Source: a virus
Direction: 5' to 3' (one strand)
Virus record (IMG/VR): IMGVR_UViG_3300044833_000114
Span: 1-64,000 of that record
DNA: 64,000 nucleotides
The position numbers and the translations under genes were made by a program. The number at the start of each line of letters is the position of its first letter. Position 1 is the stretch's first letter. A model generated the notes under the pieces. That model was given only the letters and a program-made list of their open reading frames with translations. It did no database searches and was not told the DNA's origin. Shown piece after piece: positions 1 through 64,000 of the stretch.

Positions 1-2
1 TT

Positions 3-470
3 CTTGACAAAGCTGACGTTAAGTCCTACTATGAAACAGAAGAAGAGAGCGACGGAGACAATGACGCAATCGAGAACATCAACGAACTATACAAAGTTTC
101 AACTCGATTCGACAATGTGCCATCCTTTCTTGATCACGCGCGCAAAGCGATCGCAGCCTCTAGAAGATCGAAGCAGCCTCGCCTTGCCCTCTCTACAGTT
201 CACCAAGCCAAAGGGAAAGAGTGGGACCACGTTTACGTTGCAGGAGCGGTCCAGGACATTCTCCCCCACAAACGCGGTGACATCACAGAGGAGCGGCGTA
301 TCTTCTACGTCGCGTGCACCAGGGCCGCTAAAGAGCTGGTCGTGTCGTTCTACGGAATGCCTTCTGAGTTCTTGAAAGGTTTGTGGTCGCCGGAGTCTCA
401 AGCAGAACTCGATAAGCAGCCACTTCCCGGATACAACGGGCAGCCTACGCTTTTTGAGGCACTATTGTAG
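3..470 (+). CDS. UvrD/Rep-like SF1 DNA helicase, C-terminal part (5' truncated by window edge)
   Basis: The reading frame is open to the left edge, so only the last ~155 residues are present. Two C-terminal motifs of superfamily 1A helicases are clear: a motif V-like stretch (STVHQAKGKEWDHVYVAG) and a motif VI-like stretch (EERRIFYVACTRAAKEL) with the arginine that contacts ATP. Such enzymes unwind DNA during replication or repair. The next gene but one is a RecB-like nuclease, so the pair probably acts in replication or recombination. The in-frame ATG at 117 is internal and not the real start. Family is confident; exact role is inferred. Confidence 0.85.
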   Translation, partial: LDKADVKSYYETEEESDGDNDAIENINELYKVSTRFDNVPSFLDHARKAIAASRRSKQPRLALSTVHQAKGKEWDHVYVAGAVQDILPHKRGDITEERRIFYVACTRAAKELVVSFYGMPSEFLKGLWSPESQAELDKQPLPGYNGQPTLFEALL

Positions 471-475
471 AATTC

Positions 476-514
476 AACGTTTCACATCAACGTTGTACAT
501 CAATGTTCGACACT
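476..514 (+). repeat. Three tandem 13-bp units (AACGTTTCACATC type)
   Basis: Three adjacent 13-mers fill the gap between the helicase stop and the next gene: AACGTTTCACATC (476-488), AACGTTGTACATC (489-501) and AATGTTCGACACT (502-514). The period is exact and the first six bases are the most conserved. Related copies overlap promoter -35 boxes on the minus strand at 49.37, 52.94 and 46.88 kb. The likely role is an operator array or a replication iteron; the sequence shows only the repeat. Confidence 0.6.
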
Positions 515-548
515 AAGGTGCGAACAGAAAATCGAGAGGAATACCGAA

Positions 549-842
549 ATGGCGAAGGGCAGGCTAGCAGCAGACCTACTGATCGACGAGGTATCTGAAC
601 TACCAATCAACGAACAACCCCGTTGGTTCACAGAATTGTACAAGGACTGGACTGCGGGGGTGAGTACATCCGAGCGATACCTAAGTCCCGACGGTCTTCC
701 GGAAGAGGAAGAGACCGATGCACTCTGCCCACGCTGCGGTATGGATGAACTTTGCTTGTGCCCTGAGTTTGATGAAGAGGAAGAAGATGAGTTCGACGAC
801 GACGAAGAAGATGAGTTCGACGACGAAGAGGAAGGAGACTGA
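549..842 (+). CDS. Small acidic protein with a Cys motif
   Basis: A 97-aa protein preceded by an AGAGGAAT ribosome binding site. The N-terminal half is ordinary; residues ~57-70 hold a Cys motif (CPRCGMDELCLCP) that could bind zinc, and the last ~25 residues are nearly all Asp/Glu with an internal duplication (EEDEFDDD). The stop codon overlaps the start of the nuclease gene (TGATG), so the two are translationally coupled. No family recognised; acidic tails of this kind can mimic DNA or bind basic proteins, but that is speculation. Confidence 0.7.
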   Translation: MAKGRLAADLLIDEVSELPINEQPRWFTELYKDWTAGVSTSERYLSPDGLPEEEETDALCPRCGMDELCLCPEFDEEEEDEFDDDEEDEFDDEEEGD

Positions 843-2038
843 TGGCCTTCCTCTACATAGACGCGGAGGGCAACGAGCGCAACCGTCACTCATACAGCGC
901 TGGGCTCGAGTTCGACCACTGCCCTTTCAAATACTACCTCCACCGCATTGCCGGATGGCGTGAGAAAGATTCAAAGGCTGCGCTGCTCTTCGGCCGCGCT
1001 CTCGAGGATGCGATCGAGTTCTATCACGCGACTGGCGGTAAGGCAGGCGAAGAAGAGTTCATTCGCCTGTGGGTGATGGTGAAGGACAAAGAGCTCACCT
1101 ACACGAAGCGTGAAGTTAACTGGGAAGGATTGATGCGCGCCGGACGAGAGATGATGCGCCTCTACATCATCCGTCAACCATTCCTTCCGATTCCGCTGAG
1201 CACGATATTCCAGCGGCAGTTCACGAAAGAAGTTTTCCCAGGCCACGAGAAGTACGGCGGGATCGAATTCTTCGCGAAGTTGGACATGATCACCAACGCG
1301 CCTCCTGACCATCCGATGCTTCCCAAGATTGTGTGGAAAGAAGAGTACGGCCTGTTTCGCCCGGTGATCATAGACATCAAGACCAGCGGAATCGACCTGG
1401 ACGACACCACCGGAATCGTAGCGCACGATCTGCAGCTGCGGCAGTACGCGTGGGTCCGCGGCATCTACGACGTTGCGTTCCTGTGGTTCAAAAAGTCCCC
1501 GCATAGCTACAAGAAAGGCGCCAGCGTAACCCTCTTGGTCGATGCAGGACGTTTCGTTGCTGGAGACGAAGCTGTTGTCGCTTCCGTGGAAGACGAAGGC
1601 GCTTATCTGGTCGGCAACGACGTCATGCTCGAGGAGATGCACAAGGCTCAGGGACGTAGGGAAAATGGCAGTCTAGACACCAAGAAAGATGCCACGGAAC
1701 GAGCGCGGGTGTGGCGGGAACAGAACGCCGTATTCGTCGCGAAGGAAGGCATCACACGGCAGCGCCTGCAATTCAGCGCCGCCCGCGTGGACCCCAAGAG
1801 CGCGGAAGATGCCGGCCAGATAGCTGCCGACCAGATCGTTCGTATCGTGAACGCCTGGGAATCGAATAAGTGGACCAACACCTTCGGCGTACGGTTTCCG
1901 CACGACGACCGCCTCGACGGTTATTTCCGTGCGTTCGTTTTGCGTGATAACGCGTTTCGCGACTCAATGTTTGAACAAAAATCGGAAGAAGATTTGAACG
2001 ACTACTTTGACGAACCGGAGGAAGTTGAGAATGTCTAA
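842..2038 (+). CDS. PD-(D/E)XK nuclease, RecB/Cas4-like
   Basis: A 398-aa protein. The N-terminus carries the arrangement seen in RecB/AddB/Cas4-type exonucleases (an early CPFKYYLHRIAGW stretch), and residues ~175-182 read IIDIKTSG, the D-x-K core of the PD-(D/E)XK site, followed ~25 residues later by LQLRQYAW, the usual Q-x3-Y motif. The expected role is 5'-3' DNA resection in replication or recombination together with the helicase upstream. A C-terminal Fe-S cluster is not evident. It overlaps the next gene by 8 nt. Family confident, substrate unknown. Confidence 0.8.
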   Translation: MAFLYIDAEGNERNRHSYSAGLEFDHCPFKYYLHRIAGWREKDSKAALLFGRALEDAIEFYHATGGKAGEEEFIRLWVMVKDKELTYTKREVNWEGLMRAGREMMRLYIIRQPFLPIPLSTIFQRQFTKEVFPGHEKYGGIEFFAKLDMITNAPPDHPMLPKIVWKEEYGLFRPVIIDIKTSGIDLDDTTGIVAHDLQLRQYAWVRGIYDVAFLWFKKSPHSYKKGASVTLLVDAGRFVAGDEAVVASVEDEGAYLVGNDVMLEEMHKAQGRRENGSLDTKKDATERARVWREQNAVFVAKEGITRQRLQFSAARVDPKSAEDAGQIAADQIVRIVNAWESNKWTNTFGVRFPHDDRLDGYFRAFVLRDNAFRDSMFEQKSEEDLNDYFDEPEEVENV

Positions 2039-2447
2039 TGACGGACTCGCATTTCAAAGATACGCGTTTAATTCGGACAGCACCAAGAAACGCGGGTACG
2101 AAGAGTTACGCAGATTGGTGGGTGGCGAGTTGATAGGTGGGTTTCAGATCAAGAACATCCGTCGTCAAGAAAGAGAAGTCCCACCCTGGGCAAGCACGAA
2201 CGAAGGCATCCGAAAGGTGCTTCTAACGGCGTTCCCGAAACTGCACTTCGACAAGAACCATAGGAAGCGCGCAGGACGCTGGGCGCAAGTAATCCAGATG
2301 CATTTCCTAATAGGTTGGACTTACACGGAAGTGGCAGCTGAACTGAATATCACACTCGAGACGATCAAATCGTTGATACGAAGCGTGAACAGAGCCTCCA
2401 AGGGTTTGCGCGCCAACGGTTCAGGCACACGAACGGGAGGGATTTGA
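2031..2447 (+). CDS. Sigma-region-4-like helix-turn-helix protein, copy 1
   Basis: A 138-aa protein. An upstream in-frame codon at 2007 was rejected because the ATG at 2031 has a GGAGG six to ten bases ahead and gives an 8-nt overlap (ATGTCTAA) with the nuclease gene. The C-terminal ~50 residues (RAGRWAQVIQMHFLIGWTYT, then EVAAELNITLETIKSLIRSV) read like the helix-turn-helix of sigma-70 region 4 or small terminase/transposase-type proteins. It is 50-60% similar by eye to the next gene, a tandem duplicate. Probably a DNA-binding transcription regulator for this phage; the specificity is unknown. Confidence 0.65.
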   Translation: MSNDGLAFQRYAFNSDSTKKRGYEELRRLVGGELIGGFQIKNIRRQEREVPPWASTNEGIRKVLLTAFPKLHFDKNHRKRAGRWAQVIQMHFLIGWTYTEVAAELNITLETIKSLIRSVNRASKGLRANGSGTRTGGI

Positions 2448-2449
2448 GA

Positions 2450-3013
2450 ATGCTTAAGAATGAGACGTCGTTTCAGAGGTACGCGTTTGACCCAGATCTT
2501 AGCGGGAAACGAGGCATAGGAGAGTTAAGCAAACTCATCGCTGGAGATGGATTGTGGGGCGACGGTGCAGGGTTCGGCTTTCAGATCAAGAACATTCGCC
2601 GTCAAGACAAAGAAATACCCGAGTGGGCACAAACGAGTGAGGGTATTCAAAAAGTCCTTTTGACCGCTTTTCCTAAACTGCACGTCAACCAAAACCAAAG
2701 AAAGCGCGCCGGCAGATGGGCTCAAATCATACAGCTGTATTTTCAACTTGGATGGACACGCACAGAAGTAGCCGCGGAACTAAACGTTGGGCCCGGGGCA
2801 ATAAAGACTCTCACGCGCAGCATAACGAGAACTTCGAAGGGCTTGAGGACCGATGGTTCGGGTCCCCGAATAGATCACCATGCCACCACTGGTCAGTATT
2901 ACGGAGGGAGTAAAAGACCAAGTGAACCCATTGCTGGCGACGTTCCCGAAGGGTGCCAGTCTCTCTCCTCAAATTTATTAGTCAAGGAAACCCGTGCCGA
3001 AGATCGCACCTAG
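2450..3013 (+). CDS. Sigma-region-4-like helix-turn-helix protein, copy 2
   Basis: A 187-aa paralogue of the preceding gene. It keeps the same opening (SFQRYAF), the FQIKNIRRQ motif and the helix-turn-helix (GWTRTEVAAELNVGPGAIKT). ATG at 2450 with GGGAGG just upstream is the start. Compared with copy 1 it has a ~12-residue insertion near residue 30 and about 45 extra C-terminal residues encoded partly by the 30-bp repeat at 2879-2908. The tail is low in family character and may be a relic or a read-through product. It overlaps the next gene by 20 nt. Confidence 0.65.
   Translation: MLKNETSFQRYAFDPDLSGKRGIGELSKLIAGDGLWGDGAGFGFQIKNIRRQDKEIPEWAQTSEGIQKVLLTAFPKLHVNQNQRKRAGRWAQIIQLYFQLGWTRTEVAAELNVGPGAIKTLTRSITRTSKGLRTDGSGPRIDHHATTGQYYGGSKRPSEPIAGDVPEGCQSLSSNLLVKETRAEDRT
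2879..2908 (+). repeat. 30-bp direct repeat, copy 1
   Basis: Thirty bases (beginning CATGCCACCACTGG and ending TTACGGAGGG) recur exactly at 6444-6473. The 3' end is a perfect Shine-Dalgarno. In this copy the repeat lies inside the 3' part of the second helix-turn-helix gene and is not followed at proper spacing by a convincing start codon. It may be a duplicated leader. Confidence 0.7.
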
Positions 3014-3449
3014 GATGGTTCGAGTTCACTCGTGTAAAGACGCGGCAGCAGGTAAAGGGTCACCGATGGCTTGCCGTTGTCACAAAGCTGTCAGCCTCTA
3101 CCGGGCGGCGCAAATGGTTCGTGGCGGCTCCGCCGAGTGGGTCACGGAAGGAAATCGAACTCTACACAACGATGTGTATGTAGTCGGCGGCGTATCCCGA
3201 CGAACCCCGCGCGGAGCCACGATTGACAGCAAACACATTTATCGCGCGTATGTGATCGGAAGAAAAAAGGAACAGAAGCGGATCGAAGAGTACGGGTTGC
3301 TGACTCTAGAAGCCAGACTTCCGTTGATTCGAGAAGTCTCTCAAGAGCTGTTCGACGAGATGGAAAAGAACGACGCAGGTGTAATGGTCATTCGAACACT
3401 CGTCCAAGAACAAAGAACGCCTGGTGGAATTAGTAAGGAGAACAGATGA
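2994..3449 (+). CDS. Hypothetical protein with N-terminal Cys cluster
   Basis: A 151-aa protein starting at GTG 2994 behind AAGGAAA. The N-terminal third has scattered Cys/His residues (HSCKDAAAG then MACRCHKAVS), the middle is basic, and the C-terminal ~60 residues look helical and charged. It overlaps the paralogue gene before it by 20 nt and the next gene by 4 nt (ATGA), so it belongs to the same transcript. No family recognised. Confidence 0.65.
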   Translation: MPKIAPRMVRVHSCKDAAAGKGSPMACRCHKAVSLYRAAQMVRGGSAEWVTEGNRTLHNDVYVVGGVSRRTPRGATIDSKHIYRAYVIGRKKEQKRIEEYGLLTLEARLPLIREVSQELFDEMEKNDAGVMVIRTLVQEQRTPGGISKENR

Positions 3450-3817
3450 GCGAAGATTCAACTGTTTTGACTGACGAACAGATCGAGAAGCTCGCGAATA
3501 AAGCCAGCGACACATTCAAAGTGTTCATGGCTAAGAAATTTTTCGAGAAGGAGTTCAAGCAACGCTCCTTCTCCGGCCGCAACCCGACCCTTGGGCCGAT
3601 GATCAAGTGCGCGCAGTGCGGCCTCCGTCACCGCGACAACGTGAAGCACGAGCCAATCAAGTACGCCAACAAGCCAGGGACACCCGAAGGTGAAAGCAAT
3701 CCGATGATTGCGCAGACGAAGCGCTTTCGTCCGGTCGGAAACAAGTATTGGCGCCCACGTCCAGGAATCATGATCTGGATCCCGGATCTCAAAAAGTACG
3801 TCCGTCTCACGCGGTAA
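3446..3817 (+). CDS. Hypothetical protein with putative zinc motif
   Basis: A 123-aa protein with an AAGGAG ribosome binding site and an ATGA overlap with the previous gene. The N-terminal half is helical and charged; residues ~54-66 contain CAQCGLRHRDNVKH, a possible half zinc site. The C-terminal part is rich in Arg/Pro/Trp (GNKYWRPRPGIMIWIPDLKK). No recognised family; coupling with the ClpA-like gene 17 nt downstream is the only functional hint. Confidence 0.65.
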   Translation: MSEDSTVLTDEQIEKLANKASDTFKVFMAKKFFEKEFKQRSFSGRNPTLGPMIKCAQCGLRHRDNVKHEPIKYANKPGTPEGESNPMIAQTKRFRPVGNKYWRPRPGIMIWIPDLKKYVRLTR

Positions 3818-3834
3818 GGATCGAAAGGGGCCAC

Positions 3835-5145
3835 ATGAGTCTGTTCGGGAGTTTGTTAGGGAAATCGAAGCCGGTCACGAAGCGAATGGACGAGTCGATT
3901 GTTCCAGATGAGATCGTAAAACTGGAGCAGGATTTGTCGGATCGCGTGGCGGGGCAAGATCGAGCGATTAAGCAATTCGTGCGGATGCATGAATTTGTTC
4001 TCGGTGGGCTCACACCGCAGGACCGTCCGCTAGGTGTCGTCCTGCTTGTGGGTCCGACGGGAAGCGGTAAGACGCACATCGCCGAGACCTTCTGCGACAT
4101 CATGAAGATTTCCCTGATCAAGGTCGACTGCGCGGAGTTTCAGCAATCGCACGAGATCGCCAAACTGATCGGATCCCCTCCGGGATACTTGGGACACAAA
4201 GACACAAAACCAGTCATCACCAAAGAGGCCATCACTAAACGATGGTCGGAACCCAACGCTCCGAAGTACAGCATGATTCTGTTCGACGAGATCGAGAAGG
4301 CTCATAACGCCTTTCATCAAATCCTGCTCGGCATCATGGATCGCGGAACGCTCACGTTAGGAACAAACGAAACGGTCGACCTCAAGAATTGCATCATCGT
4401 CGTGACTTCGAACCTGGGCTCAGGCGAAGTGAAGAAGCTTCTGCAAACCGGCGGCTACGGGTTCGTGAAGAAGAACGAAGGCACGTCGGTATCCGGTGAG
4501 CTGGCTCTCGATGAGGATATCTACCGCGCGTCGAAGGACGCGGTGAAGAAATTCTTCTCGCCCGAATTTTTCAACCGCATCGATCTGATGGTTGTGTTCC
4601 GCTCGCTGACGGAAGACGTGCTCCGGCGAATCCTGGACATCGAGTTGAAGATTGTGCAGGACCGGGTACTGAAGGCTGGCAAGTTCATCCACATCGATGT
4701 CACCAACCGCGGCAAGGAGCTCCTGATTGCGGAGGGCACGAGCAAAGAGTACGGAGCTCGTCACCTGCGGCGCTCTATCGAGCGGTTCCTGGTAAGCAAG
4801 ATCACCCGCGCCCTGACTACAAAGCAAGCGCAGCCGGGAGACATGATTCTCGCTGATCACGAACCCGGCGCGAAAGGACTGGTGCTCGACATCGCGAAGG
4901 GTGCGATGGAGATCCCCCAGCCCACAGAAAAGCCAGTGTGCACAGCCATCGTGAAGAAGCCGAAGCATGCCTTCATCAACCCCGAGGATCGTCAGGCGGC
5001 AAGTCCGTATCGGAGCGCGATCGACCCTGAGTACTGCGGCCGTTGCGGATTCCGGTGGTACGACAAACACCTTTGCGCAGATCTGACTGACTCTCCTCTT
5101 TCGCGTTTCCGAAAAAAGATGGACGAACGGAGGCTCAAGTCGTAA
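3835..5145 (+). CDS. ClpA/ClpB-like AAA+ ATPase with C-terminal zinc motif
   Basis: A 436-aa protein equivalent to the second AAA+ domain of Clp/Hsp100 unfoldases. The start at 3835 (ATG after GAAAGGGGCC) removes a 29-residue upstream extension that overlaps the previous gene. Walker A is GPTGSGKT (~73-80), Walker B is MILFDEIEKA (~147-156), sensor 1 is VVTSNLGS (~190), and the arginine-finger region is FFNRIDLMV (~245). A Clp D2-small-like domain follows. The last ~40 residues hold CGRCGFRWYDKHLC, a zinc-ribbon-like adaptor. No ClpP is in the window. It may remodel a replication or host protein. Confidence 0.85.
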   Translation: MSLFGSLLGKSKPVTKRMDESIVPDEIVKLEQDLSDRVAGQDRAIKQFVRMHEFVLGGLTPQDRPLGVVLLVGPTGSGKTHIAETFCDIMKISLIKVDCAEFQQSHEIAKLIGSPPGYLGHKDTKPVITKEAITKRWSEPNAPKYSMILFDEIEKAHNAFHQILLGIMDRGTLTLGTNETVDLKNCIIVVTSNLGSGEVKKLLQTGGYGFVKKNEGTSVSGELALDEDIYRASKDAVKKFFSPEFFNRIDLMVVFRSLTEDVLRRILDIELKIVQDRVLKAGKFIHIDVTNRGKELLIAEGTSKEYGARHLRRSIERFLVSKITRALTTKQAQPGDMILADHEPGAKGLVLDIAKGAMEIPQPTEKPVCTAIVKKPKHAFINPEDRQAASPYRSAIDPEYCGRCGFRWYDKHLCADLTDSPLSRFRKKMDERRLKS

Positions 5146-5537
5146 TGGATCACGTTCAGCAACCGTACGGAAGCAATCTTTGCGGACAGGCGTGCATTGC
5201 GATGCTCTCCGGGTCATCACTTAATGACGCTGTTCGGCTTGTAGGAAAGAGCGGCTTGACACGAACGCGCGACCTCGTCGCGGCGATTCGTACCGGGCGC
5301 GGTTTCTTGATGGGGGTGAGATGCCCTGACTCGCTTATTCGTTTGCGCGAGAATTCCCTTCCCCGCAACTGCATTGTCAAGGCATCAAGTCCAGACCGGA
5401 AGCGATCGCATTGGATGTTGATTTGGAAATACGTCTTGCACGACCCATCGGTCACGTTCTTGTCTCCCGATGTTTGTCGTTGGGATATCACGTCGTACTT
5501 GCCACTAATCGGTGGAATCTGCGGGAGAGACTCATGA
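5145..5537 (+). CDS. C39-like papain-fold cysteine peptidase
   Basis: A 130-aa protein. Its N-terminus (QQPYGSNLCGQACIAMLSG) matches the Q-x(6)-C-G-x-A pattern of peptidase C39-like enzymes, with Cys13 as nucleophile and Gln5/6 as oxyanion residue. A His follows at 89 (SHWMLIW) and an Asp at 100 (LHDPS), completing a plausible triad in the usual order. Not preceded by a signal peptide, so it acts in the cytoplasm. The TAATG junction couples it to the AAA+ gene, which could feed it substrate; this pairing is inference. Family fairly confident. Confidence 0.7.
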   Translation: MDHVQQPYGSNLCGQACIAMLSGSSLNDAVRLVGKSGLTRTRDLVAAIRTGRGFLMGVRCPDSLIRLRENSLPRNCIVKASSPDRKRSHWMLIWKYVLHDPSVTFLSPDVCRWDITSYLPLIGGICGRDS

Positions 5538-5851
5538 GCACATTGAATTGGTATCAGGACGAAGCGAAGGGAACGGCCGTCTACAAGGATCAGACGAAGA
5601 TCGATCCGCTGACATACGCCGTGCTAGGCCTCGTGGGCGAGGCCGGAGAGCTGGCGAACAAGCTGAAGAAATTTCATCGCGCGAATCAGGAACCCGATCC
5701 TGCGGTCCTCGCCGACGAACTCGGTGACGTGTTGTGGTACGTGGCAGCGGTGGCTCGAGAGATCGGCTACAGCCTGTATTGGATTGCGAGGATGAATCTG
5801 CAAAAGCTCGCGAAGCGCGCCGCCTTAGGGGAGCTCAAACATCATGGCTAA
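5534..5851 (+). CDS. MazG-like nucleotide pyrophosphohydrolase
   Basis: A 105-aa protein starting at ATG 5534 (ATGA overlap with the peptidase). The motif GLVGEAGELANKLKK followed by LADELGDVLWYVAAVA carries the E-x2-E and E-x2-D metal-binding residues of the all-alpha NTP pyrophosphohydrolase (MazG) family. In phages such enzymes clear aberrant dNTPs or lower alarmone levels. It overlaps the endolysin gene by 8 nt. Confidence 0.85.
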   Translation: MSTLNWYQDEAKGTAVYKDQTKIDPLTYAVLGLVGEAGELANKLKKFHRANQEPDPAVLADELGDVLWYVAAVAREIGYSLYWIARMNLQKLAKRAALGELKHHG

Positions 5852-6365
5852 TTTTGGGTCGATCGTAGAGTGGGTGCTCCGACTAGAAGACCGGACGCTC
5901 GCAGGAAAGACGGTGAACCTGGGTGATGGCGCCGGCCTGACGCGGTTCGGCATTACCACGAAGAATTGCCCCGGCATGCCTCGGGAGTTTTGGGAATCCA
6001 TGCCCACCGAACAGGCGATCGAGTTGGCGAAGCAATTCTACTACTCGAAGTATTGGCAGCCGATCCGCGGAACCTCGATTCTCAGCGATGAGGTTGCGGC
6101 GACTCTCATGTCGTTCGCGGTCAATGACGGGGTGTACTCCGCAGTCAAGCTGATCGAGGATGTCATCCACCAGGACCGCGACGGCGTCTTCGGTCCCAAC
6201 GACTTAGCAGCCGTAAACCAAGCAGAGCCTGAACAGCTGGCTGCTGCACTCAGGGACGAGCAGGAAGCGAGATACCAGGCGATCGAGGCCCGGATACCGT
6301 CGGACCAAAAATTCGACCGTGGGTGGCGCAAGAGGGCATACGTCCATTACCCAGACCTTCCGTGA
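5844..6365 (+). CDS. Endolysin, GH108-type N-acetylmuramidase
   Basis: A 173-aa protein with the layout of ZliS-like GH108 lysozymes. Glu15 in LRLEDRT sits where the catalytic Glu of the EGG motif normally lies, followed by LTRFGITT (~34-41). A helical region (AIELAKQFYYSKYWQPI) and a C-terminal peptidoglycan-binding-3-like part (AVNDGVYSAVKLIED to GVFGPNDL) follow. No signal peptide or anchor is visible, so it would need a holin. The degenerate EDR in place of EGG is slightly unusual. It ends the replication cluster. Confidence 0.8.
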   Translation: MANFGSIVEWVLRLEDRTLAGKTVNLGDGAGLTRFGITTKNCPGMPREFWESMPTEQAIELAKQFYYSKYWQPIRGTSILSDEVAATLMSFAVNDGVYSAVKLIEDVIHQDRDGVFGPNDLAAVNQAEPEQLAAALRDEQEARYQAIEARIPSDQKFDRGWRKRAYVHYPDLP

Positions 6366-6382
6366 GCAAGATTTTGTATTTT

Positions 6383-6413
6383 ACAACACAAGGATCGCGT
6401 AAGTATAGCGTTT
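6383..6413 (+). promoter_or_regulatory. Candidate sigma70-like promoter in 79-bp gap
   Basis: The gap after the endolysin is AT-rich. TTTACA is followed 18 bases later by TATAGC, 4-5 of 6 matches to each consensus box. This is the first sizeable gap on the plus strand after the replication cluster. Weak evidence; no other feature is visible in the gap. Confidence 0.25.
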
Positions 6414-6443
6414 TCAATAACTTAAATACAGTCACCAGAGAGT

Positions 6444-6473
6444 CATGCCACCACTGGTCAGTATTACGGAGGG
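6444..6473 (+). repeat. 30-bp direct repeat, copy 2
   Basis: Exact copy of 2879-2908. Here the GGAGGGG at its 3' end sits 4-5 bases before a GTG at 6478 and so acts as the ribosome binding site of the following small gene. Both copies also open the same reading frame (MPPLVSITEG) from an internal ATG. Confidence 0.7.
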
Positions 6474-6477
6474 GAGA

Positions 6478-6636
6478 GTGCGATACCAATATAGCTGTTC
6501 TGGTTGTGACGGAACCGTTTCCAAGCCTGCCGTGAGTACGGACAAGGAAGGGAAAATGGTCCACGGTCTTCACGGCTGGAAGTGCCCCACCTGTGGGCCC
6601 ACGAGTGTCAAACGTTCCCTGAAAAATTCTGATTAG
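6478..6636 (+). CDS. Small zinc-ribbon protein
   Basis: A 52-aa protein from GTG 6478, chosen for the strong GGAGGGG upstream; an in-frame ATG at 6445 inside the repeat would add 11 residues. It has two Cys pairs (YSCSGCDG and WKCPTCGP), a classical four-Cys zinc ribbon. Probably a small DNA/RNA- or protein-binding factor. Followed 18 bases later by another zinc-ribbon gene. Confidence 0.65.
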   Translation: MRYQYSCSGCDGTVSKPAVSTDKEGKMVHGLHGWKCPTCGPTSVKRSLKNSD

Positions 6637-6654
6637 TCACCTGGAGAAATCCCG

Positions 6655-6855
6655 ATGCCCGTATATGTCTATGAGTGTTCTGAAGGTCACCAAACAGATC
6701 GCGTGAAATCGATCAAAGTTTCTGATCGAGTTCTGAACAACGATGTTTGCGAAATCTGTGGAAAGAAAGCAAAACTTATTCCTTCCCGCACCAGTGCCCC
6801 GATCCTTGTTGGTCGCGGTTTTCATGCGAACGACTACGCGGCACCCACCAGGTAA
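6655..6855 (+). CDS. FmdB-family zinc-ribbon protein
   Basis: A 66-aa protein that opens MPVYVYECSEGHQTDRV and carries VCEICGKKAKLIPS, the C-x4-H / C-x2-C layout of the FmdB putative regulatory-protein family (its second half zinc site uses CSEGH). The family is common in bacteria and phages and its role is unproven. A strong terminator follows 26 bases downstream. Confidence 0.75.
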   Translation: MPVYVYECSEGHQTDRVKSIKVSDRVLNNDVCEICGKKAKLIPSRTSAPILVGRGFHANDYAAPTR

Positions 6856-6881
6856 GTAAAACCCACCCATCGTTTGTTGAG

Positions 6882-6915
6882 GGGCGACCTTTCCCGAGGT
6901 CGCCCTTTTTCTTTT
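6882..6915 (+). terminator. Rho-independent terminator
   Basis: Perfect 9-bp stem GGGCGACCT / AGGTCGCCC with a 6-base loop, immediately followed by TTTTTCTTTT. It ends the first plus-strand operon; a ribosome binding site and new gene start 12 bases later. Confidence 0.9.
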
Positions 6916-6926
6916 GGAGAATCACC

Positions 6927-7172
6927 ATGAGTTTTTTCAAAGGCCTCGTTGACGATCGCATGAAAGACGTCAACCCCGTCCAGGTCATCACCATCGCTCT
7001 CGGATTGGCCATCATTGTGTGGGGGTCGCATGTTGCGTTTCACACGCACGCTATGCCGAACCTGAACGGAATCGGTGAAGCCCTTGGCGGGGCTGGTCTA
7101 GCGAACGCAGCGCACAAAGCGGAAGACATCATCGACAAGTTCAAGAAGCCAGTCGATCAGCCTAAAGGGTAA
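6927..7172 (+). CDS. Small single-pass membrane protein
   Basis: An 81-aa protein starting at ATG 6927 behind TTGGAGAATCACC. One hydrophobic segment (VITIALGLAIIVWGSHVAF, ~20-38) is followed by a Gly/Ala-rich and then a Lys-rich tail. First gene after the terminator, ahead of the packaging genes. A role as holin or virion membrane protein is possible; not recognised. Confidence 0.65.
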   Translation: MSFFKGLVDDRMKDVNPVQVITIALGLAIIVWGSHVAFHTHAMPNLNGIGEALGGAGLANAAHKAEDIIDKFKKPVDQPKG

Positions 7173-7177
7173 TCATC

Positions 7178-7369
7178 ATGCCGTTTGAAAGCCTCGCACA
7201 AGAAGGGTTCGCTCACGAGCACCCAGAGAAGTTCGGCGGCAAAGCTGTAGTCAAAGAGTTTGATCAAGCAACGAAGGGAAAGAAGCTCCCGAAGCGCAAG
7301 CGTCCGAAGCCAGAACCAGAACCTCCAAAGCCCTCAGTTCGTATGAGGCACCACGCGCGCCCGCGCTAA
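7178..7369 (+). CDS. Small basic protein
   Basis: A 63-aa protein, N-terminus MPFESLAQEGFAHEHPEKFG, then a strongly basic and proline-rich tail (KRKRPKPEPEPPKP). Short basic proteins of this look are common next to phage packaging genes. No family recognised; nucleic-acid binding is a reasonable guess. Confidence 0.65.
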   Translation: MPFESLAQEGFAHEHPEKFGGKAVVKEFDQATKGKKLPKRKRPKPEPEPPKPSVRMRHHARPR

Positions 7370-7380
7370 GGAACAAGATC

Positions 7381-8121
7381 ATGGCTACCCCAGATGGAGT
7401 GAAGCAGGCCGCGGATGCGGTCGCAGCGAGCAAGAAGGTTCTAGACGATGCCGACAAGTTTCAGAAATCGGCCGGCGGACCACTTAAGAAGGAAACGCCA
7501 GCTGCGCCTGTTAAGTCTGCTCCGAAAGCTAAAAGCTCGGGACTGCTAGCTGAAACAGAGTCTGCAGCCGCGGGTCTTAAAGCCAAGTCGGCCGCTGTCA
7601 AGGAATACACCGACTCCCTTCCGAAAATGCACGACGGTGGGAAAGTCGAGAAAGATGGGGCCCACAATCTTAAGAAGGGCGAGACCGTTCTTCCGGCGGA
7701 TGAAAAGAAAGCCGTGAAAGTTCTGAAGTCCAAAGCATCCGGTGTGATGTCTGCCGCGATGGACGAGGACGACGAGCCGAAGGGTGAAGAGAAGAAAGAG
7801 TCCAAGAAGGACGAGAAGTCGGAAGGAAAGCACAAGACCTCCGACAAGCACAATCCGGCGCACGAAGAGAAGACGGTGAAACATAACTTTCACCGCACAG
7901 AAACCATTCATCACAAAAACGGATCACATACCGTAACGCATTTTCCGCACCCACCGAAGCCGTCGACCGATGGCAGCCCGGTTGAGCAGGATGAGCCAGT
8001 TAGCTACGCCGCGCCAGATATGGCCAGCCTTCACCAAGGCATGGACGCCAATCTCGGCGGCGGAGAAGCCGGCGGAGAACCTAGCGGCGCCCCCGAAGGC
8101 GGAGCCCCAGCACAAGCATAA
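7381..8121 (+). CDS. Hypothetical Lys/Ala/His-rich protein before terminase
   Basis: A 246-aa low-complexity, highly charged protein. Residues ~80-105 (MHDGGKVEKDGAHNLKKGET) resemble the short glycine-lysine motif found in many phage structural proteins. The middle is Lys/Glu-rich (EEKKESKKDEKSEG), followed by a His-rich stretch (ETIHHKNGSHTVTHFPHP) and a Gly/Ala/Pro tail. Position directly before the large terminase suggests a small terminase or virion-associated role, but no DNA-binding domain is evident. Confidence 0.6.
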   Translation: MATPDGVKQAADAVAASKKVLDDADKFQKSAGGPLKKETPAAPVKSAPKAKSSGLLAETESAAAGLKAKSAAVKEYTDSLPKMHDGGKVEKDGAHNLKKGETVLPADEKKAVKVLKSKASGVMSAAMDEDDEPKGEEKKESKKDEKSEGKHKTSDKHNPAHEEKTVKHNFHRTETIHHKNGSHTVTHFPHPPKPSTDGSPVEQDEPVSYAAPDMASLHQGMDANLGGGEAGGEPSGAPEGGAPAQA

Positions 8122-8170
8122 AACGAAGAACCGAGAACGACCCGGATTGGGTCCTTCGAAGGTCACGGTC

Positions 8171-10114
8171 ATGTCCGAACCCATTTTTAAGACGGAGTAT
8201 TTGTACGCAGAAGCGAACACTCTTGCGGCGAAGTCTGAAGAAATACTTTCAGTAAAGCACTTCTGGAAGGTCGCCGATCGCGACCTTGCAGGCCCAGCTC
8301 CGAAGACTCTTGAGGAGCTCATTCTCCGCGCGAAGAACTACATCGCACTGGACATCGCGATCGCGAAAGCACCAGACCAGACGAACGCCGACGTTGCAGC
8401 TTGTGTCAAGCGGCTGGAGATTTTGAAGAACTGTCCGTCGTCCCTCGAGACGATGAACTTTCTTCGGTTCATGTGCCGCACGAACTTGCTGTTCCTCGGC
8501 CGAGAGATGTTCAACAGGGCGTTCACGTTTTTGACGCACGCGCCTGTTTGCAACTTCTTCGTGCAGAAGGATTCCAGCAAAGAGATCTACGAGCAAGACG
8601 AAACGAAAGAGCGTCTGCTTCTTTACCCTCGCGGCAGTTTCAAGTCCACGCTCGACGTCATCGATTGCGTTCAGTGGATCATCAACTTCCCGAACATTCG
8701 TATTTTGATTCTCGCGGCCGAGACCGGCCTGGCCACTTCGTTCATCGGCGAAATGAAGAATTATTTCTTCGTCCCGAAGAACGGAGAGCCCACCAATTTC
8801 CAGAAGCTCTTCGTCGAGTGGACCATTTCGTCCAGGACGGAAGGCGCCGAGGACCAGTTCATTTGCCCGTGCCGCTCCGTCGGCGACGAGAAGAAGAAAG
8901 ATCCGACAGCATGGTCGGCATCGATTCTGTCGAACCTGCCTGGTTGGCACTGCGACCTGGCGAAGGGCGACGACGTCGTCAACGACAAGAACTCAGAAAC
9001 GTCGGCCCTCGTAGCCAAAGTAATTCGCAAGGTCAATTACGCCGCGTCTCTCGTGGACCCAGGCGGATTCATAGATTTGCTCGGCACTCCGTACGCCGGC
9101 AATGATCTCTACACATTCACCGCGGAGAAAGCGGAAGGCAACGAGCTTCGTAAGTTGGCTGTTCCGTCCCGCTGGTTGATCCCGGCATCGCAGCACAAGG
9201 ATGACCGCGATTGCACCGACGTGGATTACGAACTCTTGTTTGAGTTCGATAAGACCGGTCGCAAGCGCCTGACGAACGATTTTCTCAACAAGAAGAAGCG
9301 CAAAGACCTTGGCATTTATTTGTCCCAGTACATGCTGAACGCGTCGGGCATTCGCAAGGTGAAGTTTTCGATGGACCTGATGGTCTCTCGAACGATCTCA
9401 CTCGAGCAGCTTCCGCATCAGCTTCGGTACTACATCCTCTGGGATTTCGCCTACGCGGCTCACCTGGGCAGCGATTATTCGTGCGGAGCGGTGATCGGCT
9501 TAGACGTCGAGAATCGCGCATACGTCGTGGAGGTCTTTCGCGACCACTACATCGACAGCGAGCTAGCGAGGGAGGTTGTCACCTCCTATCAGAAGTATCA
9601 GCCGCGGTTGGTGTGCATCGAGAATTCTAACGGCGCTCAGTTCCTGGAACAGACGATCCGTCGATACGCAGAAGAGGCGGGGATTACGTACATCCCTCTG
9701 GACTTCTTCAAGGTCGACAATTCAGCAAACGCAAAGGCAGCCCGAGTGGGCTCTTTGCAGCCTCGTCTTCTCGGCGGCGAGCTGTTCTTCATGAACACGC
9801 TCACTTGTCTGGAGGATCTCTACAAAGAGTTCAAAGATTTCGGAACGTCAACGCACGACGACATTCCGGATTCCATCAGCCATTACCTTCGAGTTCTTCC
9901 GGCCGGTGTCACCGAACCTGGAGGACCTGGCGGGAAAGAGCGCATGGAGAAATTCCACAAGGCGCTCAAAGAAAAAGATTTCTACGACATGATCTTCCAG
10001 CAGGGAGATTACGCACCAGTCGTTTCGCAAGCACCCATCGTTCCTGAATTCGGCACCGGTGAGTCGCCCGACACAGACCTCTACGATCCGTACGGGATCC
10101 CGAACTTTAAATAA
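8171..10114 (+). CDS. terL: Terminase large subunit
   Basis: A 647-aa packaging motor. The N-terminal ATPase has a Walker A-like YPRGSFKST (~151-159), a motif at ~178 (IRILILAAET) and further motor motifs. The C-terminal RuvC-like nuclease shows three spaced acidic sites: ILWDFAY (~423), CIENSN (~480) and THDDIPDS (~560). The pattern resembles T7 gp19-type terminases. The start at ATG 8171 lacks a strong ribosome binding site; the frame is open further upstream inside the preceding gene. It is followed by the portal gene, as usual. Confidence 0.9.
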   Translation: MSEPIFKTEYLYAEANTLAAKSEEILSVKHFWKVADRDLAGPAPKTLEELILRAKNYIALDIAIAKAPDQTNADVAACVKRLEILKNCPSSLETMNFLRFMCRTNLLFLGREMFNRAFTFLTHAPVCNFFVQKDSSKEIYEQDETKERLLLYPRGSFKSTLDVIDCVQWIINFPNIRILILAAETGLATSFIGEMKNYFFVPKNGEPTNFQKLFVEWTISSRTEGAEDQFICPCRSVGDEKKKDPTAWSASILSNLPGWHCDLAKGDDVVNDKNSETSALVAKVIRKVNYAASLVDPGGFIDLLGTPYAGNDLYTFTAEKAEGNELRKLAVPSRWLIPASQHKDDRDCTDVDYELLFEFDKTGRKRLTNDFLNKKKRKDLGIYLSQYMLNASGIRKVKFSMDLMVSRTISLEQLPHQLRYYILWDFAYAAHLGSDYSCGAVIGLDVENRAYVVEVFRDHYIDSELAREVVTSYQKYQPRLVCIENSNGAQFLEQTIRRYAEEAGITYIPLDFFKVDNSANAKAARVGSLQPRLLGGELFFMNTLTCLEDLYKEFKDFGTSTHDDIPDSISHYLRVLPAGVTEPGGPGGKERMEKFHKALKEKDFYDMIFQQGDYAPVVSQAPIVPEFGTGESPDTDLYDPYGIPNFK

Positions 10115-10123
10115 AAGGCAGCT

Positions 10124-12253
10124 ATGTCACGCGTCGATCCGCTGAAAGGCACAAGTACAGCGGGACTCCTCAAGCAAGAAGACGTCAAGAGCCCCATGGA
10201 AGTGACGGATGATGCTGCGCTGAAGATCGTAACACTCGACGCAAAGATGACTCGGTCCTGGATCGAGAGTCGCTATTTCAATATCCGATGGGTCGAAGTT
10301 GACCTGCTGTATCAATCCCCTCCGACGCTAAGAACGTGGGAAGGGACGTCGATGCCGAAGGCGAACATCGCCAAGTTCACGGTTGCGACTCACGTCAACG
10401 CCATCAACTCAAAGCTCGTTGGCGGTTTGTTCTACGAAGAGCCTCCATTCAGATTGACTCCGAAGCCGAGTCTCTCTGCGAACACAGCTCGCGCAATCGA
10501 AGAAATAAGTTCCACACAGCTTGACGAGATGAACTTCAAGCAGGAAGTGAAGTACGGATTTTTCTCGTGCCTGCTAAACGGAACCGGAATTTGGAAGTGG
10601 GGCTGGAAGGATTATTACAAGACTGATTGGGAGTTCACTCCCGTCGACGAACCTATGAAGGTAACAGGGTCGGACGGTCAGACGTCAGAAGTTCCGACTC
10701 AAGATTCTGACAACTTCAAAATGACGCGGAAGGAGAATCTTTGCGCTCATCCGTTCTTCGAGAACTGCGATATTCGTACGGTCCTGGTCGACCCAGGCTG
10801 CCGCGTTCCTGATATTCGCTTTGCCAAGTTCGTCATTCACGAATTTCCCGTCACGTACAAAGACCTGATGCGGATGAAGGACGAGGTCTACTACAACGAA
10901 AAGAACGAACCGATTTACCGTTACAACCTTCCGAGCGAAGAGGTAGTTCGCCAGTGGTTCGACGGAACTCAAGCCATGGATCAGGGTCAGGCTATCGCCG
11001 GCCAGAACATGGTATCGGGTCAGAACAACACGCAATTCGTTCAGCACGCGGCGCCCCTGTTCCAAAAGACGACAGAGGATCCACTGAACGAACCACTGCT
11101 CCTTCAAGAGCGTTGGGACTGCGACAAGGTCATCACCGTCCTTGCCGGACAGCGTGTGATCCGCAACGAGCCTAACCCGTTCGGTTGCATTCCATTTTAT
11201 TCAGTCAACTGGTGGATGATCCAGGATTGCTTCTGGGGCCTCGGCCTTGGGACCGCCCTGGGAGGCGAGCAGCGCCTCCAGCAAGGTTTCATCAACGCCG
11301 TTGCCGATATCGGTACGTTAGCAGCTAATCAACCTATCATCAGATCGCGCGGCGCGAACATCAACACCCAGCAAGTTCGAGCTCGGCTTGGTGGCTTCAT
11401 CGACGTCGATGGAGACGCGACGAAGGCGATGCATCCGATGGATCTTCCCAAGATTCAAGGGGAGATGTTCCAGGTTGTCGCGGCTTCCGAGTCACGCACC
11501 GAGTCGACTTCAGGCGCGAGCGAAATGCTCACGATGGGTTCATCGAAGCCCAGCGGTCGCGGTTCGTCCATGGGACGAACAGCTACTGGCGCGGGAAACA
11601 TGATGCAAGCAGCCGTCGATCGTATCGGCGGACTGGTAGAAGACTTCAACCGACAAGTGTTCCAGCCGTGGTTGTGGAAGATGTACGACCTCAATCGTAT
11701 GTTCCTTCCGCCATCCGTGTTCCGCGAAATCCTCAACGACAAGCTCGACAAAGAAGTTCACGCCTCGTTCAAGGACTTCATGGGAGCCAAGAAGGGCATT
11801 AAGGCCTTCTCCGTTCTTGCTGGTAGTCACATGGCCGCGCGTCAGCAAATGGCGCAGTCGATGCCGTTGATTATGCAGTATTTCACGAACCCAGCACTGG
11901 CCGGTCAGATTGCCGACATCAACGGGGAGTACATCGCTTACTCCGAATTGCTCCACATGCTAACGGATGTGAGCGGTTACGGGAGCGGATCCTACTACTC
12001 CATCTTCCGACCTCTAACAGCCCAGATGAAAGCGCAGCGCGCCGCACAGAATCCGGCCGCAGCCAAGATGGCAGCGCAGTCAGCTAACAACACGCAGAAG
12101 GGTGACATCAAGTCCCAGTTGCAATCGCAACAATGGACGGAGCGAGCGGCCGGAGACATCATCCGCCACTCACTTAAAGCAGCCGGAGACACTGAAGCAG
12201 TTCAAGGAAGTCCCGGCGGAAATGGATTTGGAAGTCAAGAACTTGAAGCATAA
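10124..12253 (+). CDS. Portal protein
   Basis: A 709-aa protein, the usual size for podovirus portals of the N4/Bcep22 type. Its place between terminase and capsid genes and features such as RYFNIRWVEVDLLYQ, the NPFGCIPFYSVNWWMIQDCFWG stretch (split here only by description) and an Ala/Gln-rich C-terminus support the assignment. Portals form the dodecameric ring at one capsid vertex through which DNA is packaged and ejected. Start ATG 10124 with AAAAGGCAGCT upstream. Confidence 0.85.
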   Translation: MSRVDPLKGTSTAGLLKQEDVKSPMEVTDDAALKIVTLDAKMTRSWIESRYFNIRWVEVDLLYQSPPTLRTWEGTSMPKANIAKFTVATHVNAINSKLVGGLFYEEPPFRLTPKPSLSANTARAIEEISSTQLDEMNFKQEVKYGFFSCLLNGTGIWKWGWKDYYKTDWEFTPVDEPMKVTGSDGQTSEVPTQDSDNFKMTRKENLCAHPFFENCDIRTVLVDPGCRVPDIRFAKFVIHEFPVTYKDLMRMKDEVYYNEKNEPIYRYNLPSEEVVRQWFDGTQAMDQGQAIAGQNMVSGQNNTQFVQHAAPLFQKTTEDPLNEPLLLQERWDCDKVITVLAGQRVIRNEPNPFGCIPFYSVNWWMIQDCFWGLGLGTALGGEQRLQQGFINAVADIGTLAANQPIIRSRGANINTQQVRARLGGFIDVDGDATKAMHPMDLPKIQGEMFQVVAASESRTESTSGASEMLTMGSSKPSGRGSSMGRTATGAGNMMQAAVDRIGGLVEDFNRQVFQPWLWKMYDLNRMFLPPSVFREILNDKLDKEVHASFKDFMGAKKGIKAFSVLAGSHMAARQQMAQSMPLIMQYFTNPALAGQIADINGEYIAYSELLHMLTDVSGYGSGSYYSIFRPLTAQMKAQRAAQNPAAAKMAAQSANNTQKGDIKSQLQSQQWTERAAGDIIRHSLKAAGDTEAVQGSPGGNGFGSQELEA

Positions 12254-12274
12254 CGTGCTCCCGCGAGGAATCAC

Positions 12275-12661
12275 ATGAGTGTTTTAGATGAATTCGAAAC
12301 CGGGCCGGTAGAAGGGTTAGTGCCGATCGCGATGAGGGACCCGAACTTCTTGAAGCTCACACCTCAAGACAAGGTCACGCTCGCGCAATTTGCTAACTCT
12401 CCGGCCCACGCAGTTTTTCTTAAGCTTGCCGAAGGCGAGGTCGAGAAAGCTGAAACAGCTCACTTCAAGACGTGGAAAGACGAAGCAGAGTTTCAACGCA
12501 CCGGAATATTCGCAGTGGCTATGCGCGTGTTCGTCGAACGCCTGGGCGCGGAGATCCAACGACAGGTTGAAGAGTTTTCCGGCGAAGTCGAATTCGCGAA
12601 GCAGAAGAGATCGCAGCTGGAGAAATCTCCAGAAGAACAAATCCAAGAAGAGTTCAGATAA
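12275..12661 (+). CDS. Hypothetical protein, head module
   Basis: A 128-aa, mainly helical charged protein with no Cys and no membrane segment. It follows the portal gene by 21 nt. The C-terminal third (RSQLEKSPEEQIQEEFR) is a likely coiled coil. Candidate head-assembly or adaptor protein by position only. Confidence 0.6.
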   Translation: MSVLDEFETGPVEGLVPIAMRDPNFLKLTPQDKVTLAQFANSPAHAVFLKLAEGEVEKAETAHFKTWKDEAEFQRTGIFAVAMRVFVERLGAEIQRQVEEFSGEVEFAKQKRSQLEKSPEEQIQEEFR

Positions 12662-12670
12662 GGACAAACA

Positions 12671-13066
12671 ATGATCGCTCCAACTTTTGATCACGGCAAC
12701 GACTCACTCTGGTTCGTAGTCGCGGTTATCGCGATGTGGTGTGCAGCCGTCGGTGACGACCTGGTGACGCGCATTGGTATTTGGTATCACGGCGAGACGG
12801 AAGCTAACCCGCTTTATCGCAAGCTTATGCCGCTCAGTCTTTATAAGTGGTGGTTCGACGGAGCTGCCGGCGCATTCGCGGATGCCGCAGTACGATTCGT
12901 GCTCTCCATCTTGCTAGTCGTGGCCAGCAAGTCCATCGGCTACGCGGACAACGCGCACTTCTACCTACCGTTCGGTTTAGCCGCAGGCATCGGCGGTTTG
13001 GTGGTTCGCAACTGGCTCTTGATTCGCAAGAAGCCTGTGACCGCAACAATCGGTCAAGTTTCTTAA
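12671..13066 (+). CDS. Multi-pass membrane protein
   Basis: A 131-aa protein with three hydrophobic segments (~10-25, ~75-92 and ~100-117) and a short basic C-terminus. An unusual gene to sit between portal and capsid. It could be a holin or a superinfection-exclusion protein; no family recognised. Confidence 0.6.
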   Translation: MIAPTFDHGNDSLWFVVAVIAMWCAAVGDDLVTRIGIWYHGETEANPLYRKLMPLSLYKWWFDGAAGAFADAAVRFVLSILLVVASKSIGYADNAHFYLPFGLAAGIGGLVVRNWLLIRKKPVTATIGQVS

Positions 13067-13093
13067 ACAAATTTTCAGATTAAGGAGACCACC

Positions 13094-13267
13094 ATGTTTA
13101 CAGAAATCAAAGCTTATTTCGCCGAGATCGATGCAGAAGCGAAGCTCAAAGCACAGACTCTGATCATCAAAACATACCACAAGATTCTCGCCGAGGACGC
13201 CGCGCTAGTCGCGAAGATTGAGGCTGAGCTGGCCGCAGCGGTCGAGTACGTTGAATCAAAGGTTTAA
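13094..13267 (+). CDS. Small Ala-rich helical protein
   Basis: A 57-aa protein with AAGGAG seven bases before ATG 13094. Almost entirely helix-forming (Ala/Glu/Lys with regular hydrophobics: FAEIDAEAKLKAQTLIIK), so a short coiled coil is likely. Five bases separate it from the next membrane gene. Not recognised. Confidence 0.6.
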   Translation: MFTEIKAYFAEIDAEAKLKAQTLIIKTYHKILAEDAALVAKIEAELAAAVEYVESKV

Positions 13268-13272
13268 TCGTC

Positions 13273-13482
13273 ATGAATCCATGGGTCAAAGGACTGTTAG
13301 GCGGATCCATAGCGGGAGCGGGCCAAGGAGTTCTCATGGGTCTGGCTGCCAACGGTATCGCCCCAGGACAGTTTAATTTTCATGGCCACGCGCAAGGAAT
13401 TTTTGTGATAGCCGGGTTGGCTGCTTTGTTCGGTTCGATCATCGGCACCGCGACATACCTCGCGAAGAGTCCCCTCCCGTAG
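13273..13482 (+). CDS. Small membrane protein, two helices, holin candidate
   Basis: A 69-aa Gly-rich protein with two hydrophobic segments (GGSIAGAGQGVLMGLAA and IFVIAGLAALFGSIIGTATY). The size and topology fit class II holins, but it lies far from the endolysin gene and glycine-zipper phage proteins of other roles look similar. Weak start context. Confidence 0.55.
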   Translation: MNPWVKGLLGGSIAGAGQGVLMGLAANGIAPGQFNFHGHAQGIFVIAGLAALFGSIIGTATYLAKSPLP

Positions 13483-13560
13483 TTGAAGTTTCAGAAACAC
13501 ACAACTTAATCGCAGGTCACTTTGAATTACGCAGCGGATTGCTGCCCAAGGAGAAGTCAA

Positions 13561-14856
13561 ATGAAGTCCGTCCAAGAACTAGTAGTTGCAGGGAAAGTCC
13601 CGGGAGATACCCGGGCCGCAGAGAACCAGCAGGGCTATCCGAATGGCTGGCCTCTGTTCAGCGATATCTCTAAGCAGGTCGCGTACGACTGGAACAATCT
13701 ACCCTCTGACCGAGTGCGAGTTCTGAAATCTGCACCGGATTATAAGGCAGCACTCGACGCTTTCTTGCTCGAGCCGGCGACACCAGTCACGGTCACCGAT
13801 GTGCCCACCATCACTCTCGCGCCGTCTCCGGAAGAACAGATCGTAGACACGACCCCTCCTCCGGCGGGTGAAGTAGTTCCCCCAGCGCCAGCTTCGGCCA
13901 CGGATCCGGTTGTCGAGGATGAGCCCGAAGGAACCAAGTCCGGCCCCTTCGTAAAAGTAAAGGGCGGATGGGAAGCGCGCGTGGAAGCCATCGACGGCTC
14001 CGGCGTTCAAGTCTACAAAGGCAAGACCAAAGACGAAGTCAGCGCGAAGCTGATCCAGGCCCAGCAGCACGCGACGGCCAAGATTCGTCAGCAGGAAGAA
14101 GAGAGGCAGCGTTTGCTCGCGGAAGAGCCGGCCGACCTGGCTCCTGTTCGCAAGCGTCTGGCCCCGCGCAAGTTGACGGCGGATGAGCAGTTCGAATTCG
14201 CGGAAGCGATGTCGAGCGGCGATCCGACCAAAATCAACCGAGCGATGGCGAAGAGAGACGAGATCATTCTCGGCGGACCTGTCGAAGAAGTTGTCGGACA
14301 GGTGAACGAAACCCGGGACGCTCTCGAGTTCGAATCGTACAAGGCTACAGCCAAATCGTTCATGAAGCAGAACCCGGACGTCGCCTTCACCAAGCAATTA
14401 GGTGACGACATCGACGCGATTCTCTCCGAGAACAACTGGGCGTACACCGTTCGCAATCTGAACAAAGCTCTTGCTCAGTTGACGACCGAAGGAAAGATCA
14501 CCTCAAAAGTTTCGACACCCGCGACGGAAGAGGATCTACCGATCCCCACTTCGTCTCGTGAAGCGGCGCCAGTAGTAGTCCCACCGGCACCGCCCGCAGC
14601 AACAGTACCAGCAGCAAGGCCGACACCACCCTCCTCCGCAGCACAGGGAGAAGGCAGGTTACGGCCAGGGTCCGCATCCACAGGAGTATCACCACGCCAA
14701 GCCAGTGTCCGGCACGGCGCGACTCCGCAGCAAACAGTGGGGCTGACCGCCGAGGAATACAACAGGATGTCCGTCAGCGATACGCGTCGCAAGTACAAAA
14801 CTGACCCGGGATTCAGGTCAGCTGTCGACAAGTTAATTGCTGAAGGCAAGATCTGA
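13561..14856 (+). CDS. Putative scaffolding-like protein
   Basis: A 431-aa protein immediately before the major capsid gene, the usual scaffold position. ATG 13561 follows AAGGAGAAGTCAA. It is Pro/Ala/Glu-rich with charged helical stretches (KIRQQEEERQRLLAEE) and long disordered Pro/Ala linkers. A compact region near residues 120-165 (FVKVKGGWEARVEAIDGSG) may be folded. The C-terminal ~35 residues are basic, as in scaffolds that bind capsid shells. The assignment rests on position and composition. Confidence 0.5.
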   Translation: MKSVQELVVAGKVPGDTRAAENQQGYPNGWPLFSDISKQVAYDWNNLPSDRVRVLKSAPDYKAALDAFLLEPATPVTVTDVPTITLAPSPEEQIVDTTPPPAGEVVPPAPASATDPVVEDEPEGTKSGPFVKVKGGWEARVEAIDGSGVQVYKGKTKDEVSAKLIQAQQHATAKIRQQEEERQRLLAEEPADLAPVRKRLAPRKLTADEQFEFAEAMSSGDPTKINRAMAKRDEIILGGPVEEVVGQVNETRDALEFESYKATAKSFMKQNPDVAFTKQLGDDIDAILSENNWAYTVRNLNKALAQLTTEGKITSKVSTPATEEDLPIPTSSREAAPVVVPPAPPAATVPAARPTPPSSAAQGEGRLRPGSASTGVSPRQASVRHGATPQQTVGLTAEEYNRMSVSDTRRKYKTDPGFRSAVDKLIAEGKI

Positions 14857-14900
14857 CGTAAACCGCGCACCTGTAATACCCACCAAGGAAACACCTCGCC

Positions 14901-15932
14901 ATGTCTTTGGGCTTCCCTGCATCAAACGTCACCGGCAATTTGCCGCAGTCGACGGTCAAATTCTATGACAAAGATTTCATAGAAAATCTAAAGGCGGAAA
15001 CTCCTTTCGTGCGTTGCGCGGAACGGCGTGATCTGCCACTCAACAGCGGTAACCAGTTGGTTCTGTTCGAATACAACACGTTCGGCGCCAACACCGCGCA
15101 AGCGACGGAAGGCAACCCGGCCGCAGGTATCGCGACCTCTCTGGTCTCGAACACCTCGACCATCGGCGAATACGCGGATTACGCGTCGTTCAGCTCTCTG
15201 GCACTCGCCACCGCAATCGACGACACCCTCGGAAACGTGGCCAAGGAAATGTCTTACCGCCTCGGTCAGTCTCTGAACAACCTCGTACGCTTCAGCGTCG
15301 ACGGCGCCAGCGCCATCGATTCGTCTGTCCTCGTACAGTTGGCGGCTGCTTCCAGCTCCAGCTTCACCTCTCTGTCGATCGGCACCATTCGCGCCGCGAT
15401 CCAGTCTCTGGCTGGCCGCTCCGTGAAGCCGTTCATGCAAGCGAAAAAGCGTTTCGCTGGGATCATCCACCCATTTGCTTGGGGCGATGCGATCAACGAC
15501 ACCAGCAACAACAGCCCGGTGGATATTTTGAAGCACACCTCCGAAGGGCTGATGAAGATGGAAGAGCTGCCCAGCGCAGACCTCACGGAAGTTTTCGAAC
15601 TCCCGGGAACCGCGGTGGACTTCTTCCAGACAAACCTCGTGACCTTCACGTCGAACTACAAGACGACTGGCGCGACGGCCCTCAGCACGTACATCTTCGG
15701 GCGCGATGGAGTCATTGCCATCAATCTCGCGGGTCGTGGAGACACGGCGTACGGCGACGGGAACTATCGCGGTATCAAGTGCAACGTGGTCCAAAACGCT
15801 CCTGTGAGCGTCTCGGATCCCGAGGGCTTGATTCCCGGCTGGACCAGTTACAAAGTGCATTTCACTGTAACTCTTCCTCCCGACCCGACGCAGCGCGTGC
15901 GCATTATCCAGGCGCTCAGCGGAGTTAGCTAG
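14901..15932 (+). CDS. Major capsid protein, N4-gp56-like
   Basis: A 343-aa HK97-fold capsid protein. The N-terminal pattern (TVKFYDKDFIENLKAETPF, then RDLPLNSGNQLVLFEYN) and the later VDILKHTSEGLMKMEELPSA and IFGRDGVIAINLAGRG stretches match what I know of the N4-gp56 family of major capsid proteins. AAGGAAACACC precedes the ATG. This places the virion with N4/Bcep22-like podoviruses. Confidence 0.85.
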   Translation: MSLGFPASNVTGNLPQSTVKFYDKDFIENLKAETPFVRCAERRDLPLNSGNQLVLFEYNTFGANTAQATEGNPAAGIATSLVSNTSTIGEYADYASFSSLALATAIDDTLGNVAKEMSYRLGQSLNNLVRFSVDGASAIDSSVLVQLAAASSSSFTSLSIGTIRAAIQSLAGRSVKPFMQAKKRFAGIIHPFAWGDAINDTSNNSPVDILKHTSEGLMKMEELPSADLTEVFELPGTAVDFFQTNLVTFTSNYKTTGATALSTYIFGRDGVIAINLAGRGDTAYGDGNYRGIKCNVVQNAPVSVSDPEGLIPGWTSYKVHFTVTLPPDPTQRVRIIQALSGVS

Positions 15933-15976
15933 CCAAAAAGTTCCTAGCCGAGGGAACACAAATTCGGTAAGGGTAG

Positions 15977-16001
15977 CGGGGTGTGCCTCGAACACACCCC
16001 G
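15977..16001 (+). terminator. Hairpin after capsid gene, possible attenuator
   Basis: Perfect 9-bp stem CGGGGTGTG / CACACCCCG with a 7-base loop, 45 bases after the capsid stop. No T-run follows (ATTATCCG), so it may stabilise the capsid mRNA 3' end or act as a partial terminator rather than a full Rho-independent one. Confidence 0.55.
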
Positions 16002-16029
16002 ATTATCCGACTCATTCGAGGTGAGTTAA

Positions 16030-16389
16030 ATGTACCCAAAGAACACGTCTGAAACTCCCGCAATTCAACAGTTGTTTTCCAACTACAAGTATTGGGCGAA
16101 AAGGAGACAACTGGATTTTGATTTAAAGAAAGAACAATTCGAATTTCTCATCAAGCAAGAGTGCTTCTATTGTGGAGCACTGCCTTCTACTGTTTGTGTC
16201 AAACGCCACAGCTCGTGCACCTACAACGGCATCGATCGAAAAGATAATCGAATAGGGTACACAAGAGAGAACTGTGTTCCGTGTTGCTACACCCACAATC
16301 ACATGAAGTCAAATAAGACTTCTGAAGAATTTATCGCGGCTTGTCGGTCAGTTGTTGATCGAGCCGATGCTATGTCTGTAGTCAGCTAA
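16030..16389 (+). CDS. HNH endonuclease, homing type
   Basis: A 119-aa free-standing HNH protein. The zinc and active-site motifs are clear: ECFYCGALP, then YNGIDRKDNRIGYTRENCVP and CCYTHNHMKSNK, the order seen in phage HNH homing endonucleases. It sits between the capsid and tailspike genes, in its own transcription gap, with lower GC than its neighbours, consistent with a mobile gene. It likely nicks or cuts capsid-region DNA of related phages. Confidence 0.85.
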   Translation: MYPKNTSETPAIQQLFSNYKYWAKRRQLDFDLKKEQFEFLIKQECFYCGALPSTVCVKRHSSCTYNGIDRKDNRIGYTRENCVPCCYTHNHMKSNKTSEEFIAACRSVVDRADAMSVVS

Positions 16390-16430
16390 ACCTACGCGCG
16401 AGGGTATCGCGCACACAACTCAATCGGATG

Positions 16431-16451
16431 GAGGGGCTTCCTCAGCCCCTC
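16431..16451 (+). terminator. Hairpin after HNH gene
   Basis: Stem GAGGGGCT / AGCCCCTC with a 5-base loop, then TGTCT. A short imperfect T-rich tail makes it a moderate terminator candidate for the HNH gene. Confidence 0.5.
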
Positions 16452-16453
16452 TG

Positions 16454-16493
16454 TCTACATAATCCCCCCAACAAGTTTGGAGGATTATGTAGA
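16454..16493 (+). promoter_or_regulatory. Long perfect inverted repeat in tailspike leader
   Basis: TCTACATAATCC (16454-16465) pairs perfectly with GGATTATGTAGA (16482-16493), with an inner CCAA/TTGG pairing in the 16-base loop. It immediately follows the previous hairpin and lies 70 bases before the tailspike GTG start. Could be an operator, an mRNA-stabilising hairpin or part of a tandem terminator. Confidence 0.55.
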
Positions 16494-16563
16494 TGTGTTT
16501 TGAAGATAAAGCATCGCCCCAGGGAGACCCGCGGCGGAAGACGTAGGTCCCAAGGGGAACAAC

Positions 16564-18408
16564 GTGTCGAAACCTAATCTGAGCATCGGACCAGCGAACA
16601 GCGATTCGAATGCTTTTGAGGTAGTTGGAAGAAACGGTCTCCCTGTTGCGTGGATAGACTCCCTCGGAAATCCCGGTGGGAATTTGGGCAGCCGCGCATC
16701 CTCCCCCACATTCTCTACCGGGGTGATCGACGCGACCAATCCAGCTTACGGTATGAAGTGGGACGCGAAGCAGTTGCAGACTGCTAACTTTACAAGCGGG
16801 TCTAATGTTGTCACCACCACGACCCCGACATTCTCTCCTACCGATGTCGGAAAGGCCTTTTGGGCATTCACAAAATGTGTCGGCGACGACCCTACTCCCA
16901 CGTTTACGCCGGCCATCGCTCGCACGACCATTACCGGATTCATTTCCCCGACACAAGTCACCGTGGGAGCTAATGCTAGTGCTCCTCCTGCGTTTGCAAA
17001 CACAGGTTGTATCATTTTCGGCACCCCGGATGATGCCGCTCTGGCCTTAGTGGAAGCAGCGGCTCTAGCCTCGCTAACTTGTCCATTTATTCTGTTTCCT
17101 CCGCTGGGTACGATTTTAGAATCACCGCACTTCATCCAGTCAGTTCCGTCGTGTAACGCCACTGCTCAAGCGAAAGGTGAAAACTTAATCGGATGGGGCC
17201 AAATGTTCGCTGGCTGGGGCAAGGGCGTTAGCATTCTCTTTTTGTCGCCCAACTTCGCTAACAACATCGCTGGCTGTACCGGAGGAAGTACAGGTAAGGG
17301 CTGCTTCTTTGGGCAGCAAGGCATGCATCTGCGTGGGTTCCAGTTTCAAGGTGGGGCGATGCTATCCACCGGGTTCGCCACACAGAAAAACATTGTGGAG
17401 TTCGCCAGCGACACACTTGTGGAAGATGTCGGTTTTTATATGTTCGGCGGCAATGATGTGAACGTCCAGTGCCTCGTCACGCCTATCGGGGAAGTGAACT
17501 TCACCAACGTCGCGACGATGGATTTCGGGACGGGGTGGGGCGTCAACACCGCTGGTGGTGGCAGTGGCGGCTTTTGGTCACTTGTTCACTCTTCTCTCGG
17601 CGGACACTGCAAAAACGGGCTGGTGACTCTGGGAACAGGCTCCATATTAAACTCTTATAGCTCATATTTTGCGTCGGGAAATTGCTCTCAGGCGAGTTGG
17701 ACTTTTATCACTTTGGGGCAAAATGCCACATGGAACTCCCACAGCGATCTGGTTTTTCAAGACGGGAGTGCCTTAGCGCAAGTAGGAATACAGCCGCAAA
17801 GTTCAACGGCAAGTACAGTCAACCTTTTTGGAACAACCATCGCGGTGCCTCCGGGATATGCCTATCTCAGCAACAATCCGGGTGTTGTTAATTGCCACGG
17901 ATGCGTACTACAAGGCCAAGTATTTTTGAACAATGCCGGGGCAGTATTCAACGACTTTGGTGGTGGGACCTTCTCTTCTTTTGCGGGAAGCGGACCCGTC
18001 AACGGCGTTCAATCGCTCATCGGCAACCAGCTTAACACTGCGGTAGCTTCGCGGAATACGGCACTGGGCACGACCACATTGCTTGCGTCTACAGCTAGTG
18101 TTGCTGGACAAAACTCGGTACTCACTCTTTCTCTTTACGCCTACGATTCAGCGGCTGGGGCAAGCTGCACCGGGAACACGACAGTTACTTGGACTATCAG
18201 TTACACCGACCCCACGAATACCGTGCAAACACAAACTGCGACGGAAACGATCACTACCAACGGCGGCGCAACAGGCGGCGATAAGCTACAGCAAACTTTC
18301 ACATTTCAGATTAAGGGCGGCACGGCAGTTACATATTCAACCGCATACACACCAGGCTCTGGTTGTGTCACGAACCCCAGTTACGCAGCACAATTGACAT
18401 TGAAGTAA
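16564..18408 (+). CDS. Tailspike-like right-handed beta-helix protein
   Basis: A 614-aa protein from GTG 16564 (AAGGGGAACAAC upstream). After an N-terminal virion-binding part (~1-60), residues ~130-210 read like the pectate-lyase-type opening of phage tailspikes (FGTPDDAALALVEAAALASL then CPFILFPPLGTILE). The middle is rich in Gly/Ser/Asn/Thr with regular hydrophobics, as in parallel beta-helices. The C-terminal ~110 residues form a separate beta-sandwich-like module. The expected role is host polysaccharide binding or degradation. Confidence 0.7.
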   Translation: MSKPNLSIGPANSDSNAFEVVGRNGLPVAWIDSLGNPGGNLGSRASSPTFSTGVIDATNPAYGMKWDAKQLQTANFTSGSNVVTTTTPTFSPTDVGKAFWAFTKCVGDDPTPTFTPAIARTTITGFISPTQVTVGANASAPPAFANTGCIIFGTPDDAALALVEAAALASLTCPFILFPPLGTILESPHFIQSVPSCNATAQAKGENLIGWGQMFAGWGKGVSILFLSPNFANNIAGCTGGSTGKGCFFGQQGMHLRGFQFQGGAMLSTGFATQKNIVEFASDTLVEDVGFYMFGGNDVNVQCLVTPIGEVNFTNVATMDFGTGWGVNTAGGGSGGFWSLVHSSLGGHCKNGLVTLGTGSILNSYSSYFASGNCSQASWTFITLGQNATWNSHSDLVFQDGSALAQVGIQPQSSTASTVNLFGTTIAVPPGYAYLSNNPGVVNCHGCVLQGQVFLNNAGAVFNDFGGGTFSSFAGSGPVNGVQSLIGNQLNTAVASRNTALGTTTLLASTASVAGQNSVLTLSLYAYDSAAGASCTGNTTVTWTISYTDPTNTVQTQTATETITTNGGATGGDKLQQTFTFQIKGGTAVTYSTAYTPGSGCVTNPSYAAQLTLK

Positions 18409-18419
18409 AAGGGAGAGAC

Positions 18420-18701
18420 ATGAAAGCTATTCGTATTTACACACTGAAAGGCTGCCCCACTTGCGAGGAAGTTAAGAAGTTTATACAGGGCATCTCACTC
18501 GAATTTGAGGAGATAGAAATTGGCATCGACCCAATCGCCCAAGGCGGCATTAAAGCACTGGTCGGAAATGTGCAAGCGCCTATAACCATCTCGTTCTTTA
18601 CGAACGACGTAATCATGGGCAACAACGTGGAGAAGCTGAATGAACTGGCAGATTCTGTTAAGCAGCTTCGCGCAAGCGCATTTAACCCTACTGCTAAGTA
18701 A
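18420..18701 (+). CDS. Glutaredoxin-like protein
   Basis: A 93-aa protein with the start at ATG 18420 (GGGAGAGAC). It opens IRIYTLKGCPTCEEVKKF, with a CPTC redox centre after the first beta strand, and later has the cis-Pro-type AQAPITISFF segment. Phage glutaredoxins supply reductant to ribonucleotide reductase, but none is visible here. It overlaps the next gene by 62 nt. Confidence 0.75.
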   Translation: MKAIRIYTLKGCPTCEEVKKFIQGISLEFEEIEIGIDPIAQGGIKALVGNVQAPITISFFTNDVIMGNNVEKLNELADSVKQLRASAFNPTAK

Positions 18702-18924
18702 GGGTACTATTTTTGACCGCTTCTGGCCTAAGCGTCTATCTGCACTTCGTAGTTGTCCAATGTGTTTGGGTTTCTGGACTGCTGGCATAGTCTCCATCTT
18801 CGTCGGCTGGAAGTTGTGGCTGGGCATCGCGGCCATCGGGCATCTCATTTACCTCATTCGAGAAAAATATCTACCTTGTGCGGCATGCTCGGCTCCCGAA
18901 CTGCCCGCCTTTAAAATTTCGTAA
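18640..18924 (+). CDS. DUF1360-like membrane protein
   Basis: A 94-aa protein whose ATG lies 62 nt inside the glutaredoxin gene in another frame, with GGAGAAG eight bases upstream. The opening (QAHLTLLLSKGTIFDRF) and SCPMCLGFWTAGIVSIFV match the pattern of DUF1360 proteins, where an A-RLT-LL-DTI segment precedes a CPWCLGFW motif. Two or three membrane segments and a C-terminal CAACS. The function of the family is unknown; it occurs in phages and sporeformers. Confidence 0.6.
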   Translation: MNWQILLSSFAQAHLTLLLSKGTIFDRFWPKRLSALRSCPMCLGFWTAGIVSIFVGWKLWLGIAAIGHLIYLIREKYLPCAACSAPELPAFKIS

Positions 18925-18944
18925 TCGGTCTAAGGAAAACCGTC

Positions 18945-20462
18945 GTGCCCACAACTTTTGTACAAACCAGCGCGGTGAATAATAACGTAATCGGTTTTCA
19001 GAGCAACGTCACTCTTGGAAATATTTTGATTGTGGCTTATGCGGATAGCACCGCCGCAACAGGTATAGCTGACACCATGGGCAATACCTGGACTCTGGTA
19101 GCACCTGGCGGCGCAAACGAAGCCGCAGTGTGGTGGGCAAAAGCGAAAAGTACCGGTCCATGTTCCCTTACTATTTCCGCCACTGTTGTTAATCCCGGAC
19201 TGGTGATTGCTGAATACGCGGGACCAAACGGCGCATCAGGTTCCAGTCCTTATCAAATTATTGGGGCAAACGCGACGGCAGTAAATGCAGGACCCGCAAC
19301 TGCGGTAGCTGGGGCGTTCACAGTAATTTATAACTTCGGTCAAAGCACGACTTATGTAAGCAGTTCTGGAGGCACGCCGAGACAATCGCCATTCGGTACC
19401 ACGCGTTTAAATCTAATAGACAACGTATCAGCCACAGGTTCTTACACGGAAACAGGAACTATGTCCGGAGGATCCACTAACCAGTTCGGCGGTTCTGCGA
19501 TAACGATTGGTCTTGGTTTGGCGCCGGCAGCGACTCCGACGTACAGCCCCGTTGCGGGCTCGTATGGATCATCGCAATCTGTGACCATTACTTGCACGAC
19601 TCCAAGCAGCACGATTACGTACACGACTGACGGAAGTACGCCGGTTCCCGGGTCACACGGCACTGTTTATTCCGGCCCGGTCTCCGTCACCACAACTCAA
19701 ACGATTAAAGCCGTTGCGTCAGCAACGAACTTTGTCAACAGCGCGGAAGCGGACGCCACGTACACAATCACTGGTGGAGGCACACCAGGATCCGCACCCA
19801 GTTCAGGGTTGCAGTCAGTTCAGTTTTTCGGTCGTCTCCCTAACGGACAAATTGCAGCGGTTGCCGTGGACACCCACGGAAACCTGGCGATCTCAGGAGG
19901 CACCGGCGGCGCGATCAACACCGTCGACGTTCTCGGCAACGGTCAAGCCACACCCGCGATGCTTTACGGTGCAACGCCGAGCAGGAAGGTAGTCGCCGTC
20001 GCAGTGGACGCGAACGGAAATCTTTGTGCCACGGTCGGAACAGGTGGCGGGAATCCGAATACCACAGTCGACATCGCGGCTTACGCAGTTCCTACACCGG
20101 TTCAGGTTGTGGGACGAGAACCGATAAGCGGCACTCTATACGCGGTTCCGTTGAACGCATCAAACGCGCTTTTCAATTCCGTGAATCCAGGCAGTACACC
20201 GACAGCATCTCTCGCAGCTCCGTTGGCGAAACCACGCAAGTTGATTTTGTGTGGACGCACACCGAGCGGACAGATCGTGGCGGTGGCTCTGGACGCATCC
20301 GGCCGGCTGTGCATCTCGGGCAGCGGGTCTAGTGGATCCGTCAATGTCGTCGACGTCTACAAGAACGGTCAGCCTCTCGGAATTCAAATCTTCGGCATCA
20401 ACGCTTCGGGAAGCTTGCAGGCAGTGCCTCTCGATGCAAACGGAAACCTATCACTCTCTTAA
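18945..20462 (+). CDS. Ig-like surface protein with C-terminal fivefold repeat
   Basis: A 505-aa protein from GTG 18945 (TAAGGAAAA). Residues ~1-195 resemble the adhesin-type domain with a GNTWTLVAPGGANEAAVWWA core. Residues ~200-280 (TYSPVAGSYGSSQSVTI and TITYTTDGSTPVPGS) match the chitobiase/beta-hexosaminidase C-terminal beta-sandwich. From ~290 to the end there are five ~45-residue repeats with a GRxPxGQIxAVAVDxxGNL core. No signal peptide. Probably a virion decoration or receptor-binding protein. Confidence 0.6.
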   Translation: MPTTFVQTSAVNNNVIGFQSNVTLGNILIVAYADSTAATGIADTMGNTWTLVAPGGANEAAVWWAKAKSTGPCSLTISATVVNPGLVIAEYAGPNGASGSSPYQIIGANATAVNAGPATAVAGAFTVIYNFGQSTTYVSSSGGTPRQSPFGTTRLNLIDNVSATGSYTETGTMSGGSTNQFGGSAITIGLGLAPAATPTYSPVAGSYGSSQSVTITCTTPSSTITYTTDGSTPVPGSHGTVYSGPVSVTTTQTIKAVASATNFVNSAEADATYTITGGGTPGSAPSSGLQSVQFFGRLPNGQIAAVAVDTHGNLAISGGTGGAINTVDVLGNGQATPAMLYGATPSRKVVAVAVDANGNLCATVGTGGGNPNTTVDIAAYAVPTPVQVVGREPISGTLYAVPLNASNALFNSVNPGSTPTASLAAPLAKPRKLILCGRTPSGQIVAVALDASGRLCISGSGSSGSVNVVDVYKNGQPLGIQIFGINASGSLQAVPLDANGNLSLS

Positions 20463-20525
20463 GCAACGGCATGGGCATCCGAACACAGCAGCATGATGCC
20501 CACCGTCTTTCTAGGTAGTACCTCC

Positions 20526-20855
20526 ATGAAAATTCCGTACTCGTATTTGTTACTCGGTCCAGGTGCGCTCTTTGCTCTCGGATTCGTTTTGAACGCAGTC
20601 GTTATGGCTGCGAACCACGGACAGATGCCCGTCCTCATTCCGGGCGGCATCGCTGACGGCTGTCCACTCGACCCTCAAGACTTCCTGCACTCCTGTATGA
20701 CTAGCGCAACGCATCTGAAAATCATCGCAGATTGGGTTGTGGCGAAGAGCCTCGGGGTAGCAAGCCCAGGAGACTTCTTCTTGTGGGCTGGTGATTCGTC
20801 ATTCTGGCCTGCGTTAACAGCTTGGATAGCGCTGATGCTCAAAGGCAATCGCTAG
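20526..20855 (+). CDS. DUF5317-like membrane protein
   Basis: A 109-aa membrane protein. LGFVLNAVVMAANHGQMPV and the later HLKIIADWVV..LGVASPGDFFLW segments match the layout I recall for DUF5317 proteins (a small family of predicted membrane proteins). The ATG at 20526 was chosen over 20493; neither has a strong ribosome binding site. Function unknown. Together with the DUF1360-like gene it gives this region two bacterial-type membrane genes. Confidence 0.5.
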   Translation: MKIPYSYLLLGPGALFALGFVLNAVVMAANHGQMPVLIPGGIADGCPLDPQDFLHSCMTSATHLKIIADWVVAKSLGVASPGDFFLWAGDSSFWPALTAWIALMLKGNR

Positions 20856-20896
20856 AAAAATATTCTTAAAGTAGAGCTCCCCGAGGAGGGAATCTC

Positions 20897-21631
20897 ATGG
20901 CAAACATCGGTACAGCAAATATCGTTCGCAAGCAAATGCCCTCCGGAGCACCGGAGCACGTCAAGCGTAGGTTGATGGGAACATCGGCCGACTCCCGCGC
21001 CCCATGGGAGACCTACACCCAAGCGGATCCTCTAGCCAACTGCTCAGAGCAGATGAAGGCAGAGATCGCGGAGTACTCCAGGAAACATCACGGCACAACT
21101 TCCTCACAGAACGTGGAGGAGTTGATCCGACAGAAAGAGATGTCGACGGAGATGGTGAAGGAATACAAGTGGTACAAGCAAGAAGAGCTTGTGGATTCAC
21201 CCGAGCGCGTCGGCCGCATCATGCACTGTCTCGAATTCCTCCGGCTGTTGGAGACGATTCGCCCAGCCTATCTGTCGGCGAATATTCGCAAGGGCCTGAG
21301 TGGCCTCGCCGTCTGGCATCCGAAAGATGTCGTCGACGAAGAAACGGGCACGACGAAGCGAGTCGATTGGCAGTACGTATGTGGTGTTCAAGTCGGGTTC
21401 ATGCACGAGTTCTCAAGCATGCACTTCGACAAGCGCGGCCTGCCGCTGAACGAGAAGTGGCGTGGATGGCGCACCGTTCTCCTCCGCCTGATTCAACTGG
21501 GTCATGTAACAGAGCAGCAAGCTCTAGACGTGTTCGGTGATCCTACCGAGTCCGGCTCGCGCAGATACAGAGAGCAGTTGTTCTGCTTCCGAAATCGCAA
21601 ACGCGACGAAGCAGATCACAAGGATGAATAA
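20897..21631 (+). CDS. Hypothetical protein
   Basis: A 244-aa protein with a strong GAGGAGGG ribosome binding site. Largely helical and charged with Trp-rich stretches (WHPKDVVDEE, KWRGWRTVLLRLIQLGH). No Cys motif and no membrane segment. It lies in the tail region and is coupled to the next small gene by an 8-nt overlap. Not recognised; a virion protein is possible. Confidence 0.6.
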   Translation: MANIGTANIVRKQMPSGAPEHVKRRLMGTSADSRAPWETYTQADPLANCSEQMKAEIAEYSRKHHGTTSSQNVEELIRQKEMSTEMVKEYKWYKQEELVDSPERVGRIMHCLEFLRLLETIRPAYLSANIRKGLSGLAVWHPKDVVDEETGTTKRVDWQYVCGVQVGFMHEFSSMHFDKRGLPLNEKWRGWRTVLLRLIQLGHVTEQQALDVFGDPTESGSRRYREQLFCFRNRKRDEADHKDE

Positions 21632-21785
21632 CATGTTTCTTTCATGGTCACCAGTCGAAGGAACTCACAATTACACCACGCTAGGCGTTACGGCTACCCC
21701 GCATAACGTGCTGGCCTCCAAAGGCGCCACAGCTCACACAATCGCTGGAACTCCAGGGACCGGTCAGATCCGCCTCGGTAAGTAA
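21624..21785 (+). CDS. Small hypothetical protein
   Basis: A 53-aa protein from ATG 21624 with AAGG upstream and an 8-nt overlap with the preceding gene. Sequence is Thr/Gly/His-rich (YTTLGVTATPHNVLASKG) and looks like a small beta protein. A head-decoration or minor virion protein would fit; no evidence beyond position. Confidence 0.5.
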   Translation: MNNMFLSWSPVEGTHNYTTLGVTATPHNVLASKGATAHTIAGTPGTGQIRLGK

Positions 21786-21944
21786 GAAAGTTTCAAGCCA
21801 CACAACTTGAAAAGTAAGGGCGCCGATCGTTCGGTGTTCGCTATTCGCGAATACCGAATCGACGCAACGCCACCAGTACGACCAGACGGTGCTGCCGGAC
21901 GAAGTTGTTACCCGGGCGGTCTGGACGTGCTCAGGAGAAATGCC
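21786..21944 (+). promoter_or_regulatory. 159-bp leader with hairpin and 12-bp palindrome
   Basis: Gap holding TTTCAAG / CTTGAAA (21791-21797 and 21806-21812, a 7-bp stem) and a perfect 12-bp palindrome TATTCGCGAATA at 21842-21853. No convincing -35/-10 pair or small gene is visible. Possibly a regulatory leader of the following gene. Confidence 0.35.
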
Positions 21945-22592
21945 ATGAGTAAGGATAAAGAAATAAAATCGCAACTGCCTCAGGCAGATGCGAACGACGG
22001 CGGCTTGGGAGAAATACTGATCTCGCAGTCGATGAATGATCTAGTCCCAGCAACGACTCGTCTGAAGTCTCAAGATGAACTCAATTCCGAAATGACGTTG
22101 ATTCGTCTGGAATCTGAGAAGCTCCGGTTGGAGAAAGAAAAACTCGAACTCGAAAAACTGAAAAACGACGTTTTGGAAATTCGCCGGCAGAAAGAAACCG
22201 ACCGTATTTCCCGCGAGACGGTTCAGGAGTCTCTGAACTTCACGACCGAAAAGCGCATCAACGACGAGACGAATTGCACCCACATGAAGGGCGGCGATTC
22301 CGGATCGATGATGAACGGTGGTCCGGCTCAAGGCAACGATGCCTCGAACTACGCCATGTTCCAACACACGCTAACCACGGGAGTCACCTTCCGTCTGTGT
22401 TCGCGTTGCGGCAAGACGTGGTTCCCGAAGGACCCCGATTACCGTTGGGCGATGTCCCGTCCGACGCGCAACAGCCCGAGCACGGGTTCTCCGTCTCCGG
22501 GTCTGGTTCGTAACCAGGCGCACGTCCGCGTCAAGTCCGAAGTTGAACATCGCCAGCGTCCCCGCAGCGAGTGGGAATACGACGGCGTGTAA
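21945..22592 (+). CDS. Hypothetical coiled-coil protein with zinc motif
   Basis: A 215-aa protein, ATG 21945 behind CAGGAGAAATGCC. Residues ~55-100 form a long Leu/Lys/Glu coiled coil (LRLEKEKLELEKLKNDV). The C-terminal half holds NCTHMKGG and HTLTTGVTFRLCSRCGKTWF, a possible zinc site. The same two motifs appear in swapped order in the 91-aa protein at 46244-46519. A terminator follows. Confidence 0.6.
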   Translation: MSKDKEIKSQLPQADANDGGLGEILISQSMNDLVPATTRLKSQDELNSEMTLIRLESEKLRLEKEKLELEKLKNDVLEIRRQKETDRISRETVQESLNFTTEKRINDETNCTHMKGGDSGSMMNGGPAQGNDASNYAMFQHTLTTGVTFRLCSRCGKTWFPKDPDYRWAMSRPTRNSPSTGSPSPGLVRNQAHVRVKSEVEHRQRPRSEWEYDGV

Positions 22593-22594
22593 CG

Positions 22595-22618
22595 AAACCC
22601 CTCGAATGAGGGGGTTTT
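22595..22618 (+). terminator. Rho-independent terminator
   Basis: AAACCCCTC / GAGGGGGTTTT with a GAAT loop (one bulged G), ending in TTTT, directly after the stop codon of the coiled-coil gene. The next gene starts 200 bases later. Confidence 0.75.
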
Positions 22619-22827
22619 GATGAAAGGAATATCACCAATTACCTGACCACGTAAAGGTGAAGGTGCTACCCGGCTCGACACGATTCGCACAGAAATGAGG
22701 CGTGAGTGGGGTGTAAACAGCGAGCGAAGGCTTTGTGGGTTGTGCCTGCTTTCTCCCGCAAGGGAAAAACAGCCCTCCGTTATTCCGGCGGCGAATAGAA
22801 CGGCCGCGCACACATCGGAGAGAGGAA
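22619..22827 (+). other. 209-bp gap before tail genes
   Basis: After the terminator. Apart from GAGAGAGGAA, the ribosome binding site for the tail gene, I see no clear promoter, repeat or small gene. The tail operon must start here or by read-through. Confidence 0.4.
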
Positions 22828-23886
22828 ATGGGAAACAGTACAACGAAGCTCCAGAGCATCGTGGACTACGCCAGGACTTATCCTGACCTCAATCCCGTCC
22901 TCTCTACCGGTGGATTTTCTCAAGAGCCTGCACTGACGATCGCCAATGACGTCATGATCGCGATGCTCTCGAAGCCCTATGCTCCGAAATGGAATCGCAT
23001 TCGGCTTCCGTTTTTCTACACCAACTCCTGGCAGCAAGACTATGCCCTGCCAGGGACCACGAATCTTGCGTGGTTGGAGTACGGCATTCTGATCGACATT
23101 AACTCGACGACAGAACCGAAAGCTAAGTACACCCTGGAAACCGATCGCGATCTGCCCGAGACGTCTGTGCAATACGGACGGCCGGGACAGACTTGCTGGT
23201 TACCAAACGACCAGCTGATTTACGGAACATGGGGTGGCGGAAACACTGGCGAAGGTAGCCAGTCGAATCCCGGCCCGGGCTCCGTGTATGGATTTCTTCT
23301 GGGCGCAGTTGCACAACCCTCTAACCCTCTTCTTCAGATTCAAGACCCCAACGGAAATTTTTGGGTGCTCACCAACGCTCTCACACAGAGCGTCACGCTC
23401 GGCCTGGTTCAACCAACGTGGCCGACCGCAGTCAAATTCCCCACACCAACAAACCCTTCAGTCGTAGCCACCACCCAGGCCGACGGCACAGGTATCTGGA
23501 CTGCAATAAATCCCAAGGGTCAAGGTCTGCGTTTGAATCCTATCCCTTCGCAGCAAGGTAAGGTCTGGCAGGCTCGCGTTTTTGGGCAGGCTCGTCCGGT
23601 GCAGTTCACGTCCCTGAGCCAGGTCATCGATCCGGTTCCTGACGACTACGCTGACGTTTTCCGCCGCGGCTTCATTGCCTACTCCTACATGCATTCGAAA
23701 GATGGGAAAATCCGCGCGAAATTCCTGGATCAACAAAAGCTGTGGCAAGAATCTCTTGTGCAGTTCGTGCAGAAGGGTGATCGCGAGCGCGACAACACAG
23801 GGATCTTCCCATCAGAAGCAATCATGGCATCCCCGGGCGGTACTTATTTGGGTCCTGGCGATCCGTATCAAACCGGCGGGTACTAA
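22828..23886 (+). CDS. Tail tubular A-like protein, paralogue 1
   Basis: A 352-aa structural protein from ATG 22828. The N-terminal NRIRLPFFYTNSWQQDYALP and C-terminal DDYADVFRRGFIAYSYMHSK stretches align by eye with the 313-aa protein at 24541, so the two are paralogues. Similar proteins form the adaptor ring between portal and nozzle in podoviruses. Residues ~180-270 form a beta-rich insertion (QDPNGNFWVLTNALTQSVT) absent from the paralogue. Confidence 0.55.
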   Translation: MGNSTTKLQSIVDYARTYPDLNPVLSTGGFSQEPALTIANDVMIAMLSKPYAPKWNRIRLPFFYTNSWQQDYALPGTTNLAWLEYGILIDINSTTEPKAKYTLETDRDLPETSVQYGRPGQTCWLPNDQLIYGTWGGGNTGEGSQSNPGPGSVYGFLLGAVAQPSNPLLQIQDPNGNFWVLTNALTQSVTLGLVQPTWPTAVKFPTPTNPSVVATTQADGTGIWTAINPKGQGLRLNPIPSQQGKVWQARVFGQARPVQFTSLSQVIDPVPDDYADVFRRGFIAYSYMHSKDGKIRAKFLDQQKLWQESLVQFVQKGDRERDNTGIFPSEAIMASPGGTYLGPGDPYQTGGY

Positions 23887-23890
23887 TCCA

Positions 23891-24523
23891 ATGAAGAAAC
23901 CCATCCTCTATTTAGTGAGGCATGGATCCACCGTAGACAGCAAACTGAAAATCTTTCGTGGCAACCGGGACTCAGCTCTCGACAAGAAAGGTTTTCTAGA
24001 CGCCCACACCTTGAAAGAGTTCATGGAACGAAAGGAGTGGCATCGAATCTTTTGCTCCACTCTTACTCGTGCGATCCAGACCGCGACAATCATCTGCGAC
24101 GACCAGGAAGATCACCAGCCCGAGACCATCGATGGACTCGAGCCCTGGCGCATCGGCTTCCTGACGGGCCTCCCAAAGAACGAAGAAAATAAAGTAAAGA
24201 TGGCTTTTTACATCGAGCATCTTGACAAGACTCCCGAAGGCGGAGAGTCCCGTCGTGACTTTGAGGCGCGCGTCTGGCCGGTCCTGGCAGAACTGATTCA
24301 GATCGGATGGGAGCAAGGCATACCCTGCATTGCTGTAGCGCACTCTTCCATCGTTCACTCACTCAACCATTTGCTAGAAGGTGAGAACCACAAAGACGTC
24401 GCCGTCAAACCCGGTGGCGTCGTAGAGATTTATTTCGAAGACGGCGAAATTCGCCATCGAGCAATCTTCAAAGCCGGCACCGACGACTCCTCGTTCGGCG
24501 CAAAGCAAAGCCCCACCTCTTAA
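23891..24523 (+). CDS. Histidine phosphatase (phosphoglycerate-mutase-like)
   Basis: A 210-aa protein. It opens ILYLVRHGST with the catalytic RHG (His11), later FCSTLTRAIQTATII, and the second catalytic histidine in CIAVAHSSIVHSL (~150). The substrate is unknown: branch-1 enzymes act on phosphosugars, nucleotides or cobalamin precursors. It sits 4 nt behind and 17 nt ahead of two tail-tubular paralogues, so it has been inserted in a structural operon and is expressed late. Confidence 0.85.
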   Translation: MKKPILYLVRHGSTVDSKLKIFRGNRDSALDKKGFLDAHTLKEFMERKEWHRIFCSTLTRAIQTATIICDDQEDHQPETIDGLEPWRIGFLTGLPKNEENKVKMAFYIEHLDKTPEGGESRRDFEARVWPVLAELIQIGWEQGIPCIAVAHSSIVHSLNHLLEGENHKDVAVKPGGVVEIYFEDGEIRHRAIFKAGTDDSSFGAKQSPTS

Positions 24524-24540
24524 GTTCTCAAGGAAAAATC

Positions 24541-25482
24541 ATGGCTGCTACGAAATCTTTACAAGATTCGATCAATTGGATTCGTCCGTTCCTTAACTGG
24601 GCGAGCGTTACCATTGGCGTGAACAGTGAGCCGGCCGTGACCAGTGCGAATCAGGCGCTGCAAACGATCGTGGGTCCTCCCTTCGTCTGGCCTTGGAATC
24701 GAAACTACACCTACTTCTTCACCAACATTGGTCAGCAGGATTACAACGCTGCGATCTCGGGCTTCGGATTCCTCGAGAGCGCGTCGATCGAACTCTGCGG
24801 AAACATCACGTCCGTAGTTGCTAACGGCACCACAGCCGTATTCCAAGCCAAGAACGGATTCAACACGTTGCCGGACGCGGGATTGACTCAGACCGTCACG
24901 ATCTCTGGATGCACAACGTCTGGTTTGAACGGCACCTTCCCCCTCATTGCTTGTGACTCTAATTCTTTCACGATCAACACTTCCGTAACTGTCTCGGAAG
25001 TGGAAGTAGGCGCCACTGCTGTCGCCGGAAAAGCCACGCAGCTCACACTTCAGTGGGGCTCTCTGTCTGAAGAGCGCGCCACCGATCGTCCTACCTTCAT
25101 CGCGACTCAGGAGTCAGATGAGAGCGGAACGACCTTCACCTTCCGATTGATGCCGGTGCCGGACCAGCCATACCGCGTCAACCTGGTCTACCAGCAATCT
25201 CCCTCTCAATTCAATCCAAGCAACCTGAATCAGGCGTGGGGAATTCCCGATCAGCTTCAGTACATCTACAACTACTTCTTCGCTTTCTTCATGTTCGACT
25301 ACTTCGAGGATGCACGCGCGGCTCGCTATCGCCAGCTGGCTGTTGCTTCTCTCCTCGCTCGTCAGTCCGGACTCTCAACCACCGCCAGGAATCTTTTCCT
25401 CGGAAACTTCCTGCAGCTCATGAAAGAAGAGACAGCTTCGCAGTCTGAAGTAACCCAAGGGGATTCGGGTAGAGGAATTTAA
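24541..25482 (+). CDS. Tail tubular A-like protein, paralogue 2
   Basis: A 313-aa protein sharing the WNRNYTYFFTNIGQQDY and C-terminal RARYRQLAVASLL-type helical features with the protein at 22828. Between them residues ~80-170 are a Thr/Asn-rich beta insertion (TVTISGCTTSGLNGTF). The stop overlaps the nozzle gene start (TAATG). The likely role is head-tail adaptor or gatekeeper. Confidence 0.55.
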   Translation: MAATKSLQDSINWIRPFLNWASVTIGVNSEPAVTSANQALQTIVGPPFVWPWNRNYTYFFTNIGQQDYNAAISGFGFLESASIELCGNITSVVANGTTAVFQAKNGFNTLPDAGLTQTVTISGCTTSGLNGTFPLIACDSNSFTINTSVTVSEVEVGATAVAGKATQLTLQWGSLSEERATDRPTFIATQESDESGTTFTFRLMPVPDQPYRVNLVYQQSPSQFNPSNLNQAWGIPDQLQYIYNYFFAFFMFDYFEDARAARYRQLAVASLLARQSGLSTTARNLFLGNFLQLMKEETASQSEVTQGDSGRGI

Positions 25483-28400
25483 TGGCTAACATTCTACAGG
25501 CCAACGGCGCGCAGCCACAGAAGCCGACGAAGTTTGTCAGCCTCTTCACCTCGCGGTTCATGTCTGGGTTGTTTACCAACCGCAGTCTACTGCGCGGCCC
25601 CCTGTCTTTCATCTATTCGGACTACTACCACGCCGGAGCCACAGACGCTCTGTGCGATGGCTTGAACTCCGAGGTGTCTATCCGGCAGACCATGATTCGC
25701 CGTCCCGGAAATCCTGTGTGGTGTTCTGTCCAGACGACGGAGGCCATCGACAGTTTCTACTCCTTCCACCAATCGAACGGCACGATCTCGGTGATTGCCG
25801 ACGGCACTGCGCACGTCTACGTTGCCACGCCCACAAGTTTGACATCGATCTTCACAAAGTCGGCCGCTGCAGGCGAAGCCACTTTCCAAGGAATCGACAC
25901 GACCCTCTACATCGCCGACGGCGTGGATACGGTGAAGTACATCCCTGGCACCACGAACCCGCAGACAGGCAAGCCTATGTGGAATTGGGGCGGTGCTGCG
26001 CCGACGGTAGCTCCGACTCTCGCGGTCACTCCGACAGGAACCTCCGGTATCGCTTGGGTCGCCTCCACTATGTGGACCACCATGGGGATGCTGTTCGACG
26101 CCAACGGAAACATTCAGCAGTTGACGAGCGTCAACGCTTCGGGAACGAACACGACTCAGCTGGGGACCACCGGAAACGGAGCACCCGCTTTCGTATCTGG
26201 ACCCGGCACCACAGTTACAGAAACCAGTGGAACACCAATCGTCTGGTCGAATCGGGGCCTCATCGGCTCCTGGTCTTCTGGCGCCTCTTATTACAATGCC
26301 TCGACAACTCCCGCCGGCGCAACCCTGAATCTTTCTTGCATCATCTATGACCCGATAACGAAAGCTTGCTACATGCAAATCAACGGAGGTGCTGGTGTTG
26401 TAAGAACCTCCGGCAATACGCGCCCGAATTTCCGCGCAGTGGTGGGTTGGAATCAGGACGGAGATGGAAACTGCAAATGGTTTTACCTCGGCGGTATCGG
26501 GGTTCCAGGGCTCTGGCAACCGTCACACACCTATCAGCTGCTTGGAAGCGTCAGCAACGACGATAGCAATTCGGGAATCGTTACTCCGACGACCGTGTCT
26601 CAGGCCGGGATCGGAACTGCGAATGGGACTCCGCTTTTTTGGTGGATAGCCACCAATACAGGTACATCCGGAACTTCCGGCTCGTACATTCCCACCTGGG
26701 CTACTACTCCAGGATTCCCCACCAACGACGGAACCAACATGATTTGGAACTGCGTCTGCAACGGGACGTGGCTCGCAAACACAAATTATTTTCCGTGGTC
26801 ATCGACCGCGACTTCCTTCGGGGCGATCAAGGACCCGAACGGAAACATCCAGATCTGCATCACAGCGAACGGCCCCAGCGCGCCTACGATACCCGCCACC
26901 TGGGCCACCACCTACGGCAACACCACGCTTGATGGCGTAGGAAGCGGCAACTCTTTCGTTGGCGTCACCTGGGCTTGCGTCGGGTCTTCGTTGTCCTGGG
27001 CGCCGAATACGCAGTGGTATCTACCCACCGGCGGATTCGTTCCTCCTCAGGCCTCGCAGGCGTACGGCGGCGCAACTTTGTCGCAAGCCGGGATCAACGA
27101 ATACGTCATCAACTCAGGCAAAAGTCAGACGCCGGGTCCACCGGCGTGGGGCGCGCTGCACACAAACACCACAGACGGAACTGTTACCTGGTACTCGGCT
27201 TCCGCCTTTACCGCGGCTGGCTTCTCCTTTACCACGGGATACGGCTGGTGCTACGCGTACAAAGCCCGCAAGCTCTCGGACAGCAGCGTTCTCACCGCGC
27301 CGCCTCTACAGATACCGGGCACAAACTCCCCCAATATCACCGGCCCTCTAGGACCCCCAACAGGCTGCGGGGATGGCACGGTCACTTCCGCATCTCCGGT
27401 CGCACAGATTGTCGGAGGAAATACCGGAGCACAAATTCTCATCACGATGGTCGGGTCGACTGATCCTCAGTTCGACACCATCTCCGTATATCGTTCCACG
27501 GATGGATTCGGTGCAGGAGGTCCTTATCTATTCCTGACGGACATTCCGATGCCTCCGATGCGCGGGGCCCTTCCCGGTATAGCCCAGATCATCGACTTCA
27601 TGCCGGACAAAGCGACTGCGCTACTTCCAGGATTAGATCCCCTCGAAGAGGCGCCCGTAGACAACGTCAACGATCCTCCCCCGGGACAATTCGGTTCCAC
27701 GCAGTTCGTTTCTTCTGGAGCGAACACTCCAACAATTCCTTTGGCCGGCACGGCGATCCAGGGGCAGGTGTATCACCAAGGACGTTTGTGGGCTTTCGTC
27801 GGAAACACGGTGTTTGCTTCTGGCGGACCCGATACGAATCCAGGCAACGGATTCACAGCGTGGCCTCCGATTAATGAATTTCCTTTCGACTCTCCAATTG
27901 TTCGGCTTCTTCCGACGGCTAACTCTCTGATCGTGTTCACGACGACAGACGTTTATCTGATCGGCGGCGGACCCGCGATCGCGGATTACTACTCTCAGTT
28001 ACTGGTCGGCGGTGTCGGCCTGCTTTCGTACAACGCCGTCACCGTAATGCTGGGACTTCCCTATCTGTTCACATCCGATCGCCAGTACATAACGATCGAT
28101 CCGAGCGGCGGCTTCACGCGTATCGGTCACCCGATCGGCGACAAACTCACCCAGTACAACCCCACGGCGGTCTACACGACCTACCACAGCTATGGAGACC
28201 TGGAGCACGCCCTGTTCCTGACCGACGGTTCAAGTGAGTGGTACCGTTGCGACCCCAACCCGACACCGGACAGCCAAATGACAGGCCCGATCTGGAGTCC
28301 GAGAGCGACAATCGCTGGCGGATTCAAGGCCGTTCAATCCATCGTGGTTAGCCCGGGGACTACGAAACTTCTCATCGGCCCCGCGGGCGCTGGAAATATT

Positions 28401-28850
28401 CTCGCGAGAGACTCGACCTTCACAAACTTCCAAGACAACGGGAGCGCGTATTCGTCGTTCTTCGTGGCGGGGAACATCGTGCTGGCTCAAGCCGGACAGA
28501 TGGCTCAGCTGGATTTCATCGAAGCTGATTTCGTTCAGGTCGGGACACAAGCGACGGTCTCAGTGATGTTCGACGAACTGAGTCCAACGAACGGAGCATC
28601 GTTCGAGAAAATTTCGAATGAGTTTGTCTCTGACCCTCCGAAACTATTCGGACCTACCGGAATACCGAAGACGATGTGGATGAACAGATACTTTTTTGGA
28701 CAAACCACACCAGGTAACGGCGGAACACAAGAACCTATTCCCGCATGGTGCAAAAGCCTGCAGCTCAAAGTCGATTTCGGAAACACTGACACAATTCAAA
28801 ACGAACTGTTGGCGTTCACGATTTTCGGCGCCCTTTACCAGGAGAAATAA
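25482..28850 (+). CDS. Tail nozzle (tail tubular B-like) protein with repeat insertion
   Basis: An 1122-aa beta-rich protein. The N-terminus (RSLLRGPLSFIYSDYYHAG) and the later YHQGRLWAFVGNTVFASGG and SPIVRLLPTANSLIVFTTTD segments fit podovirus nozzle proteins. Residues ~190-620 hold several copies of a W-x-T-x-Y-x-P/G...DPNGNIQICIT...TDGTVTW-type motif, resembling carbohydrate-binding repeats. The nozzle is normally ~750-800 aa, so the insertion accounts for the extra length. Confidence 0.65.
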   Translation: MANILQANGAQPQKPTKFVSLFTSRFMSGLFTNRSLLRGPLSFIYSDYYHAGATDALCDGLNSEVSIRQTMIRRPGNPVWCSVQTTEAIDSFYSFHQSNGTISVIADGTAHVYVATPTSLTSIFTKSAAAGEATFQGIDTTLYIADGVDTVKYIPGTTNPQTGKPMWNWGGAAPTVAPTLAVTPTGTSGIAWVASTMWTTMGMLFDANGNIQQLTSVNASGTNTTQLGTTGNGAPAFVSGPGTTVTETSGTPIVWSNRGLIGSWSSGASYYNASTTPAGATLNLSCIIYDPITKACYMQINGGAGVVRTSGNTRPNFRAVVGWNQDGDGNCKWFYLGGIGVPGLWQPSHTYQLLGSVSNDDSNSGIVTPTTVSQAGIGTANGTPLFWWIATNTGTSGTSGSYIPTWATTPGFPTNDGTNMIWNCVCNGTWLANTNYFPWSSTATSFGAIKDPNGNIQICITANGPSAPTIPATWATTYGNTTLDGVGSGNSFVGVTWACVGSSLSWAPNTQWYLPTGGFVPPQASQAYGGATLSQAGINEYVINSGKSQTPGPPAWGALHTNTTDGTVTWYSASAFTAAGFSFTTGYGWCYAYKARKLSDSSVLTAPPLQIPGTNSPNITGPLGPPTGCGDGTVTSASPVAQIVGGNTGAQILITMVGSTDPQFDTISVYRSTDGFGAGGPYLFLTDIPMPPMRGALPGIAQIIDFMPDKATALLPGLDPLEEAPVDNVNDPPPGQFGSTQFVSSGANTPTIPLAGTAIQGQVYHQGRLWAFVGNTVFASGGPDTNPGNGFTAWPPINEFPFDSPIVRLLPTANSLIVFTTTDVYLIGGGPAIADYYSQLLVGGVGLLSYNAVTVMLGLPYLFTSDRQYITIDPSGGFTRIGHPIGDKLTQYNPTAVYTTYHSYGDLEHALFLTDGSSEWYRCDPNPTPDSQMTGPIWSPRATIAGGFKAVQSIVVSPGTTKLLIGPAGAGNILARDSTFTNFQDNGSAYSSFFVAGNIVLAQAGQMAQLDFIEADFVQVGTQATVSVMFDELSPTNGASFEKISNEFVSDPPKLFGPTGIPKTMWMNRYFFGQTTPGNGGTQEPIPAWCKSLQLKVDFGNTDTIQNELLAFTIFGALYQEK

Positions 28851-30482
28851 ATGCCGGGACTTGATGACGCAACGAAGAAGCCTAGCAACATCGGCGAGTT
28901 GATTCCGCCGGCTACTCCGACTGCGCAGAACGTCCCGCCTATCATTCCTCGCGAGCAGCCCGGGTTGTCTCCCACCTCACTCGGACCAGCCCCATCGCTG
29001 TGGACGACTGGGTATGACAGCGTTCGCCAGTGGGCTCGCCCGGGAACGTCACAAGGCCGCTTCCCTACTCTACCCACCAAATCGAACCCTCAGTTGAACG
29101 CGGCTGCGAGATCCGTCGCTACTCAAGTAGTGGCGAGCACTCCCAGTACGGGTGGACAACCAATCACATTAACTGCGCCTGCAGAGATTGTGGTGTCCGG
29201 ATCTCCGGGCTTTAACATTGCATTGGCGTGGGCGACCGAAGCTGGGGGCACTATATTTGCAGGACCTCCTGCCGGGGCTGTGGGATTTGATGCTGCGTTT
29301 ACTGGATTCGCTTCTGCATCGGGTGGTACGGGTGGAACGCTTACTGTAGTAGGAGGCCCTACATCTACCGCGAGTGAATGGGCATTGTACATCTCCGGGG
29401 CACAAGGCACTTCGTTTACCAGCAGTCCGTCAGGTTGGACAGCATTAGCGGGTAACGGTGCCACGGGCGCTGCGTTGATGAAAAATATCACAGGAGCAGT
29501 AAACGCAAGTCAGGCATTTAGCGGAACTGGAAACGCCGCAGGCGTGCTGTGCTATTTCGCGGGTTCTGTCCCAACGGTTGTTCAAGCTCCAAGTTCGGTC
29601 GGCAGCGGCGGTCTCCCAACTCTCAGTATTCCATTTTTATCAAACACTGTAGCTGGGAACGCCGCCATTGTGTGGGTCCACTCGCCTTTGATTTCGCCGA
29701 GTGGTGGTGGCCCCAATCCTCCGCAGCCTATGGCTTGCACAGACTCTCAAGGTAATGTGGGGATTTTGATTGGTTCAGCATTCAGTCCTTCTAGCCCTAC
29801 CTCCGGCACAGGTATGCAGGTTTCCGTATTCTTGATTCCTAATCTGAAAGGTGCTGCTGAGACGATAACAGTTATCGTTCCCGGTTTCCCCGCGAACACT
29901 CAAGTGGGGACTATGCAGATTTATGAAATCACCCCACCGCCACCTCTCGCTGCGAGACCGCGTTTTAGACCGGTAACAGTCTTGGATTTGCTAACCGGCA
30001 CGACGGGCAGTGGGTTAATTGCACTATCGTCAAGTCCGACAATCTCGAACCCCTTAATCGCAGGGACGATCACAAGTTACAACGGCACCGCCACCGTAGG
30101 GGCTGGAATCCCTAGCATAGTCGCGCAAGTCAACAACACTACAGCATCTGCAAACATTGGGACCACAACGCTGTTCTCACCTCAAGCAGCCGGACTCTAC
30201 CGAGTATCTTACTCAGTAATCGTAAAGACGGTAGGTGGAACATCAACGTTGCCGAATTTGACTTTTGTCTGGACCGATGCCGATAACGCTACATCGCAGT
30301 CCGCAAGTTTCGCCGCAGGCACACCTACAGCAAACACCCTCACGACTTTGTTTACCGGGACTCAAATTATGTCTGTTAGGTCTGGAACCCTTATTCAGTA
30401 CAAGACGGGCGATGTAACAGCATACGCGTCCACAGGTGCTGCGATGGTTTATTCAGTACGTATCAGACTTGAGGCTCTCTAA
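28851..30482 (+). CDS. Tail fibre-like protein
   Basis: A 543-aa protein starting directly after the nozzle stop. Residues ~1-85 are Pro-rich (APSLWTTGYDSVRQWARPG) and could anchor to the nozzle. The body is Gly/Ala/Ser/Thr-rich beta structure; ~395-440 (GLIALSSSPTISNPLIAGT) is a phrase seen in many phage fibres, and the C-terminal ~100 residues look like a trimeric C1q/TNF-type beta sandwich (FSPQAAGLYRVSYSVIV). The middle has lower GC than the tail genes, a sign of module exchange. Confidence 0.55.
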   Translation: MPGLDDATKKPSNIGELIPPATPTAQNVPPIIPREQPGLSPTSLGPAPSLWTTGYDSVRQWARPGTSQGRFPTLPTKSNPQLNAAARSVATQVVASTPSTGGQPITLTAPAEIVVSGSPGFNIALAWATEAGGTIFAGPPAGAVGFDAAFTGFASASGGTGGTLTVVGGPTSTASEWALYISGAQGTSFTSSPSGWTALAGNGATGAALMKNITGAVNASQAFSGTGNAAGVLCYFAGSVPTVVQAPSSVGSGGLPTLSIPFLSNTVAGNAAIVWVHSPLISPSGGGPNPPQPMACTDSQGNVGILIGSAFSPSSPTSGTGMQVSVFLIPNLKGAAETITVIVPGFPANTQVGTMQIYEITPPPPLAARPRFRPVTVLDLLTGTTGSGLIALSSSPTISNPLIAGTITSYNGTATVGAGIPSIVAQVNNTTASANIGTTTLFSPQAAGLYRVSYSVIVKTVGGTSTLPNLTFVWTDADNATSQSASFAAGTPTANTLTTLFTGTQIMSVRSGTLIQYKTGDVTAYASTGAAMVYSVRIRLEAL

Positions 30483-30494
30483 AAGGATCGTAAC

Positions 30495-30857
30495 ATGGCA
30501 CCGTCAAAAACAAATCAATCGCTCCTCATGGAGCTAGTCTCTGGACAATCATCCCTCGTGACCGAAGTGAGGATGTTGAACACACGTCTGTTCGAACAGA
30601 ACGGAGTAATTCCGAATCTCTATCAGAAGCACGAAGAAGCAATGAAAGAGATTCAAAACGCGAAAGACAAAGTCACAGACGCCGTCAATGAGTTGAAGAA
30701 CACAGAACTAAAAGAGCACGACCAAAAGATCGGGGATCTGGAAAAGAAAACCTCTCTCGTGTTGTGGCGCACAGCTCTCATAACCAGCGTCGCCGGTTCG
30801 GGTGTGGGAATCGGAGTCACAATGTTATTCAAAAAGATTTTCAAGGTCTCAGTATGA
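30495..30857 (+). CDS. Coiled-coil protein with C-terminal membrane segment
   Basis: A 120-aa protein: ~85 residues of charged helix (EEAMKEIQNAKDKVTDAVNE) then one hydrophobic segment (TALITSVAGSGVGIGVTML) and a basic end. Such tail-anchored coiled coils in phages include holin-like and spanin-like proteins; no lipobox or paired o-spanin gene is visible. It overlaps the acetyltransferase gene by 4 nt. Confidence 0.55.
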   Translation: MAPSKTNQSLLMELVSGQSSLVTEVRMLNTRLFEQNGVIPNLYQKHEEAMKEIQNAKDKVTDAVNELKNTELKEHDQKIGDLEKKTSLVLWRTALITSVAGSGVGIGVTMLFKKIFKVSV

Positions 30858-31276
30858 ACATTGACTTTCGCGAACCCAACGAAGCAGATCTCCCCCATAT
30901 TTCCCGATGGATCACAGAGGACTCCTGCCCACAGCATCACGGAGTGGATCCAAAATTCTGGTTGCCCGAAGTAGACAAAGACGGCAACCGAACTGTTGGG
31001 ACCAAGAGCATCGCGGTCACTGAAGCCGGCAAACCGGTCTTCTACCTGAAGCTCGAGAACGTGATGCGCTGCTACATCCAGTTCCCTCCTGACGCAGAGC
31101 GGGACAAGCTGACTACTTCTATCGCGCTCAAGAAGGCGTTCCTGACCGTGGCCGCTGGCGCGAAAGCACTCGGATATCGCGAAATGATTTTTGAAACAAA
31201 GTCGGAAGGACTGGCCGGATTCTTTTCCAAGTTTAATTTCACCCCTGTCGAAAACAATTTTCTTGTGAGGATTTAG
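30854..31276 (+). CDS. GNAT-like acetyltransferase
   Basis: A 140-aa protein, ATG 30854 (ATGA overlap). The N-terminus REPNEADLPHISRWI is typical of GNAT proteins, and the ALKKAFLTVAAGAKALGYREMIFET part corresponds to the motif A/B region, although the R/Q-x2-G-x-G/A pyrophosphate loop is not obvious. Related phage GNAT-like proteins occur beside ejection proteins. Activity is uncertain. Confidence 0.55.
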   Translation: MNIDFREPNEADLPHISRWITEDSCPQHHGVDPKFWLPEVDKDGNRTVGTKSIAVTEAGKPVFYLKLENVMRCYIQFPPDAERDKLTTSIALKKAFLTVAAGAKALGYREMIFETKSEGLAGFFSKFNFTPVENNFLVRI

Positions 31277-31939
31277 ATGAGTACCCTAATCGAATTCAAA
31301 TACGTTGGACCAACCTACACCAACTGCGATCCCTCGAACGCACAGAAGGGCGCGCTGTCTTCGGACCAGGGTTGGCAGTCCACACTGACCAACTCCTACA
31401 AGAGCGTCTTCGGTCTCGGCACCCAAATGTACCAGAAGCTGTCCGCCGGACTGGACAGCGTCATCTCTAAGGGCCGCGAAGCCATGGGGTACAGCCCTCA
31501 AGAATTGGCGCTGAAGAACTCTGAGGCAATCAATTCCGCAGCTGCGTCGGCGAAGTCTGTCAATCGCGCGATCGGAGCAAAGGCCGCGACGTCGAGCGCC
31601 ACACCTGGTGTTGAGTCCGGCGTAGTTCAGGCTGAACGCGCAGGCGCTGACACCTCGATCATGAACAATCTTTCGAACAAGGAAGCCGACATCACAGAGT
31701 CAGGGTTTCAGGTTCAACGCGAGGGTTTCGACAAAGCCGTCGCCGAGAAAGAGGGATCTCTGTCCGCTTCTTTCAGTCCGTCGACGTCGATGGACTCGGG
31801 CATCAATTCCGCAAACGCAGCTGTTTCGGAGCAAGCGAACGCCAACGAGCAGCAGAGTAGCTCGTGGATGGGTATGGTCGGCGGTCTCGCTGACTCTGCC
31901 GTCGGCGGACTGTCCCAAGGATTGGCGAAAAAGATTTAA
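31277..31939 (+). CDS. Putative internal virion protein (small ejection protein)
   Basis: A 220-aa protein directly after the GNAT gene. Ala/Ser/Gln-rich and helical (KNSEAINSAAASAKSVNRAI), no Cys motif, with a Gly-rich C-terminus (MGMVGGLADSAVGGLSQG). Composition and place resemble the smallest of the three T7/N4-type ejection proteins. No sequence family recognised. Confidence 0.5.
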   Translation: MSTLIEFKYVGPTYTNCDPSNAQKGALSSDQGWQSTLTNSYKSVFGLGTQMYQKLSAGLDSVISKGREAMGYSPQELALKNSEAINSAAASAKSVNRAIGAKAATSSATPGVESGVVQAERAGADTSIMNNLSNKEADITESGFQVQREGFDKAVAEKEGSLSASFSPSTSMDSGINSANAAVSEQANANEQQSSSWMGMVGGLADSAVGGLSQGLAKKI

Positions 31940-31956
31940 TTCAAAGGAGAAAGGTC

Positions 31957-32373
31957 ATGGCAAACACTAAGCGCATCGAAGCCCTAGCCGACGGAATAGC
32001 ATTCCTGAACAGAATGCACGACCCGGCATCGGACGCGTATCAACTACGCAATCCAGGGCTCGCAAGAGCCTACAGCTACCGGCATCTCGGAGAAGTAGAC
32101 AACAAGGGTCGGAGAATTTTCACCTCGCTCATCGGTGGTTACCGGTTCCTGATTCAGGACCTGGAGCGAAAATGTTCCGGACAGACTCGGGCTAACGGCT
32201 ACAACGGAAAGCTCCACAACAACGACAAGCTTCCCGATCTGTTGAAGACCTTCAAACTCGACAATATCGAGGACGGTCACATCTTCACACTGCTCGACTT
32301 TTTGGACAAGGCATTACCTGGGCAAGGCGTATCGTCCCAGACTCAACTCTCGTTTTTTCTTGAGGAAAACTAA
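31957..32373 (+). CDS. Hypothetical protein in ejection module
   Basis: A 138-aa protein, AAAGGAGAAAGGTC before the ATG. Charged, mixed alpha/beta, with LIGGYRFLIQDLERKCSG and KLPDLLKTFKLDNIEDGH. No motif recognised. Two bases separate it from the next virion gene, so it is co-translated with the ejection proteins. Confidence 0.6.
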   Translation: MANTKRIEALADGIAFLNRMHDPASDAYQLRNPGLARAYSYRHLGEVDNKGRRIFTSLIGGYRFLIQDLERKCSGQTRANGYNGKLHNNDKLPDLLKTFKLDNIEDGHIFTLLDFLDKALPGQGVSSQTQLSFFLEEN

Positions 32374-32375
32374 TC

Positions 32376-34433
32376 ATGGGCGACGCACAACAGCAACAAG
32401 TAGATCCCGCTTTGTCGAATGTTTTGGAGAAAGCCAACGTTCCGCTCATCACTCCGCAAGAGGACCAGGAACAAGTCGCGCGCGCCGCGCAACCTGCCGC
32501 CCAGCCCGCAGCGGCTCCTGCTGCTGGCGGTGCACCTAGTGCTGCACCCGCTCCGGCTCCAGCTGCCCCGGGGGCTGCGCAGCCAGCTCAACCCGCGGCG
32601 GCAGGAAGCGCTCCGGCCCAAGACCAGAGTCGCCTCGGAAACATAGAGGATAAGGGCAAGCACGTCCTCGGAGACATCTTCCAAACTCTCGCCGGCGGCA
32701 AGAAAAAGGAATGGCAGCAAACGCCTAACGGGCCTGTCGCCACTTACCGCGACCTCAAACCTGGTGAGATGGCTCAAGGTATTTTGGCTGCGGCGATCAC
32801 CGGTCTGGCTTCCGGCTACGACCCGAAGAACCGCGGCAAGGGTCCGGCGATGTCGTCTGCGTTCAGTGCTGGCTTCAAAGGTGAGCAAGAGCAACGCGAC
32901 AAGCAGGCCGACCAGAAGGAACAAGAAGCTCAGAAACAATTCAGCAATCAGAACCTGTCCGACGAGATGGTTCTCAGAAAGCAGAGGGCTGCCACCGAGC
33001 AGCAAGAAGCGGTCCAGAGAATGTCCAAGGACGCCCAGGAAATCCAGCAGATTCAACAGAGGGCTGCAGAAGGAAAAACCCTTTTTGATGAAGGTCAGAA
33101 AGATCGCATCATCAACCAGGTCGGAGCCTTCGAATCCAAGAAGACGGCCGGATGGACTGAGATCCCTCACCCTGTTACGCCCGGAGAAAGTTTCGGGTTT
33201 GCTGACATGAAGGAAGCGCAGGAGTACGCCAACAAGTATGGCGCTCACCTGCTTAACCCCGGCGAGTTCAACACAGCTCCTGTCTACAATCCGGCGAGCG
33301 GCCTGTGGGTTCCGATGCAACAGCCCAAGGGCTACGACGAACTGAAGCAAGTTCGTTTCGCGAAGATGGAGAACGGGCAGCCCGTGAAGGATCCGAAAAA
33401 CCCCGGCAAGTATTTGTCGGATGGTTCGAAGGACGCTACCGGACGCGCGATGACTCCGGCCGAGATGACGAACAAGGACTACGAGAGCTGGTTGACCGGC
33501 GACTCGAAAATCAGAATGGACAAAGCCACAGCTACTGAAAAGTATGCCATGGCATCCGAGCTGATTGCCAAGCAACAGAAAGACAAGATGCTGGCGCAAG
33601 CTGATTCTCGATACGCCGACGCCGGCGGTGATCCGTTCGCTGTCAACATCAAAGACGGAACATGGACCATGACAGACGGAGATCGCAGCCGCTTGAGAAA
33701 CGCGGCCGTGAGCAATCTCGCAGGAATGGAGAAGGCTCGCGAAGCAGCGCAGAAGGAACTGGAGAACGCGAGTACGGCAGATGAAAAAGCCGCAGCAAGA
33801 GCGACCTTCGAGAAGGCTGACCAGGGTTGGAATTACTACAACACTCAGCTATCCACGTTGAACGGTCGCATCAGCAAGGCGGGTTCTTTGGCCAACTCCT
33901 ACATCAGGAACTTCTCTGATGAGAACGGGTACAGCGGAGATAAGGCCCTGGAGAAGTTTGACGAAGCTGTCAAGCGCGGGGACTACAAGACCTCGGGCAT
34001 GACGCCCGAAGAACTCACGCGGACTCGAGGGAATCTTCTCTCAGCTCAATCGAAGGCCGAGGCGGCTAAGAAAAATCCACTCCCCGCAGACCCGATGGCT
34101 CAGAAAGCGATCGCACTGTTCCAGAACACACCGAAGGAACAGATCGCCGGACACATCTCTGACGCGGTGACGAAGGGGACACTGACCGCAGACCAGGGTG
34201 ACCAGCTCTACAAATACTACCAACTCACTCCTCCACCCTCTAAGTCTCAAAGCAAGGCTCAGTCGTCGCTGGAAGGTATCGGCTCCAACTACAGCATGGT
34301 GCAAATGCCTGACGGCTCTCAGCAGAAAATCGGCAACGACCTGGTGTCTGAGTTCGTTTCAAAAAGAGGCGCCAAGCTAATTGGTCAGGGAACCGACGCA
34401 CGATCCAGCACGGAAGTTGAAAGAGAGAAGTAA
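32376..34433 (+). CDS. Putative internal virion protein (medium ejection protein)
   Basis: A 685-aa protein. The first ~85 residues are Ala/Pro-rich and disordered (AQPAAQPAAAPAAGGAPSAA). Residues ~90-260 and ~430-620 are long charged helices with Gln/Lys/Glu, as in internal core proteins that form the ejection channel. No enzymatic motif is visible. Placed between the small and the very large ejection gene, matching the usual order. Confidence 0.6.
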   Translation: MGDAQQQQVDPALSNVLEKANVPLITPQEDQEQVARAAQPAAQPAAAPAAGGAPSAAPAPAPAAPGAAQPAQPAAAGSAPAQDQSRLGNIEDKGKHVLGDIFQTLAGGKKKEWQQTPNGPVATYRDLKPGEMAQGILAAAITGLASGYDPKNRGKGPAMSSAFSAGFKGEQEQRDKQADQKEQEAQKQFSNQNLSDEMVLRKQRAATEQQEAVQRMSKDAQEIQQIQQRAAEGKTLFDEGQKDRIINQVGAFESKKTAGWTEIPHPVTPGESFGFADMKEAQEYANKYGAHLLNPGEFNTAPVYNPASGLWVPMQQPKGYDELKQVRFAKMENGQPVKDPKNPGKYLSDGSKDATGRAMTPAEMTNKDYESWLTGDSKIRMDKATATEKYAMASELIAKQQKDKMLAQADSRYADAGGDPFAVNIKDGTWTMTDGDRSRLRNAAVSNLAGMEKAREAAQKELENASTADEKAAARATFEKADQGWNYYNTQLSTLNGRISKAGSLANSYIRNFSDENGYSGDKALEKFDEAVKRGDYKTSGMTPEELTRTRGNLLSAQSKAEAAKKNPLPADPMAQKAIALFQNTPKEQIAGHISDAVTKGTLTADQGDQLYKYYQLTPPPSKSQSKAQSSLEGIGSNYSMVQMPDGSQQKIGNDLVSEFVSKRGAKLIGQGTDARSSTEVEREK

Positions 34434-34446
34434 AAGGACTCGATAA

Positions 34447-37400
34447 ATGTCTTCATCTAATCCTCTCGACGCTTTGACTCCTCAGAACCCGACCACCAAT
34501 CTAGGGGGTCAGCCCATGCCATCGGGCAACCCTCTAGATCAGTTATCGAAGGAGAATCAAACTCCTTCGCTGCCTGCACCGACTGCGATGTCGCAAACGG
34601 CGCCGGTGAACGGGAATCCTTTGGACCAGCTTCTGACCAAACCTCAGCCGGCGGAAACACCGGTAGCGGCTACCATTGCGCCCACCTCTCTTGCAACGAC
34701 AGGCGCAGTCGCAGGTAACCCGCTCGATAGTTTGAATCCGCTCGATCGGCTTTATCCGGCCGGAAGAGTGTTGACCAACAAAGAAGCTGCGTACGGAAAC
34801 AGCGATCCAGAAAAGATGGAGGACGAGCCCTGGTACAGCAAGGCGTGGGAGTGGATGGACTCTCCGCTTTACGATTTGCACAAATGGGGTACGCGCACAG
34901 GTGCGGGAACATTTGAGCGCGGACTCGAGACTGGGTTGGAGGATATCGGATCAGGATTCCTGAGTCCCCTCCAACTCGGTCTAACAATCGCCACGTTCGG
35001 CGGCAGCACCGTGGAAGCCGCGGGGATCGGAGCCCTGCGGTCTATCGGTGTTTCTGAAATCGCTGCGCCGATCGTGGCTCGCGGGGCGAAGGCCTTGATG
35101 ACCGCAGGTTTCAGCGCACAGATGATCGGCGGGATGCTGCAGCAGTCCCCGCAGCTCCTGGACGCGCTGAAAGACGGCGACACAGAGAACGCAACCAGGC
35201 TTGCGACCAACATCGCGGCGTCCGGACTATTCCTGACGCAAGGCTTGAAGCACGGCTATGAAGACGTCAACGCCGTCAAGAACTACGTCAAGGGGAAGAA
35301 CCTCACCACGACAGAGCGCTTGGCTCTGGTGACGGAACTCTCCGGCAATTACGACGCTGCGAAAAGCGCAGGCACGGACTACGCGCGCAGCCGGCAGGAA
35401 GACATCGTCGCGCAGCTGAAGGCTGCCGGGGCGTTCGGCAACGACACCACCGAAGCTGGCATGCGTCACTTCATTACTCAGGGCGGCGACCTCGAACGCA
35501 TCGCCAAGATGCGCGGCATCGCGGACGGCACCATCAAGCCTCGGCCTCTGACTGCGGAAGAATCGGCTCAGCAGGACCAGGCGGCTGAACTGCGAGACTG
35601 GGCCGGCAAGAGCCACGACATCACGAAGAGAAACGACGGATCTCTGCAGACCTTCTATCTCGACGACAGCGCGCCGGGTACACACAAGCTGGGCCAGACG
35701 TTGTCTGCGTCCGGAGACAAGGACGACGCTCACTACGTTCAGATGAAGAATCCTTTCTCTGTGCGGACGGAAGAGTCGTTGCAGAAATACATCGAGCAGG
35801 CTGGCGGCGAGGAAGCAGCGAAGAAGAAGTTAGCTGACGCCGGTTATGATGGCATCGTCTACAAGACGGCGGAAGACGAACCGAAACTCATCACCTTCGG
35901 GAACGATCAGTATCGCCCGGTGCCGGAGTTCAAAGCCGCGCACGATGCTGCGTGGAATCGCGAGCATGTGTACTACGCTGTCGACAAGAAGAATTTGGAG
36001 CATGTTCTAAATCAAGGTATCGGAAAGAATCCAAAGAAAGCAAACGTTGTGTACTCCGCTACTCCTGAGGAAGCTCTCAAGTCTGCGACACTACCAGACA
36101 GCGGAAAGAAGAGCGACCTCACCGTTCTATCAGTGCCACGTCAAGAAGTCGAAGCCGGCGCTCGCGAGACGAACGCCGCCATCCACGGAAAGCTTAAGCG
36201 CGGTGCGATCGGCCCTGTCGACGTCGCCGGGAAATCTCCTGTAGAGGGAGAGGTTGCTTACAGAGTGCGGGACGTCGGGGAGGAAGGAGTTCCTAGCGAG
36301 AGCCATTCTCAGGCCACGATGTCACTCTCCGAAGCCAAGGAAAGAATTTTCGACAGCCGAGGAAAAATCCAAGGCAAGCCTCAGGAGATCGTCGCCATTC
36401 CTTTGGGTGGATTAGAGTACGACAGGAAACCCGGCCCCAACGGAAACGACTGGGTCAAGTTCAAAAAGGATGTTCCGGAATCCAACGTAAAGCAGTTGTC
36501 AGATCTGGGACCTAAGCCTGTTGCGGATGACATGCTGATCACCGAGAAGCGGCACATGCCAGGTCACCTCCTGGAAATGGAGACCGACAAGGAAGGAAAC
36601 CCCAAAGCGACCGGCCGCTCTTTCCCGCTGCGCCCTCTCGGCGCCGAAGATATGCCAGGTGACAACTCTCGTTTCAACAACAGCTACACCGAAGAAGAGA
36701 AGCAGAAATATCTCGCCGGTCTCGACGCAGCGCAGAAGCTCACGCCTGAACAGCAGCAGATCGCCCAGACGATCCGGAAGATCTACGACAACTCTTTCCA
36801 GCGCGCATGGGAGAAGGGTATGGTCCGCGACTGGATCCAGTCCTATCACCCGCAAGCATGGGCCAGCGATCCCGGCGGGATGTGGAAGTGGTTGTTCAAC
36901 AAGGACACCGAGAAGGTCACCAACGGCGCCCTGAACGACCTCCGTCACCAGACCAACGACGGGAGCTTCGACACCAACATCAACTCCGCGCGCCACCGCG
37001 CATTCAACACGGAGTTCCAGGGCATCATGGCAGGCGAGAAGTTCAAGACCGACGACCTGTCGATGCACCTGTTCAATCACCTCAAGGCCGTCGAGCACGC
37101 CGCAGCTGCGCGAGACTACCTGAACAATCTCCGCAAGCAAGACACCAAGGCTACCGACGGCAGGCCGGCAGTAGTCCTGCAAGGCAAGGCGCGAGTAATC
37201 GGCGGAGAAGAGAATCCAGCTGTCGCTATCAGCCCCGCGTCTGCGCAGTCTATCCGCATCACTCCAGAGAAGATCGAGATGATGCGTGTACCGGATCCCA
37301 AGACTGGCGTGAGCCCTCTTGAAGACGGCTTGGAGAAAGGCATCATTCAGAAACTCCCGTGGACCTCTGCTGACGAAAAGGGCAACAACGTTCCGGCGTA

Positions 37401-38976
37401 CGCCTACACGTCTGACGGCTACGTCCTGATGGACCACCCGTCCACGCGCGCGTGGGGATACATCGGCCAAGACACCGCTGGCAACCCGGCGCTGATGGAA
37501 GGCAAGATGATGGTGCATCCGGATCTCGAGAAGGAAGTTCGTCGGGTCCTGGGCATCGATAAGTCCGTAGTTCGTGAGAGTAAGATCCTCAGCGGCATCA
37601 ACAAGGCTGCAGGCGAAGCCAAAGGATTGATGCTCTCCATCTCTCCGTTCCACATCGGGCAGGAAGGGCTGCGCGCTCTTATGGTCGGCATCAACCCGTT
37701 CAAGTACGGGCACATGGACATCAACGAAAACCCCAACCTGCTGCGAGGCGTTAAGAACGGATTGCTGCGCAACGACTACCAGGCCGAGGACAACTACTCG
37801 AGCGGGTACGCAAGCCACAGCAAAATCATCAGCAAGATTCCCGGCCTCAACCGGATGCAGAGCGCGATGCAATCCTTCCTGTTCGAGAAGTACATTCCCG
37901 GACTGAAGGACCGCTCCTACTTGAAGCTGTACGAAGACGTCCTCGCGAAGAACCCCAGCCTCCTTCCAGATGAAGCCGCGTCCAGAGCTGCTGACATGAC
38001 GAACGATGTGTTCGGCGGACAGAACTGGCGCAAGCTCGGCGTCTCCGCCTCAACGCAAGACTTCATGCGGATGTTCGCTCTGGCTCCAGACTGGCTCACA
38101 TCGGAAATCAGAATGGGTATGCGCGCGTTCGGAATGATGGATAAAGAAACCGGAGCCCTGTCGCGCCGGATGATGGCCACGCAGATGGCCTGCATCTGGG
38201 GTACAGCTCGCGTCATGAACATGATCACATCCGGCCAGATGCACAACGAGGCTCCGTTCGGCGTTGTACGGAAGAACGACAAGGGAGAAGAAGTCATCTA
38301 CTCTGTTCGTACTCTTCCGACCGACATCGTCCACGCGCTGAGCGATCCCCGCGGATTTATCGCCGGTCGCGTAAACCCTCTCACCGTTCGTCCTGCCGTG
38401 GAATTCATTTCCGGTCGCGACGCGATGGGGCGCAGAGCTCCGATGGATGTGCAGGCTCACGACCTGGTTCGCAACGTCGTTCCGATCGTGGGACAGAACC
38501 TCATCAAGGGAAACGACGTCAGCACTCTCGACCAGATCTATAAGGGCACGGGCGGGAACGTCTACCGCTACAGAACGGAAGCCGAGAAGATGGCAGAGCA
38601 GTACGCCTCCGACCGGATGCCGTCCGGCCCGGTGGACCCGGAGAATCTCCAAGCTCACCAACGGGAGATCCGTCTCGAGGATGCTTACCGCAAGGGGCAG
38701 ATCGGGAAGGGAGAGCTCAAGCAGAGTCTGGCACCGAGACGTGTGGACGAAGTTGTCCGCCGCTCGAAGATGACCCCTCTGCAAGCTCGCTTCGATCGGC
38801 TGCCGATCTCGGAAGCCATCAACGTTTGGAACTCCGCGACCGCACAAGAGAAGGACACGTTGCACGACGTGCTGTGGAAGAAGAAACGGGAATGGCTGAA
38901 GCTCCACAAACCAGCGGAGCGTTCAAGCGAACCGGTGTGGCGCAAGATGCAGAACACCTGGGCTGACCTGCAGTAA
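34447..38976 (+). CDS. Large internal virion protein with ADP-ribosyltransferase-like segments
   Basis: A 1509-aa protein. N-terminal ~100 residues are Pro-rich with repeated SNPLDxLxxQ motifs; a hydrophobic stretch lies at ~175-235. Residues ~395-490 (HYVQMKNPFSVRTEESLQKY to ADAGYDGIVYKTAEDEPKLI) have the NPF..GYDGIV...FG-DQ-P shape of ART-type domains in phage polyvalent proteins. A related segment (EHVYYAVDKKNLEHVLNQGI) follows at ~504-570. The remainder is helical. Probably ejected with DNA; the activity is inferred, and key R-S-E residues are not certain. Confidence 0.6.
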   Translation: MSSSNPLDALTPQNPTTNLGGQPMPSGNPLDQLSKENQTPSLPAPTAMSQTAPVNGNPLDQLLTKPQPAETPVAATIAPTSLATTGAVAGNPLDSLNPLDRLYPAGRVLTNKEAAYGNSDPEKMEDEPWYSKAWEWMDSPLYDLHKWGTRTGAGTFERGLETGLEDIGSGFLSPLQLGLTIATFGGSTVEAAGIGALRSIGVSEIAAPIVARGAKALMTAGFSAQMIGGMLQQSPQLLDALKDGDTENATRLATNIAASGLFLTQGLKHGYEDVNAVKNYVKGKNLTTTERLALVTELSGNYDAAKSAGTDYARSRQEDIVAQLKAAGAFGNDTTEAGMRHFITQGGDLERIAKMRGIADGTIKPRPLTAEESAQQDQAAELRDWAGKSHDITKRNDGSLQTFYLDDSAPGTHKLGQTLSASGDKDDAHYVQMKNPFSVRTEESLQKYIEQAGGEEAAKKKLADAGYDGIVYKTAEDEPKLITFGNDQYRPVPEFKAAHDAAWNREHVYYAVDKKNLEHVLNQGIGKNPKKANVVYSATPEEALKSATLPDSGKKSDLTVLSVPRQEVEAGARETNAAIHGKLKRGAIGPVDVAGKSPVEGEVAYRVRDVGEEGVPSESHSQATMSLSEAKERIFDSRGKIQGKPQEIVAIPLGGLEYDRKPGPNGNDWVKFKKDVPESNVKQLSDLGPKPVADDMLITEKRHMPGHLLEMETDKEGNPKATGRSFPLRPLGAEDMPGDNSRFNNSYTEEEKQKYLAGLDAAQKLTPEQQQIAQTIRKIYDNSFQRAWEKGMVRDWIQSYHPQAWASDPGGMWKWLFNKDTEKVTNGALNDLRHQTNDGSFDTNINSARHRAFNTEFQGIMAGEKFKTDDLSMHLFNHLKAVEHAAAARDYLNNLRKQDTKATDGRPAVVLQGKARVIGGEENPAVAISPASAQSIRITPEKIEMMRVPDPKTGVSPLEDGLEKGIIQKLPWTSADEKGNNVPAYAYTSDGYVLMDHPSTRAWGYIGQDTAGNPALMEGKMMVHPDLEKEVRRVLGIDKSVVRESKILSGINKAAGEAKGLMLSISPFHIGQEGLRALMVGINPFKYGHMDINENPNLLRGVKNGLLRNDYQAEDNYSSGYASHSKIISKIPGLNRMQSAMQSFLFEKYIPGLKDRSYLKLYEDVLAKNPSLLPDEAASRAADMTNDVFGGQNWRKLGVSASTQDFMRMFALAPDWLTSEIRMGMRAFGMMDKETGALSRRMMATQMACIWGTARVMNMITSGQMHNEAPFGVVRKNDKGEEVIYSVRTLPTDIVHALSDPRGFIAGRVNPLTVRPAVEFISGRDAMGRRAPMDVQAHDLVRNVVPIVGQNLIKGNDVSTLDQIYKGTGGNVYRYRTEAEKMAEQYASDRMPSGPVDPENLQAHQREIRLEDAYRKGQIGKGELKQSLAPRRVDEVVRRSKMTPLQARFDRLPISEAINVWNSATAQEKDTLHDVLWKKKREWLKLHKPAERSSEPVWRKMQNTWADLQ

Positions 38977-38991
38977 CAGGAGGCAAGACAG

Positions 38992-39246
38992 ATGAGCAGA
39001 ACCACGACCAACACGGTGCAACATCCTGAGCACGGCGAAGTAGACTGCGACCGTTGCCTCAGGAACGTATCCAATAGCCGACTGCCTGACGGCGGTATGA
39101 CGGCTGGCTATTACGTGGTGACCGGCCAGAGCGGTTGGGCTGAGTTCGCCAACCCCGGGGAGCAGTACGTATGTGACGCCTGCATGTGGTCTGACCCACG
39201 GTATGCGGCTTCCTACCTGCTACGTGGTGCACAGCCATGCAGTTGA
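38992..39246 (+). CDS. Small zinc-ribbon protein
   Basis: An 84-aa protein with AACAGGAGGCAAGACAG before the ATG. Two Cys pairs (CDRCLRNV and CDACMWSDP) about 45 residues apart form a likely zinc ribbon; between them a short beta region (MTAGYYVVTGQSGWAEF). No family recognised. Confidence 0.6.
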   Translation: MSRTTTNTVQHPEHGEVDCDRCLRNVSNSRLPDGGMTAGYYVVTGQSGWAEFANPGEQYVCDACMWSDPRYAASYLLRGAQPCS

Positions 39247-39270
39247 CAGATCAAAAAGAGGAACTAATTT

Positions 39271-39684
39271 ATGGTGCCATCTGACTACGTAGTTTGCCAG
39301 CTCGCAAATTTGATGTGGAACGAAAGCCACGACGACCTGCTGCTCGGCATGACGGTGTGCGGATTAATCGTCCGCAACCGCATGCTCGCCGGCTGGGAAG
39401 ACGGGCAGTGGCTCCGCCTGATCCAGAAGCACGACAGCTACAACATGACGGGCGCAGCGCCTCGCGTGTTGAAGATGGGAGACCCCCATCACGACCAGAT
39501 GTTCCGTCGCTGCCTCGCCGTCGCAGAGAACATTTACAACGCGAGAGAAAGGGATATTTGCGAAGGGGCTGTGTGGTACGGCCGGCTCAATGAATGTTCG
39601 GATGAATTCAAAGAGAAAATTGTTCGACGCATGGGCGAGCACGCAATGGTCGCCACCGTCGGAAGGAATGCGTGTTTCAAATGA
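39271..39684 (+). CDS. SleB-like cell wall hydrolase
   Basis: A 137-aa protein with AAAGAGGAA ahead of ATG. LANLMWNESHDDLLLGMTVC and GLIVRNRM correspond to the catalytic Glu region of SleB (A..iygEA..e...g..av..vv.NR), and GAVWYGRL with the end HAMVATVGRNACF to the T.GA..f and IG.H.Fy parts. SleB-type enzymes are lytic transglycosylases. A second peptidoglycan enzyme besides the GH108 protein, perhaps virion-associated. Confidence 0.65.
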   Translation: MVPSDYVVCQLANLMWNESHDDLLLGMTVCGLIVRNRMLAGWEDGQWLRLIQKHDSYNMTGAAPRVLKMGDPHHDQMFRRCLAVAENIYNARERDICEGAVWYGRLNECSDEFKEKIVRRMGEHAMVATVGRNACFK

Positions 39685-39911
39685 ACGACGATATCCGCAA
39701 GACCAAGTACACGAAAGCAGAAGTCGGCTACAAGAAATCAGACGACCCGTGCAAACACCGCTGCGGGATCTGCGAGTATCATCTCCACGTCCCGGGGACA
39801 TGCCGGCTGGAGTGCGGCATCGTTGCTGGGCCGATCCAGGACACGGATGGGTGCAAGCTCTTCAGCATCGACCTGGTCGACGCTGCGATGCATCCTTTCC
39901 CAAAATCGTAA
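39681..39911 (+). CDS. HiPIP-like small Cys-rich protein
   Basis: A 76-aa protein, ATG 39681 (ATGA overlap). Cys pattern HRCGICEYHL, GTCRLECGIVAGPI and DGCKLF is like the short high-potential iron-sulfur-like proteins found in phages (C-x2-C, C-x(n)-G-I, G-C/W-C). Four or five Cys could hold a 4Fe-4S cluster or zinc. Its 3' end overlaps a convergent gene by 50 nt. Confidence 0.55.
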   Translation: MNDDIRKTKYTKAEVGYKKSDDPCKHRCGICEYHLHVPGTCRLECGIVAGPIQDTDGCKLFSIDLVDAAMHPFPKS

Positions 39912-40065
39912 GCGTCTTCGGCGAATCACCTAGCAAACGAGACCACTCTTTCATAGTGTGTAGCTGTCCGCTCTGCAGAGCTCGCGCTATTCGCTCCAAC
40001 ACGCCGTCCGCATCCTGCGGTATCTTATCGCGTGGTGTCCAACGGTCAGCATATCTGTTTGGCAT
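39862..40065 (-). CDS. Small hypothetical protein
   Basis: A 67-aa protein with GGAGAATAG before its ATG, one base after the stop of the upstream gene. Helical (ADGVLERIARALQSGQLHTM) with a basic C-terminus. It converges on and overlaps the HiPIP-like gene by 50 nt. Its last ~10 residues look like overlap-forced sequence. Confidence 0.5.
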   Translation of the reverse strand: MPNRYADRWTPRDKIPQDADGVLERIARALQSGQLHTMKEWSRLLGDSPKTLTILGKDASQRRPGRC

Positions 40066-40299
40066 CTATTCTCCTGGCTTGCCTGGTTTCAATGTGTCGG
40101 GGCTTTCCGTATCATTCTCTCTTAGTATCCAGCGCACCAAGCGTATGAAGTCTACACGCTCAACTGTCACGGTATCGCCTAGCGTGGTCCTTATTCGTGC
40201 TTGGTGCTCTGCTAGGATTATGGTCAATGTTGGTAAAACTAACGTGTGGCCGGGAAGCGCGCTTGTCAGACTGTAGTATGTGTCGTTCTCTACTTCCAA
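40066..40299 (-). CDS. Small hypothetical protein, paralogue A
   Basis: A 77-aa protein starting at TTG 40299 with GAGG about eight bases upstream. It shares RIRTTLGDTVTVERVDFIRL and VRWILREND with the next gene upstream (40323-40574), so the pair is a tandem duplication. No motif recognised; mixed beta strands and one helix. Confidence 0.6.
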   Translation of the reverse strand: MEVENDTYYSLTSALPGHTLVLPTLTIILAEHQARIRTTLGDTVTVERVDFIRLVRWILRENDTESPDTLKPGKPGE

Positions 40300-40322
40300 A
40301 AGGTCATCCTCAATTCTGTCTT

Positions 40323-40574
40323 CTATCCCGTTTCCCCTATCGCGCGTCTCACGCTCTGTGGCACGCTTTCCACGTCCCTGTCGTTCTCTCGTAGTATCCT
40401 TCTAACTAAGCTCATGAACTCCGCGCGGCTAACGGTTACGACCTCGCCGAGTGTCGTGTGTATCTTCGCTTCCCTGTCAGCAATGACGATTGTCAAGCAC
40501 GGTGGCACAGCCAAACTTCCCGACCTGGCACTCTTTAGCCTGTACGTTGAATCCTGCGCAGCATCCGTTTCCAT
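40323..40574 (-). CDS. Small hypothetical protein, paralogue B
   Basis: An 83-aa paralogue of the preceding entry: KIHTTLGEVVTVSRAEFMSL followed by VRRILREND. GGAAGAAACG stands before the ATG at 40574, which lies inside the 3' end of the small gene 40535-40690. Function unknown. Confidence 0.6.
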   Translation of the reverse strand: METDAAQDSTYRLKSARSGSLAVPPCLTIVIADREAKIHTTLGEVVTVSRAEFMSLVRRILRENDRDVESVPQSVRRAIGETG

Positions 40575-40690
40575 CGTTTCTTCCGTTCTAAATGCCGTTG
40601 GCCGAGCCCATCCATGTTAACCGCTATTTTTCCCCGCGGTTTTAAGCTCGGCCGTTTGGCATCTGTTCCCTCTGGAGTTATTCGGGACAT
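40535..40690 (-). CDS. Small basic protein
   Basis: A 51-aa protein (start ATG 40690 after GGAAAGGA) with a strongly basic C-terminus (RHLERKKRWKRMLRRIQRTG). It overlaps the next gene by 40 nt. May be a DNA/RNA-binding peptide or simply a leader; coding status is moderate. Confidence 0.4.
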   Translation of the reverse strand: MSRITPEGTDAKRPSLKPRGKIAVNMDGLGQRHLERKKRWKRMLRRIQRTG

Positions 40691-40744
40691 TCCTTTCCAG
40701 TGAGCATTACGGCGCCAGGTTACATTTGTTTTCCTCCCGCATAC

Positions 40745-40774
40745 GTATTACTCCCTAGTCACGTACTGTGTCAA
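40745..40774 (-). promoter_or_regulatory. Candidate promoter upstream of small-gene cluster
   Basis: Perfect -35 TTGACA (40769-40774) with an 18-base spacer to TAATAC (40745-40750), which matches only half of the -10 consensus. It lies in the 177-bp gap between the MarR-like gene and the paralogue cluster and points into the cluster. Confidence 0.4.
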
Positions 40775-40867
40775 GTGAAATCGTATACTTGATGTATCAT
40801 CCGCTACGTAGACGGTCCCGATCCGCTCTTCGACTTCGATCTGGTCTCCGCCGTGCTGTGCTGTGGA

Positions 40868-41260
40868 TTAATGTTTCCCGGGAGATCCCGATCGTGGATC
40901 GGGTTCTGGCAGAAGGGCTTTAGCCATCTGACGAAGTTCGTTCAGATTCTCTGCGGTCGGCTCCGCTTCAAAATACTTCTCGCTTATCAACTTCACGAGT
41001 TCGCGTCCTTTGTCCGTAATCTCCAAGGTATTGAACCGCACATCCTTTCTATCCTTGGTCCTTTTCAGCAGACCTTTATCCTGCAGCGAGTTCACCACCT
41101 CTGTGACGACGTTCTCATTCTTATCCCGCACCTTCGCCACAGCGGTCTGAGTAGCAGGCCGCTCTGCTATGGCTGTGAGCACCAATAGCTCGTTGGCCGA
41201 AATCCCCACCACGTCTTTCAGGTCGCGCTCGACGCGCTTCCAGCGCGCAGCAGCAGCCAC
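40868..41260 (-). CDS. MarR-like winged-helix regulator
   Basis: A 130-aa protein from GTG 41260 with AAAGGAAG just upstream. The middle is a winged helix-turn-helix: ANELLVLTAIAERPATQTAV, then VVTEVVNSLQDKGLLKRTKD and a wing (RKDVRFNTLEITDKGRELV), in the order of the MarR family. A dyad (ACGATAC..GTATCGT) lies 70 bases upstream and is a plausible autoregulatory site. It could be the lysogeny-control switch of this phage; that is inference. Confidence 0.7.
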   Translation of the reverse strand: MAAAARWKRVERDLKDVVGISANELLVLTAIAERPATQTAVAKVRDKNENVVTEVVNSLQDKGLLKRTKDRKDVRFNTLEITDKGRELVKLISEKYFEAEPTAENLNELRQMAKALLPEPDPRSGSPGKH

Positions 41261-41329
41261 AGCTTCCTTTACAAATTTAGATATCTTTGAAATTGTTTTA
41301 CCCTGCCTCTATTACCTTTGCACACACGT

Positions 41330-41354
41330 ACGATACAGAGTAGAATAGTATCGT
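41330..41354 (-). promoter_or_regulatory. 7-bp inverted repeat upstream of MarR-like gene
   Basis: ACGATAC (41330-41336) and GTATCGT (41348-41354) flank an 11-base centre. It sits in the 219-bp divergent intergenic region between the MarR-like gene (leftward) and the membrane protein gene at 41480 (rightward), the expected place for an operator. No clear -35/-10 pair can be assigned. Confidence 0.4.
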
Positions 41355-41479
41355 TGGTATACGGCTTATCTACAGGGGACCTGCCCGGTTGTCCGCCGTG
41401 GTTTTGAAATTCAATAAATTCTAACGTACGAATTTGTTTGCGGAGCATACCTGCTTACCCGCATTAAAGAAAGGGAAAA

Positions 41480-42007
41480 ATGATATTCAACCTGAAGACT
41501 CGGAGGTTCGCGCACTTGCACTTTTCCTCCGCAACTAAGTGTGCCCTTTTGGTATTTGTAGGTTCTTGGGTTGGCGCAACTGTGGCTGTTCATTTTTGGC
41601 GCACGACGCTGGGAATACTTTTCGGGAGCATCGTCGCCGCAGGGTTATCCGGGTTGGTGTGCAAACTGCAATCCCACAATGTACGTACGGAACTGAGCGG
41701 GCTGCAGGCGTACCAGGCGCAGGCGTTCCACCACCAAATCACGGTGATGAATTCACTCACCAAAATTTATTTGATGACCGACCTTATCGGGCACCCTAGC
41801 CACCAGCCCTGCGAAATTTGCGACTCATATAAGAGCGCCGTCTACGCTGAGGTTGACAAGATTCGCAAGTCCGTTTACCGAAGTGTGGAGATACTTATGG
41901 GCAGTGAAGAGGACTTCGACATCCCGCAAGAGCTCAAGAATGACGCGACACGGAACAAACAGTTAGCGGAAAAAGAGAAAGTGAAGGCTCACACTAACCG
42001 AGGGTAG
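41480..42007 (+). CDS. Membrane protein with two helices
   Basis: A 175-aa protein, the only plus-strand gene in this part, divergent from the MarR-like gene. Two hydrophobic segments (ALLVFVGSWVGATVAVHFW and LGILFGSIVAAGLSGLVC) precede a cytoplasmic helical part with PCEICDSY and a charged end. Plausibly a lysogenic-conversion or exclusion protein because it sits between regulator and integrase; no family recognised. Confidence 0.55.
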   Translation: MIFNLKTRRFAHLHFSSATKCALLVFVGSWVGATVAVHFWRTTLGILFGSIVAAGLSGLVCKLQSHNVRTELSGLQAYQAQAFHHQITVMNSLTKIYLMTDLIGHPSHQPCEICDSYKSAVYAEVDKIRKSVYRSVEILMGSEEDFDIPQELKNDATRNKQLAEKEKVKAHTNRG

Positions 42008-42162
42008 CCCCGGGCCGAAAGAGAGTGAGGGCTTGTTCAAATACTCATGCTCCTTTCCTTTAGGGTGAATCAAGGGTTAATCCACCCGTTTGCTTTTGTT
42101 TCGCTTCTTGCAGATAAGTGGCGCCGATTCAACGGGTTAGTTTTTGTAAAACTGATAGTTAT
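42008..42162. other. Gap beside attP, possible integrase arm region
   Basis: About 155 bases without a gene. It contains the imperfect dyad GGGTGAATC..TTAATCCACCC around 42064-42088 and AT-rich sequence next to the tRNA-like segment. Arm-type integrase or IHF sites could lie here; none can be defined by eye. Confidence 0.3.
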
Positions 42163-42205
42163 TCAGATTCAGAGTCTGGAGTCCTACCAATTGGACGACC
42201 TCCCA
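42163..42205 (-). other. attP: tRNA-Gln-like 5' half, probable attP core
   Basis: Forty-three bases read, on the minus strand, like nucleotides 1-43 of a tRNA-Gln(CUG): a UGGGAGG acceptor half, the D arm GTCC..GGAC, and anticodon arm CAGA-CTCTGAA-TCTG with CUG anticodon. The T arm and 3' acceptor strand are absent. The segment starts 12 bases after the stop of the first integrase. Integrases commonly use tRNA genes as attB, and the phage carries the matching part at attP. Read as att site, not a functional tRNA. Confidence 0.6.
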
Positions 42206-42217
42206 AACTGTATGATT

Positions 42218-43402
42218 CTACGCTGCTTGCGTCTGTTTTCCCAGTCCTGATTGAGGGTGAACAGGGTGAAGCAGAGATGGAATCGAGTTGAGAATTCGCT
42301 TCCTGTACTCTGGTCTGAGATGAGTGTATAGCTTGACCATTTCATCGCTACCGTGCCCAATCCAAGCGCGAATCGTTTCGATTGGCGTGTTGCATTCGAC
42401 AAGATAGCTGACCCTGCCGTGCCGGAAAGCGTGCGTCCCAGATTGCGGGATGCCCAGTTTTCTCAGCAGCGGATACAGAACCCGGTTGAGAATTCTCGGA
42501 TGTTTGAACGTGGTTCCGTGTTTCGTTTGAAACACGAAGCCGAGTGTTCTACCGTTCAAATGTTTTTTGATCATCTCACCCAGGCCGATCTGGATATCGA
42601 TTGTCCGATAAGCTTTCAGGCTCTTCGGACTTTGAACCTTGCCGCGCCGTACCGACCGTCGAACATGGATCAGTAAGCGTTGCAGATCGACATCCTCGAC
42701 GCGCAACCCGTACGCTTCCCCTGAGCGCAATCCTGTTTCAGTAAAGACTGCGAACAAAGTCTTGTACGGCTCTCTCACGGCATCAACGATCATCTGCATC
42801 TGCTCCGGAGAATGACAAGGATGCTGCCGCCTCGGTTCCAAGGCGGACGGAAAGTGGATCAGCGTCTTATCAAATTTTCTTCCGAGAACCATCTGCAGCG
42901 TCTTCGCGATCCCGCGTTGGGTGTACGGCGATAACCTCGACAGTGATCCCAACCACTCGTTCACCGACTCTTCCCCGATCAAATCAACCGGATGCTTCCC
43001 CCACTGCGGGAGAAGATACGTGTTGATGTGCCAGTTCATGGTGTCCTGAGTGCCTAGTTTCTGCCGCACGAGATACATCTGCGTCCACCTGATTACGCGT
43101 TTTTCGAATAACTCGCTGGACGGGATAACATACGACGGCTCGTTTAAGCCTTCGGATGCTATGACCGATTTAAGTTTCCGGCGAGCTTCTGATTTGGTCA
43201 TTTCCGAGACAGGTCCTAGGACGACCGCTTTGTTGACGCGCCGATCCTGCCCTGGCACATCCACAAGATAGCGACCACGATATGACCCGCTACGGACTTC
43301 AACTGAACCGTTCTGCCCGATTCTACGAGACAACGATTTACCCCGCTTTCTCGTTGAATCGGCGTCGGCTATCACGGTATCAGGTTTAGGAAATTGGATC
43401 AA
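42218..43402 (-). CDS. int: Tyrosine recombinase / integrase 1
   Basis: A ~394-aa integrase. Catalytic residues are in place: Arg in ETGLRSGEAYGL, Lys in QSPKSLKAYR, H-x2-R in THAFRHGRVS, His in IGHGSDEMV and Tyr in LYTHLRPEYR or the earlier KLY. The start is uncertain: the frame is open to ATG 43573, but that would overlap the upstream gene by 170 nt; TTG 43402, two bases after that gene's stop, or GTG 43375 are more likely. The adjacent tRNA-like sequence supports integration into tRNA-Gln. Confidence 0.85.
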   Translation of the reverse strand: MIQFPKPDTVIADADSTRKRGKSLSRRIGQNGSVEVRSGSYRGRYLVDVPGQDRRVNKAVVLGPVSEMTKSEARRKLKSVIASEGLNEPSYVIPSSELFEKRVIRWTQMYLVRQKLGTQDTMNWHINTYLLPQWGKHPVDLIGEESVNEWLGSLSRLSPYTQRGIAKTLQMVLGRKFDKTLIHFPSALEPRRQHPCHSPEQMQMIVDAVREPYKTLFAVFTETGLRSGEAYGLRVEDVDLQRLLIHVRRSVRRGKVQSPKSLKAYRTIDIQIGLGEMIKKHLNGRTLGFVFQTKHGTTFKHPRILNRVLYPLLRKLGIPQSGTHAFRHGRVSYLVECNTPIETIRAWIGHGSDEMVKLYTHLRPEYRKRILNSIPSLLHPVHPQSGLGKQTQAA

Positions 43403-43403
43403 A

Positions 43404-43649
43404 CTAGGCGTCCAGACGTTCCAGAATTCGGTCGACGATGGCGTAACAATTGACTTCTCCGACTTCCGCGTAGCTACAAATTCCCTCGCGAACAATGTCC
43501 ACCAGTTCTTCTCGGAGATCTTCCTCGGTGGTGTCTTCCTCTTCCGGTTCCTCCTCCCAGGGGTGGTATCCAAACTGCGTCCGGTTGTTGTGGACGGAGT
43601 TCCGGGGCGACATGCGACACTTCTTGCACGGATACGCGGAGACGCTCAT
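43404..43649 (-). CDS. Small acidic protein with Cys motif
   Basis: An 81-aa protein (TGATG junction with the GHKL gene). N-terminal YPCKKCRMSPRNS could be half a zinc site; the middle is highly acidic (EEEPEEEDTTEEDLREELVD) and the end is helical (CYAIVDRILERLDA). Not recognised. Confidence 0.6.
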   Translation of the reverse strand: MSVSAYPCKKCRMSPRNSVHNNRTQFGYHPWEEEPEEEDTTEEDLREELVDIVREGICSYAEVGEVNCYAIVDRILERLDA

Positions 43650-44698
43650 CAAGCCGCCTTTGTTCTTTCTGCCGGGTCCATGCTGGCGATGATTTCATCT
43701 AGGTCGTGAGCCATAGTTCTATCCATGTTCCACACGTATTTCTTGCGAAAGTCTTTCAGCTGATCCAGAGGGCTAGCCATTGTTGGAATGAAAAACGAAC
43801 GGAGCAGTCGAAGAACGGATTTCACTTTCTCCGGAACAAGCACCCACTTGATCCCGGCGTTAGTGGCGCGCTGGATTTCTTCCTGGCTGGAGACAGGCAC
43901 CGCATGTATTCCGTAGGACGAACTGAAATAACTAGCTTGATCTAAGGCCAATCTGGAAGTTGGCGCGGCGTGACTCTCAACGTACTCGACGTCGGGAGCT
44001 TCCTCGTTCATGAGCTCTACGGCTCTCTTGCCGCCTCGATCGGTCCAGAGCTTACTGGTCTCCCACGCCAGGTCGAAGCCGGATACCATCCCGCGGTCCC
44101 GATCCAGATTGATGGTGCCGGCACGGAAAGCGTAGCCGCACTTGAATCCTTTAACTGTGGTCACATACAGTCCGCCGACGTAGATGCGCCCCATCTGGTC
44201 TGGAGCCTCGAGGATGCTGTTGAAAGTCTCATCTTGTGGCCGGATGTTTTTCCGGATCGTGTCCCAGTCGGACTCCGTCACATCGCCGACGATGAACTCC
44301 ACGCCTTCGCGTTCTTCCACAGGCTCTGTGTAGATCTTGAGTACCACGGAGTTGAAGGTGTCATCGTGCTCCAGCTTTGGTTGCCAGCTCTCCGAGCCCG
44401 TCAATACTTCGACGGGATTACCCAAGCGCGCGAGCACGAGCAGAGAAAGCTTGAATCCTTCTCCGAACTTGCCGCGAAGATTTTGTTCGCGCTTCGATGA
44501 GTTTCCGAGAACGAGCATCGAATGATCAAGCCGACCGCGCGTAGTCGCGATGCGAAGTAGATTGCCGTCGTAGGTCAACGAAGCTTTGCAAACTCCGTCC
44601 GCGGTTTCGTCGAGCGCATTCTGCCAGAGCTCACGCACGGCTTCCCACAAACCCCAACCGATCACGTAGCCGTCCGACATTGGTAAAGTAAATTTCAT
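43649..44698 (-). CDS. GHKL (HSP90/gyrase/MORC-type) ATPase domain protein
   Basis: A 349-aa protein. WEAVRELWQNALDE places the Mg-binding Asn27 and Glu23 as in the N box, and RGKFGEGFKLSLL (~75-86) is a good ATP-lid G2 box. The usual D-x-G-x-G G1 box is replaced by IATTRGRLDHSM, so ATP binding may be altered. The remaining ~250 residues are unassigned. No gyrase, kinase or HSP90 C-domain. It overlaps the 29-residue membrane gene by 4 nt. Confidence 0.7.
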   Translation of the reverse strand: MKFTLPMSDGYVIGWGLWEAVRELWQNALDETADGVCKASLTYDGNLLRIATTRGRLDHSMLVLGNSSKREQNLRGKFGEGFKLSLLVLARLGNPVEVLTGSESWQPKLEHDDTFNSVVLKIYTEPVEEREGVEFIVGDVTESDWDTIRKNIRPQDETFNSILEAPDQMGRIYVGGLYVTTVKGFKCGYAFRAGTINLDRDRGMVSGFDLAWETSKLWTDRGGKRAVELMNEEAPDVEYVESHAAPTSRLALDQASYFSSSYGIHAVPVSSQEEIQRATNAGIKWVLVPEKVKSVLRLLRSFFIPTMASPLDQLKDFRKKYVWNMDRTMAHDLDEIIASMDPAERTKAA

Positions 44699-44784
44699 CT
44701 GATCACCCTATCGCGAAACAAATAACCGATCGCAAAACAAAGACCGCCAAACACAACCACCACTGCTACGGGGTACCAATCCAT
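44695..44784 (-). CDS. 29-residue single-span membrane protein
   Basis: Tiny gene from ATG 44784 behind GGGAGTGGTTCTG. Almost the whole product is one hydrophobic span (PVAVVVVFGGLCFAIGYLF) with a basic end (RDRVIR). TGATG upstream junction and ATGA downstream junction tie it into the operon. Coding is supported by both overlaps and the ribosome binding site. Confidence 0.5.
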   Translation of the reverse strand: MDWYPVAVVVVFGGLCFAIGYLFRDRVIR

Positions 44785-44912
44785 CAGAACCACTCCCATA
44801 ATTCGTTGTCTTTCAACGGGTAGAAAACATGACCGCGCGAAGAATAGTGTGACGACCACACAAACAGACCGTGTTCGGTTCGGATCAAGAGTTCGTTGCA
44901 TCGCCAAGGCAT
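44784..44912 (-). CDS. 42-residue hypothetical protein
   Basis: Small gene from ATG 44912 behind AAGGAGTACTACTG. Product is Trp/aromatic-rich (MPWRCNELLIRTEHGLFVW). Its ribosome binding site is one copy of a 23-base repeat also found before the gene ending at 44926. Unknown function. Confidence 0.5.
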   Translation of the reverse strand: MPWRCNELLIRTEHGLFVWSSHYSSRGHVFYPLKDNELWEWF

Positions 44913-44932
44913 CAGTAGTACTCCTTCAACTC
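44910..44932 (-). repeat. 23-bp repeat containing a ribosome binding site, copy 1
   Basis: The minus strand reads GAGTTGAAGGAGTACTACTG then ATG. The same 23 bases occur at 45091-45113. Each copy ends in the start codon of the next gene. In copy 2 the repeat also encodes the C-terminal ELKEYY of the 167-aa protein. Confidence 0.7.
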
Positions 44933-45093
44933 GTGGTCCTTACAAATGGCGTTTGTTGCTTGAGCCATGCCACAGATTCTTTTGTCGGATACTTGTACAG
45001 GTGCAGCGTCCCGGGCGTGTATTTCTGCCCGTTCATAAAGGCGATTTGCTTTGCTTCTTCCAGCGTGGCCTGTTCGTACTCAACCTTGTTCAT
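44926..45093 (-). CDS. 55-residue hypothetical protein
   Basis: Small gene from ATG 45093 (TGATG with the upstream gene, ribosome binding site in the 23-bp repeat). Sequence MNKVEYEQATLEEAKQIAFM is a compact alpha/beta opening. No family recognised. It lies between two copies of the repeat, so it may itself have been inserted or duplicated with the repeat. Confidence 0.55.
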   Translation of the reverse strand: MNKVEYEQATLEEAKQIAFMNGQKYTPGTLHLYKYPTKESVAWLKQQTPFVRTTS

Positions 45094-45113
45094 CAGTAGT
45101 ACTCCTTCAACTC
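45091..45113 (-). repeat. 23-bp repeat containing a ribosome binding site, copy 2
   Basis: Second exact copy of the element at 44910-44932, 181 bases away, at the junction of the 167-aa and 55-aa genes. Confidence 0.7.
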
Positions 45114-45596
45114 ATGTGCCTTCGCGATCGCGCGTTCCTTAGCTGTAGCTCCGACGTAGCTGATCATGACCCCCACTGGCGGACACACGCTCCACCACTC
45201 CATGGTGTCGAACCTCTTATCGATGCCGACGGCGATGTTGGCAACCCACTCCACGTTCTTGAGGCACTCGAGATATCGGTTGTTGTTTGTCATCCCTCTT
45301 TCGTACGGATGGCTCTGAACGAACTTCCTAAGCTTCACCAGGGCAATGCTGTCCTCCAGCTGCTTGATGAGATCAGGCGTCTCGCCCTTGACTGTGAGTT
45401 TCAGGCTGTCGAACATTTCCTTCGTGAATATAGGGGGGACCAATATCTTTTTGTCACTCCAATTCATGTACTGGACGGGACCGGGGCCGACCGGTACCCT
45501 AACAAGTTTCTCTTTCTCAACAGCGGCTGGCTTCGTCGGATGGAGTTCGAACCATCGCTTGCGTAGTAATGCTTCTTTCTGTTCGAGCGTTGACAT
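45093..45596 (-). CDS. Hypothetical protein
   Basis: A 167-aa protein from ATG 45596. Features: charged N-terminus, GPGPVQYMNWSDKKILVPPI in the middle, a helical DLIKQLEDSIALVKLRKFV, and an end running through the 23-bp repeat (AHELKEYY). No motif identified. Overlaps both neighbours by a few bases. Confidence 0.6.
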   Translation of the reverse strand: MSTLEQKEALLRKRWFELHPTKPAAVEKEKLVRVPVGPGPVQYMNWSDKKILVPPIFTKEMFDSLKLTVKGETPDLIKQLEDSIALVKLRKFVQSHPYERGMTNNNRYLECLKNVEWVANIAVGIDKRFDTMEWWSVCPPVGVMISYVGATAKERAIAKAHELKEYY

Positions 45597-45760
45597 CAAA
45601 CCTTAGCTCCTTCCACCTTTAGGATGCAGCATGCTCCGTACGTGAACGGGCCGACGCGGAAGGCTTCGTCACCAACAGGTCTGCAACACCGGGCGCACAC
45701 GATGCTCCGCGTTGGCTTCAGCGCGACGGTCGTTAGATTTTCCTGAACCTTGGTGCTCAT
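45596..45760 (-). CDS. Small zinc-ribbon-like protein
   Basis: A 54-aa protein from ATG 45760 (GGAAGGGAAACA). Contains VCARCCRPVGDEA and a second YGACCIL Cys pair, likely a zinc site. ATGA overlap with the preceding gene. Confidence 0.6.
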   Translation of the reverse strand: MSTKVQENLTTVALKPTRSIVCARCCRPVGDEAFRVGPFTYGACCILKVEGAKV

Positions 45761-46080
45761 TGTTTCCCTTCCAGCCATCGCTGTGCCCTGCGTACGAAGT
45801 ATTCCTTCTTGTGGCAGTGTTCCCATCCATGATCGTGCTCAAAACCTGCACAGATGTGATGCAGTGCCTTGAACGCACCTCGGAACTCGCGGTGTAGCTT
45901 CTCAGCCAGTGCTTCGACTTCACCGGTCTGATTACCGTGTTCTGCTCTCTGGCTTTGTTCAGCCACAGACCGCAACCATGCTAGGCGTTCAGGTGTCATC
46001 ACTGCCGCTTCCATGTCTTGCAGGAACCGTTCTGCGGCTTTGCCTGTTATCGGTGGTGTGGCTTCTATAGGTCTACTCAT
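45757..46080 (-). CDS. Hypothetical helical protein
   Basis: A 107-aa protein from ATG 46080 behind GAGGGAATCG. All-helical, charged (ERLAWLRSVAEQSQRAEHG), with CAGFEHDHGWEHCHKKEYF near the end, a Cys/His cluster that could bind metal. Not recognised. Confidence 0.6.
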   Translation of the reverse strand: MSRPIEATPPITGKAAERFLQDMEAAVMTPERLAWLRSVAEQSQRAEHGNQTGEVEALAEKLHREFRGAFKALHHICAGFEHDHGWEHCHKKEYFVRRAQRWLEGKQ

Positions 46081-46244
46081 TCGATTCCCTCTTTCACGTC
46101 TCGTTCGACGTGGTGCTTCCAATGCTTCTTGATGAATGGGAACAGCAAGCCGCTGAGCACTAGGTCGAACAAGACCATCAGGAAGATCTCGAACTGCCAA
46201 TGCGCCTTGTCGCGGAGCAGCGTCCAGAACGTTTCGTGATCCAT
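46077..46244 (-). CDS. Small single-span membrane protein
   Basis: A 55-aa protein from ATG 46244. One hydrophobic span (FEIFLMVLFDLVLSGLLFPF) followed by a basic/His-rich tail (KKHWKHHVERDVKEG). TGATG and ATGA junctions on both sides support coding. Confidence 0.55.
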   Translation of the reverse strand: MDHETFWTLLRDKAHWQFEIFLMVLFDLVLSGLLFPFIKKHWKHHVERDVKEGIE

Positions 46245-46519
46245 CACCCTTCTCTCAGGAACAAAGCTTCTTTGATTAGATCAAGCGCTGCGTAAAGAGC
46301 TTTCTTATATCTCTCTTCTCGCTCGCCTACCGGTGGCGCCGCTCCACCTTTGTTGTGCTTGCACCGGTCTTCCTGCGGTATCCCGTAATACCATTTCATG
46401 AATTTTGAGTCGTAGAAGCGAGGGTCGGGGAATCCGTAGTCGTCCACTTTGAGTGAGCACCGCGGACATAACTGAAACTTCGTTCCGCTCGAGAGCGTGT
46501 GTCCGATCACTGCGTTCAT
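46244..46519 (-). CDS. Zinc-motif protein related to the 22-kb coiled-coil protein
   Basis: A 91-aa protein. HTLSSGTKFQLCPRCSLKV near the N-terminus and CKHNKGGAAPP near the middle parallel HTLTTGVTFRLCSRCGKTW and CTHMKGG of the 215-aa protein at 21945-22592, but in the opposite order. Probably a metal-binding fold shared by both. Function unknown. Confidence 0.6.
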   Translation of the reverse strand: MNAVIGHTLSSGTKFQLCPRCSLKVDDYGFPDPRFYDSKFMKWYYGIPQEDRCKHNKGGAAPPVGEREERYKKALYAALDLIKEALFLREG

Positions 46520-46866
46520 TGGGCCTCCACGGGCTCGCCGTACTCAACCATTTCTTTCAAACTGCTGTTTAAGCGATCCGCGCTCGGTCTTGCTGCAGGT
46601 ACTTTGCCGTTCTCGTCGGTGCGCGGGTAGGCTAGGGACCAGGTGCTGCGACACACCAGACGTGTTTGTGGGTCTCCAATGTATCCGGTTGTTTCATACC
46701 GCACTGTCCGAAGTTCAATCAGGCCGTCTCCGTCCGCGATTAGCTCGTTGCCGCTGAACTTCACGACCTGGCGCTCGAGGGCATTACCGTTGCGCTTGAG
46801 GTCTTCGAACATCTCGTCGCGCTTGTCTTTCTCTGTCGTTGTGATCACTTCGAAATTATCGTACAT
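46516..46866 (-). CDS. Hypothetical protein
   Basis: A 116-aa protein; ATG 46866 has AAAGGAGAAACG upstream. Charged N-terminus, then a beta-rich ERQVVKFSGNELIADGDGLI region. The promoter-like TTGACA of the AACGTT-type motif lies just upstream at 46881-46886. Unknown function. Confidence 0.6.
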   Translation of the reverse strand: MYDNFEVITTTEKDKRDEMFEDLKRNGNALERQVVKFSGNELIADGDGLIELRTVRYETTGYIGDPQTRLVCRSTWSLAYPRTDENGKVPAARPSADRLNSSLKEMVEYGEPVEAQ

Positions 46867-46894
46867 CGTTTCTCCTTTGATGTCAAACATTGAT

Positions 46895-47002
46895 TTAGTT
46901 TCTTATCTTCAAACGATACCGAATCCACTTTGTGTAGTAGCCAGATCGCAGAAGGTGAATGAAAACAGCCAACTTTTCTGGAATGGGTATGGTGATCGTC
47001 AT
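46895..47002 (-). CDS. 35-residue peptide
   Basis: Short gene from ATG 47002 behind TTTGAAGGATAT. Product MTITIPIPEKLAVFIHLLRS is hydrophobic then basic. Supported only by the ribosome binding site and absence of another gene in the 126-bp gap. Confidence 0.35.
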   Translation of the reverse strand: MTITIPIPEKLAVFIHLLRSGYYTKWIRYRLKIRN

Positions 47003-47016
47003 ATATCCTTCAAACG

Positions 47017-47511
47017 TTATCCTGCCACCAATGTCTTCAGATCACCCTCTGACGTTTCCTTCGCGACCAGGGCTTCGTGCAGCAGAGCCTCGGCCTTCAG
47101 CAGTTCCGATTTGATCTTCTCCACGCGTGCCAGGTTCTGGGCCCAGTCCTTCGAGGCTTTAGCGTAGGCCGAGGCGGCGCGCATAACCTTGGAGGCGTGG
47201 GAGTCGTCAGTCGGCAGAGTGTCGAAAGATTCCTTGGCCGTTCGCGCAGGGATGAGGCTAGCTTTTCCGTTCGCTATGATCTGTAGGGGCCCCCACGCGT
47301 CCGGATCGGTCGACAATTCGAAATCAGTCTTCTTGTTGAACGCAGCCTGCTCGGCGAGTAGTGCCGGACCATCCATTTGCTCGATGTCCGGCGGTGGGGC
47401 TCCTGTGATCTCAGAGGGCGCCGTAGGCACGAACGTCTGAGGCTTCTTGCGCTCCAGGGATGCGCAGACCATGCATCTCGTTTGGTTGTGTTTCTCGCAA
47501 CGCTCGTTCAT
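47017..47511 (-). CDS. Hypothetical protein with Cys/His start and coiled coil
   Basis: A 164-aa protein, ATG 47511 behind AGGAGAAACA. Opens MNERCEKHNQTRCMVCASLE, a probable zinc finger, followed by a Pro-rich linker and a C-terminal coiled coil (AQNLARVEKIKSELLKAEAL). Might link nucleic acid binding with oligomerisation. Not recognised. Confidence 0.6.
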   Translation of the reverse strand: MNERCEKHNQTRCMVCASLERKKPQTFVPTAPSEITGAPPPDIEQMDGPALLAEQAAFNKKTDFELSTDPDAWGPLQIIANGKASLIPARTAKESFDTLPTDDSHASKVMRAASAYAKASKDWAQNLARVEKIKSELLKAEALLHEALVAKETSEGDLKTLVAG

Positions 47512-47678
47512 TGTTTCTCCTGTTCTTTCTTTATCTGATAATAGGCCGGCAGCGGGTTGCGGTACGTCACAACTCCCGGTGGCTTTGGAAACGCTTTGTC
47601 CCACTCGCGCTCCCACCTGATATTCTCTGGTGTGTTGAAGCTGCTGAAAGATCTTCCCTTCGCTTGTAGCTCCTTCAT
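47508..47678 (-). CDS. 56-residue hypothetical protein
   Basis: From ATG 47678 (AGGAGAAGGC). Opens MKELQAKGRSFSSFNTPEN and is rich in Pro/Arg/Lys. ATGA overlaps on both sides make coding likely. Unknown. Confidence 0.5.
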   Translation of the reverse strand: MKELQAKGRSFSSFNTPENIRWEREWDKAFPKPPGVVTYRNPLPAYYQIKKEQEKQ

Positions 47679-47809
47679 GCCTTCTCCTCTTCCGTCGGAG
47701 CGGGATCAACACCGTTCTTCTCCAACTTCTTGACGCGAGCTTCTAGTTTCTTTACTTTTTCTTCAAGTCCTTCAATTAGACTCTCAACCCACCATCGCGG
47801 CGCGTTCAT
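47675..47809 (-). CDS. 44-residue coiled-coil peptide
   Basis: From ATG 47809 (AAGGAGATCGC). Leu/Lys/Glu heptads (SLIEGLEEKVKKLEARVKKL) indicate a short coiled coil. ATGA overlaps with the integrase and with the next gene. Possibly a multimerising partner or excisionase-like peptide of integrase 2; speculative. Confidence 0.5.
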   Translation of the reverse strand: MNAPRWWVESLIEGLEEKVKKLEARVKKLEKNGVDPAPTEEEKA

Positions 47810-48729
47810 GCGATCTCCTTAGGAAGCGTGAATCCCAATCCAGCTTTCGCAGCCCACTGCTTGCGGAGCTCCTCTTTCTCGCCGAGCTTCGAATAACGAT
47901 CGGTGATGCCCTGCCCTTCGTGGCCCACCCAGTAGCGGATGATGTCCTCAGGCACGCCGATCTCGCGCAGCCGGGTAATCCGGAGACGCCGGAATGCGTG
48001 GAAGCCCTTGATGCCCAGGGGCTTGAGGCTGTACTTCTTCAGGTGACTCTCCCAGAGGGGCGTGCCCTCGCTCGTCTGGAACAGATAGGCGCCGGCCGGG
48101 AGGGTTCGAGAGGCTGTGTAGCCAACCAGGAACTCGTTCAGCTTAGGGTCCAGGTCAACGATCCGAACAGCCGCGGGGGTCTTTGGGTCCTGTTCCTGAC
48201 GGCCCCACAGGCTCAGCCGGACGTCTATGGCAGCCTTTGTGGGATCCCAGCCTGTGTGCACCCCGTCCCAGCCGTATCGCACGGCTGTGGCTTCACCTAT
48301 GCGAAGACCGGTACCTGCAAGGATGGCGTAGAACACTCCGTAGCGATCCTTGAGAGCTGCCGCCAGCTGCTCATCGGTGACCGTGGGTTGCTTCTGCTTG
48401 ACGACCGGGGGCAGGTCGATGAACTTGTGGTTCCATTCTCGAGGATAGAGGAGCACTCCGTCTGGGCTGACAGCCGAGGCCACGATCTGCTTGGTCAGCG
48501 AGACCACCTCGGTGATACTCTTGGGGCCCAGGCCTTTCGCCTGCAGGTCCCGAGCGAACTTGCGTAGGCCTCCGTTGTTGAAGGTCGCGAGATCCTCGGC
48601 ACCGAGCAGAGGCAGGACGTGGTTCTTCAGGTAGGAGTTGTAAGCCTGAAGAGTCGCAGGCTTGATCGGGCCGCAATTCCTCGTGGTTAGATCTCTCACC
48701 AATTCTTCCGACTGCTGCGCGAAGTTCAT
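47806..48729 (-). CDS. Tyrosine recombinase / integrase 2
   Basis: A 307-aa tyrosine recombinase. Arg in AGTGLRIGEATAV, Lys in QDPKTPAAVR, H-x2-R in GFHAFRRLRITR, His in YWVGHEGQGIT and Tyr in DRYSKLG are all present, with a SAM-like N-domain (KPATLQAYNSYLKNHVLPLL). No tRNA-like sequence flanks it. Its role may differ from integrase 1, for example genome dimer resolution, inversion or a second integration system. Confidence 0.85.
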   Translation of the reverse strand: MNFAQQSEELVRDLTTRNCGPIKPATLQAYNSYLKNHVLPLLGAEDLATFNNGGLRKFARDLQAKGLGPKSITEVVSLTKQIVASAVSPDGVLLYPREWNHKFIDLPPVVKQKQPTVTDEQLAAALKDRYGVFYAILAGTGLRIGEATAVRYGWDGVHTGWDPTKAAIDVRLSLWGRQEQDPKTPAAVRIVDLDPKLNEFLVGYTASRTLPAGAYLFQTSEGTPLWESHLKKYSLKPLGIKGFHAFRRLRITRLREIGVPEDIIRYWVGHEGQGITDRYSKLGEKEELRKQWAAKAGLGFTLPKEIA

Positions 48730-48929
48730 CCCTCGCTCCTTTCAAAGGCGCCCTGAATTTCGGCGTATACCTTGTCGCGTTTTCGCCTACGTGCAGATAA
48801 TCCGCAATCGCAAAAATCTCCGTGGGGCCCGTTGGTCGCACCGTACGAACAGTCCGGCGAATGTTCTAATGTTTGCGTTTCAAGATACGTAGCCGCTGCC
48901 TCCAACGCCTCGCGCACCTTGTTGGTCAC
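48726..48929 (-). CDS. Small Cys/His protein
   Basis: A 67-aa protein from GTG 48929 behind GAGGATCAT (GTGA overlap). Cys residues lie in HSPDCSYG and FCDCGLSARR, a likely zinc site, with helical flanks. ATGA overlap with integrase 2. Confidence 0.55.
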   Translation of the reverse strand: MTNKVREALEAAATYLETQTLEHSPDCSYGATNGPHGDFCDCGLSARRRKRDKVYAEIQGAFERSEG

Positions 48930-49084
48930 ATGATCCTCACAGCCACCATAATGCTGGTGGACGACAGCCAGTAGAACGCTTTCTTCCAATCGCCTTGAGC
49001 CACGTAGGCCACAGTCGCAGCGACATCGAGAACGATCATGATGTTGACTATGAAGTTTCCCCAGTTGATTGTGTGCCAACTCAT
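48926..49084 (-). CDS. 52-residue membrane protein
   Basis: From ATG 49084. Two hydrophobic stretches (NFIVNIMIVLDVAATVAYVA and YWLSSTSIMVAVRIM). Overlaps neighbours by a few bases. Unknown; too small for family assignment. Confidence 0.5.
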   Translation of the reverse strand: MSWHTINWGNFIVNIMIVLDVAATVAYVAQGDWKKAFYWLSSTSIMVAVRIM

Positions 49085-49332
49085 TCGGGCACCGGGCCGT
49101 CAGTGAATCCAACAGGCTCTCCTTTCAAGGTGACGAGATACGTGTCCCACCCGATGCGATGATCAATTCCGTCTCCGTACCCGTACTTTCGTACCTTGAT
49201 GTCCGTGCTTCCGTGTAACACATACCCGCGAGTCTCTTCAAACACGATGTGCTTCAACTCTTCGAGCGTGTTGAACTCCTGGACTTCTTTCATCGCGGTT
49301 GCCAATCCGCCTCGCACTGGTCTGAACTTCAT
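49081..49332 (-). CDS. Hypothetical protein
   Basis: An 83-aa protein, ATG 49332 behind GGAGAAGAAGACC, about 24 bases downstream of a predicted promoter start. Alpha/beta (VQEFNTLEELKHIVFEETRG, then YVLHGSTDIKVRKYG). First gene of a small minus-strand transcript leading into integrase 2. Confidence 0.6.
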   Translation of the reverse strand: MKFRPVRGGLATAMKEVQEFNTLEELKHIVFEETRGYVLHGSTDIKVRKYGYGDGIDHRIGWDTYLVTLKGEPVGFTDGPVPE

Positions 49333-49362
49333 GGTCTTCTTCTCCGTTCCATCAGTTTGAAG

Positions 49363-49390
49363 ATTATCACACGTCAACGTTCGATGTCAA
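49363..49390 (-). promoter_or_regulatory. Sigma70 promoter with tandem 13-bp operator-like units
   Basis: TTGACA (49385-49390), a 16-base spacer, GATAAT (49363-49368). Two 13-mers, GACGTTGACATCG (49382-49394) and AACGTTGACGTGT (49369-49381), overlap the -35 box and spacer, matching the motif at 476-514. A repressor bound there would block the promoter. It drives the gene at 49332 toward integrase 2. Confidence 0.65.
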
Positions 49391-49394
49391 CGTC

Positions 49395-49757
49395 TTATTT
49401 GTTCTCCCAATCCCAAAACCCTTGATGCCCTCTGGCCGGGACAGGCTCCTTAAACTTCTGGATGCGCTCGAAGAAGTAGCCCCACCGCCCGGGTGCGTAG
49501 TCGCCATAAGGGTCCGGAGCGACGAACCGGTCGGGAAATTGGAGGAGTCCACTCTTGAAAGCCGTACCGAGCACGGCACCTGTTGGAATCGTGTCGGGGT
49601 TGTAGCCGAAGCGAATGCAAGCTTCGTGATCGACGTGCAGACCGGCATGAATAGCGACGGGGCCGACGTGATGCCAGGGACGCGGCCGTGTCTCTATGGG
49701 CTTTCGTCCGTCGACGATCAAACTAGCCCAGGGTTGCCACAGCGTGAGTGCTTTCAT
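49395..49757 (-). CDS. ASCH-domain protein
   Basis: A 120-aa protein. MKALTLWQPWASLIVDGRKP and IETRPRPWHHVGPVAIHAG match the ASCH fold (RNA-binding, PUA-related) and the variant widespread in phages. The function in phage is unknown; proposed roles are RNA binding, modified-nucleoside hydrolysis or translation control. ATGA overlap with the next gene. Confidence 0.85.
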   Translation of the reverse strand: MKALTLWQPWASLIVDGRKPIETRPRPWHHVGPVAIHAGLHVDHEACIRFGYNPDTIPTGAVLGTAFKSGLLQFPDRFVAPDPYGDYAPGRWGYFFERIQKFKEPVPARGHQGFWDWENK

Positions 49758-49978
49758 CTTCCCTCCGCTCTATTTCGTTCGAACTCTGCTTGCTCATCCC
49801 AAAACTTGTCTCCGCAATCGCACGGCACATACTTTAAATGTTCAATACCGTCGCAGCATGGGCAGTTGGGAATCGGCCACCGGGCGGCTTTCGGGTCTCC
49901 CTTGGCACCGCACTCGCAGTCGGCGGGGTTGCCGGTCGGCGGAGTGAAGTGGCTGTAAACTATTTTCTTATGCGACAT
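49754..49978 (-). CDS. Small multi-Cys protein
   Basis: A 74-aa protein from ATG 49978. Six or more Cys in ADCECGAKG, NCPCCDGIE and PCDCGDKFW form two probable zinc sites. An upstream, much longer reading frame is not used since this ATG has a fair GGAGGGAG ten bases ahead and the longer part is Arg-rich shadow sequence. Confidence 0.6.
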   Translation of the reverse strand: MSHKKIVYSHFTPPTGNPADCECGAKGDPKAARWPIPNCPCCDGIEHLKYVPCDCGDKFWDEQAEFERNRAEGR

Positions 49979-49983
49979 TAGCT

Positions 49984-50448
49984 TTATCTCCCTCCTTCGA
50001 ATACGTTCGGATCTTTGAAGTGGCCGTCGACGACCGAGACGAACTCGAAGACGCCGTGCGGGTCGTTGCTGCCCTCGAAGCTGATCATCTCCACCTGGCT
50101 CAGGTAGTTCGTCGGGCAGGTGTGCTCGTCGTAGAAGTACCGCTGGTGTTCGACGTACTTTTCCTTCGAGTCCTTCTGGCTGTGTGCGTACTTCCACGCA
50201 TTCAGCGTCAAGATGATCGGCGGTTTCGTTCTAGACTTGAGCGTGACCGTCACCGGAGTCTCGACCTCACCGGTTGGGGTAAGCTTGAACATCCGCTCGC
50301 CGACTCGAGTCACGTTGAAATAATTGTGGCACTCGGGGCACGCCCAGGATCCGACCTTCTGACCAACCTTGATATGGCTGACAGCGAAGTCATGTTTCTT
50401 GCACGACGGGCAGGTCACGAATAGTTTTTCTTTAGCTCGTACGATCAT
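49984..50448 (-). CDS. Zinc-ribbon protein
   Basis: A 154-aa protein, ATG 50448 behind GAGGAGAAACA. CPSCKKHDF and ACPECHNYF (~13-45) form a zinc ribbon of the transcription-factor type; the rest is beta-rich then charged. Likely a nucleic-acid-binding regulator, but not recognised. Confidence 0.6.
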   Translation of the reverse strand: MIVRAKEKLFVTCPSCKKHDFAVSHIKVGQKVGSWACPECHNYFNVTRVGERMFKLTPTGEVETPVTVTLKSRTKPPIILTLNAWKYAHSQKDSKEKYVEHQRYFYDEHTCPTNYLSQVEMISFEGSNDPHGVFEFVSVVDGHFKDPNVFEGGR

Positions 50449-50710
50449 TGTTTCTCCTCGGATACCGAATGTCGTCATCTCCCATGCTCTTACCGGTGCC
50501 GTCGGGCTTAACCCATCCGCGCCCGTCCCGATAGTCGATCTTCCCTGCGTAGACGTCTTCCTCTTGCTGCGGAGTCATCCGCATGCCTGGGCAGTCCGTT
50601 GGCAGTGACCCTTCGGCGCCGCCGCAGACGCTGCACAGAAAAAGATTGCAGAGGTTGCAACCGTACGGCTCACCGCATCTTCCGTTGCACCTTGCTCGTG
50701 TGTGTTCCAT
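50432..50710 (-). CDS. Multi-Cys protein
   Basis: A 92-aa protein from ATG 50710 (GGGAGAGGTT). Eight Cys within ~45 residues (RCNGRCGEPYGCNLCNLF, CSVCGGAEGS and TDCPG) could bind two zinc ions. It overlaps the next gene by 17 nt. A hairpin terminator lies just upstream. Confidence 0.6.
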   Translation of the reverse strand: MEHTRARCNGRCGEPYGCNLCNLFLCSVCGGAEGSLPTDCPGMRMTPQQEEDVYAGKIDYRDGRGWVKPDGTGKSMGDDDIRYPRRNNDRTS

Positions 50711-50720
50711 AACCTCTCCC

Positions 50721-50781
50721 AAAAATTTAGAGAGGCGCGTCTAACATAGATTGCGGGGTGCCCGCCCCACACGCGCCTCTC
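50721..50781 (-). terminator. Rho-independent terminator after helicase gene
   Basis: On the minus strand, GAGAGGCGCGT (50771-50781) pairs with ACGCGCCTCTC (50730-50740), with an inner GGGG/CCCC pairing, and is followed by TAAATTTTT. It ends the SNF2 helicase transcript 28 bases after its stop. Confidence 0.75.
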
Positions 50782-50809
50782 CTACTGCTTGGGCTGGACT
50801 GAGTGTAAA

Positions 50810-52912
50810 TCATTGATCACTGGACTTCACTCCATAGACCCCGGCCCCAAACAAAACTTCTTGCGGCAGTTGTCGATGATAGAGTCGAATCATCTTCTGA
50901 CCGATCTTGAACATCTTGTCGGACAGTGACGTCTTCCCTGCTAGAATCTTTCCAAAGTTCGTGTCTCGTTTGTTGAAGCCGCACCCATCTTGATCTTGGG
51001 CTCCGTCGCACGAGGCTGCCAGCATGCGCAGCCCGCGGAGGACGGCTTGCTCTTGCTCGTCGGTGAAGGTTCGCGTTGCTGCCACAATGTCTTGCACCGT
51101 CTCTGGTCTAATGGGGTCGGTGAACGATTCGGGAAGAGAACCGAACTCGGGCTCGACGCGCATCTTCTCCAGCTCTTCCCGTGTGACGAAGCGACGCGGG
51201 ATCGTGCCCGGGATGTGCGTGGGTGGTGGCGTCGGGATAATATCGACGACCCTGAACTCCGGCGCCTTGATCTCCGCCGGCAGCGTGTCTAAGGCCTTGT
51301 CGATTACTTCTTGCTTGTCGATGATGATCTGGGCCATGCGTTCATCGAGCGAACCCTCGAGCACCAGGTGGCGTACGAAGACGGTGTCGGTCTGGCCTAT
51401 TCTGTGGCAGCGATCTTCGGCTTGACTAACGTTACCCGGGACCCAGTCGAGCTCACCGAATATGACGGTAGACGAAGCAGTGAGCGTAATGCCAACGCCC
51501 GCTGCGCGTATAGTTCCAATAAATACTTTGCAAGTTGGGTCCGACTGAAATCTGTCAACAGCCGCTTGCCTGTCTTCGTTCTTGCTGCGACCGTCAATAT
51601 GAACAGCGGAATTCCCAAAGGCAGAAACAAGAGCATCCACGACCTCGTAGTGATGCACGAAGATGCAAACTTTTTCCAGCTCCTCAAGCGCGCTTTCAAC
51701 GTGCTCCACGATGAAGGGGATCTTAGCGACGGCCACTTCCTTTCGTACCTGAGATAGCTGCGCGAAAGCTGGTGTTTCAAAATCCCCGTCAGCAATAGAA
51801 TCTTTGTACTCCTCATACGTTTGCTTTTCCTTTTCGAGAATGTCTTCGAGGCCTTTGGACTCGAGCACCAGGACCTGACGGCGCTTCGGTGGAAGCTCTT
51901 TCAGCACATCCCTCTTGAGACGACGAACCATGAACAAGGAACGCATACGCTCCTGCAGGTCATCCAGGTTGGAGGCGCCGCTGAAGTCCCACCCGAACTT
52001 GTGCTTGAATGCACCGCAGTACTTCTTGGCGTAAGCGAAGAAGTCTTTCTCGAAGCCCGGTGCGAGTGCCGAGATGATCGGCCAAAGTTCCTTTGGGCGG
52101 TTTACGATCGGCGTACCCGTTAGGAAGATTCGCCGCTGGGCTTTGATAGGTGTGATCTCCGGCTTCACTCCGATGACGTTGCCTTCCTCGTCTTTTATTT
52201 TTGATTCCTTGCGCCCGAAGATCTCCTGAGCTCGAGCCGTCTTGGGGTTCTTAACCATATGAGCTTCGTCGACGATCAGAACGTGCCATTCGGTCTTGCG
52301 GATGTCTTCCTGCCACTTGTGCAGCAACTCGTAGTTGAGAACCACGACGTCAGACGTGGGGAATTTCTTGGTGGTGGGCTTCACGATTTCGACCGACAAG
52401 TTCTTCGTGTCCCACTTCGTGAACTCGCGTCGCCAGTTCAGCTTGAGCGACGCGGGGCAGATGACGAGGACCGACCGCGCGTGGGGGTCGGCGTTGACAG
52501 TGCCGATGGCTTGGATTGTTTTTCCCAATCCCATCTCGTCACCGAAAAGAGTGTCTTTATGCTGAGTAGCATATGCAATTCCTCCCCGTTGGTAGGGGAG
52601 ATAATCAAGGCTGGGTGGATGGGGAATTTCGATTGCCGCATCGACTGACCTTGATGCCGCGATGGCTGCGAGACGACCTGCTTCAAACTCTTCAAACTTG
52701 GCTTTAGCTTCGGGAGAGATAGTCGGAGCAAGTGGGCGAAGTCCGGCGAGGCGCTGCGTGGCTGGGGTGCAGTACCACCGTTGTTGGTCCTTTGGTTTCT
52801 CCCAGTCGAATTTGAATCCGAATTGCTTGAGCGTTTCTTTGTGGTCATAGGTATCCCGCGTCCCTGGCGCATCTTCGACTTCGAAGCGATCGTTTTGCCA
52901 CACGATTCTCAT
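50810..52912 (-). CDS. SNF2-family helicase (SMARCAL1/HARP-like)
   Basis: A 700-aa protein. Motif I GDEMGLGKT (~122), Walker B DEAH (VDEAHMVKN ~214), motif III LTGTPIVNR, motif V and motif VI RCHRIGQTDTV are all present in the order of SNF2 ATPases. The first ~100 residues hold a small FKFDWEKPKDQQRWYCT-type domain, like HARP-related annealing helicases. Phage homologues may act in fork reversal or DNA annealing. Start ATG 52912. Confidence 0.9.
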   Translation of the reverse strand: MRIVWQNDRFEVEDAPGTRDTYDHKETLKQFGFKFDWEKPKDQQRWYCTPATQRLAGLRPLAPTISPEAKAKFEEFEAGRLAAIAASRSVDAAIEIPHPPSLDYLPYQRGGIAYATQHKDTLFGDEMGLGKTIQAIGTVNADPHARSVLVICPASLKLNWRREFTKWDTKNLSVEIVKPTTKKFPTSDVVVLNYELLHKWQEDIRKTEWHVLIVDEAHMVKNPKTARAQEIFGRKESKIKDEEGNVIGVKPEITPIKAQRRIFLTGTPIVNRPKELWPIISALAPGFEKDFFAYAKKYCGAFKHKFGWDFSGASNLDDLQERMRSLFMVRRLKRDVLKELPPKRRQVLVLESKGLEDILEKEKQTYEEYKDSIADGDFETPAFAQLSQVRKEVAVAKIPFIVEHVESALEELEKVCIFVHHYEVVDALVSAFGNSAVHIDGRSKNEDRQAAVDRFQSDPTCKVFIGTIRAAGVGITLTASSTVIFGELDWVPGNVSQAEDRCHRIGQTDTVFVRHLVLEGSLDERMAQIIIDKQEVIDKALDTLPAEIKAPEFRVVDIIPTPPPTHIPGTIPRRFVTREELEKMRVEPEFGSLPESFTDPIRPETVQDIVAATRTFTDEQEQAVLRGLRMLAASCDGAQDQDGCGFNKRDTNFGKILAGKTSLSDKMFKIGQKMIRLYHRQLPQEVLFGAGVYGVKSSDQ

Positions 52913-52918
52913 TTGATT

Positions 52919-52947
52919 AGTATACCTCCTTTATGACGTAATGTCAA
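52919..52947 (-). promoter_or_regulatory. Strong sigma70 promoter at helicase start
   Basis: TTGACA (52942-52947), 17-base spacer, TATACT (52919-52924). The predicted start of transcription is about 7 bases after the -10, at or next to the ATG (52912), implying a leaderless mRNA. The ribosome binding site AAAGGAGG lies in the spacer and would serve only read-through transcripts. An AACGTTTGACATT unit overlaps the -35 box. Confidence 0.6.
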
Positions 52948-53177
52948 ACGTTATCTTCGAACGTGTCGAGATCCATGACAAACGTTTCCCAGGCCTTCGT
53001 TTGGTAGATGATTGAAGACGTTGATTGTTCGTCGTCCCAAATAATTGTAGCGCCACCGGCAACGTGATCGCCGATGGTTCCGTAACTGTAGCCTTCATCT
53101 TCGGGCTGCATATTGAGTCGAACGCGCGCGCCCTTGGGGAGTTCTACCAGTTGCTCTAGCGTCAAGATTTGTACCAA
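52944..53177 (-). CDS. Hypothetical protein
   Basis: A 77-aa protein from TTG 53177 with GGAG about ten bases upstream; overlaps the upstream gene by 16 nt. Beta-rich, acidic C-terminus (VMDLDTFEDNV). Resembles a small SH3-like barrel (LPKGARVRLNMQPEDEGYSY) but no family assigned. Confidence 0.55.
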   Translation of the reverse strand: MVQILTLEQLVELPKGARVRLNMQPEDEGYSYGTIGDHVAGGATIIWDDEQSTSSIIYQTKAWETFVMDLDTFEDNV

Positions 53178-53356
53178 TACTCATAAACTCCGCCGCCACG
53201 ACCTCCAGCAGCCATATCTGCGTAGACTTTAAACCTCCAACGCTGTCCGCACCGGGCGCACCTCACTCGGTGCCAATCGCCGTCCCAGTTTTCAAAGCGG
53301 GGCGTGAAACCTGGGCAGCGAAACAGACGGTGGAAAAATAAGAGCACCTTCTTCAA
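53162..53356 (-). CDS. Small zinc-ribbon protein
   Basis: A 64-aa protein from TTG 53356 behind AAAGGAGAAACA. RCPGFTPRFENWDGDWHRVR followed by CARCGQRWRF forms a likely zinc ribbon, with one CxxC clear. An RGGGVYEYWYKS tail. Unknown. Confidence 0.55.
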   Translation of the reverse strand: MKKVLLFFHRLFRCPGFTPRFENWDGDWHRVRCARCGQRWRFKVYADMAAGGRGGGVYEYWYKS

Positions 53357-53385
53357 TGTTTCTCCTTTGAAACACCGGGGGACAG

Positions 53386-53410
53386 GAAGGGGAGAGATCT
53401 ACTCCCCTTC
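53386..53410. terminator. Perfect 9-bp hairpin, terminator-like
   Basis: GAAGGGGAG and CTCCCCTTC with a 7-base loop lie in the 62-bp gap between two minus-strand genes. The plus side is flanked by AAAATATTTT; the minus side has no T-run. Possibly a transcript-end or leader hairpin; not a member of the TTGGG element family. Confidence 0.45.
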
Positions 53411-53418
53411 AAAATATT

Positions 53419-53655
53419 TTAAGAACGGGCTCCGCGGCGAATACAAATACAGTCATTGCAGAGAAAACCGTCTTCGGCGACTTTTCGTCCACATCCGTCT
53501 GCGCAAAATGCCTTGTACTGCGCTTCTCTGACTTCACGCTGCATCGTGGTGCGGACTAACTTGGCTTCGCGCAGTGTGCTGTAAACATCGACCAGCTTTC
53601 CGTCCGGGTAAAGAACTTCGTAGCCCCAAGTTTCGCGCTTTTTGATGGTGAACAT
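53419..53655 (-). CDS. Small protein with C-terminal zinc motif
   Basis: A 78-aa protein. The N-terminus (TIKKRETWGYEVLYPDGKLV) looks like a small beta/alpha domain; the end holds FCADGCGRKVAEDGFLCNDC, a four-Cys zinc site. Unknown. Confidence 0.6.
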   Translation of the reverse strand: MFTIKKRETWGYEVLYPDGKLVDVYSTLREAKLVRTTMQREVREAQYKAFCADGCGRKVAEDGFLCNDCICIRRGARS

Positions 53656-53657
53656 TT

Positions 53658-53993
53658 TTATTGTTTGACGCTCCGTCTTGATATTTCTAGCGGCGGGGGG
53701 ACTTCACGCCGCGGAGCAAAGGCTCCTGTTTGTAGAAAATAGTCAGACATTTGTTTAAGTCTTGTGCCGGCCTCCTCGATGTCGCGGCGCCTTTGTTCCT
53801 CAGAAATATTTGAACGCGACGTCAGCGCCTGGAGGAAGGTCTGCATACCGCCGAGCATTACAACCTGATTGACTTTCCTTTTGATCATGATGGATGACAG
53901 GGATCTTGCTACTTCTTCGATGGCCTGGGCTAACTCAGAATCCGAAATATTGCCGTATTCTGAGTCAGCCAACAACGTGCTGGGATCGTTCAT
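53658..53993 (-). CDS. Hypothetical helical protein
   Basis: A 111-aa, mostly helical protein (SDSELAQAIEEVARSLSSIM) with an acidic N-terminus and a Pro/Arg-rich end. No Cys. Two bases upstream of the next gene's stop. Not recognised. Confidence 0.6.
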   Translation of the reverse strand: MNDPSTLLADSEYGNISDSELAQAIEEVARSLSSIMIKRKVNQVVMLGGMQTFLQALTSRSNISEEQRRRDIEEAGTRLKQMSDYFLQTGAFAPRREVPPPLEISRRSVKQ

Positions 53994-54023
53994 TTAGGGC
54001 CCGGGCGCGGGACTTACTCCTTT

Positions 54024-54425
54024 TTACTTCCTTTCGTGCATAGCCGCAGTTTCGTGATCGACTACGAAGAAGCGACGCGCATCCTTTCCACCCGGGGACA
54101 GCAAAGTATATTTCTTGTCGTACCCGTGCAGTTTGAACTGGTATCTAATTCGAGCCACAAACCTCTTGGGTGGCATCTCCTTGCCGTCAGGACCTACGAG
54201 TTTCTCAGGAATTGCAATCTCCAAAGCTTCGGATGGAGCTAACCCACCCTCCATTCCTTTCACGATATCGAGCCAGACCGGCATCGCCAAAAGAGCCGCT
54301 GGGGTTCCATGTCCTCTCCCCGTCGGTGGTAGCGCCGAACGGGAAATCTTGCGAACCGTGGGGCCGTCGATACTTGCGGTGTGAATAGTCTTATCTTCCT
54401 TCTTACGCATCGTGTGTTTCACCAT
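54024..54425 (-). CDS. Hypothetical protein
   Basis: A 133-aa basic protein from ATG 54425 (AGGAAAG). A helical middle (MPVWLDIVKGMEGGLAPSEA) and a beta-rich C-terminus (RRFFVVDHETAAMHERK). It lies directly downstream of a promoter and a 7-bp dyad, hinting at regulated expression. Not recognised. Confidence 0.6.
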   Translation of the reverse strand: MVKHTMRKKEDKTIHTASIDGPTVRKISRSALPPTGRGHGTPAALLAMPVWLDIVKGMEGGLAPSEALEIAIPEKLVGPDGKEMPPKRFVARIRYQFKLHGYDKKYTLLSPGGKDARRFFVVDHETAAMHERK

Positions 54426-54432
54426 CTTTCCT

Positions 54433-54455
54433 GTTCTCGTCTTATCGTCGAGAAC
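54433..54455 (-). promoter_or_regulatory. 7-bp dyad, operator candidate
   Basis: GTTCTCG (54433-54439) and CGAGAAC (54449-54455) flank a 9-base centre. It lies between a promoter-like pair and the ATG at 54425, so a bound repressor could block transcription. Confidence 0.4.
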
Positions 54456-54464
54456 ATTTGTGCC

Positions 54465-54494
54465 ATCCTACGCCTCCCGTCTTCCGTATGTCAA
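54465..54494 (-). promoter_or_regulatory. Sigma70-like promoter
   Basis: TTGACA (54489-54494), 18-base spacer, TAGGAT (54465-54470). It overlaps the 3' end of the 57-aa gene and points at the gene at 54425. Confidence 0.5.
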
Positions 54495-54664
54495 GCGACC
54501 GTTGTGACGGTATTAGCACCTCCATTGGCACAACCCCAACATGCGGGTTTGAATGCTCCGTCTTTGTCCTTCAGTGCATAACCCGGATATTCCCCTTCGC
54601 AGAAGAAACACTTATCGTCATTCGCTGCGGCCCACGCCGCTCCTTCTGACTTCGTATCTGACAT
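54491..54664 (-). CDS. 57-residue zinc-ribbon protein
   Basis: From ATG 54664 (ACGGAGAATCG). CFFCEGEYPGY and ACWGCANGG give a four-Cys site. Embedded in an otherwise plain gap of ~230 bp before the next gene. Unknown. Confidence 0.55.
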   Translation of the reverse strand: MSDTKSEGAAWAAANDDKCFFCEGEYPGYALKDKDGAFKPACWGCANGGANTVTTVA

Positions 54665-54742
54665 CGATTCTCCGTTTCATTGATCATGTGCTCTAGATAC
54701 AGTGTGCTCGCGATATACATTTGGTTCAACGTTACTGTCGTA

Positions 54743-54952
54743 CTAGTGTGCTTGGTACTTCCGGCTACGCAGCACCTCAACGCGTTCAATCTTCCACATC
54801 GACCGGCCACGGTCTGGAAAGGCTCCGTGCCATAGTTCTTGCAGAGCACGTTCGCGGGCCTGTTCCTCGTCCTCCGCAAACACGTCAACTTTACCGTCGT
54901 ACTGCTCGTAAAATCCTGGCGTCGAACGAATCCACACGCGATATTTGTTCAT
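54743..54952 (-). CDS. Small hypothetical protein
   Basis: A 69-aa protein; ATG 54952 behind AGAGGAGCTCGG. Alpha/beta (RVWIRSTPGFYEQYDGKVDV then EDEEQARERALQELWHG), like small phage proteins with a ferredoxin-like shape. Unknown. Confidence 0.55.
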   Translation of the reverse strand: MNKYRVWIRSTPGFYEQYDGKVDVFAEDEEQARERALQELWHGAFPDRGRSMWKIERVEVLRSRKYQAH

Positions 54953-55224
54953 CCGAGCTCCTCTTCTTTGAGCAGTTCGTCGACCCGAGCTTTCAACCAT
55001 TTGTCGAAACCAACTTGGTCGTACAGGCGTGAATGGCGACCATCAAAGAAGAAAAGTTCCGGCCTCTCCTTCTCGGCTTCGTTGATCCGACGTCTCATCC
55101 AAAGAATGAAGCCGCACATTTTGCCGCCGGGATACGCCTCCTCGTCACGGAGCAGAATGTCTTCCGGCTGCTCTCCGTGCGCCTTGGCGTAGAGCACATA
55201 CCTAGGATTGAAGTCTGTTGCCAC
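54949..55224 (-). CDS. Hypothetical protein
   Basis: A 91-aa protein; FGFILWMRRRINEAEKERPE-type helical middle (here MCGFILWMRRRINEAEKERP) and charged ends. ATGA overlap. Gene overlaps the next by 23 nt. Unknown. Confidence 0.6.
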   Translation of the reverse strand: MATDFNPRYVLYAKAHGEQPEDILLRDEEAYPGGKMCGFILWMRRRINEAEKERPELFFFDGRHSRLYDQVGFDKWLKARVDELLKEEELG

Positions 55225-55333
55225 TGTCGACCTCCTGGAGAATCTCTGCCATCATCTGCAGCTCGCAGTCCGTGCAGTACTGCACTTCGTCTTTGTCCAG
55301 TTCGCAGTCGCACATCCAGCATTTGTTTTCCAC
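55202..55333 (-). CDS. 43-residue zinc-ribbon protein
   Basis: From GTG 55333 behind GAGGAGAGACTA. Cys pattern NKCWMCDCELDKDEVQYCTD contains C-x2-C...C-x2-C, a zinc ribbon. It overlaps the next gene by 23 nt and shares its start with the stop of the upstream gene. Confidence 0.6.
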   Translation of the reverse strand: MENKCWMCDCELDKDEVQYCTDCELQMMAEILQEVDSGNRLQS

Positions 55334-55536
55334 TAGTCTCTCCTCGCGTTCGGGTCTTGTGAAAGATTCGCCAATGCTTCTCGGATATAGTACAGGGCAT
55401 CGTGCTCTGCGTCGTTTGAGTCTCCGTCGAGAGCGATGTCTGCCACATCGATCAAATGGTTCAGCTTCGTCAAAGTCAAAATCACTTTCTCGCCGGGTCT
55501 AGGTTCCCTTCCGAATTGATACTGACTCTTCGCCAT
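55333..55536 (-). CDS. Small hypothetical protein
   Basis: A 67-aa helical protein (TKLNHLIDVADIALDGDSND) with acidic centre and basic ends. Adjacent to its upstream gene without gap. Unknown. Confidence 0.6.
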   Translation of the reverse strand: MAKSQYQFGREPRPGEKVILTLTKLNHLIDVADIALDGDSNDAEHDALYYIREALANLSQDPNARRD

Positions 55537-55791
55537 CTACCCCTCCTCTGGTTCGTCGAACGGATCATCGTTACGATGTCCGTGTGCAGCGATGTTCGAA
55601 AGTTCCGTGGCCAGGTGGATGCGGACATGCTCTTCGAAAACATCAGACACAAACTCAGGAAGATTCTTGGCCTTTAGTCCGCGCTTCCCCACCGGAAACT
55701 CCCTCAAGACTTCTTCGGCGGCGGTGAGTGCCTTGTCTAGCACCTCAAGCTGATCGTCGTTCAAACTTAGAAACAAACCCTCTTTGCTCAT
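55537..55791 (-). CDS. Small acidic helical protein
   Basis: An 84-aa protein, LEVLDKALTAAEEVLREFPV and an acidic end (DDPFDEPEEG). No Cys. One base separates it from each neighbour. Unknown. Confidence 0.6.
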   Translation of the reverse strand: MSKEGLFLSLNDDQLEVLDKALTAAEEVLREFPVGKRGLKAKNLPEFVSDVFEEHVRIHLATELSNIAAHGHRNDDPFDEPEEG

Positions 55792-55956
55792 CTATTCCTC
55801 CTCGCTCAAAGACTCAATCAAGTCGTCTATCGCGTCGTCGATGCCGCGCAGTTCTCTGTCACAATCAGTTTTCAGGACGGCTGCGTGGATGGCTTTATCC
55901 ACAGCAACCTGCGCGACTTTGAGATTCCGAAGTACTTCCTTGGTGCTGTTCGTCAT
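55792..55956 (-). CDS. Small helical protein
   Basis: A 54-aa protein from ATG 55956. Helical, acidic (RELRGIDDAIDDLIESLSEE). No motif recognised; perfect junctions with both neighbours support coding. Confidence 0.55.
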   Translation of the reverse strand: MTNSTKEVLRNLKVAQVAVDKAIHAAVLKTDCDRELRGIDDAIDDLIESLSEEE

Positions 55957-55965
55957 CGATCCTCC

Positions 55966-56331
55966 TTAAATTGGAAAGCAGAGTGCGCCGCAGGACGGGC
56001 ACTCAACATCGGTGTAGACATCGCCCGGGGCTATTCGTTCCGACAAATCTTTTGCCGGGTTGAGTTGATTTTCGTAGAACTCGGTTTCGCAGTCTTGGCA
56101 GGCGTATAGCTTGCCTTCACCTTCCGGCAGCTTGATGAAGTCTCCGACGTGACCGGTCCATCGGCACTTGCAGGCCGCACCGGATTGTTCGTTCCACTCG
56201 TGATCTCCGTCCTCGACAACTGACCCTTCTGTCGTTAAGCCCACTTGCACATATGCCATGACGCTCAGCCGATCACCGCGCTTACAATTCGGGCACAGAT
56301 AGTTGAAGTCGTTTCCAAGATGTTCGCTCAT
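55966..56331 (-). CDS. Multi-zinc-ribbon protein
   Basis: A 121-aa protein from ATG 56331. Cys pairs in YLCPNCKRG, CKCRWTGH, YACQDCETE and VECPSCGALC could form two ribbons. Likely a nucleic-acid- or protein-binding adaptor; function unknown. Confidence 0.6.
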   Translation of the reverse strand: MSEHLGNDFNYLCPNCKRGDRLSVMAYVQVGLTTEGSVVEDGDHEWNEQSGAACKCRWTGHVGDFIKLPEGEGKLYACQDCETEFYENQLNPAKDLSERIAPGDVYTDVECPSCGALCFPI

Positions 56332-56558
56332 CAGTCTCTCGCCTCCTCGATGATTACGTTGTCCGCATTTGCGACCCACATGAGCAACTGCTCAGCCTCG
56401 TTGGCTTGTTCTAGGAACTGCTCGGAAAGGCTGCGGATTACTTTGTTTGACTTCGGTTCCAGTTCTCGAACGTTCTCTCTGAACTTGTCTCGCGCGATCT
56501 CCAGCGACAACTGCAAGAGACTTCGCTGGTCTTCTGTAAGTGCTACGCTGACGCTCAT
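56331..56558 (-). CDS. Helical protein
   Basis: A 75-aa protein from ATG 56558. Nearly all helix (QRSLLQLSLEIARDKFREN then QFLEQANEAEQLLMWVANAD). TGATG junction downstream and ATGA upstream. Unknown. Confidence 0.6.
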   Translation of the reverse strand: MSVSVALTEDQRSLLQLSLEIARDKFRENVRELEPKSNKVIRSLSEQFLEQANEAEQLLMWVANADNVIIEEARD

Positions 56559-56755
56559 ATTCCTACCTCCGCTCCCTGAGTCGCTTCCGCTTGTCGCATG
56601 TACATGTTCGTTGCGATTACGTCTCCGTCGCGCAGCCCTTCCGTTGCCAACGTCACCGACCAAAAATAGAGACTGTCGGTGTTGCCGCCTTCGGCGACAA
56701 TGCGCAGCAGCTCCGCGGCCTTCTTGATCACATCCTGACTCGTGTAGGTCTTCAT
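56555..56755 (-). CDS. Small hypothetical protein
   Basis: A 66-aa protein (YTSQDVIKKAAELLRIVAEG), helical with short strands. Unknown. Coupled to both neighbours by 4-nt overlaps. Confidence 0.6.
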   Translation of the reverse strand: MKTYTSQDVIKKAAELLRIVAEGGNTDSLYFWSVTLATEGLRDGDVIATNMYMRQAEATQGAEVGI

Positions 56756-57006
56756 CGGATCTGCACTCCTCTCATTTTGGTGTGGTCTTCGTCTTCAAAT
56801 TCGAAGTAGTCGATGTAGTAGCTTTTCTTTGGGTTATCGAAGTCGTACTTGTAGGTGTACATAGGGTGCTCTTTGACTTCGGTCGCAGGCACCGGGCCGT
56901 AGTCGCTGTCTGCGCGGAACACCGGCAGGCCCTGCGCTTCGATGCCTAGCTCCTGCAGATGGCGAACAAGTTCACCGACCGTTATTGGTTTTCCGCCTAA
57001 GCTCAT
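56752..57006 (-). CDS. Hypothetical protein
   Basis: An 84-aa protein from ATG 57006 (MSLGGKPITVGELVRHLQEL). A compact alpha/beta first half and an acidic/aromatic second half (KYDFDNPKKSYYIDYFEFED). The opening (TVGELVRHLQELG..LPVF.A.....Y.PV) resembles a small phage family seen in many tailed phages. Role unknown. Confidence 0.6.
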   Translation of the reverse strand: MSLGGKPITVGELVRHLQELGIEAQGLPVFRADSDYGPVPATEVKEHPMYTYKYDFDNPKKSYYIDYFEFEDEDHTKMRGVQIR

Positions 57007-57194
57007 GCTGCCACCAGCTTTCCGTCGACGATCTCGAACAGCCGCATCGTTCTTGGATCTCCCGGCACCGTTCGTGCGTTGACGTAGACTTTGCCGTTCT
57101 CGCACCAGGGGTAGGAGACAAGCTCCTTCCCCTGAACCATCGCGAACGGTTTCATTCCTTGTGCCACGAGTCGCTCACGCATGCTTAGGCTCAC
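57003..57194 (-). CDS. Small hypothetical protein
   Basis: A 63-aa protein from GTG 57194 behind GGAGGTGGCAGC, with a GTGA overlap with the upstream gene. LFEIVDGKLVAA ends it. Beta-rich. Unknown. Confidence 0.55.
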   Translation of the reverse strand: MSLSMRERLVAQGMKPFAMVQGKELVSYPWCENGKVYVNARTVPGDPRTMRLFEIVDGKLVAA

Positions 57195-57931
57195 GCTGCC
57201 ACCTCCATGATTTGAATTAACTGCGGTTGCTGCACCAGGTGCGTCGTCGGCTGCACGAAGCCGGAGCAGTCTTTCCTTGCGCGTCCCTTTGCGCGCAGAC
57301 CGATGATGCGGCTGTGTGGGTCCGTCTTGAAACGAAGGTCGTGCAAGTCTCCGTCGTAGACTTTGTACCCTTGCCACGTCTTCGGAAGCTGATGTCCTCG
57401 CTTGACGCCAAACACTACTGCAACGTTGACTCCGTGCATTAGTGCGTCCATAGCGTCGTCGATGTTCGTCTCTGATAGTGAGAACGTCAAATGGTAGTTA
57501 GGCAATGTCCGTTCCCATGGTCGCGGGTGTTTTGTGTAGTCGTAAAGCTGAACGTGTGGAAACATCGGCGCAATAGTGTGAGCTAAGTACGGAAGATCAG
57601 ACGTTCCGTTGAGTCGCACGCAAGGCTTTAGGCCGTCACGTTTCGCCTTACGGACGAGTGCTTCAATCTCCGAACACAATTGTAGCACGAACGCCGAACG
57701 ATCTTGAATCAAAAACTTCGTCTTCCGAATGCGCGCTCGGTTGATCATCGGAAACGCAGCCGCCCTGCCTGCAGTGAACAGGCAAGCCGCCTTGCATCCC
57801 GCTGACGCCGAAGCACATGTGTTGGTGACGCCGGACGAATCAGCTGGAGCGAGATAAAGGATCCCTGTTAGATAACCCTTCTTCTCACCCTTGATCGTCT
57901 TGGCGTCGTGGCTTACGGATAGTAGTTTCAT
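57191..57931 (-). CDS. Gp88-family protein (mycobacteriophage gene product 88-like)
   Basis: A 246-aa protein. GVTNTCASASAGCKAACLFT and the following RIRKTKFLIQDRSAFVLQLC are hallmarks of the Gp88-like family first named in mycobacteriophages, now known in many phages and plasmids. The Cys set CASASAGCKAAC may bind metal. Function unknown; some links to DNA modification have been discussed, but the sequence does not settle this. Confidence 0.75.
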   Translation of the reverse strand: MKLLSVSHDAKTIKGEKKGYLTGILYLAPADSSGVTNTCASASAGCKAACLFTAGRAAAFPMINRARIRKTKFLIQDRSAFVLQLCSEIEALVRKAKRDGLKPCVRLNGTSDLPYLAHTIAPMFPHVQLYDYTKHPRPWERTLPNYHLTFSLSETNIDDAMDALMHGVNVAVVFGVKRGHQLPKTWQGYKVYDGDLHDLRFKTDPHSRIIGLRAKGRARKDCSGFVQPTTHLVQQPQLIQIMEVAA

Positions 57932-58248
57932 GATTGTCCTTGATCCTGGCCCTCCGCTTTGAAGATGGCCTTATTCGCAGCAGCATCGGCAACCATCAAC
58001 GAGAAGTGTTTCCTAACGTCCAGTTTTACGACGCCGCGAAGTTCCCGTCGCAGGTCGCGGAGTGCATCCAACATCTCCGGCGCCGCTGCGATGAGACGTG
58101 CGTTGGACATCACTTCGGTGCCCGTCTGTCCGTTGGATGAGATTTCGGCTATCACTGCCTCACTTCCCGGCGCAATGACTAGACCGTTTGGCGATTCCTC
58201 CGAGACTTCAACAGTCCACGGTCCCGGAGTAAATTTCACTTCAGTCAT
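57928..58248 (-). CDS. Conserved phage hypothetical protein (TPGPW family)
   Basis: A 106-aa protein from ATG 58248 after GGAGAAAAC. The opening FTPGPWTVEVSEESPNGLVI and ARLIAAAPEMLDALRDL near residue 65 are typical of a small family common in tailed phages and of unknown function. It follows structured element E1. Confidence 0.7.
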   Translation of the reverse strand: MTEVKFTPGPWTVEVSEESPNGLVIAPGSEAVIAEISSNGQTGTEVMSNARLIAAAPEMLDALRDLRRELRGVVKLDVRKHFSLMVADAAANKAIFKAEGQDQGQS

Positions 58249-58262
58249 GTTTTCTCCTTTTC

Positions 58263-58340
58263 TTGGGGCACACAAGTGCATCCCGCACCACGGCCTTGTT
58301 AATTAACAGGGCCGTGGTATGTGAGGCGCTTTGCTTACTC
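58263..58340 (-). promoter_or_regulatory. Structured leader element E1
   Basis: On the minus strand: GAGT (58337-58340) at the upstream stop, a 9-bp stem ACCACGGCC / GGCCGTGGT around a palindromic TGTTAATTAACA loop, then CGGG..CCCCAAG, then AAAGGAG and the ATG of the Gp88-neighbour gene. GAGT can pair with ACTT in the second loop. Most divergent of seven copies; see the findings. Confidence 0.55.
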
Positions 58341-58538
58341 TTTTTCTTGTACGGGTGTGACGACTGCGATCAGTCCGGGTCGGCGCATCTCCCCGAACTT
58401 TCTAGCTGCAGCCTGGTCCATTGCGCGGATGATGGTGTAGGTTTGTCCGTCCTTCTCGTCTCGCACTAGGTTCTCGGGGCGCACGCTGCCCCGATACCAC
58501 TCGATGCGGTACCGCCGGCGGTCAGACATTTCGCTCAT
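58335..58538 (-). CDS. Small basic protein
   Basis: A 67-aa protein. Rich in Arg (MSEMSDRRRYRIEWYRGSVR) with beta/alpha pattern. Start 58538 or 58529 (both ATG, weak ribosome binding sites); overlaps the upstream gene. Ends in GAG-TAA, which is also the first base pair partner in element E1. Unknown function. Confidence 0.55.
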   Translation of the reverse strand: MSEMSDRRRYRIEWYRGSVRPENLVRDEKDGQTYTIIRAMDQAAARKFGEMRRPGLIAVVTPVQEKE

Positions 58539-58782
58539 CTTGTTCGTAGGCGAGCTGGTCCAGATAATCCTCTGAACCTTTCAGCGTGTGTTTCTTCACG
58601 TTGTTCAAGACTTCCTCCAGCTCCTCGACCGAGATGACGTTGGCCGCGATGCAGTATTCGCGCAAGTCGAGAATACGCACCTCGGCTGTCTCTGCGTTCT
58701 TGGCGAACACGGTATCATGAAACCACTGCTGCTCGTCGTTGTCGTAGCTGATGACCAAGTAGCGGTTCAGTTTTTTAGGCAT
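58522..58782 (-). CDS. Hypothetical protein
   Basis: An 86-aa protein, ATG 58782 with ACGGAGCAG upstream and an 8-nt overlap (ATGCCTAA). Alpha/beta with an acidic end (YLVISYDNDEQQWFHDTVF). Unknown. Confidence 0.6.
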   Translation of the reverse strand: MPKKLNRYLVISYDNDEQQWFHDTVFAKNAETAEVRILDLREYCIAANVISVEELEEVLNNVKKHTLKGSEDYLDQLAYEQDERNV

Positions 58783-59392
58783 TGTGTTCTGCTCCGTATT
58801 TCTGCGCGGCTGTTTCGCCTTGCGCGGTTAGCTTTGCTATGTGTGCTGCTTCGCTCTTCGCGGCTGCTGTGGCTTCTTCCCTGCAGTACTTGATATCGCC
58901 GATGAAACCCCAGCACGAATCCAGGTGCGAGTCTTCTGGGCTCTCGATGATGTAGCCGTAGACTTCGCCGGTGAGATAGCTGTCGTACTCGGATACCTCA
59001 GCCACCAGCAAGTCGATCGCTTCCTGACGCCGCTTCTTGGTGACGTTCTTGCACATCCAGTTCTCACGGATATCTTTCTTCTCCGCGTAGATGAATCCAA
59101 CCTGACCGCTGTCCCACGGACAAGAGAACGGGGAAGTACGCATCGTGATGCCGCTGTGGTCGTAGAGATAAAGCGGCAGAGCTACGCCGCCCTCTTTCTC
59201 AATGCGCTCCACGAACTCTTTGGCTTCTTCCACGCTCATGCTGTGCTTGTCGCCCAGGTCGTAGCGACGGTGAAAGCAAACCATGTGGCCGAAGTTGTCG
59301 TGGTCGGTGCGCGGATTGAATGGTTCAGAGTCCTGCAAGATGCGAACGGTTAGCCCGTCCACCTCGAAGCGCTCTACGTCATCGTTGTGCAT
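58775..59392 (-). CDS. Conserved phage hypothetical protein
   Basis: A 205-aa protein from ATG 59392 after AAAGGAGAACGT and element E2. Motifs FNPRTDHDNFGHMVCFHRRY and LDSCWGFIGDIKYC, then EEA, are shared with a family found in many tailed phages. Cys near the end of the motif, C-terminal helices. The family's function is unknown. Confidence 0.65.
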   Translation of the reverse strand: MHNDDVERFEVDGLTVRILQDSEPFNPRTDHDNFGHMVCFHRRYDLGDKHSMSVEEAKEFVERIEKEGGVALPLYLYDHSGITMRTSPFSCPWDSGQVGFIYAEKKDIRENWMCKNVTKKRRQEAIDLLVAEVSEYDSYLTGEVYGYIIESPEDSHLDSCWGFIGDIKYCREEATAAAKSEAAHIAKLTAQGETAAQKYGAEHNA

Positions 59393-59406
59393 ACGTTCTC
59401 CTTTTA

Positions 59407-59463
59407 TTGGGCGAGTGATGCCCGACAGCGCCACCATCACTGATGGCGCTGGCATGCTCACTC
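59407..59463 (-). promoter_or_regulatory. Structured leader element E2
   Basis: Minus strand: GAGTGA (59458-59463, containing the upstream TGA), stem TGGCGCTG / CAGCGCCA (positions 59426-59433 with 59444-59451), then CGGGCATCACTCGCCCAA. GAGTGA pairs perfectly with TCACTC in the small loop (6 bp), forming a pseudoknot. Directly followed by the ribosome binding site of the 205-aa gene. Confidence 0.7.
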
Positions 59464-59622
59464 CCTGTCTATGTTGAACCACTGCTCTCCCAGCTCTTCT
59501 TTCTGCTCGGTGCTTAAGGCTTCGTTTAAGACTTGAAACAAGGTCTCTTCCGGCAGCACGTTAATAACCTGCCGAAGTAAATCTGCGGTTTGCTCTGTTG
59601 TCAGCTTTCCGATATCGATCAT
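59458..59622 (-). CDS. Small acidic protein
   Basis: A 54-aa protein from ATG 59622 behind AGGGAGGAAGC. Helical, acidic (EQKEELGEQWFNIDRE). Its GAG-TGA end is the first segment of E2. Unknown. Confidence 0.55.
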   Translation of the reverse strand: MIDIGKLTTEQTADLLRQVINVLPEETLFQVLNEALSTEQKEELGEQWFNIDRE

Positions 59623-59933
59623 GCTTCCTCCCTTTTTGCGTAAGATGGTGCGAAGAACTCGAACAAATCTGCGTCGTGTTCGCGCAGGAATTCCCACTCG
59701 CGGTCAGACAAGAGCAAATCATCTGCTGGAGTTGATTCGAGATTGTCATAATCGAGAAGGTCTATATCGACGCCTCCCTCATTGATTGCTATATTGGCGA
59801 CACCTCCGTTGATCGTCACAAGCAAATACGGCTTAAATGCTTGCGCGATCTTCTTGCTTGCCGTCCTGAGTCGTCCGTGCTCCAAAGCGCTCGCGGCACT
59901 CCGGAGTAAACGTGCTTGTTCTGCTCTGGTCAT
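59619..59933 (-). CDS. Hypothetical protein
   Basis: A 104-aa protein. N-terminal helix (EQARLLRSAASALEHGRLR), a beta strand (YLLVTINGGVANIAI) and an acidic C-terminus (EHDADLFEFFAPSYAKREEA). No motif recognised. Confidence 0.6.
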   Translation of the reverse strand: MTRAEQARLLRSAASALEHGRLRTASKKIAQAFKPYLLVTINGGVANIAINEGGVDIDLLDYDNLESTPADDLLLSDREWEFLREHDADLFEFFAPSYAKREEA

Positions 59934-60118
59934 TTCGCCTCCAATGATTTGTTGTGCAGCTTGACGATGTGCTTTGCGACTTTCTCGGATATAGCTACTC
60001 CGGTGACTTCTTCTTCGCCGTCTTCGCTTGTGATGATGAACATCCCGGCGTGTAGACCGTAGGTCTTCTCGTCATCTGCAAGCTGCCATACCGCCCATTT
60101 CTGCTTGAGTATGTTCAT
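59930..60118 (-). CDS. Small protein
   Basis: A 62-aa protein from ATG 60118 (GAAAGGAAGGTGTC). MNILKQKWAVWQLADDEKTY, alpha/beta, no Cys. Unknown. Confidence 0.55.
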   Translation of the reverse strand: MNILKQKWAVWQLADDEKTYGLHAGMFIITSEDGEEEVTGVAISEKVAKHIVKLHNKSLEAK

Positions 60119-60375
60119 GACACCTTCCTTTCGTTCTGCGCTACGTGGCGCGGGCAGTACTTGCTTCCTTGGGTTGCGTCTTCGATGCACAACCCGGCGT
60201 CGCAGCACGAAGGTCCGTAGCTTATTTCTGCTCCCGCCAAAATATCCGAAAGCTTGTGGTAGGCGTCGCGCGCCGGTCCCTCCGACTCTTCGCCGGAGAA
60301 CTCACGGTCGATGAACTGCGTGTACTCCGCGCGCTTCTCGTTGACTTCAATCGTGATCGTGATCTTTGCACTCAT
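60115..60375 (-). CDS. Small Cys protein
   Basis: An 86-aa protein; beta strand start (ITITIEVNEKRAEYTQFIDR) then a Cys cluster (PSCCDAGLCIEDATQGSKYC). Possibly zinc binding. Unknown. Confidence 0.6.
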   Translation of the reverse strand: MSAKITITIEVNEKRAEYTQFIDREFSGEESEGPARDAYHKLSDILAGAEISYGPSCCDAGLCIEDATQGSKYCPRHVAQNERKVS

Positions 60376-60509
60376 GCTGCCTCCCTTTCCTGCTTCTTAA
60401 ACTCAAGTTTCTGCTTTGGTTTTGGTGTCGGCCTCACTGCGCGGCCGAAAGAGAGTACGAAACCTACAGACACAACGAACCACGCTGAGAAAACTCCTGC
60501 TGCTATCAT
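60372..60509 (-). CDS. 45-residue membrane protein
   Basis: From ATG 60509 after AGAAAGGGAGGCCTG. Hydrophobic (AAGVFSAWFVVSVGFVLSFG) then basic/proline-rich. TGATG and ATGA junctions support coding. Unknown. Confidence 0.5.
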   Translation of the reverse strand: MIAAGVFSAWFVVSVGFVLSFGRAVRPTPKPKQKLEFKKQEREAA

Positions 60510-60628
60510 CAGGCCTCCCTTTCTATGAACGGCTGCACGCGGTTTGCTTCGCGCTGCCATCCCTCAAACTCTTGAATCTCCAGCTCCAGCTCTGTTTCTG
60601 TTTGTATTTCTGTTTGAGTCTCTTGCAT
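60509..60628 (-). CDS. 39-residue acidic peptide
   Basis: From ATG 60628 (AAAGGAGAAAC). MQETQTEIQTETELELEIQE is a Gln/Glu-rich amphipathic stretch. TGATG downstream junction. Encoding confirmed only by context. Confidence 0.45.
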   Translation of the reverse strand: MQETQTEIQTETELELEIQEFEGWQREANRVQPFIEREA

Positions 60629-60641
60629 GTTTCTCCTTTGC

Positions 60642-60698
60642 TTGGGAAGTGAATCCCGACGCGCACCCTCTCAGCGAAGGTGCGCGGCATGTTCACTC
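60642..60698 (-). promoter_or_regulatory. Structured leader element E3
   Basis: Minus strand: AGTGAA (60692-60697) after the antirestriction stop, stem GCGCACC / GGTGCGC (60661-60667 with 60679-60685), then CGGGATTCACTTCCCAA. AGTGAA pairs perfectly with TTCACT in the small loop (60648-60653). Then AAGGAG and the 39-aa gene. Confidence 0.7.
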
Positions 60699-61626
60699 AC
60701 GCTGCGACTGCTGCCAGCTCCGGTTCTTGTTGCGGTTGCTCTACGGGCTTCTCGAACTTCACGTCTCGGATGTGATCGCAGGCTTTCTGCGCCGCGCTGA
60801 TGGATTGCATCAGCATCTTCTTGTTGTTGTCGTTGAGCTTGAGCTTCTCAAGCCAGTGCTTGATGTAGGCCGCACTGTTCTCGACGACCGCAGGGGCGAT
60901 GCCGACGACACCGCACAGCATCGAAGCGCCGAACTCTGCGACCAGCTCCTCAGCGCTGTACTTGTCGCCGCCAAAGCCATCACCGTTCGTGATGCCTTCG
61001 CGACTCAGCCTCTTGAGTGCGCCGGTTGAGTGCACCATCTCGTGGAACAAGGTGCTGTAGTATTCGCGTTGCTCCTTGAATGCTCCGCGAACCGGCGTGC
61101 CGATCAGGTCTTCGGACGGACGGTAGAAGGCTGCACCGGCGTCCACCAGCTTCGGCTTATCCGGGTATCCATCCCAGATTGCTTGCGCCGCCGGCAGATC
61201 CTCGATTGGTGCCTGGGGTTTGTTGAGCCCGAGTTCTTCGGCTAGCTCCGGGTTGCACTGGGTGATGTTGAAGACGTGCCAGGTCTTCCAGTACCCGGCG
61301 CGCGTGGTGCCGTCCTCGCCCGTCTCTTCGTTCCTGCTCTTGCGGTCATAAACTGCGTACTTGCAGATCGCAGTTCCCTTCTCACCCTTCATGACGTGAC
61401 CGCCCAGGTCCTTGGCCTGCTTCGCAGTGAGCCACCAGGGAGAAGCCTTCTGCTGCAACATGAGCAGGAAGACATTCATTCCGCGGTACTCTTTCTGACT
61501 GATGAGATTCTTGGGAAGGCCTTGACTGACCCAGGGCTTGCGCCACGGGACAGTGCCTGCCTCAAGCTGCGATATGATCTGGTCTGCCGCTTGCTGATAC
61601 GGCGACACTTTCTTCTGGTCTTCCAT
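60697..61626 (-). CDS. ardC: ArdC-like antirestriction protein
   Basis: A 309-aa protein from ATG 61626 (GAGGTGACT). The N-terminal ~130 residues (SPYQQAADQIISQLEAGTVP, PWRKPW) match the ArdC N-terminal ssDNA-binding domain; the C-terminus is a zincin-like metallopeptidase with TLFHEMVHSTG (~195) and a later LVAEFGASML. Plasmid ArdC protects incoming DNA from type I restriction. An Ala-rich C-terminal tail follows. Located between E3 and E4. Confidence 0.85.
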   Translation of the reverse strand: MEDQKKVSPYQQAADQIISQLEAGTVPWRKPWVSQGLPKNLISQKEYRGMNVFLLMLQQKASPWWLTAKQAKDLGGHVMKGEKGTAICKYAVYDRKSRNEETGEDGTTRAGYWKTWHVFNITQCNPELAEELGLNKPQAPIEDLPAAQAIWDGYPDKPKLVDAGAAFYRPSEDLIGTPVRGAFKEQREYYSTLFHEMVHSTGALKRLSREGITNGDGFGGDKYSAEELVAEFGASMLCGVVGIAPAVVENSAAYIKHWLEKLKLNDNNKKMLMQSISAAQKACDHIRDVKFEKPVEQPQQEPELAAVAA

Positions 61627-61637
61627 AGTCACCTCGA

Positions 61638-61688
61638 TTGGGAATGAGTCCCGGTCGCCCTACCAAGGCAGGGCGAACGCGTTCACTC
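61638..61688 (-). promoter_or_regulatory. Structured leader element E4
   Basis: Minus strand: GAGTGAACGC overlapping the upstream TGA, stem TCGCCCT / AGGGCGA (61655-61661 with 61670-61676), then CCGGGACTCATTCCCAAT. GAGT/ACTC gives the loop pairing. The ArdC ribosome binding site follows. Confidence 0.7.
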
Positions 61689-61973
61689 CGTAGGTATGTC
61701 CAGCTCGAATTCAAACGGATTGAAGTAATGCGGACGATGTATCTCGTCGCCATCCCCGTCATAAATTGTGTTGTCGAAGTTCTCAATGAACTTCTCGACG
61801 TCGGCGGGCAGATCAACTCGCACTTTGAGAGCCGTGACGGTCGCGTATGAGCCTTCAACGTGCACGATTGTATTCAGAGCTTCACTCATGCACAGAGCTA
61901 TCGGGCAGTGATTTGGGTCGTCCTGTATTCCTCTCGCGATGTGGTCTTTCGTAACTTCAAATTTACGCAGCAT
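61683..61973 (-). CDS. Conserved phage hypothetical protein
   Basis: A 96-aa protein. FEVTKDHIARGIQDDPNHCP and IALCMSEAL near residue 25 are typical of a family found in actinobacteriophages and others (VT..HI..G....P..CPiA.A). A C-terminal beta/acidic part. Function unknown. It ends in GAG-TGA, the beginning of E4. Confidence 0.65.
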   Translation of the reverse strand: MLRKFEVTKDHIARGIQDDPNHCPIALCMSEALNTIVHVEGSYATVTALKVRVDLPADVEKFIENFDNTIYDGDGDEIHRPHYFNPFEFELDIPTE

Positions 61974-61985
61974 TCGTCCTCCTGT

Positions 61986-62036
61986 TTGGGAATGAGTCCC
62001 GGCGAGCCCACCGTGATGGGCTCGACGCGTTCACTC
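61986..62036 (-). promoter_or_regulatory. Structured leader element E5
   Basis: Minus strand: GAGTGAACGCGT, stem CGAGCCCA / TGGGCTCG (62003-62010 with 62017-62024), CCGGGACTCATTCCCAAA, then AGGAGG and the ATG at 61973. The flanks are identical to E4 while the stem differs at nearly every base, so pairing, not sequence, is conserved. Confidence 0.75.
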
Positions 62037-62222
62037 TGCGAAAGTAACGAACGTTATTTCGAAGTACTCATCCTGCGGCCCCGACTCATTGTCCATGCCT
62101 CGTTCCGGTTCGTACTCCTCTTTCCAGTACTCTTGCAACTTGTCTTCTGTTGGCTCTTCGCGAAACAGAGCGAAGTCTTCTCCGTGTCTGTGGTGATAAA
62201 TCCCCAACCAATGACCCTTCAT
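62031..62222 (-). CDS. Small hypothetical protein
   Basis: A 63-aa acidic protein (HGEDFALFREEPTEDKLQEY) with an aromatic start (MKGHWLGIYHHRHG). Its GAG-TGA stop is the beginning of E5. Unknown. Confidence 0.6.
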   Translation of the reverse strand: MKGHWLGIYHHRHGEDFALFREEPTEDKLQEYWKEEYEPERGMDNESGPQDEYFEITFVTFAE

Positions 62223-62419
62223 GCGACCTCCTGTTTTCCTGCGTAGTGGATTGTTGGCTTGCTAACGCTGGGTGGTGCGCCTTTCTTGTTGAGCACGTAG
62301 CCGTCGAAGTGCATGTCCCGCTCAATCTTCAAACCAAACGGGCCTTTGACAGACTGAAGCTCGGACAGATTGAAGTAGCCGAGTTCCTTCTCGTGGCCTT
62401 CGACCAGACCGAAGAACAT
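62219..62419 (-). CDS. DUF2958-like protein, apparently frameshifted
   Basis: A 66-aa open frame matching the core of DUF2958 (FFGLVEGHEKELGYFNLSEL, GPFGLKIERDMHF). The family's WYAVEG segment and an inserted CPEHACFDCTECP lie in the same frame upstream, to 62509, but that stretch has no start codon and is closed by a TGA (62510-62512). A GTG at 62513 (AAGGAGG upstream) in another frame probably is the true start, one base off. So a single-base indel, sequence error or +1 frameshift is likely. DUF2958 genes often accompany ArdC. Confidence 0.55.
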   Translation of the reverse strand: MFFGLVEGHEKELGYFNLSELQSVKGPFGLKIERDMHFDGYVLNKKGAPPSVSKPTIHYAGKQEVA

Positions 62420-62509
62420 AAACTCAGTCCATGTCTCCTTCGGGCATTCGGTGCAGTCGAAGCATGCATGCTCGGGGCAGACCAGCGAACCCTCGACTGC
62501 GTACCAGGA

Positions 62510-62635
62510 TCACAGCGCCCTCCTTGTGTGGCCGCATCTTAGGCAACGCCACCACTTACCGAGTACGTTGGCTAACTCAAACTTGCGTTGCTTCTGACAA
62601 TGTGTGCAGGTCAGCCAGCGAATGTCGGGAGTCAT
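62510..62635 (-). CDS. 41-residue zinc-ribbon protein
   Basis: From ATG 62635. LTCTHCQKQRKFE and WWRCLRCGHTRRA form a C-x2-C ... C-x2-C zinc ribbon. Stop TGA overlaps a GTG at 62513 that probably starts the DUF2958 gene. ATGA overlap upstream. Confidence 0.6.
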   Translation of the reverse strand: MTPDIRWLTCTHCQKQRKFELANVLGKWWRCLRCGHTRRAL

Positions 62636-62892
62636 AACACTCCCGCTGACTTCGCCACTTGTTCCTCAAAGTTGCCGTGGTCCAGCCATCGCGACACAAA
62701 CTTCGTGACGCAAGATTGTCCACAGACATCCGCATCGAATGCAGGATTAGTTCCGTTAGAATCTCCCGCTGCCATAATGCGAAGTTCGACGTCGCCACTC
62801 TTCAACGTAACCACGACGTGAATCCTCCACCAGTGGTTCGCCTCTTTCTTCGGCGCACCGCAACAATCGCAAACAACTACTTTGTTCATCAT
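62632..62892 (-). CDS. Small protein with Cys/His cluster
   Basis: An 86-aa protein from ATG 62892 (GGAGGCAACCA). Cys cluster at the start (CDCCGAPKKE) and CGQSCVTKFV later form a likely zinc site; the middle is beta-rich (RIHVVVTLKSGDVELRIMAA). Unknown. Confidence 0.6.
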   Translation of the reverse strand: MMNKVVVCDCCGAPKKEANHWWRIHVVVTLKSGDVELRIMAAGDSNGTNPAFDADVCGQSCVTKFVSRWLDHGNFEEQVAKSAGVL

Positions 62893-63143
62893 TGGTTGCC
62901 TCCAAAGTCGTACTCGAATGCAGCGTCGTGACCTAGCGTGCGCAGGCCCACCACCGTCATGCTGCCGTCTTTGGCGCGGTACTCTGAAGTGTCCGAATAG
63001 CGGAATTGTTGCTTAGGCCAATACTCTGAATCGTGCTTCCGTTGAACCCTTGGCCGCACAGGCTGTAGGGAGATGACTGTGTCCAGGGTGCCGTCATCTT
63101 CAAGACACACGTCGAACAGTACGCCGTTTGCGCGTATTCTCAT
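62889..63143 (-). CDS. Hypothetical protein
   Basis: An 84-aa protein from ATG 63143 (AAGAGGCGTGACG), chosen over GTG 63149. Beta-rich (RIRANGVLFDVCLEDDGTLD), charged. Follows E6. Unknown. Confidence 0.6.
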   Translation of the reverse strand: MRIRANGVLFDVCLEDDGTLDTVISLQPVRPRVQRKHDSEYWPKQQFRYSDTSEYRAKDGSMTVVGLRTLGHDAAFEYDFGGNQ

Positions 63144-63154
63144 CGTCACGCCTC

Positions 63155-63215
63155 TTGGGGGAAAGTATCCCGCAAGCCCCCAAGCTAAGCCGGAGGGCTT
63201 ACGCGCTACTTACTC
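63155..63215 (-). promoter_or_regulatory. Structured leader element E6
   Basis: Minus strand: GAGTAAGTA (the GAG-TAA end of the upstream gene), stem AAGCCC / GGGCTT (63174-63179 with 63195-63200), CGGGATACTTTCCCCCAA, then AGAGG and the next gene. AAGTA pairs with TACTT (5 bp); both sides have changed relative to E2-E5. Confidence 0.65.
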
Positions 63216-63812
63216 CACAGCTTTCTTCCAGATGCTGAACGAGATGTCGAACTGACCTACGCCGTCGATGTTGAAGAGCAAACGCTTGTGACCTGCGTCG
63301 TGCAAGCGCTTGTATATCGCTTTAGGGTTGTCATTCTGTCCTGGGTGAAAGCCGCTCTCGAAGTCTCCTTCGAGCTTGATGTAGCCGTAATCGGCTGGGC
63401 TGATGTGGTCGTTGAGTGCACGGCGTGGGTTGTCTTCGATGCTTTCCAGATACTCTTCTATCGGGCAGCAGTCCACACAGAACAGCTCGCAGTCGTTCAT
63501 GATGAAGTAACTGGGCTGCCATCCCCAGCAGTTAGGGCTCATGCGAATAGCCTTGTTGCACTCCTGACAGTTAGACCATTCGTCCGACCACTCGATCTCG
63601 TAGCCGTAAGCTTCCAGCAAACGAGTCGCATCACCGGAGAACTTGTTCCAGTTGCCGAACAGAATTCCCTTCTTCGGGTCTTTGTAGCCTGGTTCCGCGT
63701 ACTCGTGGGACCAGCCTAGGTTCTCGATCTCGCTTTCTCTTGCTCGCAAATCGTATGGTCCGCAGGATGGCGGACGACACAGCGACTTGCGAAGAATGTA
63801 CTCTGGAGTCAT
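63210..63812 (-). CDS. Hypothetical protein with Cys/Trp-rich middle
   Basis: A 200-aa protein from ATG 63812 (GAAAGGACTGCT). NLGWSHEYAEPGYKDPKKGI and a zinc-like set NCQECNKAI, SPNCWGW, LFCVDCCPIEEY in the middle, and an HPGQ-containing C-terminus. A similar layout is present in enterobacterial phage proteins of unknown role. Ends GAG-TAA in E6. Confidence 0.6.
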   Translation of the reverse strand: MTPEYILRKSLCRPPSCGPYDLRARESEIENLGWSHEYAEPGYKDPKKGILFGNWNKFSGDATRLLEAYGYEIEWSDEWSNCQECNKAIRMSPNCWGWQPSYFIMNDCELFCVDCCPIEEYLESIEDNPRRALNDHISPADYGYIKLEGDFESGFHPGQNDNPKAIYKRLHDAGHKRLLFNIDGVGQFDISFSIWKKAVE

Positions 63813-63827
63813 AGCAGTCCTTTCGCG

Positions 63828-63885
63828 TTGGGAGAATGTCCCGCAGCGCCCACACTCTCGGATGGGCGCTACGTGCTCTTCTCTC
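63828..63885 (-). promoter_or_regulatory. Structured leader element E7
   Basis: Minus strand: GAGAA (63879-63883), stem AGCGCCCA / TGGGCGCT (63845-63852 with 63863-63870), CGGGACATTCTCCCAA. GAGAA pairs with TTCTC in the small loop, again a compensated change. The gene at 63812 follows. Confidence 0.65.
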
Positions 63886-63887
63886 AC

Positions 63888-64000
63888 TTATCCGTTCGGA
63901 TTCATTGCCTTCTCGCCCCAACCTCTGGGGTGAGGTTCTTCGTGGTCTACATATTCGTCGTCGCGTTCCGCTTCTATCTCGGCGCACCAGTTGCATGTAT
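63888..64000 (-). CDS. Partial protein, 3' part only (cut by right edge)
   Basis: C-terminal ~36 residues of a minus-strand gene entering from the right edge: CNWCAEIEAERDDEYVDHEE then a Gly/Pro end. One CxxC pair is visible. E7 follows its stop. No family can be named. Confidence 0.5.
   Translation of the reverse strand, partial: TCNWCAEIEAERDDEYVDHEEPHPRGWGEKAMNPNG

Follow-up and report, generated by a model that had tools for sequence, protein, structure and literature searches.

What fills the short gaps between successive leftward genes in one operon of a viral contig, and what does the filling do? An earlier note on positions 1 to 64,000 of the virus record IMGVR_UViG_3300044833_000114 (the window; the record has 93,931 bases) had described seven minus-strand elements at 58263-63885, each with a strand at the upstream stop codon (A), a hairpin (B) and a short stem (C) whose loop (A') pairs with A. 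Reading the minus strand recovered all seven at those places, each between a stop codon and the Shine-Dalgarno sequence or ATG of the next gene (Table 1). The count of seven stands for the window, but the phage has at least 14 intercistronic elements, as seven more occur at contig 64.8-66.3 kb, just beyond the window.

Table 1. Features of the leftward operon in the window (window coordinates; A, B, C and A' are the parts of each element)
Feature	Position	Strand	A	B	C	A'	Remark
Leftward operon, window part	57191..64000	-					continues to contig 66.6 kb
Element E1	58263..58323	-	58318-58323 CACATA	58288-58317	58282-58284/58265-58267	58269-58274 TGTGTG	
Element E2	59407..59463	-	59458-59463 GAGTGA	59426-59451	59421-59423/59409-59411	59413-59418 TCACTC	A includes stop TGA
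Element E3	60642..60698	-	60692-60698 GAGTGAA	60660-60686	60655-60657/60644-60646	60647-60653 TTCACTT	
ArdC-like anti-restriction protein gene (ArdcN + MPTase-PolyVal)	60697..61626	-					between E4 and E3
Element E4	61638..61688	-	61683-61688 GAGTGA	61655-61676	61650-61652/61640-61642	61642-61647 TCATTC	A includes stop TGA
Element E5	61986..62036	-	62031-62036 GAGTGA	62003-62024	61998-62000/61988-61990	61990-61995 TCATTC	A includes stop TGA
Element E6	63155..63211	-	63207-63211 AAGTA	63174-63200	63169-63171/63157-63159	63163-63167 TACTT	A overlaps stop TAA
Element E7	63828..63883	-	63879-63883 GAGAA	63844-63871	63840-63842/63830-63832	63832-63836 TTCTC	

Some pairings differ from those first proposed. 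The A/A' helix of E4 and E5, given as 4 bp, actually has 6 bp with one G-U (GAGTGA/TCATTC), and the proposed E7 helix GAGAA/TTCTC does pair, with the correction that stem C contributes its first C to this helix. E1 had been called weak; it pairs only as CACATA/TGTGTG and is still the weakest member, with A adjoining B and beginning 14 nt past the start of the stop codon. Stem C is an invariant GGG/CCC in all window copies, so its variation is visible only in copies outside the window, where it is also GACG/CGTC, GAGT/ACTC, GTC/GAC, GGTC/GACC or GAGC/GCTC.

The elements follow the organization of the operon closely. Its genes were called by hand over the whole stretch (29 genes, 28 junctions). 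At 12 junctions the genes overlap or abut, and none of these has an element; 14 have a gap of 56-99 nt, each with an element; and two are irregular gaps without one, of 190 nt (with another structure) and 90 nt (probably a short ORF). The operon genes are joined either by overlapping stop and start codons or by an element. Elsewhere on the contig, operons show gaps of every size, and a search of the remaining contig with the covariance model described below (R1) found no elements outside the one operon, though long gaps occur there too. One more element, outside the window, precedes the first gene of the operon, and in three phages this first gene is preceded by a copy without an upstream stop codon. 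Distant segments of the 190-nt gap (minus strand; contig 64.15-64.35 kb, L005 7154-7345) could pair as CCAGTACT/AGTACTGG, which would mask some of the Shine-Dalgarno sequence.

Within the gaps, position is kept at both ends of the element, which is about 50-65 nt long. The stop codon of the preceding gene is normally covered by strand A or directly adjacent to it; in 21 of 25 copies it lies at most 4 nt from where A starts, despite the variation of A itself (GAGTGA, CTAGTT, ATAATC, TAAGT). Hairpin B begins a median of 13 nt past the stop (IQR 12-15), and in most copies the 3' end falls 0-9 nt ahead of the next Shine-Dalgarno sequence. The location of A on the stop codon may merely reflect compact packing. 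Gap lengths are not in one frame, and stimulation of frameshifting or read-through was dropped for this reason; sequestration of the Shine-Dalgarno sequence by A' was also dropped, as variants such as AACTAG or GATTAT are unable to pair with it.

The earlier note had suggested building a covariance model from the copies. R1 was built from six training copies, E2-E5 among them, with only hairpin B and stem C encoded as pairs and A/A' left out. It scores E2-E5 at 57-65 bits and finds E7 (37 bits) and E6 (23 bits), neither used for training, plus members in two other contigs; E1 was not found by R1, and the antisense strand scores at most 23 bits. In the R1-aligned set, two-sided changes occur at nine of the ten pairs of hairpin B and 98% of B cells are paired, in line with the original description of a hairpin that varies in sequence yet stays paired. 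Double-change cells number 31 over the whole structure versus 9.2 in shuffles, and every one of 500 shuffles fell short of the real structure on all five measures. This covariation signal is gone when partners are slid by 1-3 columns, collapsing already at one column. Stem C, which does not vary in this set, is uninformative on covariation there. RNAfold z-scores average -4.6 over 27 elements.

The second proposed helix was assessed by permuting partners. Among the 15 copies found by R1, A/A' fits its own partner better than permuted partners at three window sizes (p<=0.0003), and the nine non-training R1 members give p=0.0005-0.008. A wider curated set of 27 gives p<5e-5; A/A' pairing guided part of its selection, so the smaller R1-found set is the fair test. 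Since MAFFT misaligned the wider set, counts rest on a CM-fitted alignment (A8). A/A' is lost in one copy (F8). Covariation in B together with the matching of A and A' supports the predicted fold, an H-type pseudoknot with an inserted hairpin, and the two covarying helices that the first reading had proposed.

These data bear on the level at which the elements act. Inverted repeats that act solely as DNA, as recombination or protein-binding sites where modules meet, would agree with the fact that the elements bound groups of genes. However, B and A contain G-U pairs, A has its pseudoknot partner A', the orientation strictly follows the genes and the antisense score is low, and we regard this largely refuted explanation as very improbable. 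A riboswitch or self-cleaving ribozyme, which a compact pseudoknot upstream of genes might bring to mind and which the earlier note had listed as a riboswitch-like role, is hardly credible: no nucleotide is conserved in all copies, so the invariant core expected of either is absent, and L005, L044 and L045 had no Rfam match to such a family even at relaxed thresholds.

The motif had been described as unrecognized, and the Rfam searches agree, with no match in the window at gathering thresholds and only a tRNA and chance-level hits in L005, L044 and L045 at relaxed ones. Simple terminators had been excluded at the outset for want of a T-run; an intrinsic terminator consists of a GC-rich hairpin and a U run, and in the copies listed the sequence after stem C is AA or the Shine-Dalgarno region, with no T-run. 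Elsewhere in the window, a long hairpin followed by TAAATTTTT (50711-50809, minus strand) resembles an ordinary intrinsic terminator, unlike the elements.

A put-like or anti-Rho element would prevent termination of RNA polymerase in untranslated gaps. The untranslated gaps of this operon are indeed filled by structured RNA with no T-run after it, and the put RNA of phage HK022, likewise structured and about as long, also belongs to an early operon. In contrast, put is found in two copies close to early promoters; it combines two stem-loops and a triplex, its sequence is shared, and it acts on RNA polymerase through the zinc-binding domain of the enzyme (PMC9378689). Here almost every gap has a copy, at least 14 in all, and these have no shared sequence and form a pseudoknot around one inserted hairpin. 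The put-like role raised in the earlier note is disfavoured by copy number, distribution and fold, and we consider it improbable.

By position, the nearest described elements are the SAS/ESAS (start-associated sequences with extended inverted repeats) of cluster K mycobacteriophages. Both kinds occur in many copies just 5' of start codons, the upstream stop codon can fall inside SAS/ESAS, and about half of the copies have an inverted repeat (ESAS) upstream of a short GGG...CCC motif. Unlike the present elements, SAS/ESAS have a conserved sequence with the Shine-Dalgarno inside the motif, and the study describing them saw little evidence of mRNA hairpins (PMC3203893). The SAS loop of TM4 has no strong partner upstream, i.e. 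no pseudoknot partner. Searching before start codons for the 13-bp SAS consensus GGGATAGGAGCCC with up to two mismatches gave two matches in the window, not above shuffles and neither at an element, and in place of 17-bp inverted repeats with a conserved consensus the B arms vary between copies and covary.

The pseudoknot class reaches several other phages by architecture, its sequence changing while the knotted shape is kept. The members found by R1 in other contigs are in two related phages (G015 and G017), and the same architecture with different sequences was found in three further contigs (L104, L105 and L106) using a search pattern with one A/A' version built in. L063 has one clear copy (TAATC/GATTA). 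Three other gaps of L063, at 4430, 4790 and 5170, have AGTATC/GATACT-like arms with GGG..CCC (the third partial) and no clear hairpin B, and are possibly degenerate relatives. In Tunturi_3, an isolated phage of Tunturiibacter, three gaps in a leftward block of annotated genes hold a copy (78443-78523, 77662-77737 and 75277-75344). The sequences are quite different, and a clean compensatory change distinguishes two of these copies (CTAATGG/CTATTAG versus CAAATGG/CTATTTG). The R1 search does not detect these copies, so their tie to the window elements is one of architecture, not sequence, and may reflect either common descent or convergence. Three Tunturi_3 gaps of similar size (70378-70453, 75558-75633 and 76995-77068) contain no element and have sigma-70-like sequences with a TTGACA box instead.

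An architecture-only scan of six loci, which required base pairing, a stop codon close by and an ORF downstream, gave 26 on the coding strand versus 2 on the opposite strand; the stop/start filter was added because a context-free free energy scan for A-B-C had a high background in GC-rich DNA. The parts of Tunturi_2 and Tunturi_4 that were scanned had no clear members, and the best R1 match at Acidobacteriota MAG loci retrieved via the first-gene protein had E=0.28. R1 gave no match at E<=0.001 in 399 Terriglobia genomes, a null that shows little given the strict filters and lack of a positive control. Exact pattern matches in L007 (a repeat-rich region) and in L096 and L097 (within coding sequence) were read as chance. 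Among known phages, the portal protein of the contig has its best match in that of Tunturi_3 (34% identity), a podovirus of the acidobacterium Tunturiibacter (PMC11924767). From this match we infer that the host of this soil phage likely belongs to the Acidobacteriota.

The free sequence, the kept shape, the start on a stop codon and the end at a ribosome-binding site lead us to read the element as a barrier separating translation units, a structure-only intercistronic insulator that starts a new unit; we advance this tentatively, as somewhat short of probable. The point about 13 nt past a stop codon is near the front edge of a terminating ribosome. As a cis-acting RNA module that fills the space from one translation unit to the next in a polycistronic phage mRNA, the element would have strand A paired with the loop of stem C and the strong hairpin B in between, forming a barrier that would work by shape, not sequence. 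A terminating ribosome would sit over A and the linker, its leading edge roughly at hairpin B, and on its departure A would pair with the C loop and close the knot. The closed knot would keep ribosomes that have just terminated from sliding on to the following gene and would also prevent upstream RNA from base-pairing with the next ribosome-binding site. The next unit would thus initiate independently, and within units 4-nt overlaps would couple the genes. According to a review, structure just 3' of a stop codon reduces translational coupling (PMC12548453). Copies ahead of first genes have no upstream stop, so insulation from terminating ribosomes cannot be the sole role; protecting or defining a 5' end would fit both these and the intercistronic copies. 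The loss of A/A' in F8 and the restriction of the elements to a single operon also speak against the insulator.

The main rivals of the insulator, itself a form of the translation control that the earlier note had raised, are an mRNA-processing or stability element, processing being another role raised there, and a protein-binding operator. For the former, a host nuclease would cut the fold, or the fold would block exonucleases, making each unit a separately stable mRNA. The early transcript of T7 has intercistronic RNase III sites at several junctions, with structure from the stop codon to the next ribosome-binding site, the same location as here; those hairpins are longer and form no such pseudoknot. 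Processing would also suit the strong hairpins, a structure retained as sequence drifts and the copy in the 5' leader of the first gene, but hairpin B has only about 10 bp and no cut-site sequence is conserved, so that we see it as possible and rather unlikely.

For the latter, one phage or host protein would bind all copies and jointly repress or activate translation of these genes, as many copies near ribosome-binding sites in a single operon might suggest. The T4-type gene 32 leader offers a phage precedent, an mRNA pseudoknot upstream of the ribosome-binding site, but it serves one gene, is bound by that gene's own product and lies 67 nt upstream of the start codon (PMC3014915), whereas the elements serve many genes. 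Very different sequence versions exist, and no unpaired bases are conserved across copies for a protein to read, making this operator unlikely.

In this operon almost all plain gaps hold a pseudoknot, which covaries strongly and matches no known RNA family. The insulator reading extends to a broader proposal, which we hold a little more loosely: that stop-codon-anchored pseudoknots may be a phage-borne class of structure-only RNA dividers, cutting polycistronic mRNAs into independently translated units, with architecture shared and sequence free among diverse phages, including a growable isolate. With relatives in an isolated phage of a cultivable host, the ways in which phages keep adjacent genes of one mRNA apart or link them become directly testable. 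The elements may also help to interpret those of the SAS/ESAS kind, the role of which has been a question since 2011.

Further non-coding features occur near this operon, beyond the window. In three related phages (L005 9590-10180, L044 2745-3200 and L045 16080-16700, minus strands), the operon's first gene is preceded by a long non-coding leader that is highly structured and had no match in an Rfam search. The three leaders share the motif GTTCGC..GAAAGACCGG..CCGGAAGAGC..GCGAAC, the G017 copy being the loosest. A 15-mer, GGGGCACCC(A/T/G)GCG(C/T)C, recurs in all three phages (L005 near 9030 and 10440, L044 near 2160 and 3955, L045 near 14415; minus strands). Between two divergent operons, a non-coding region at L005 about 11000-11400 (contig 68.0-68.4 kb) contains AGGATGTAATTC-like repeat units and a CA run, and these repeats are possibly an origin.
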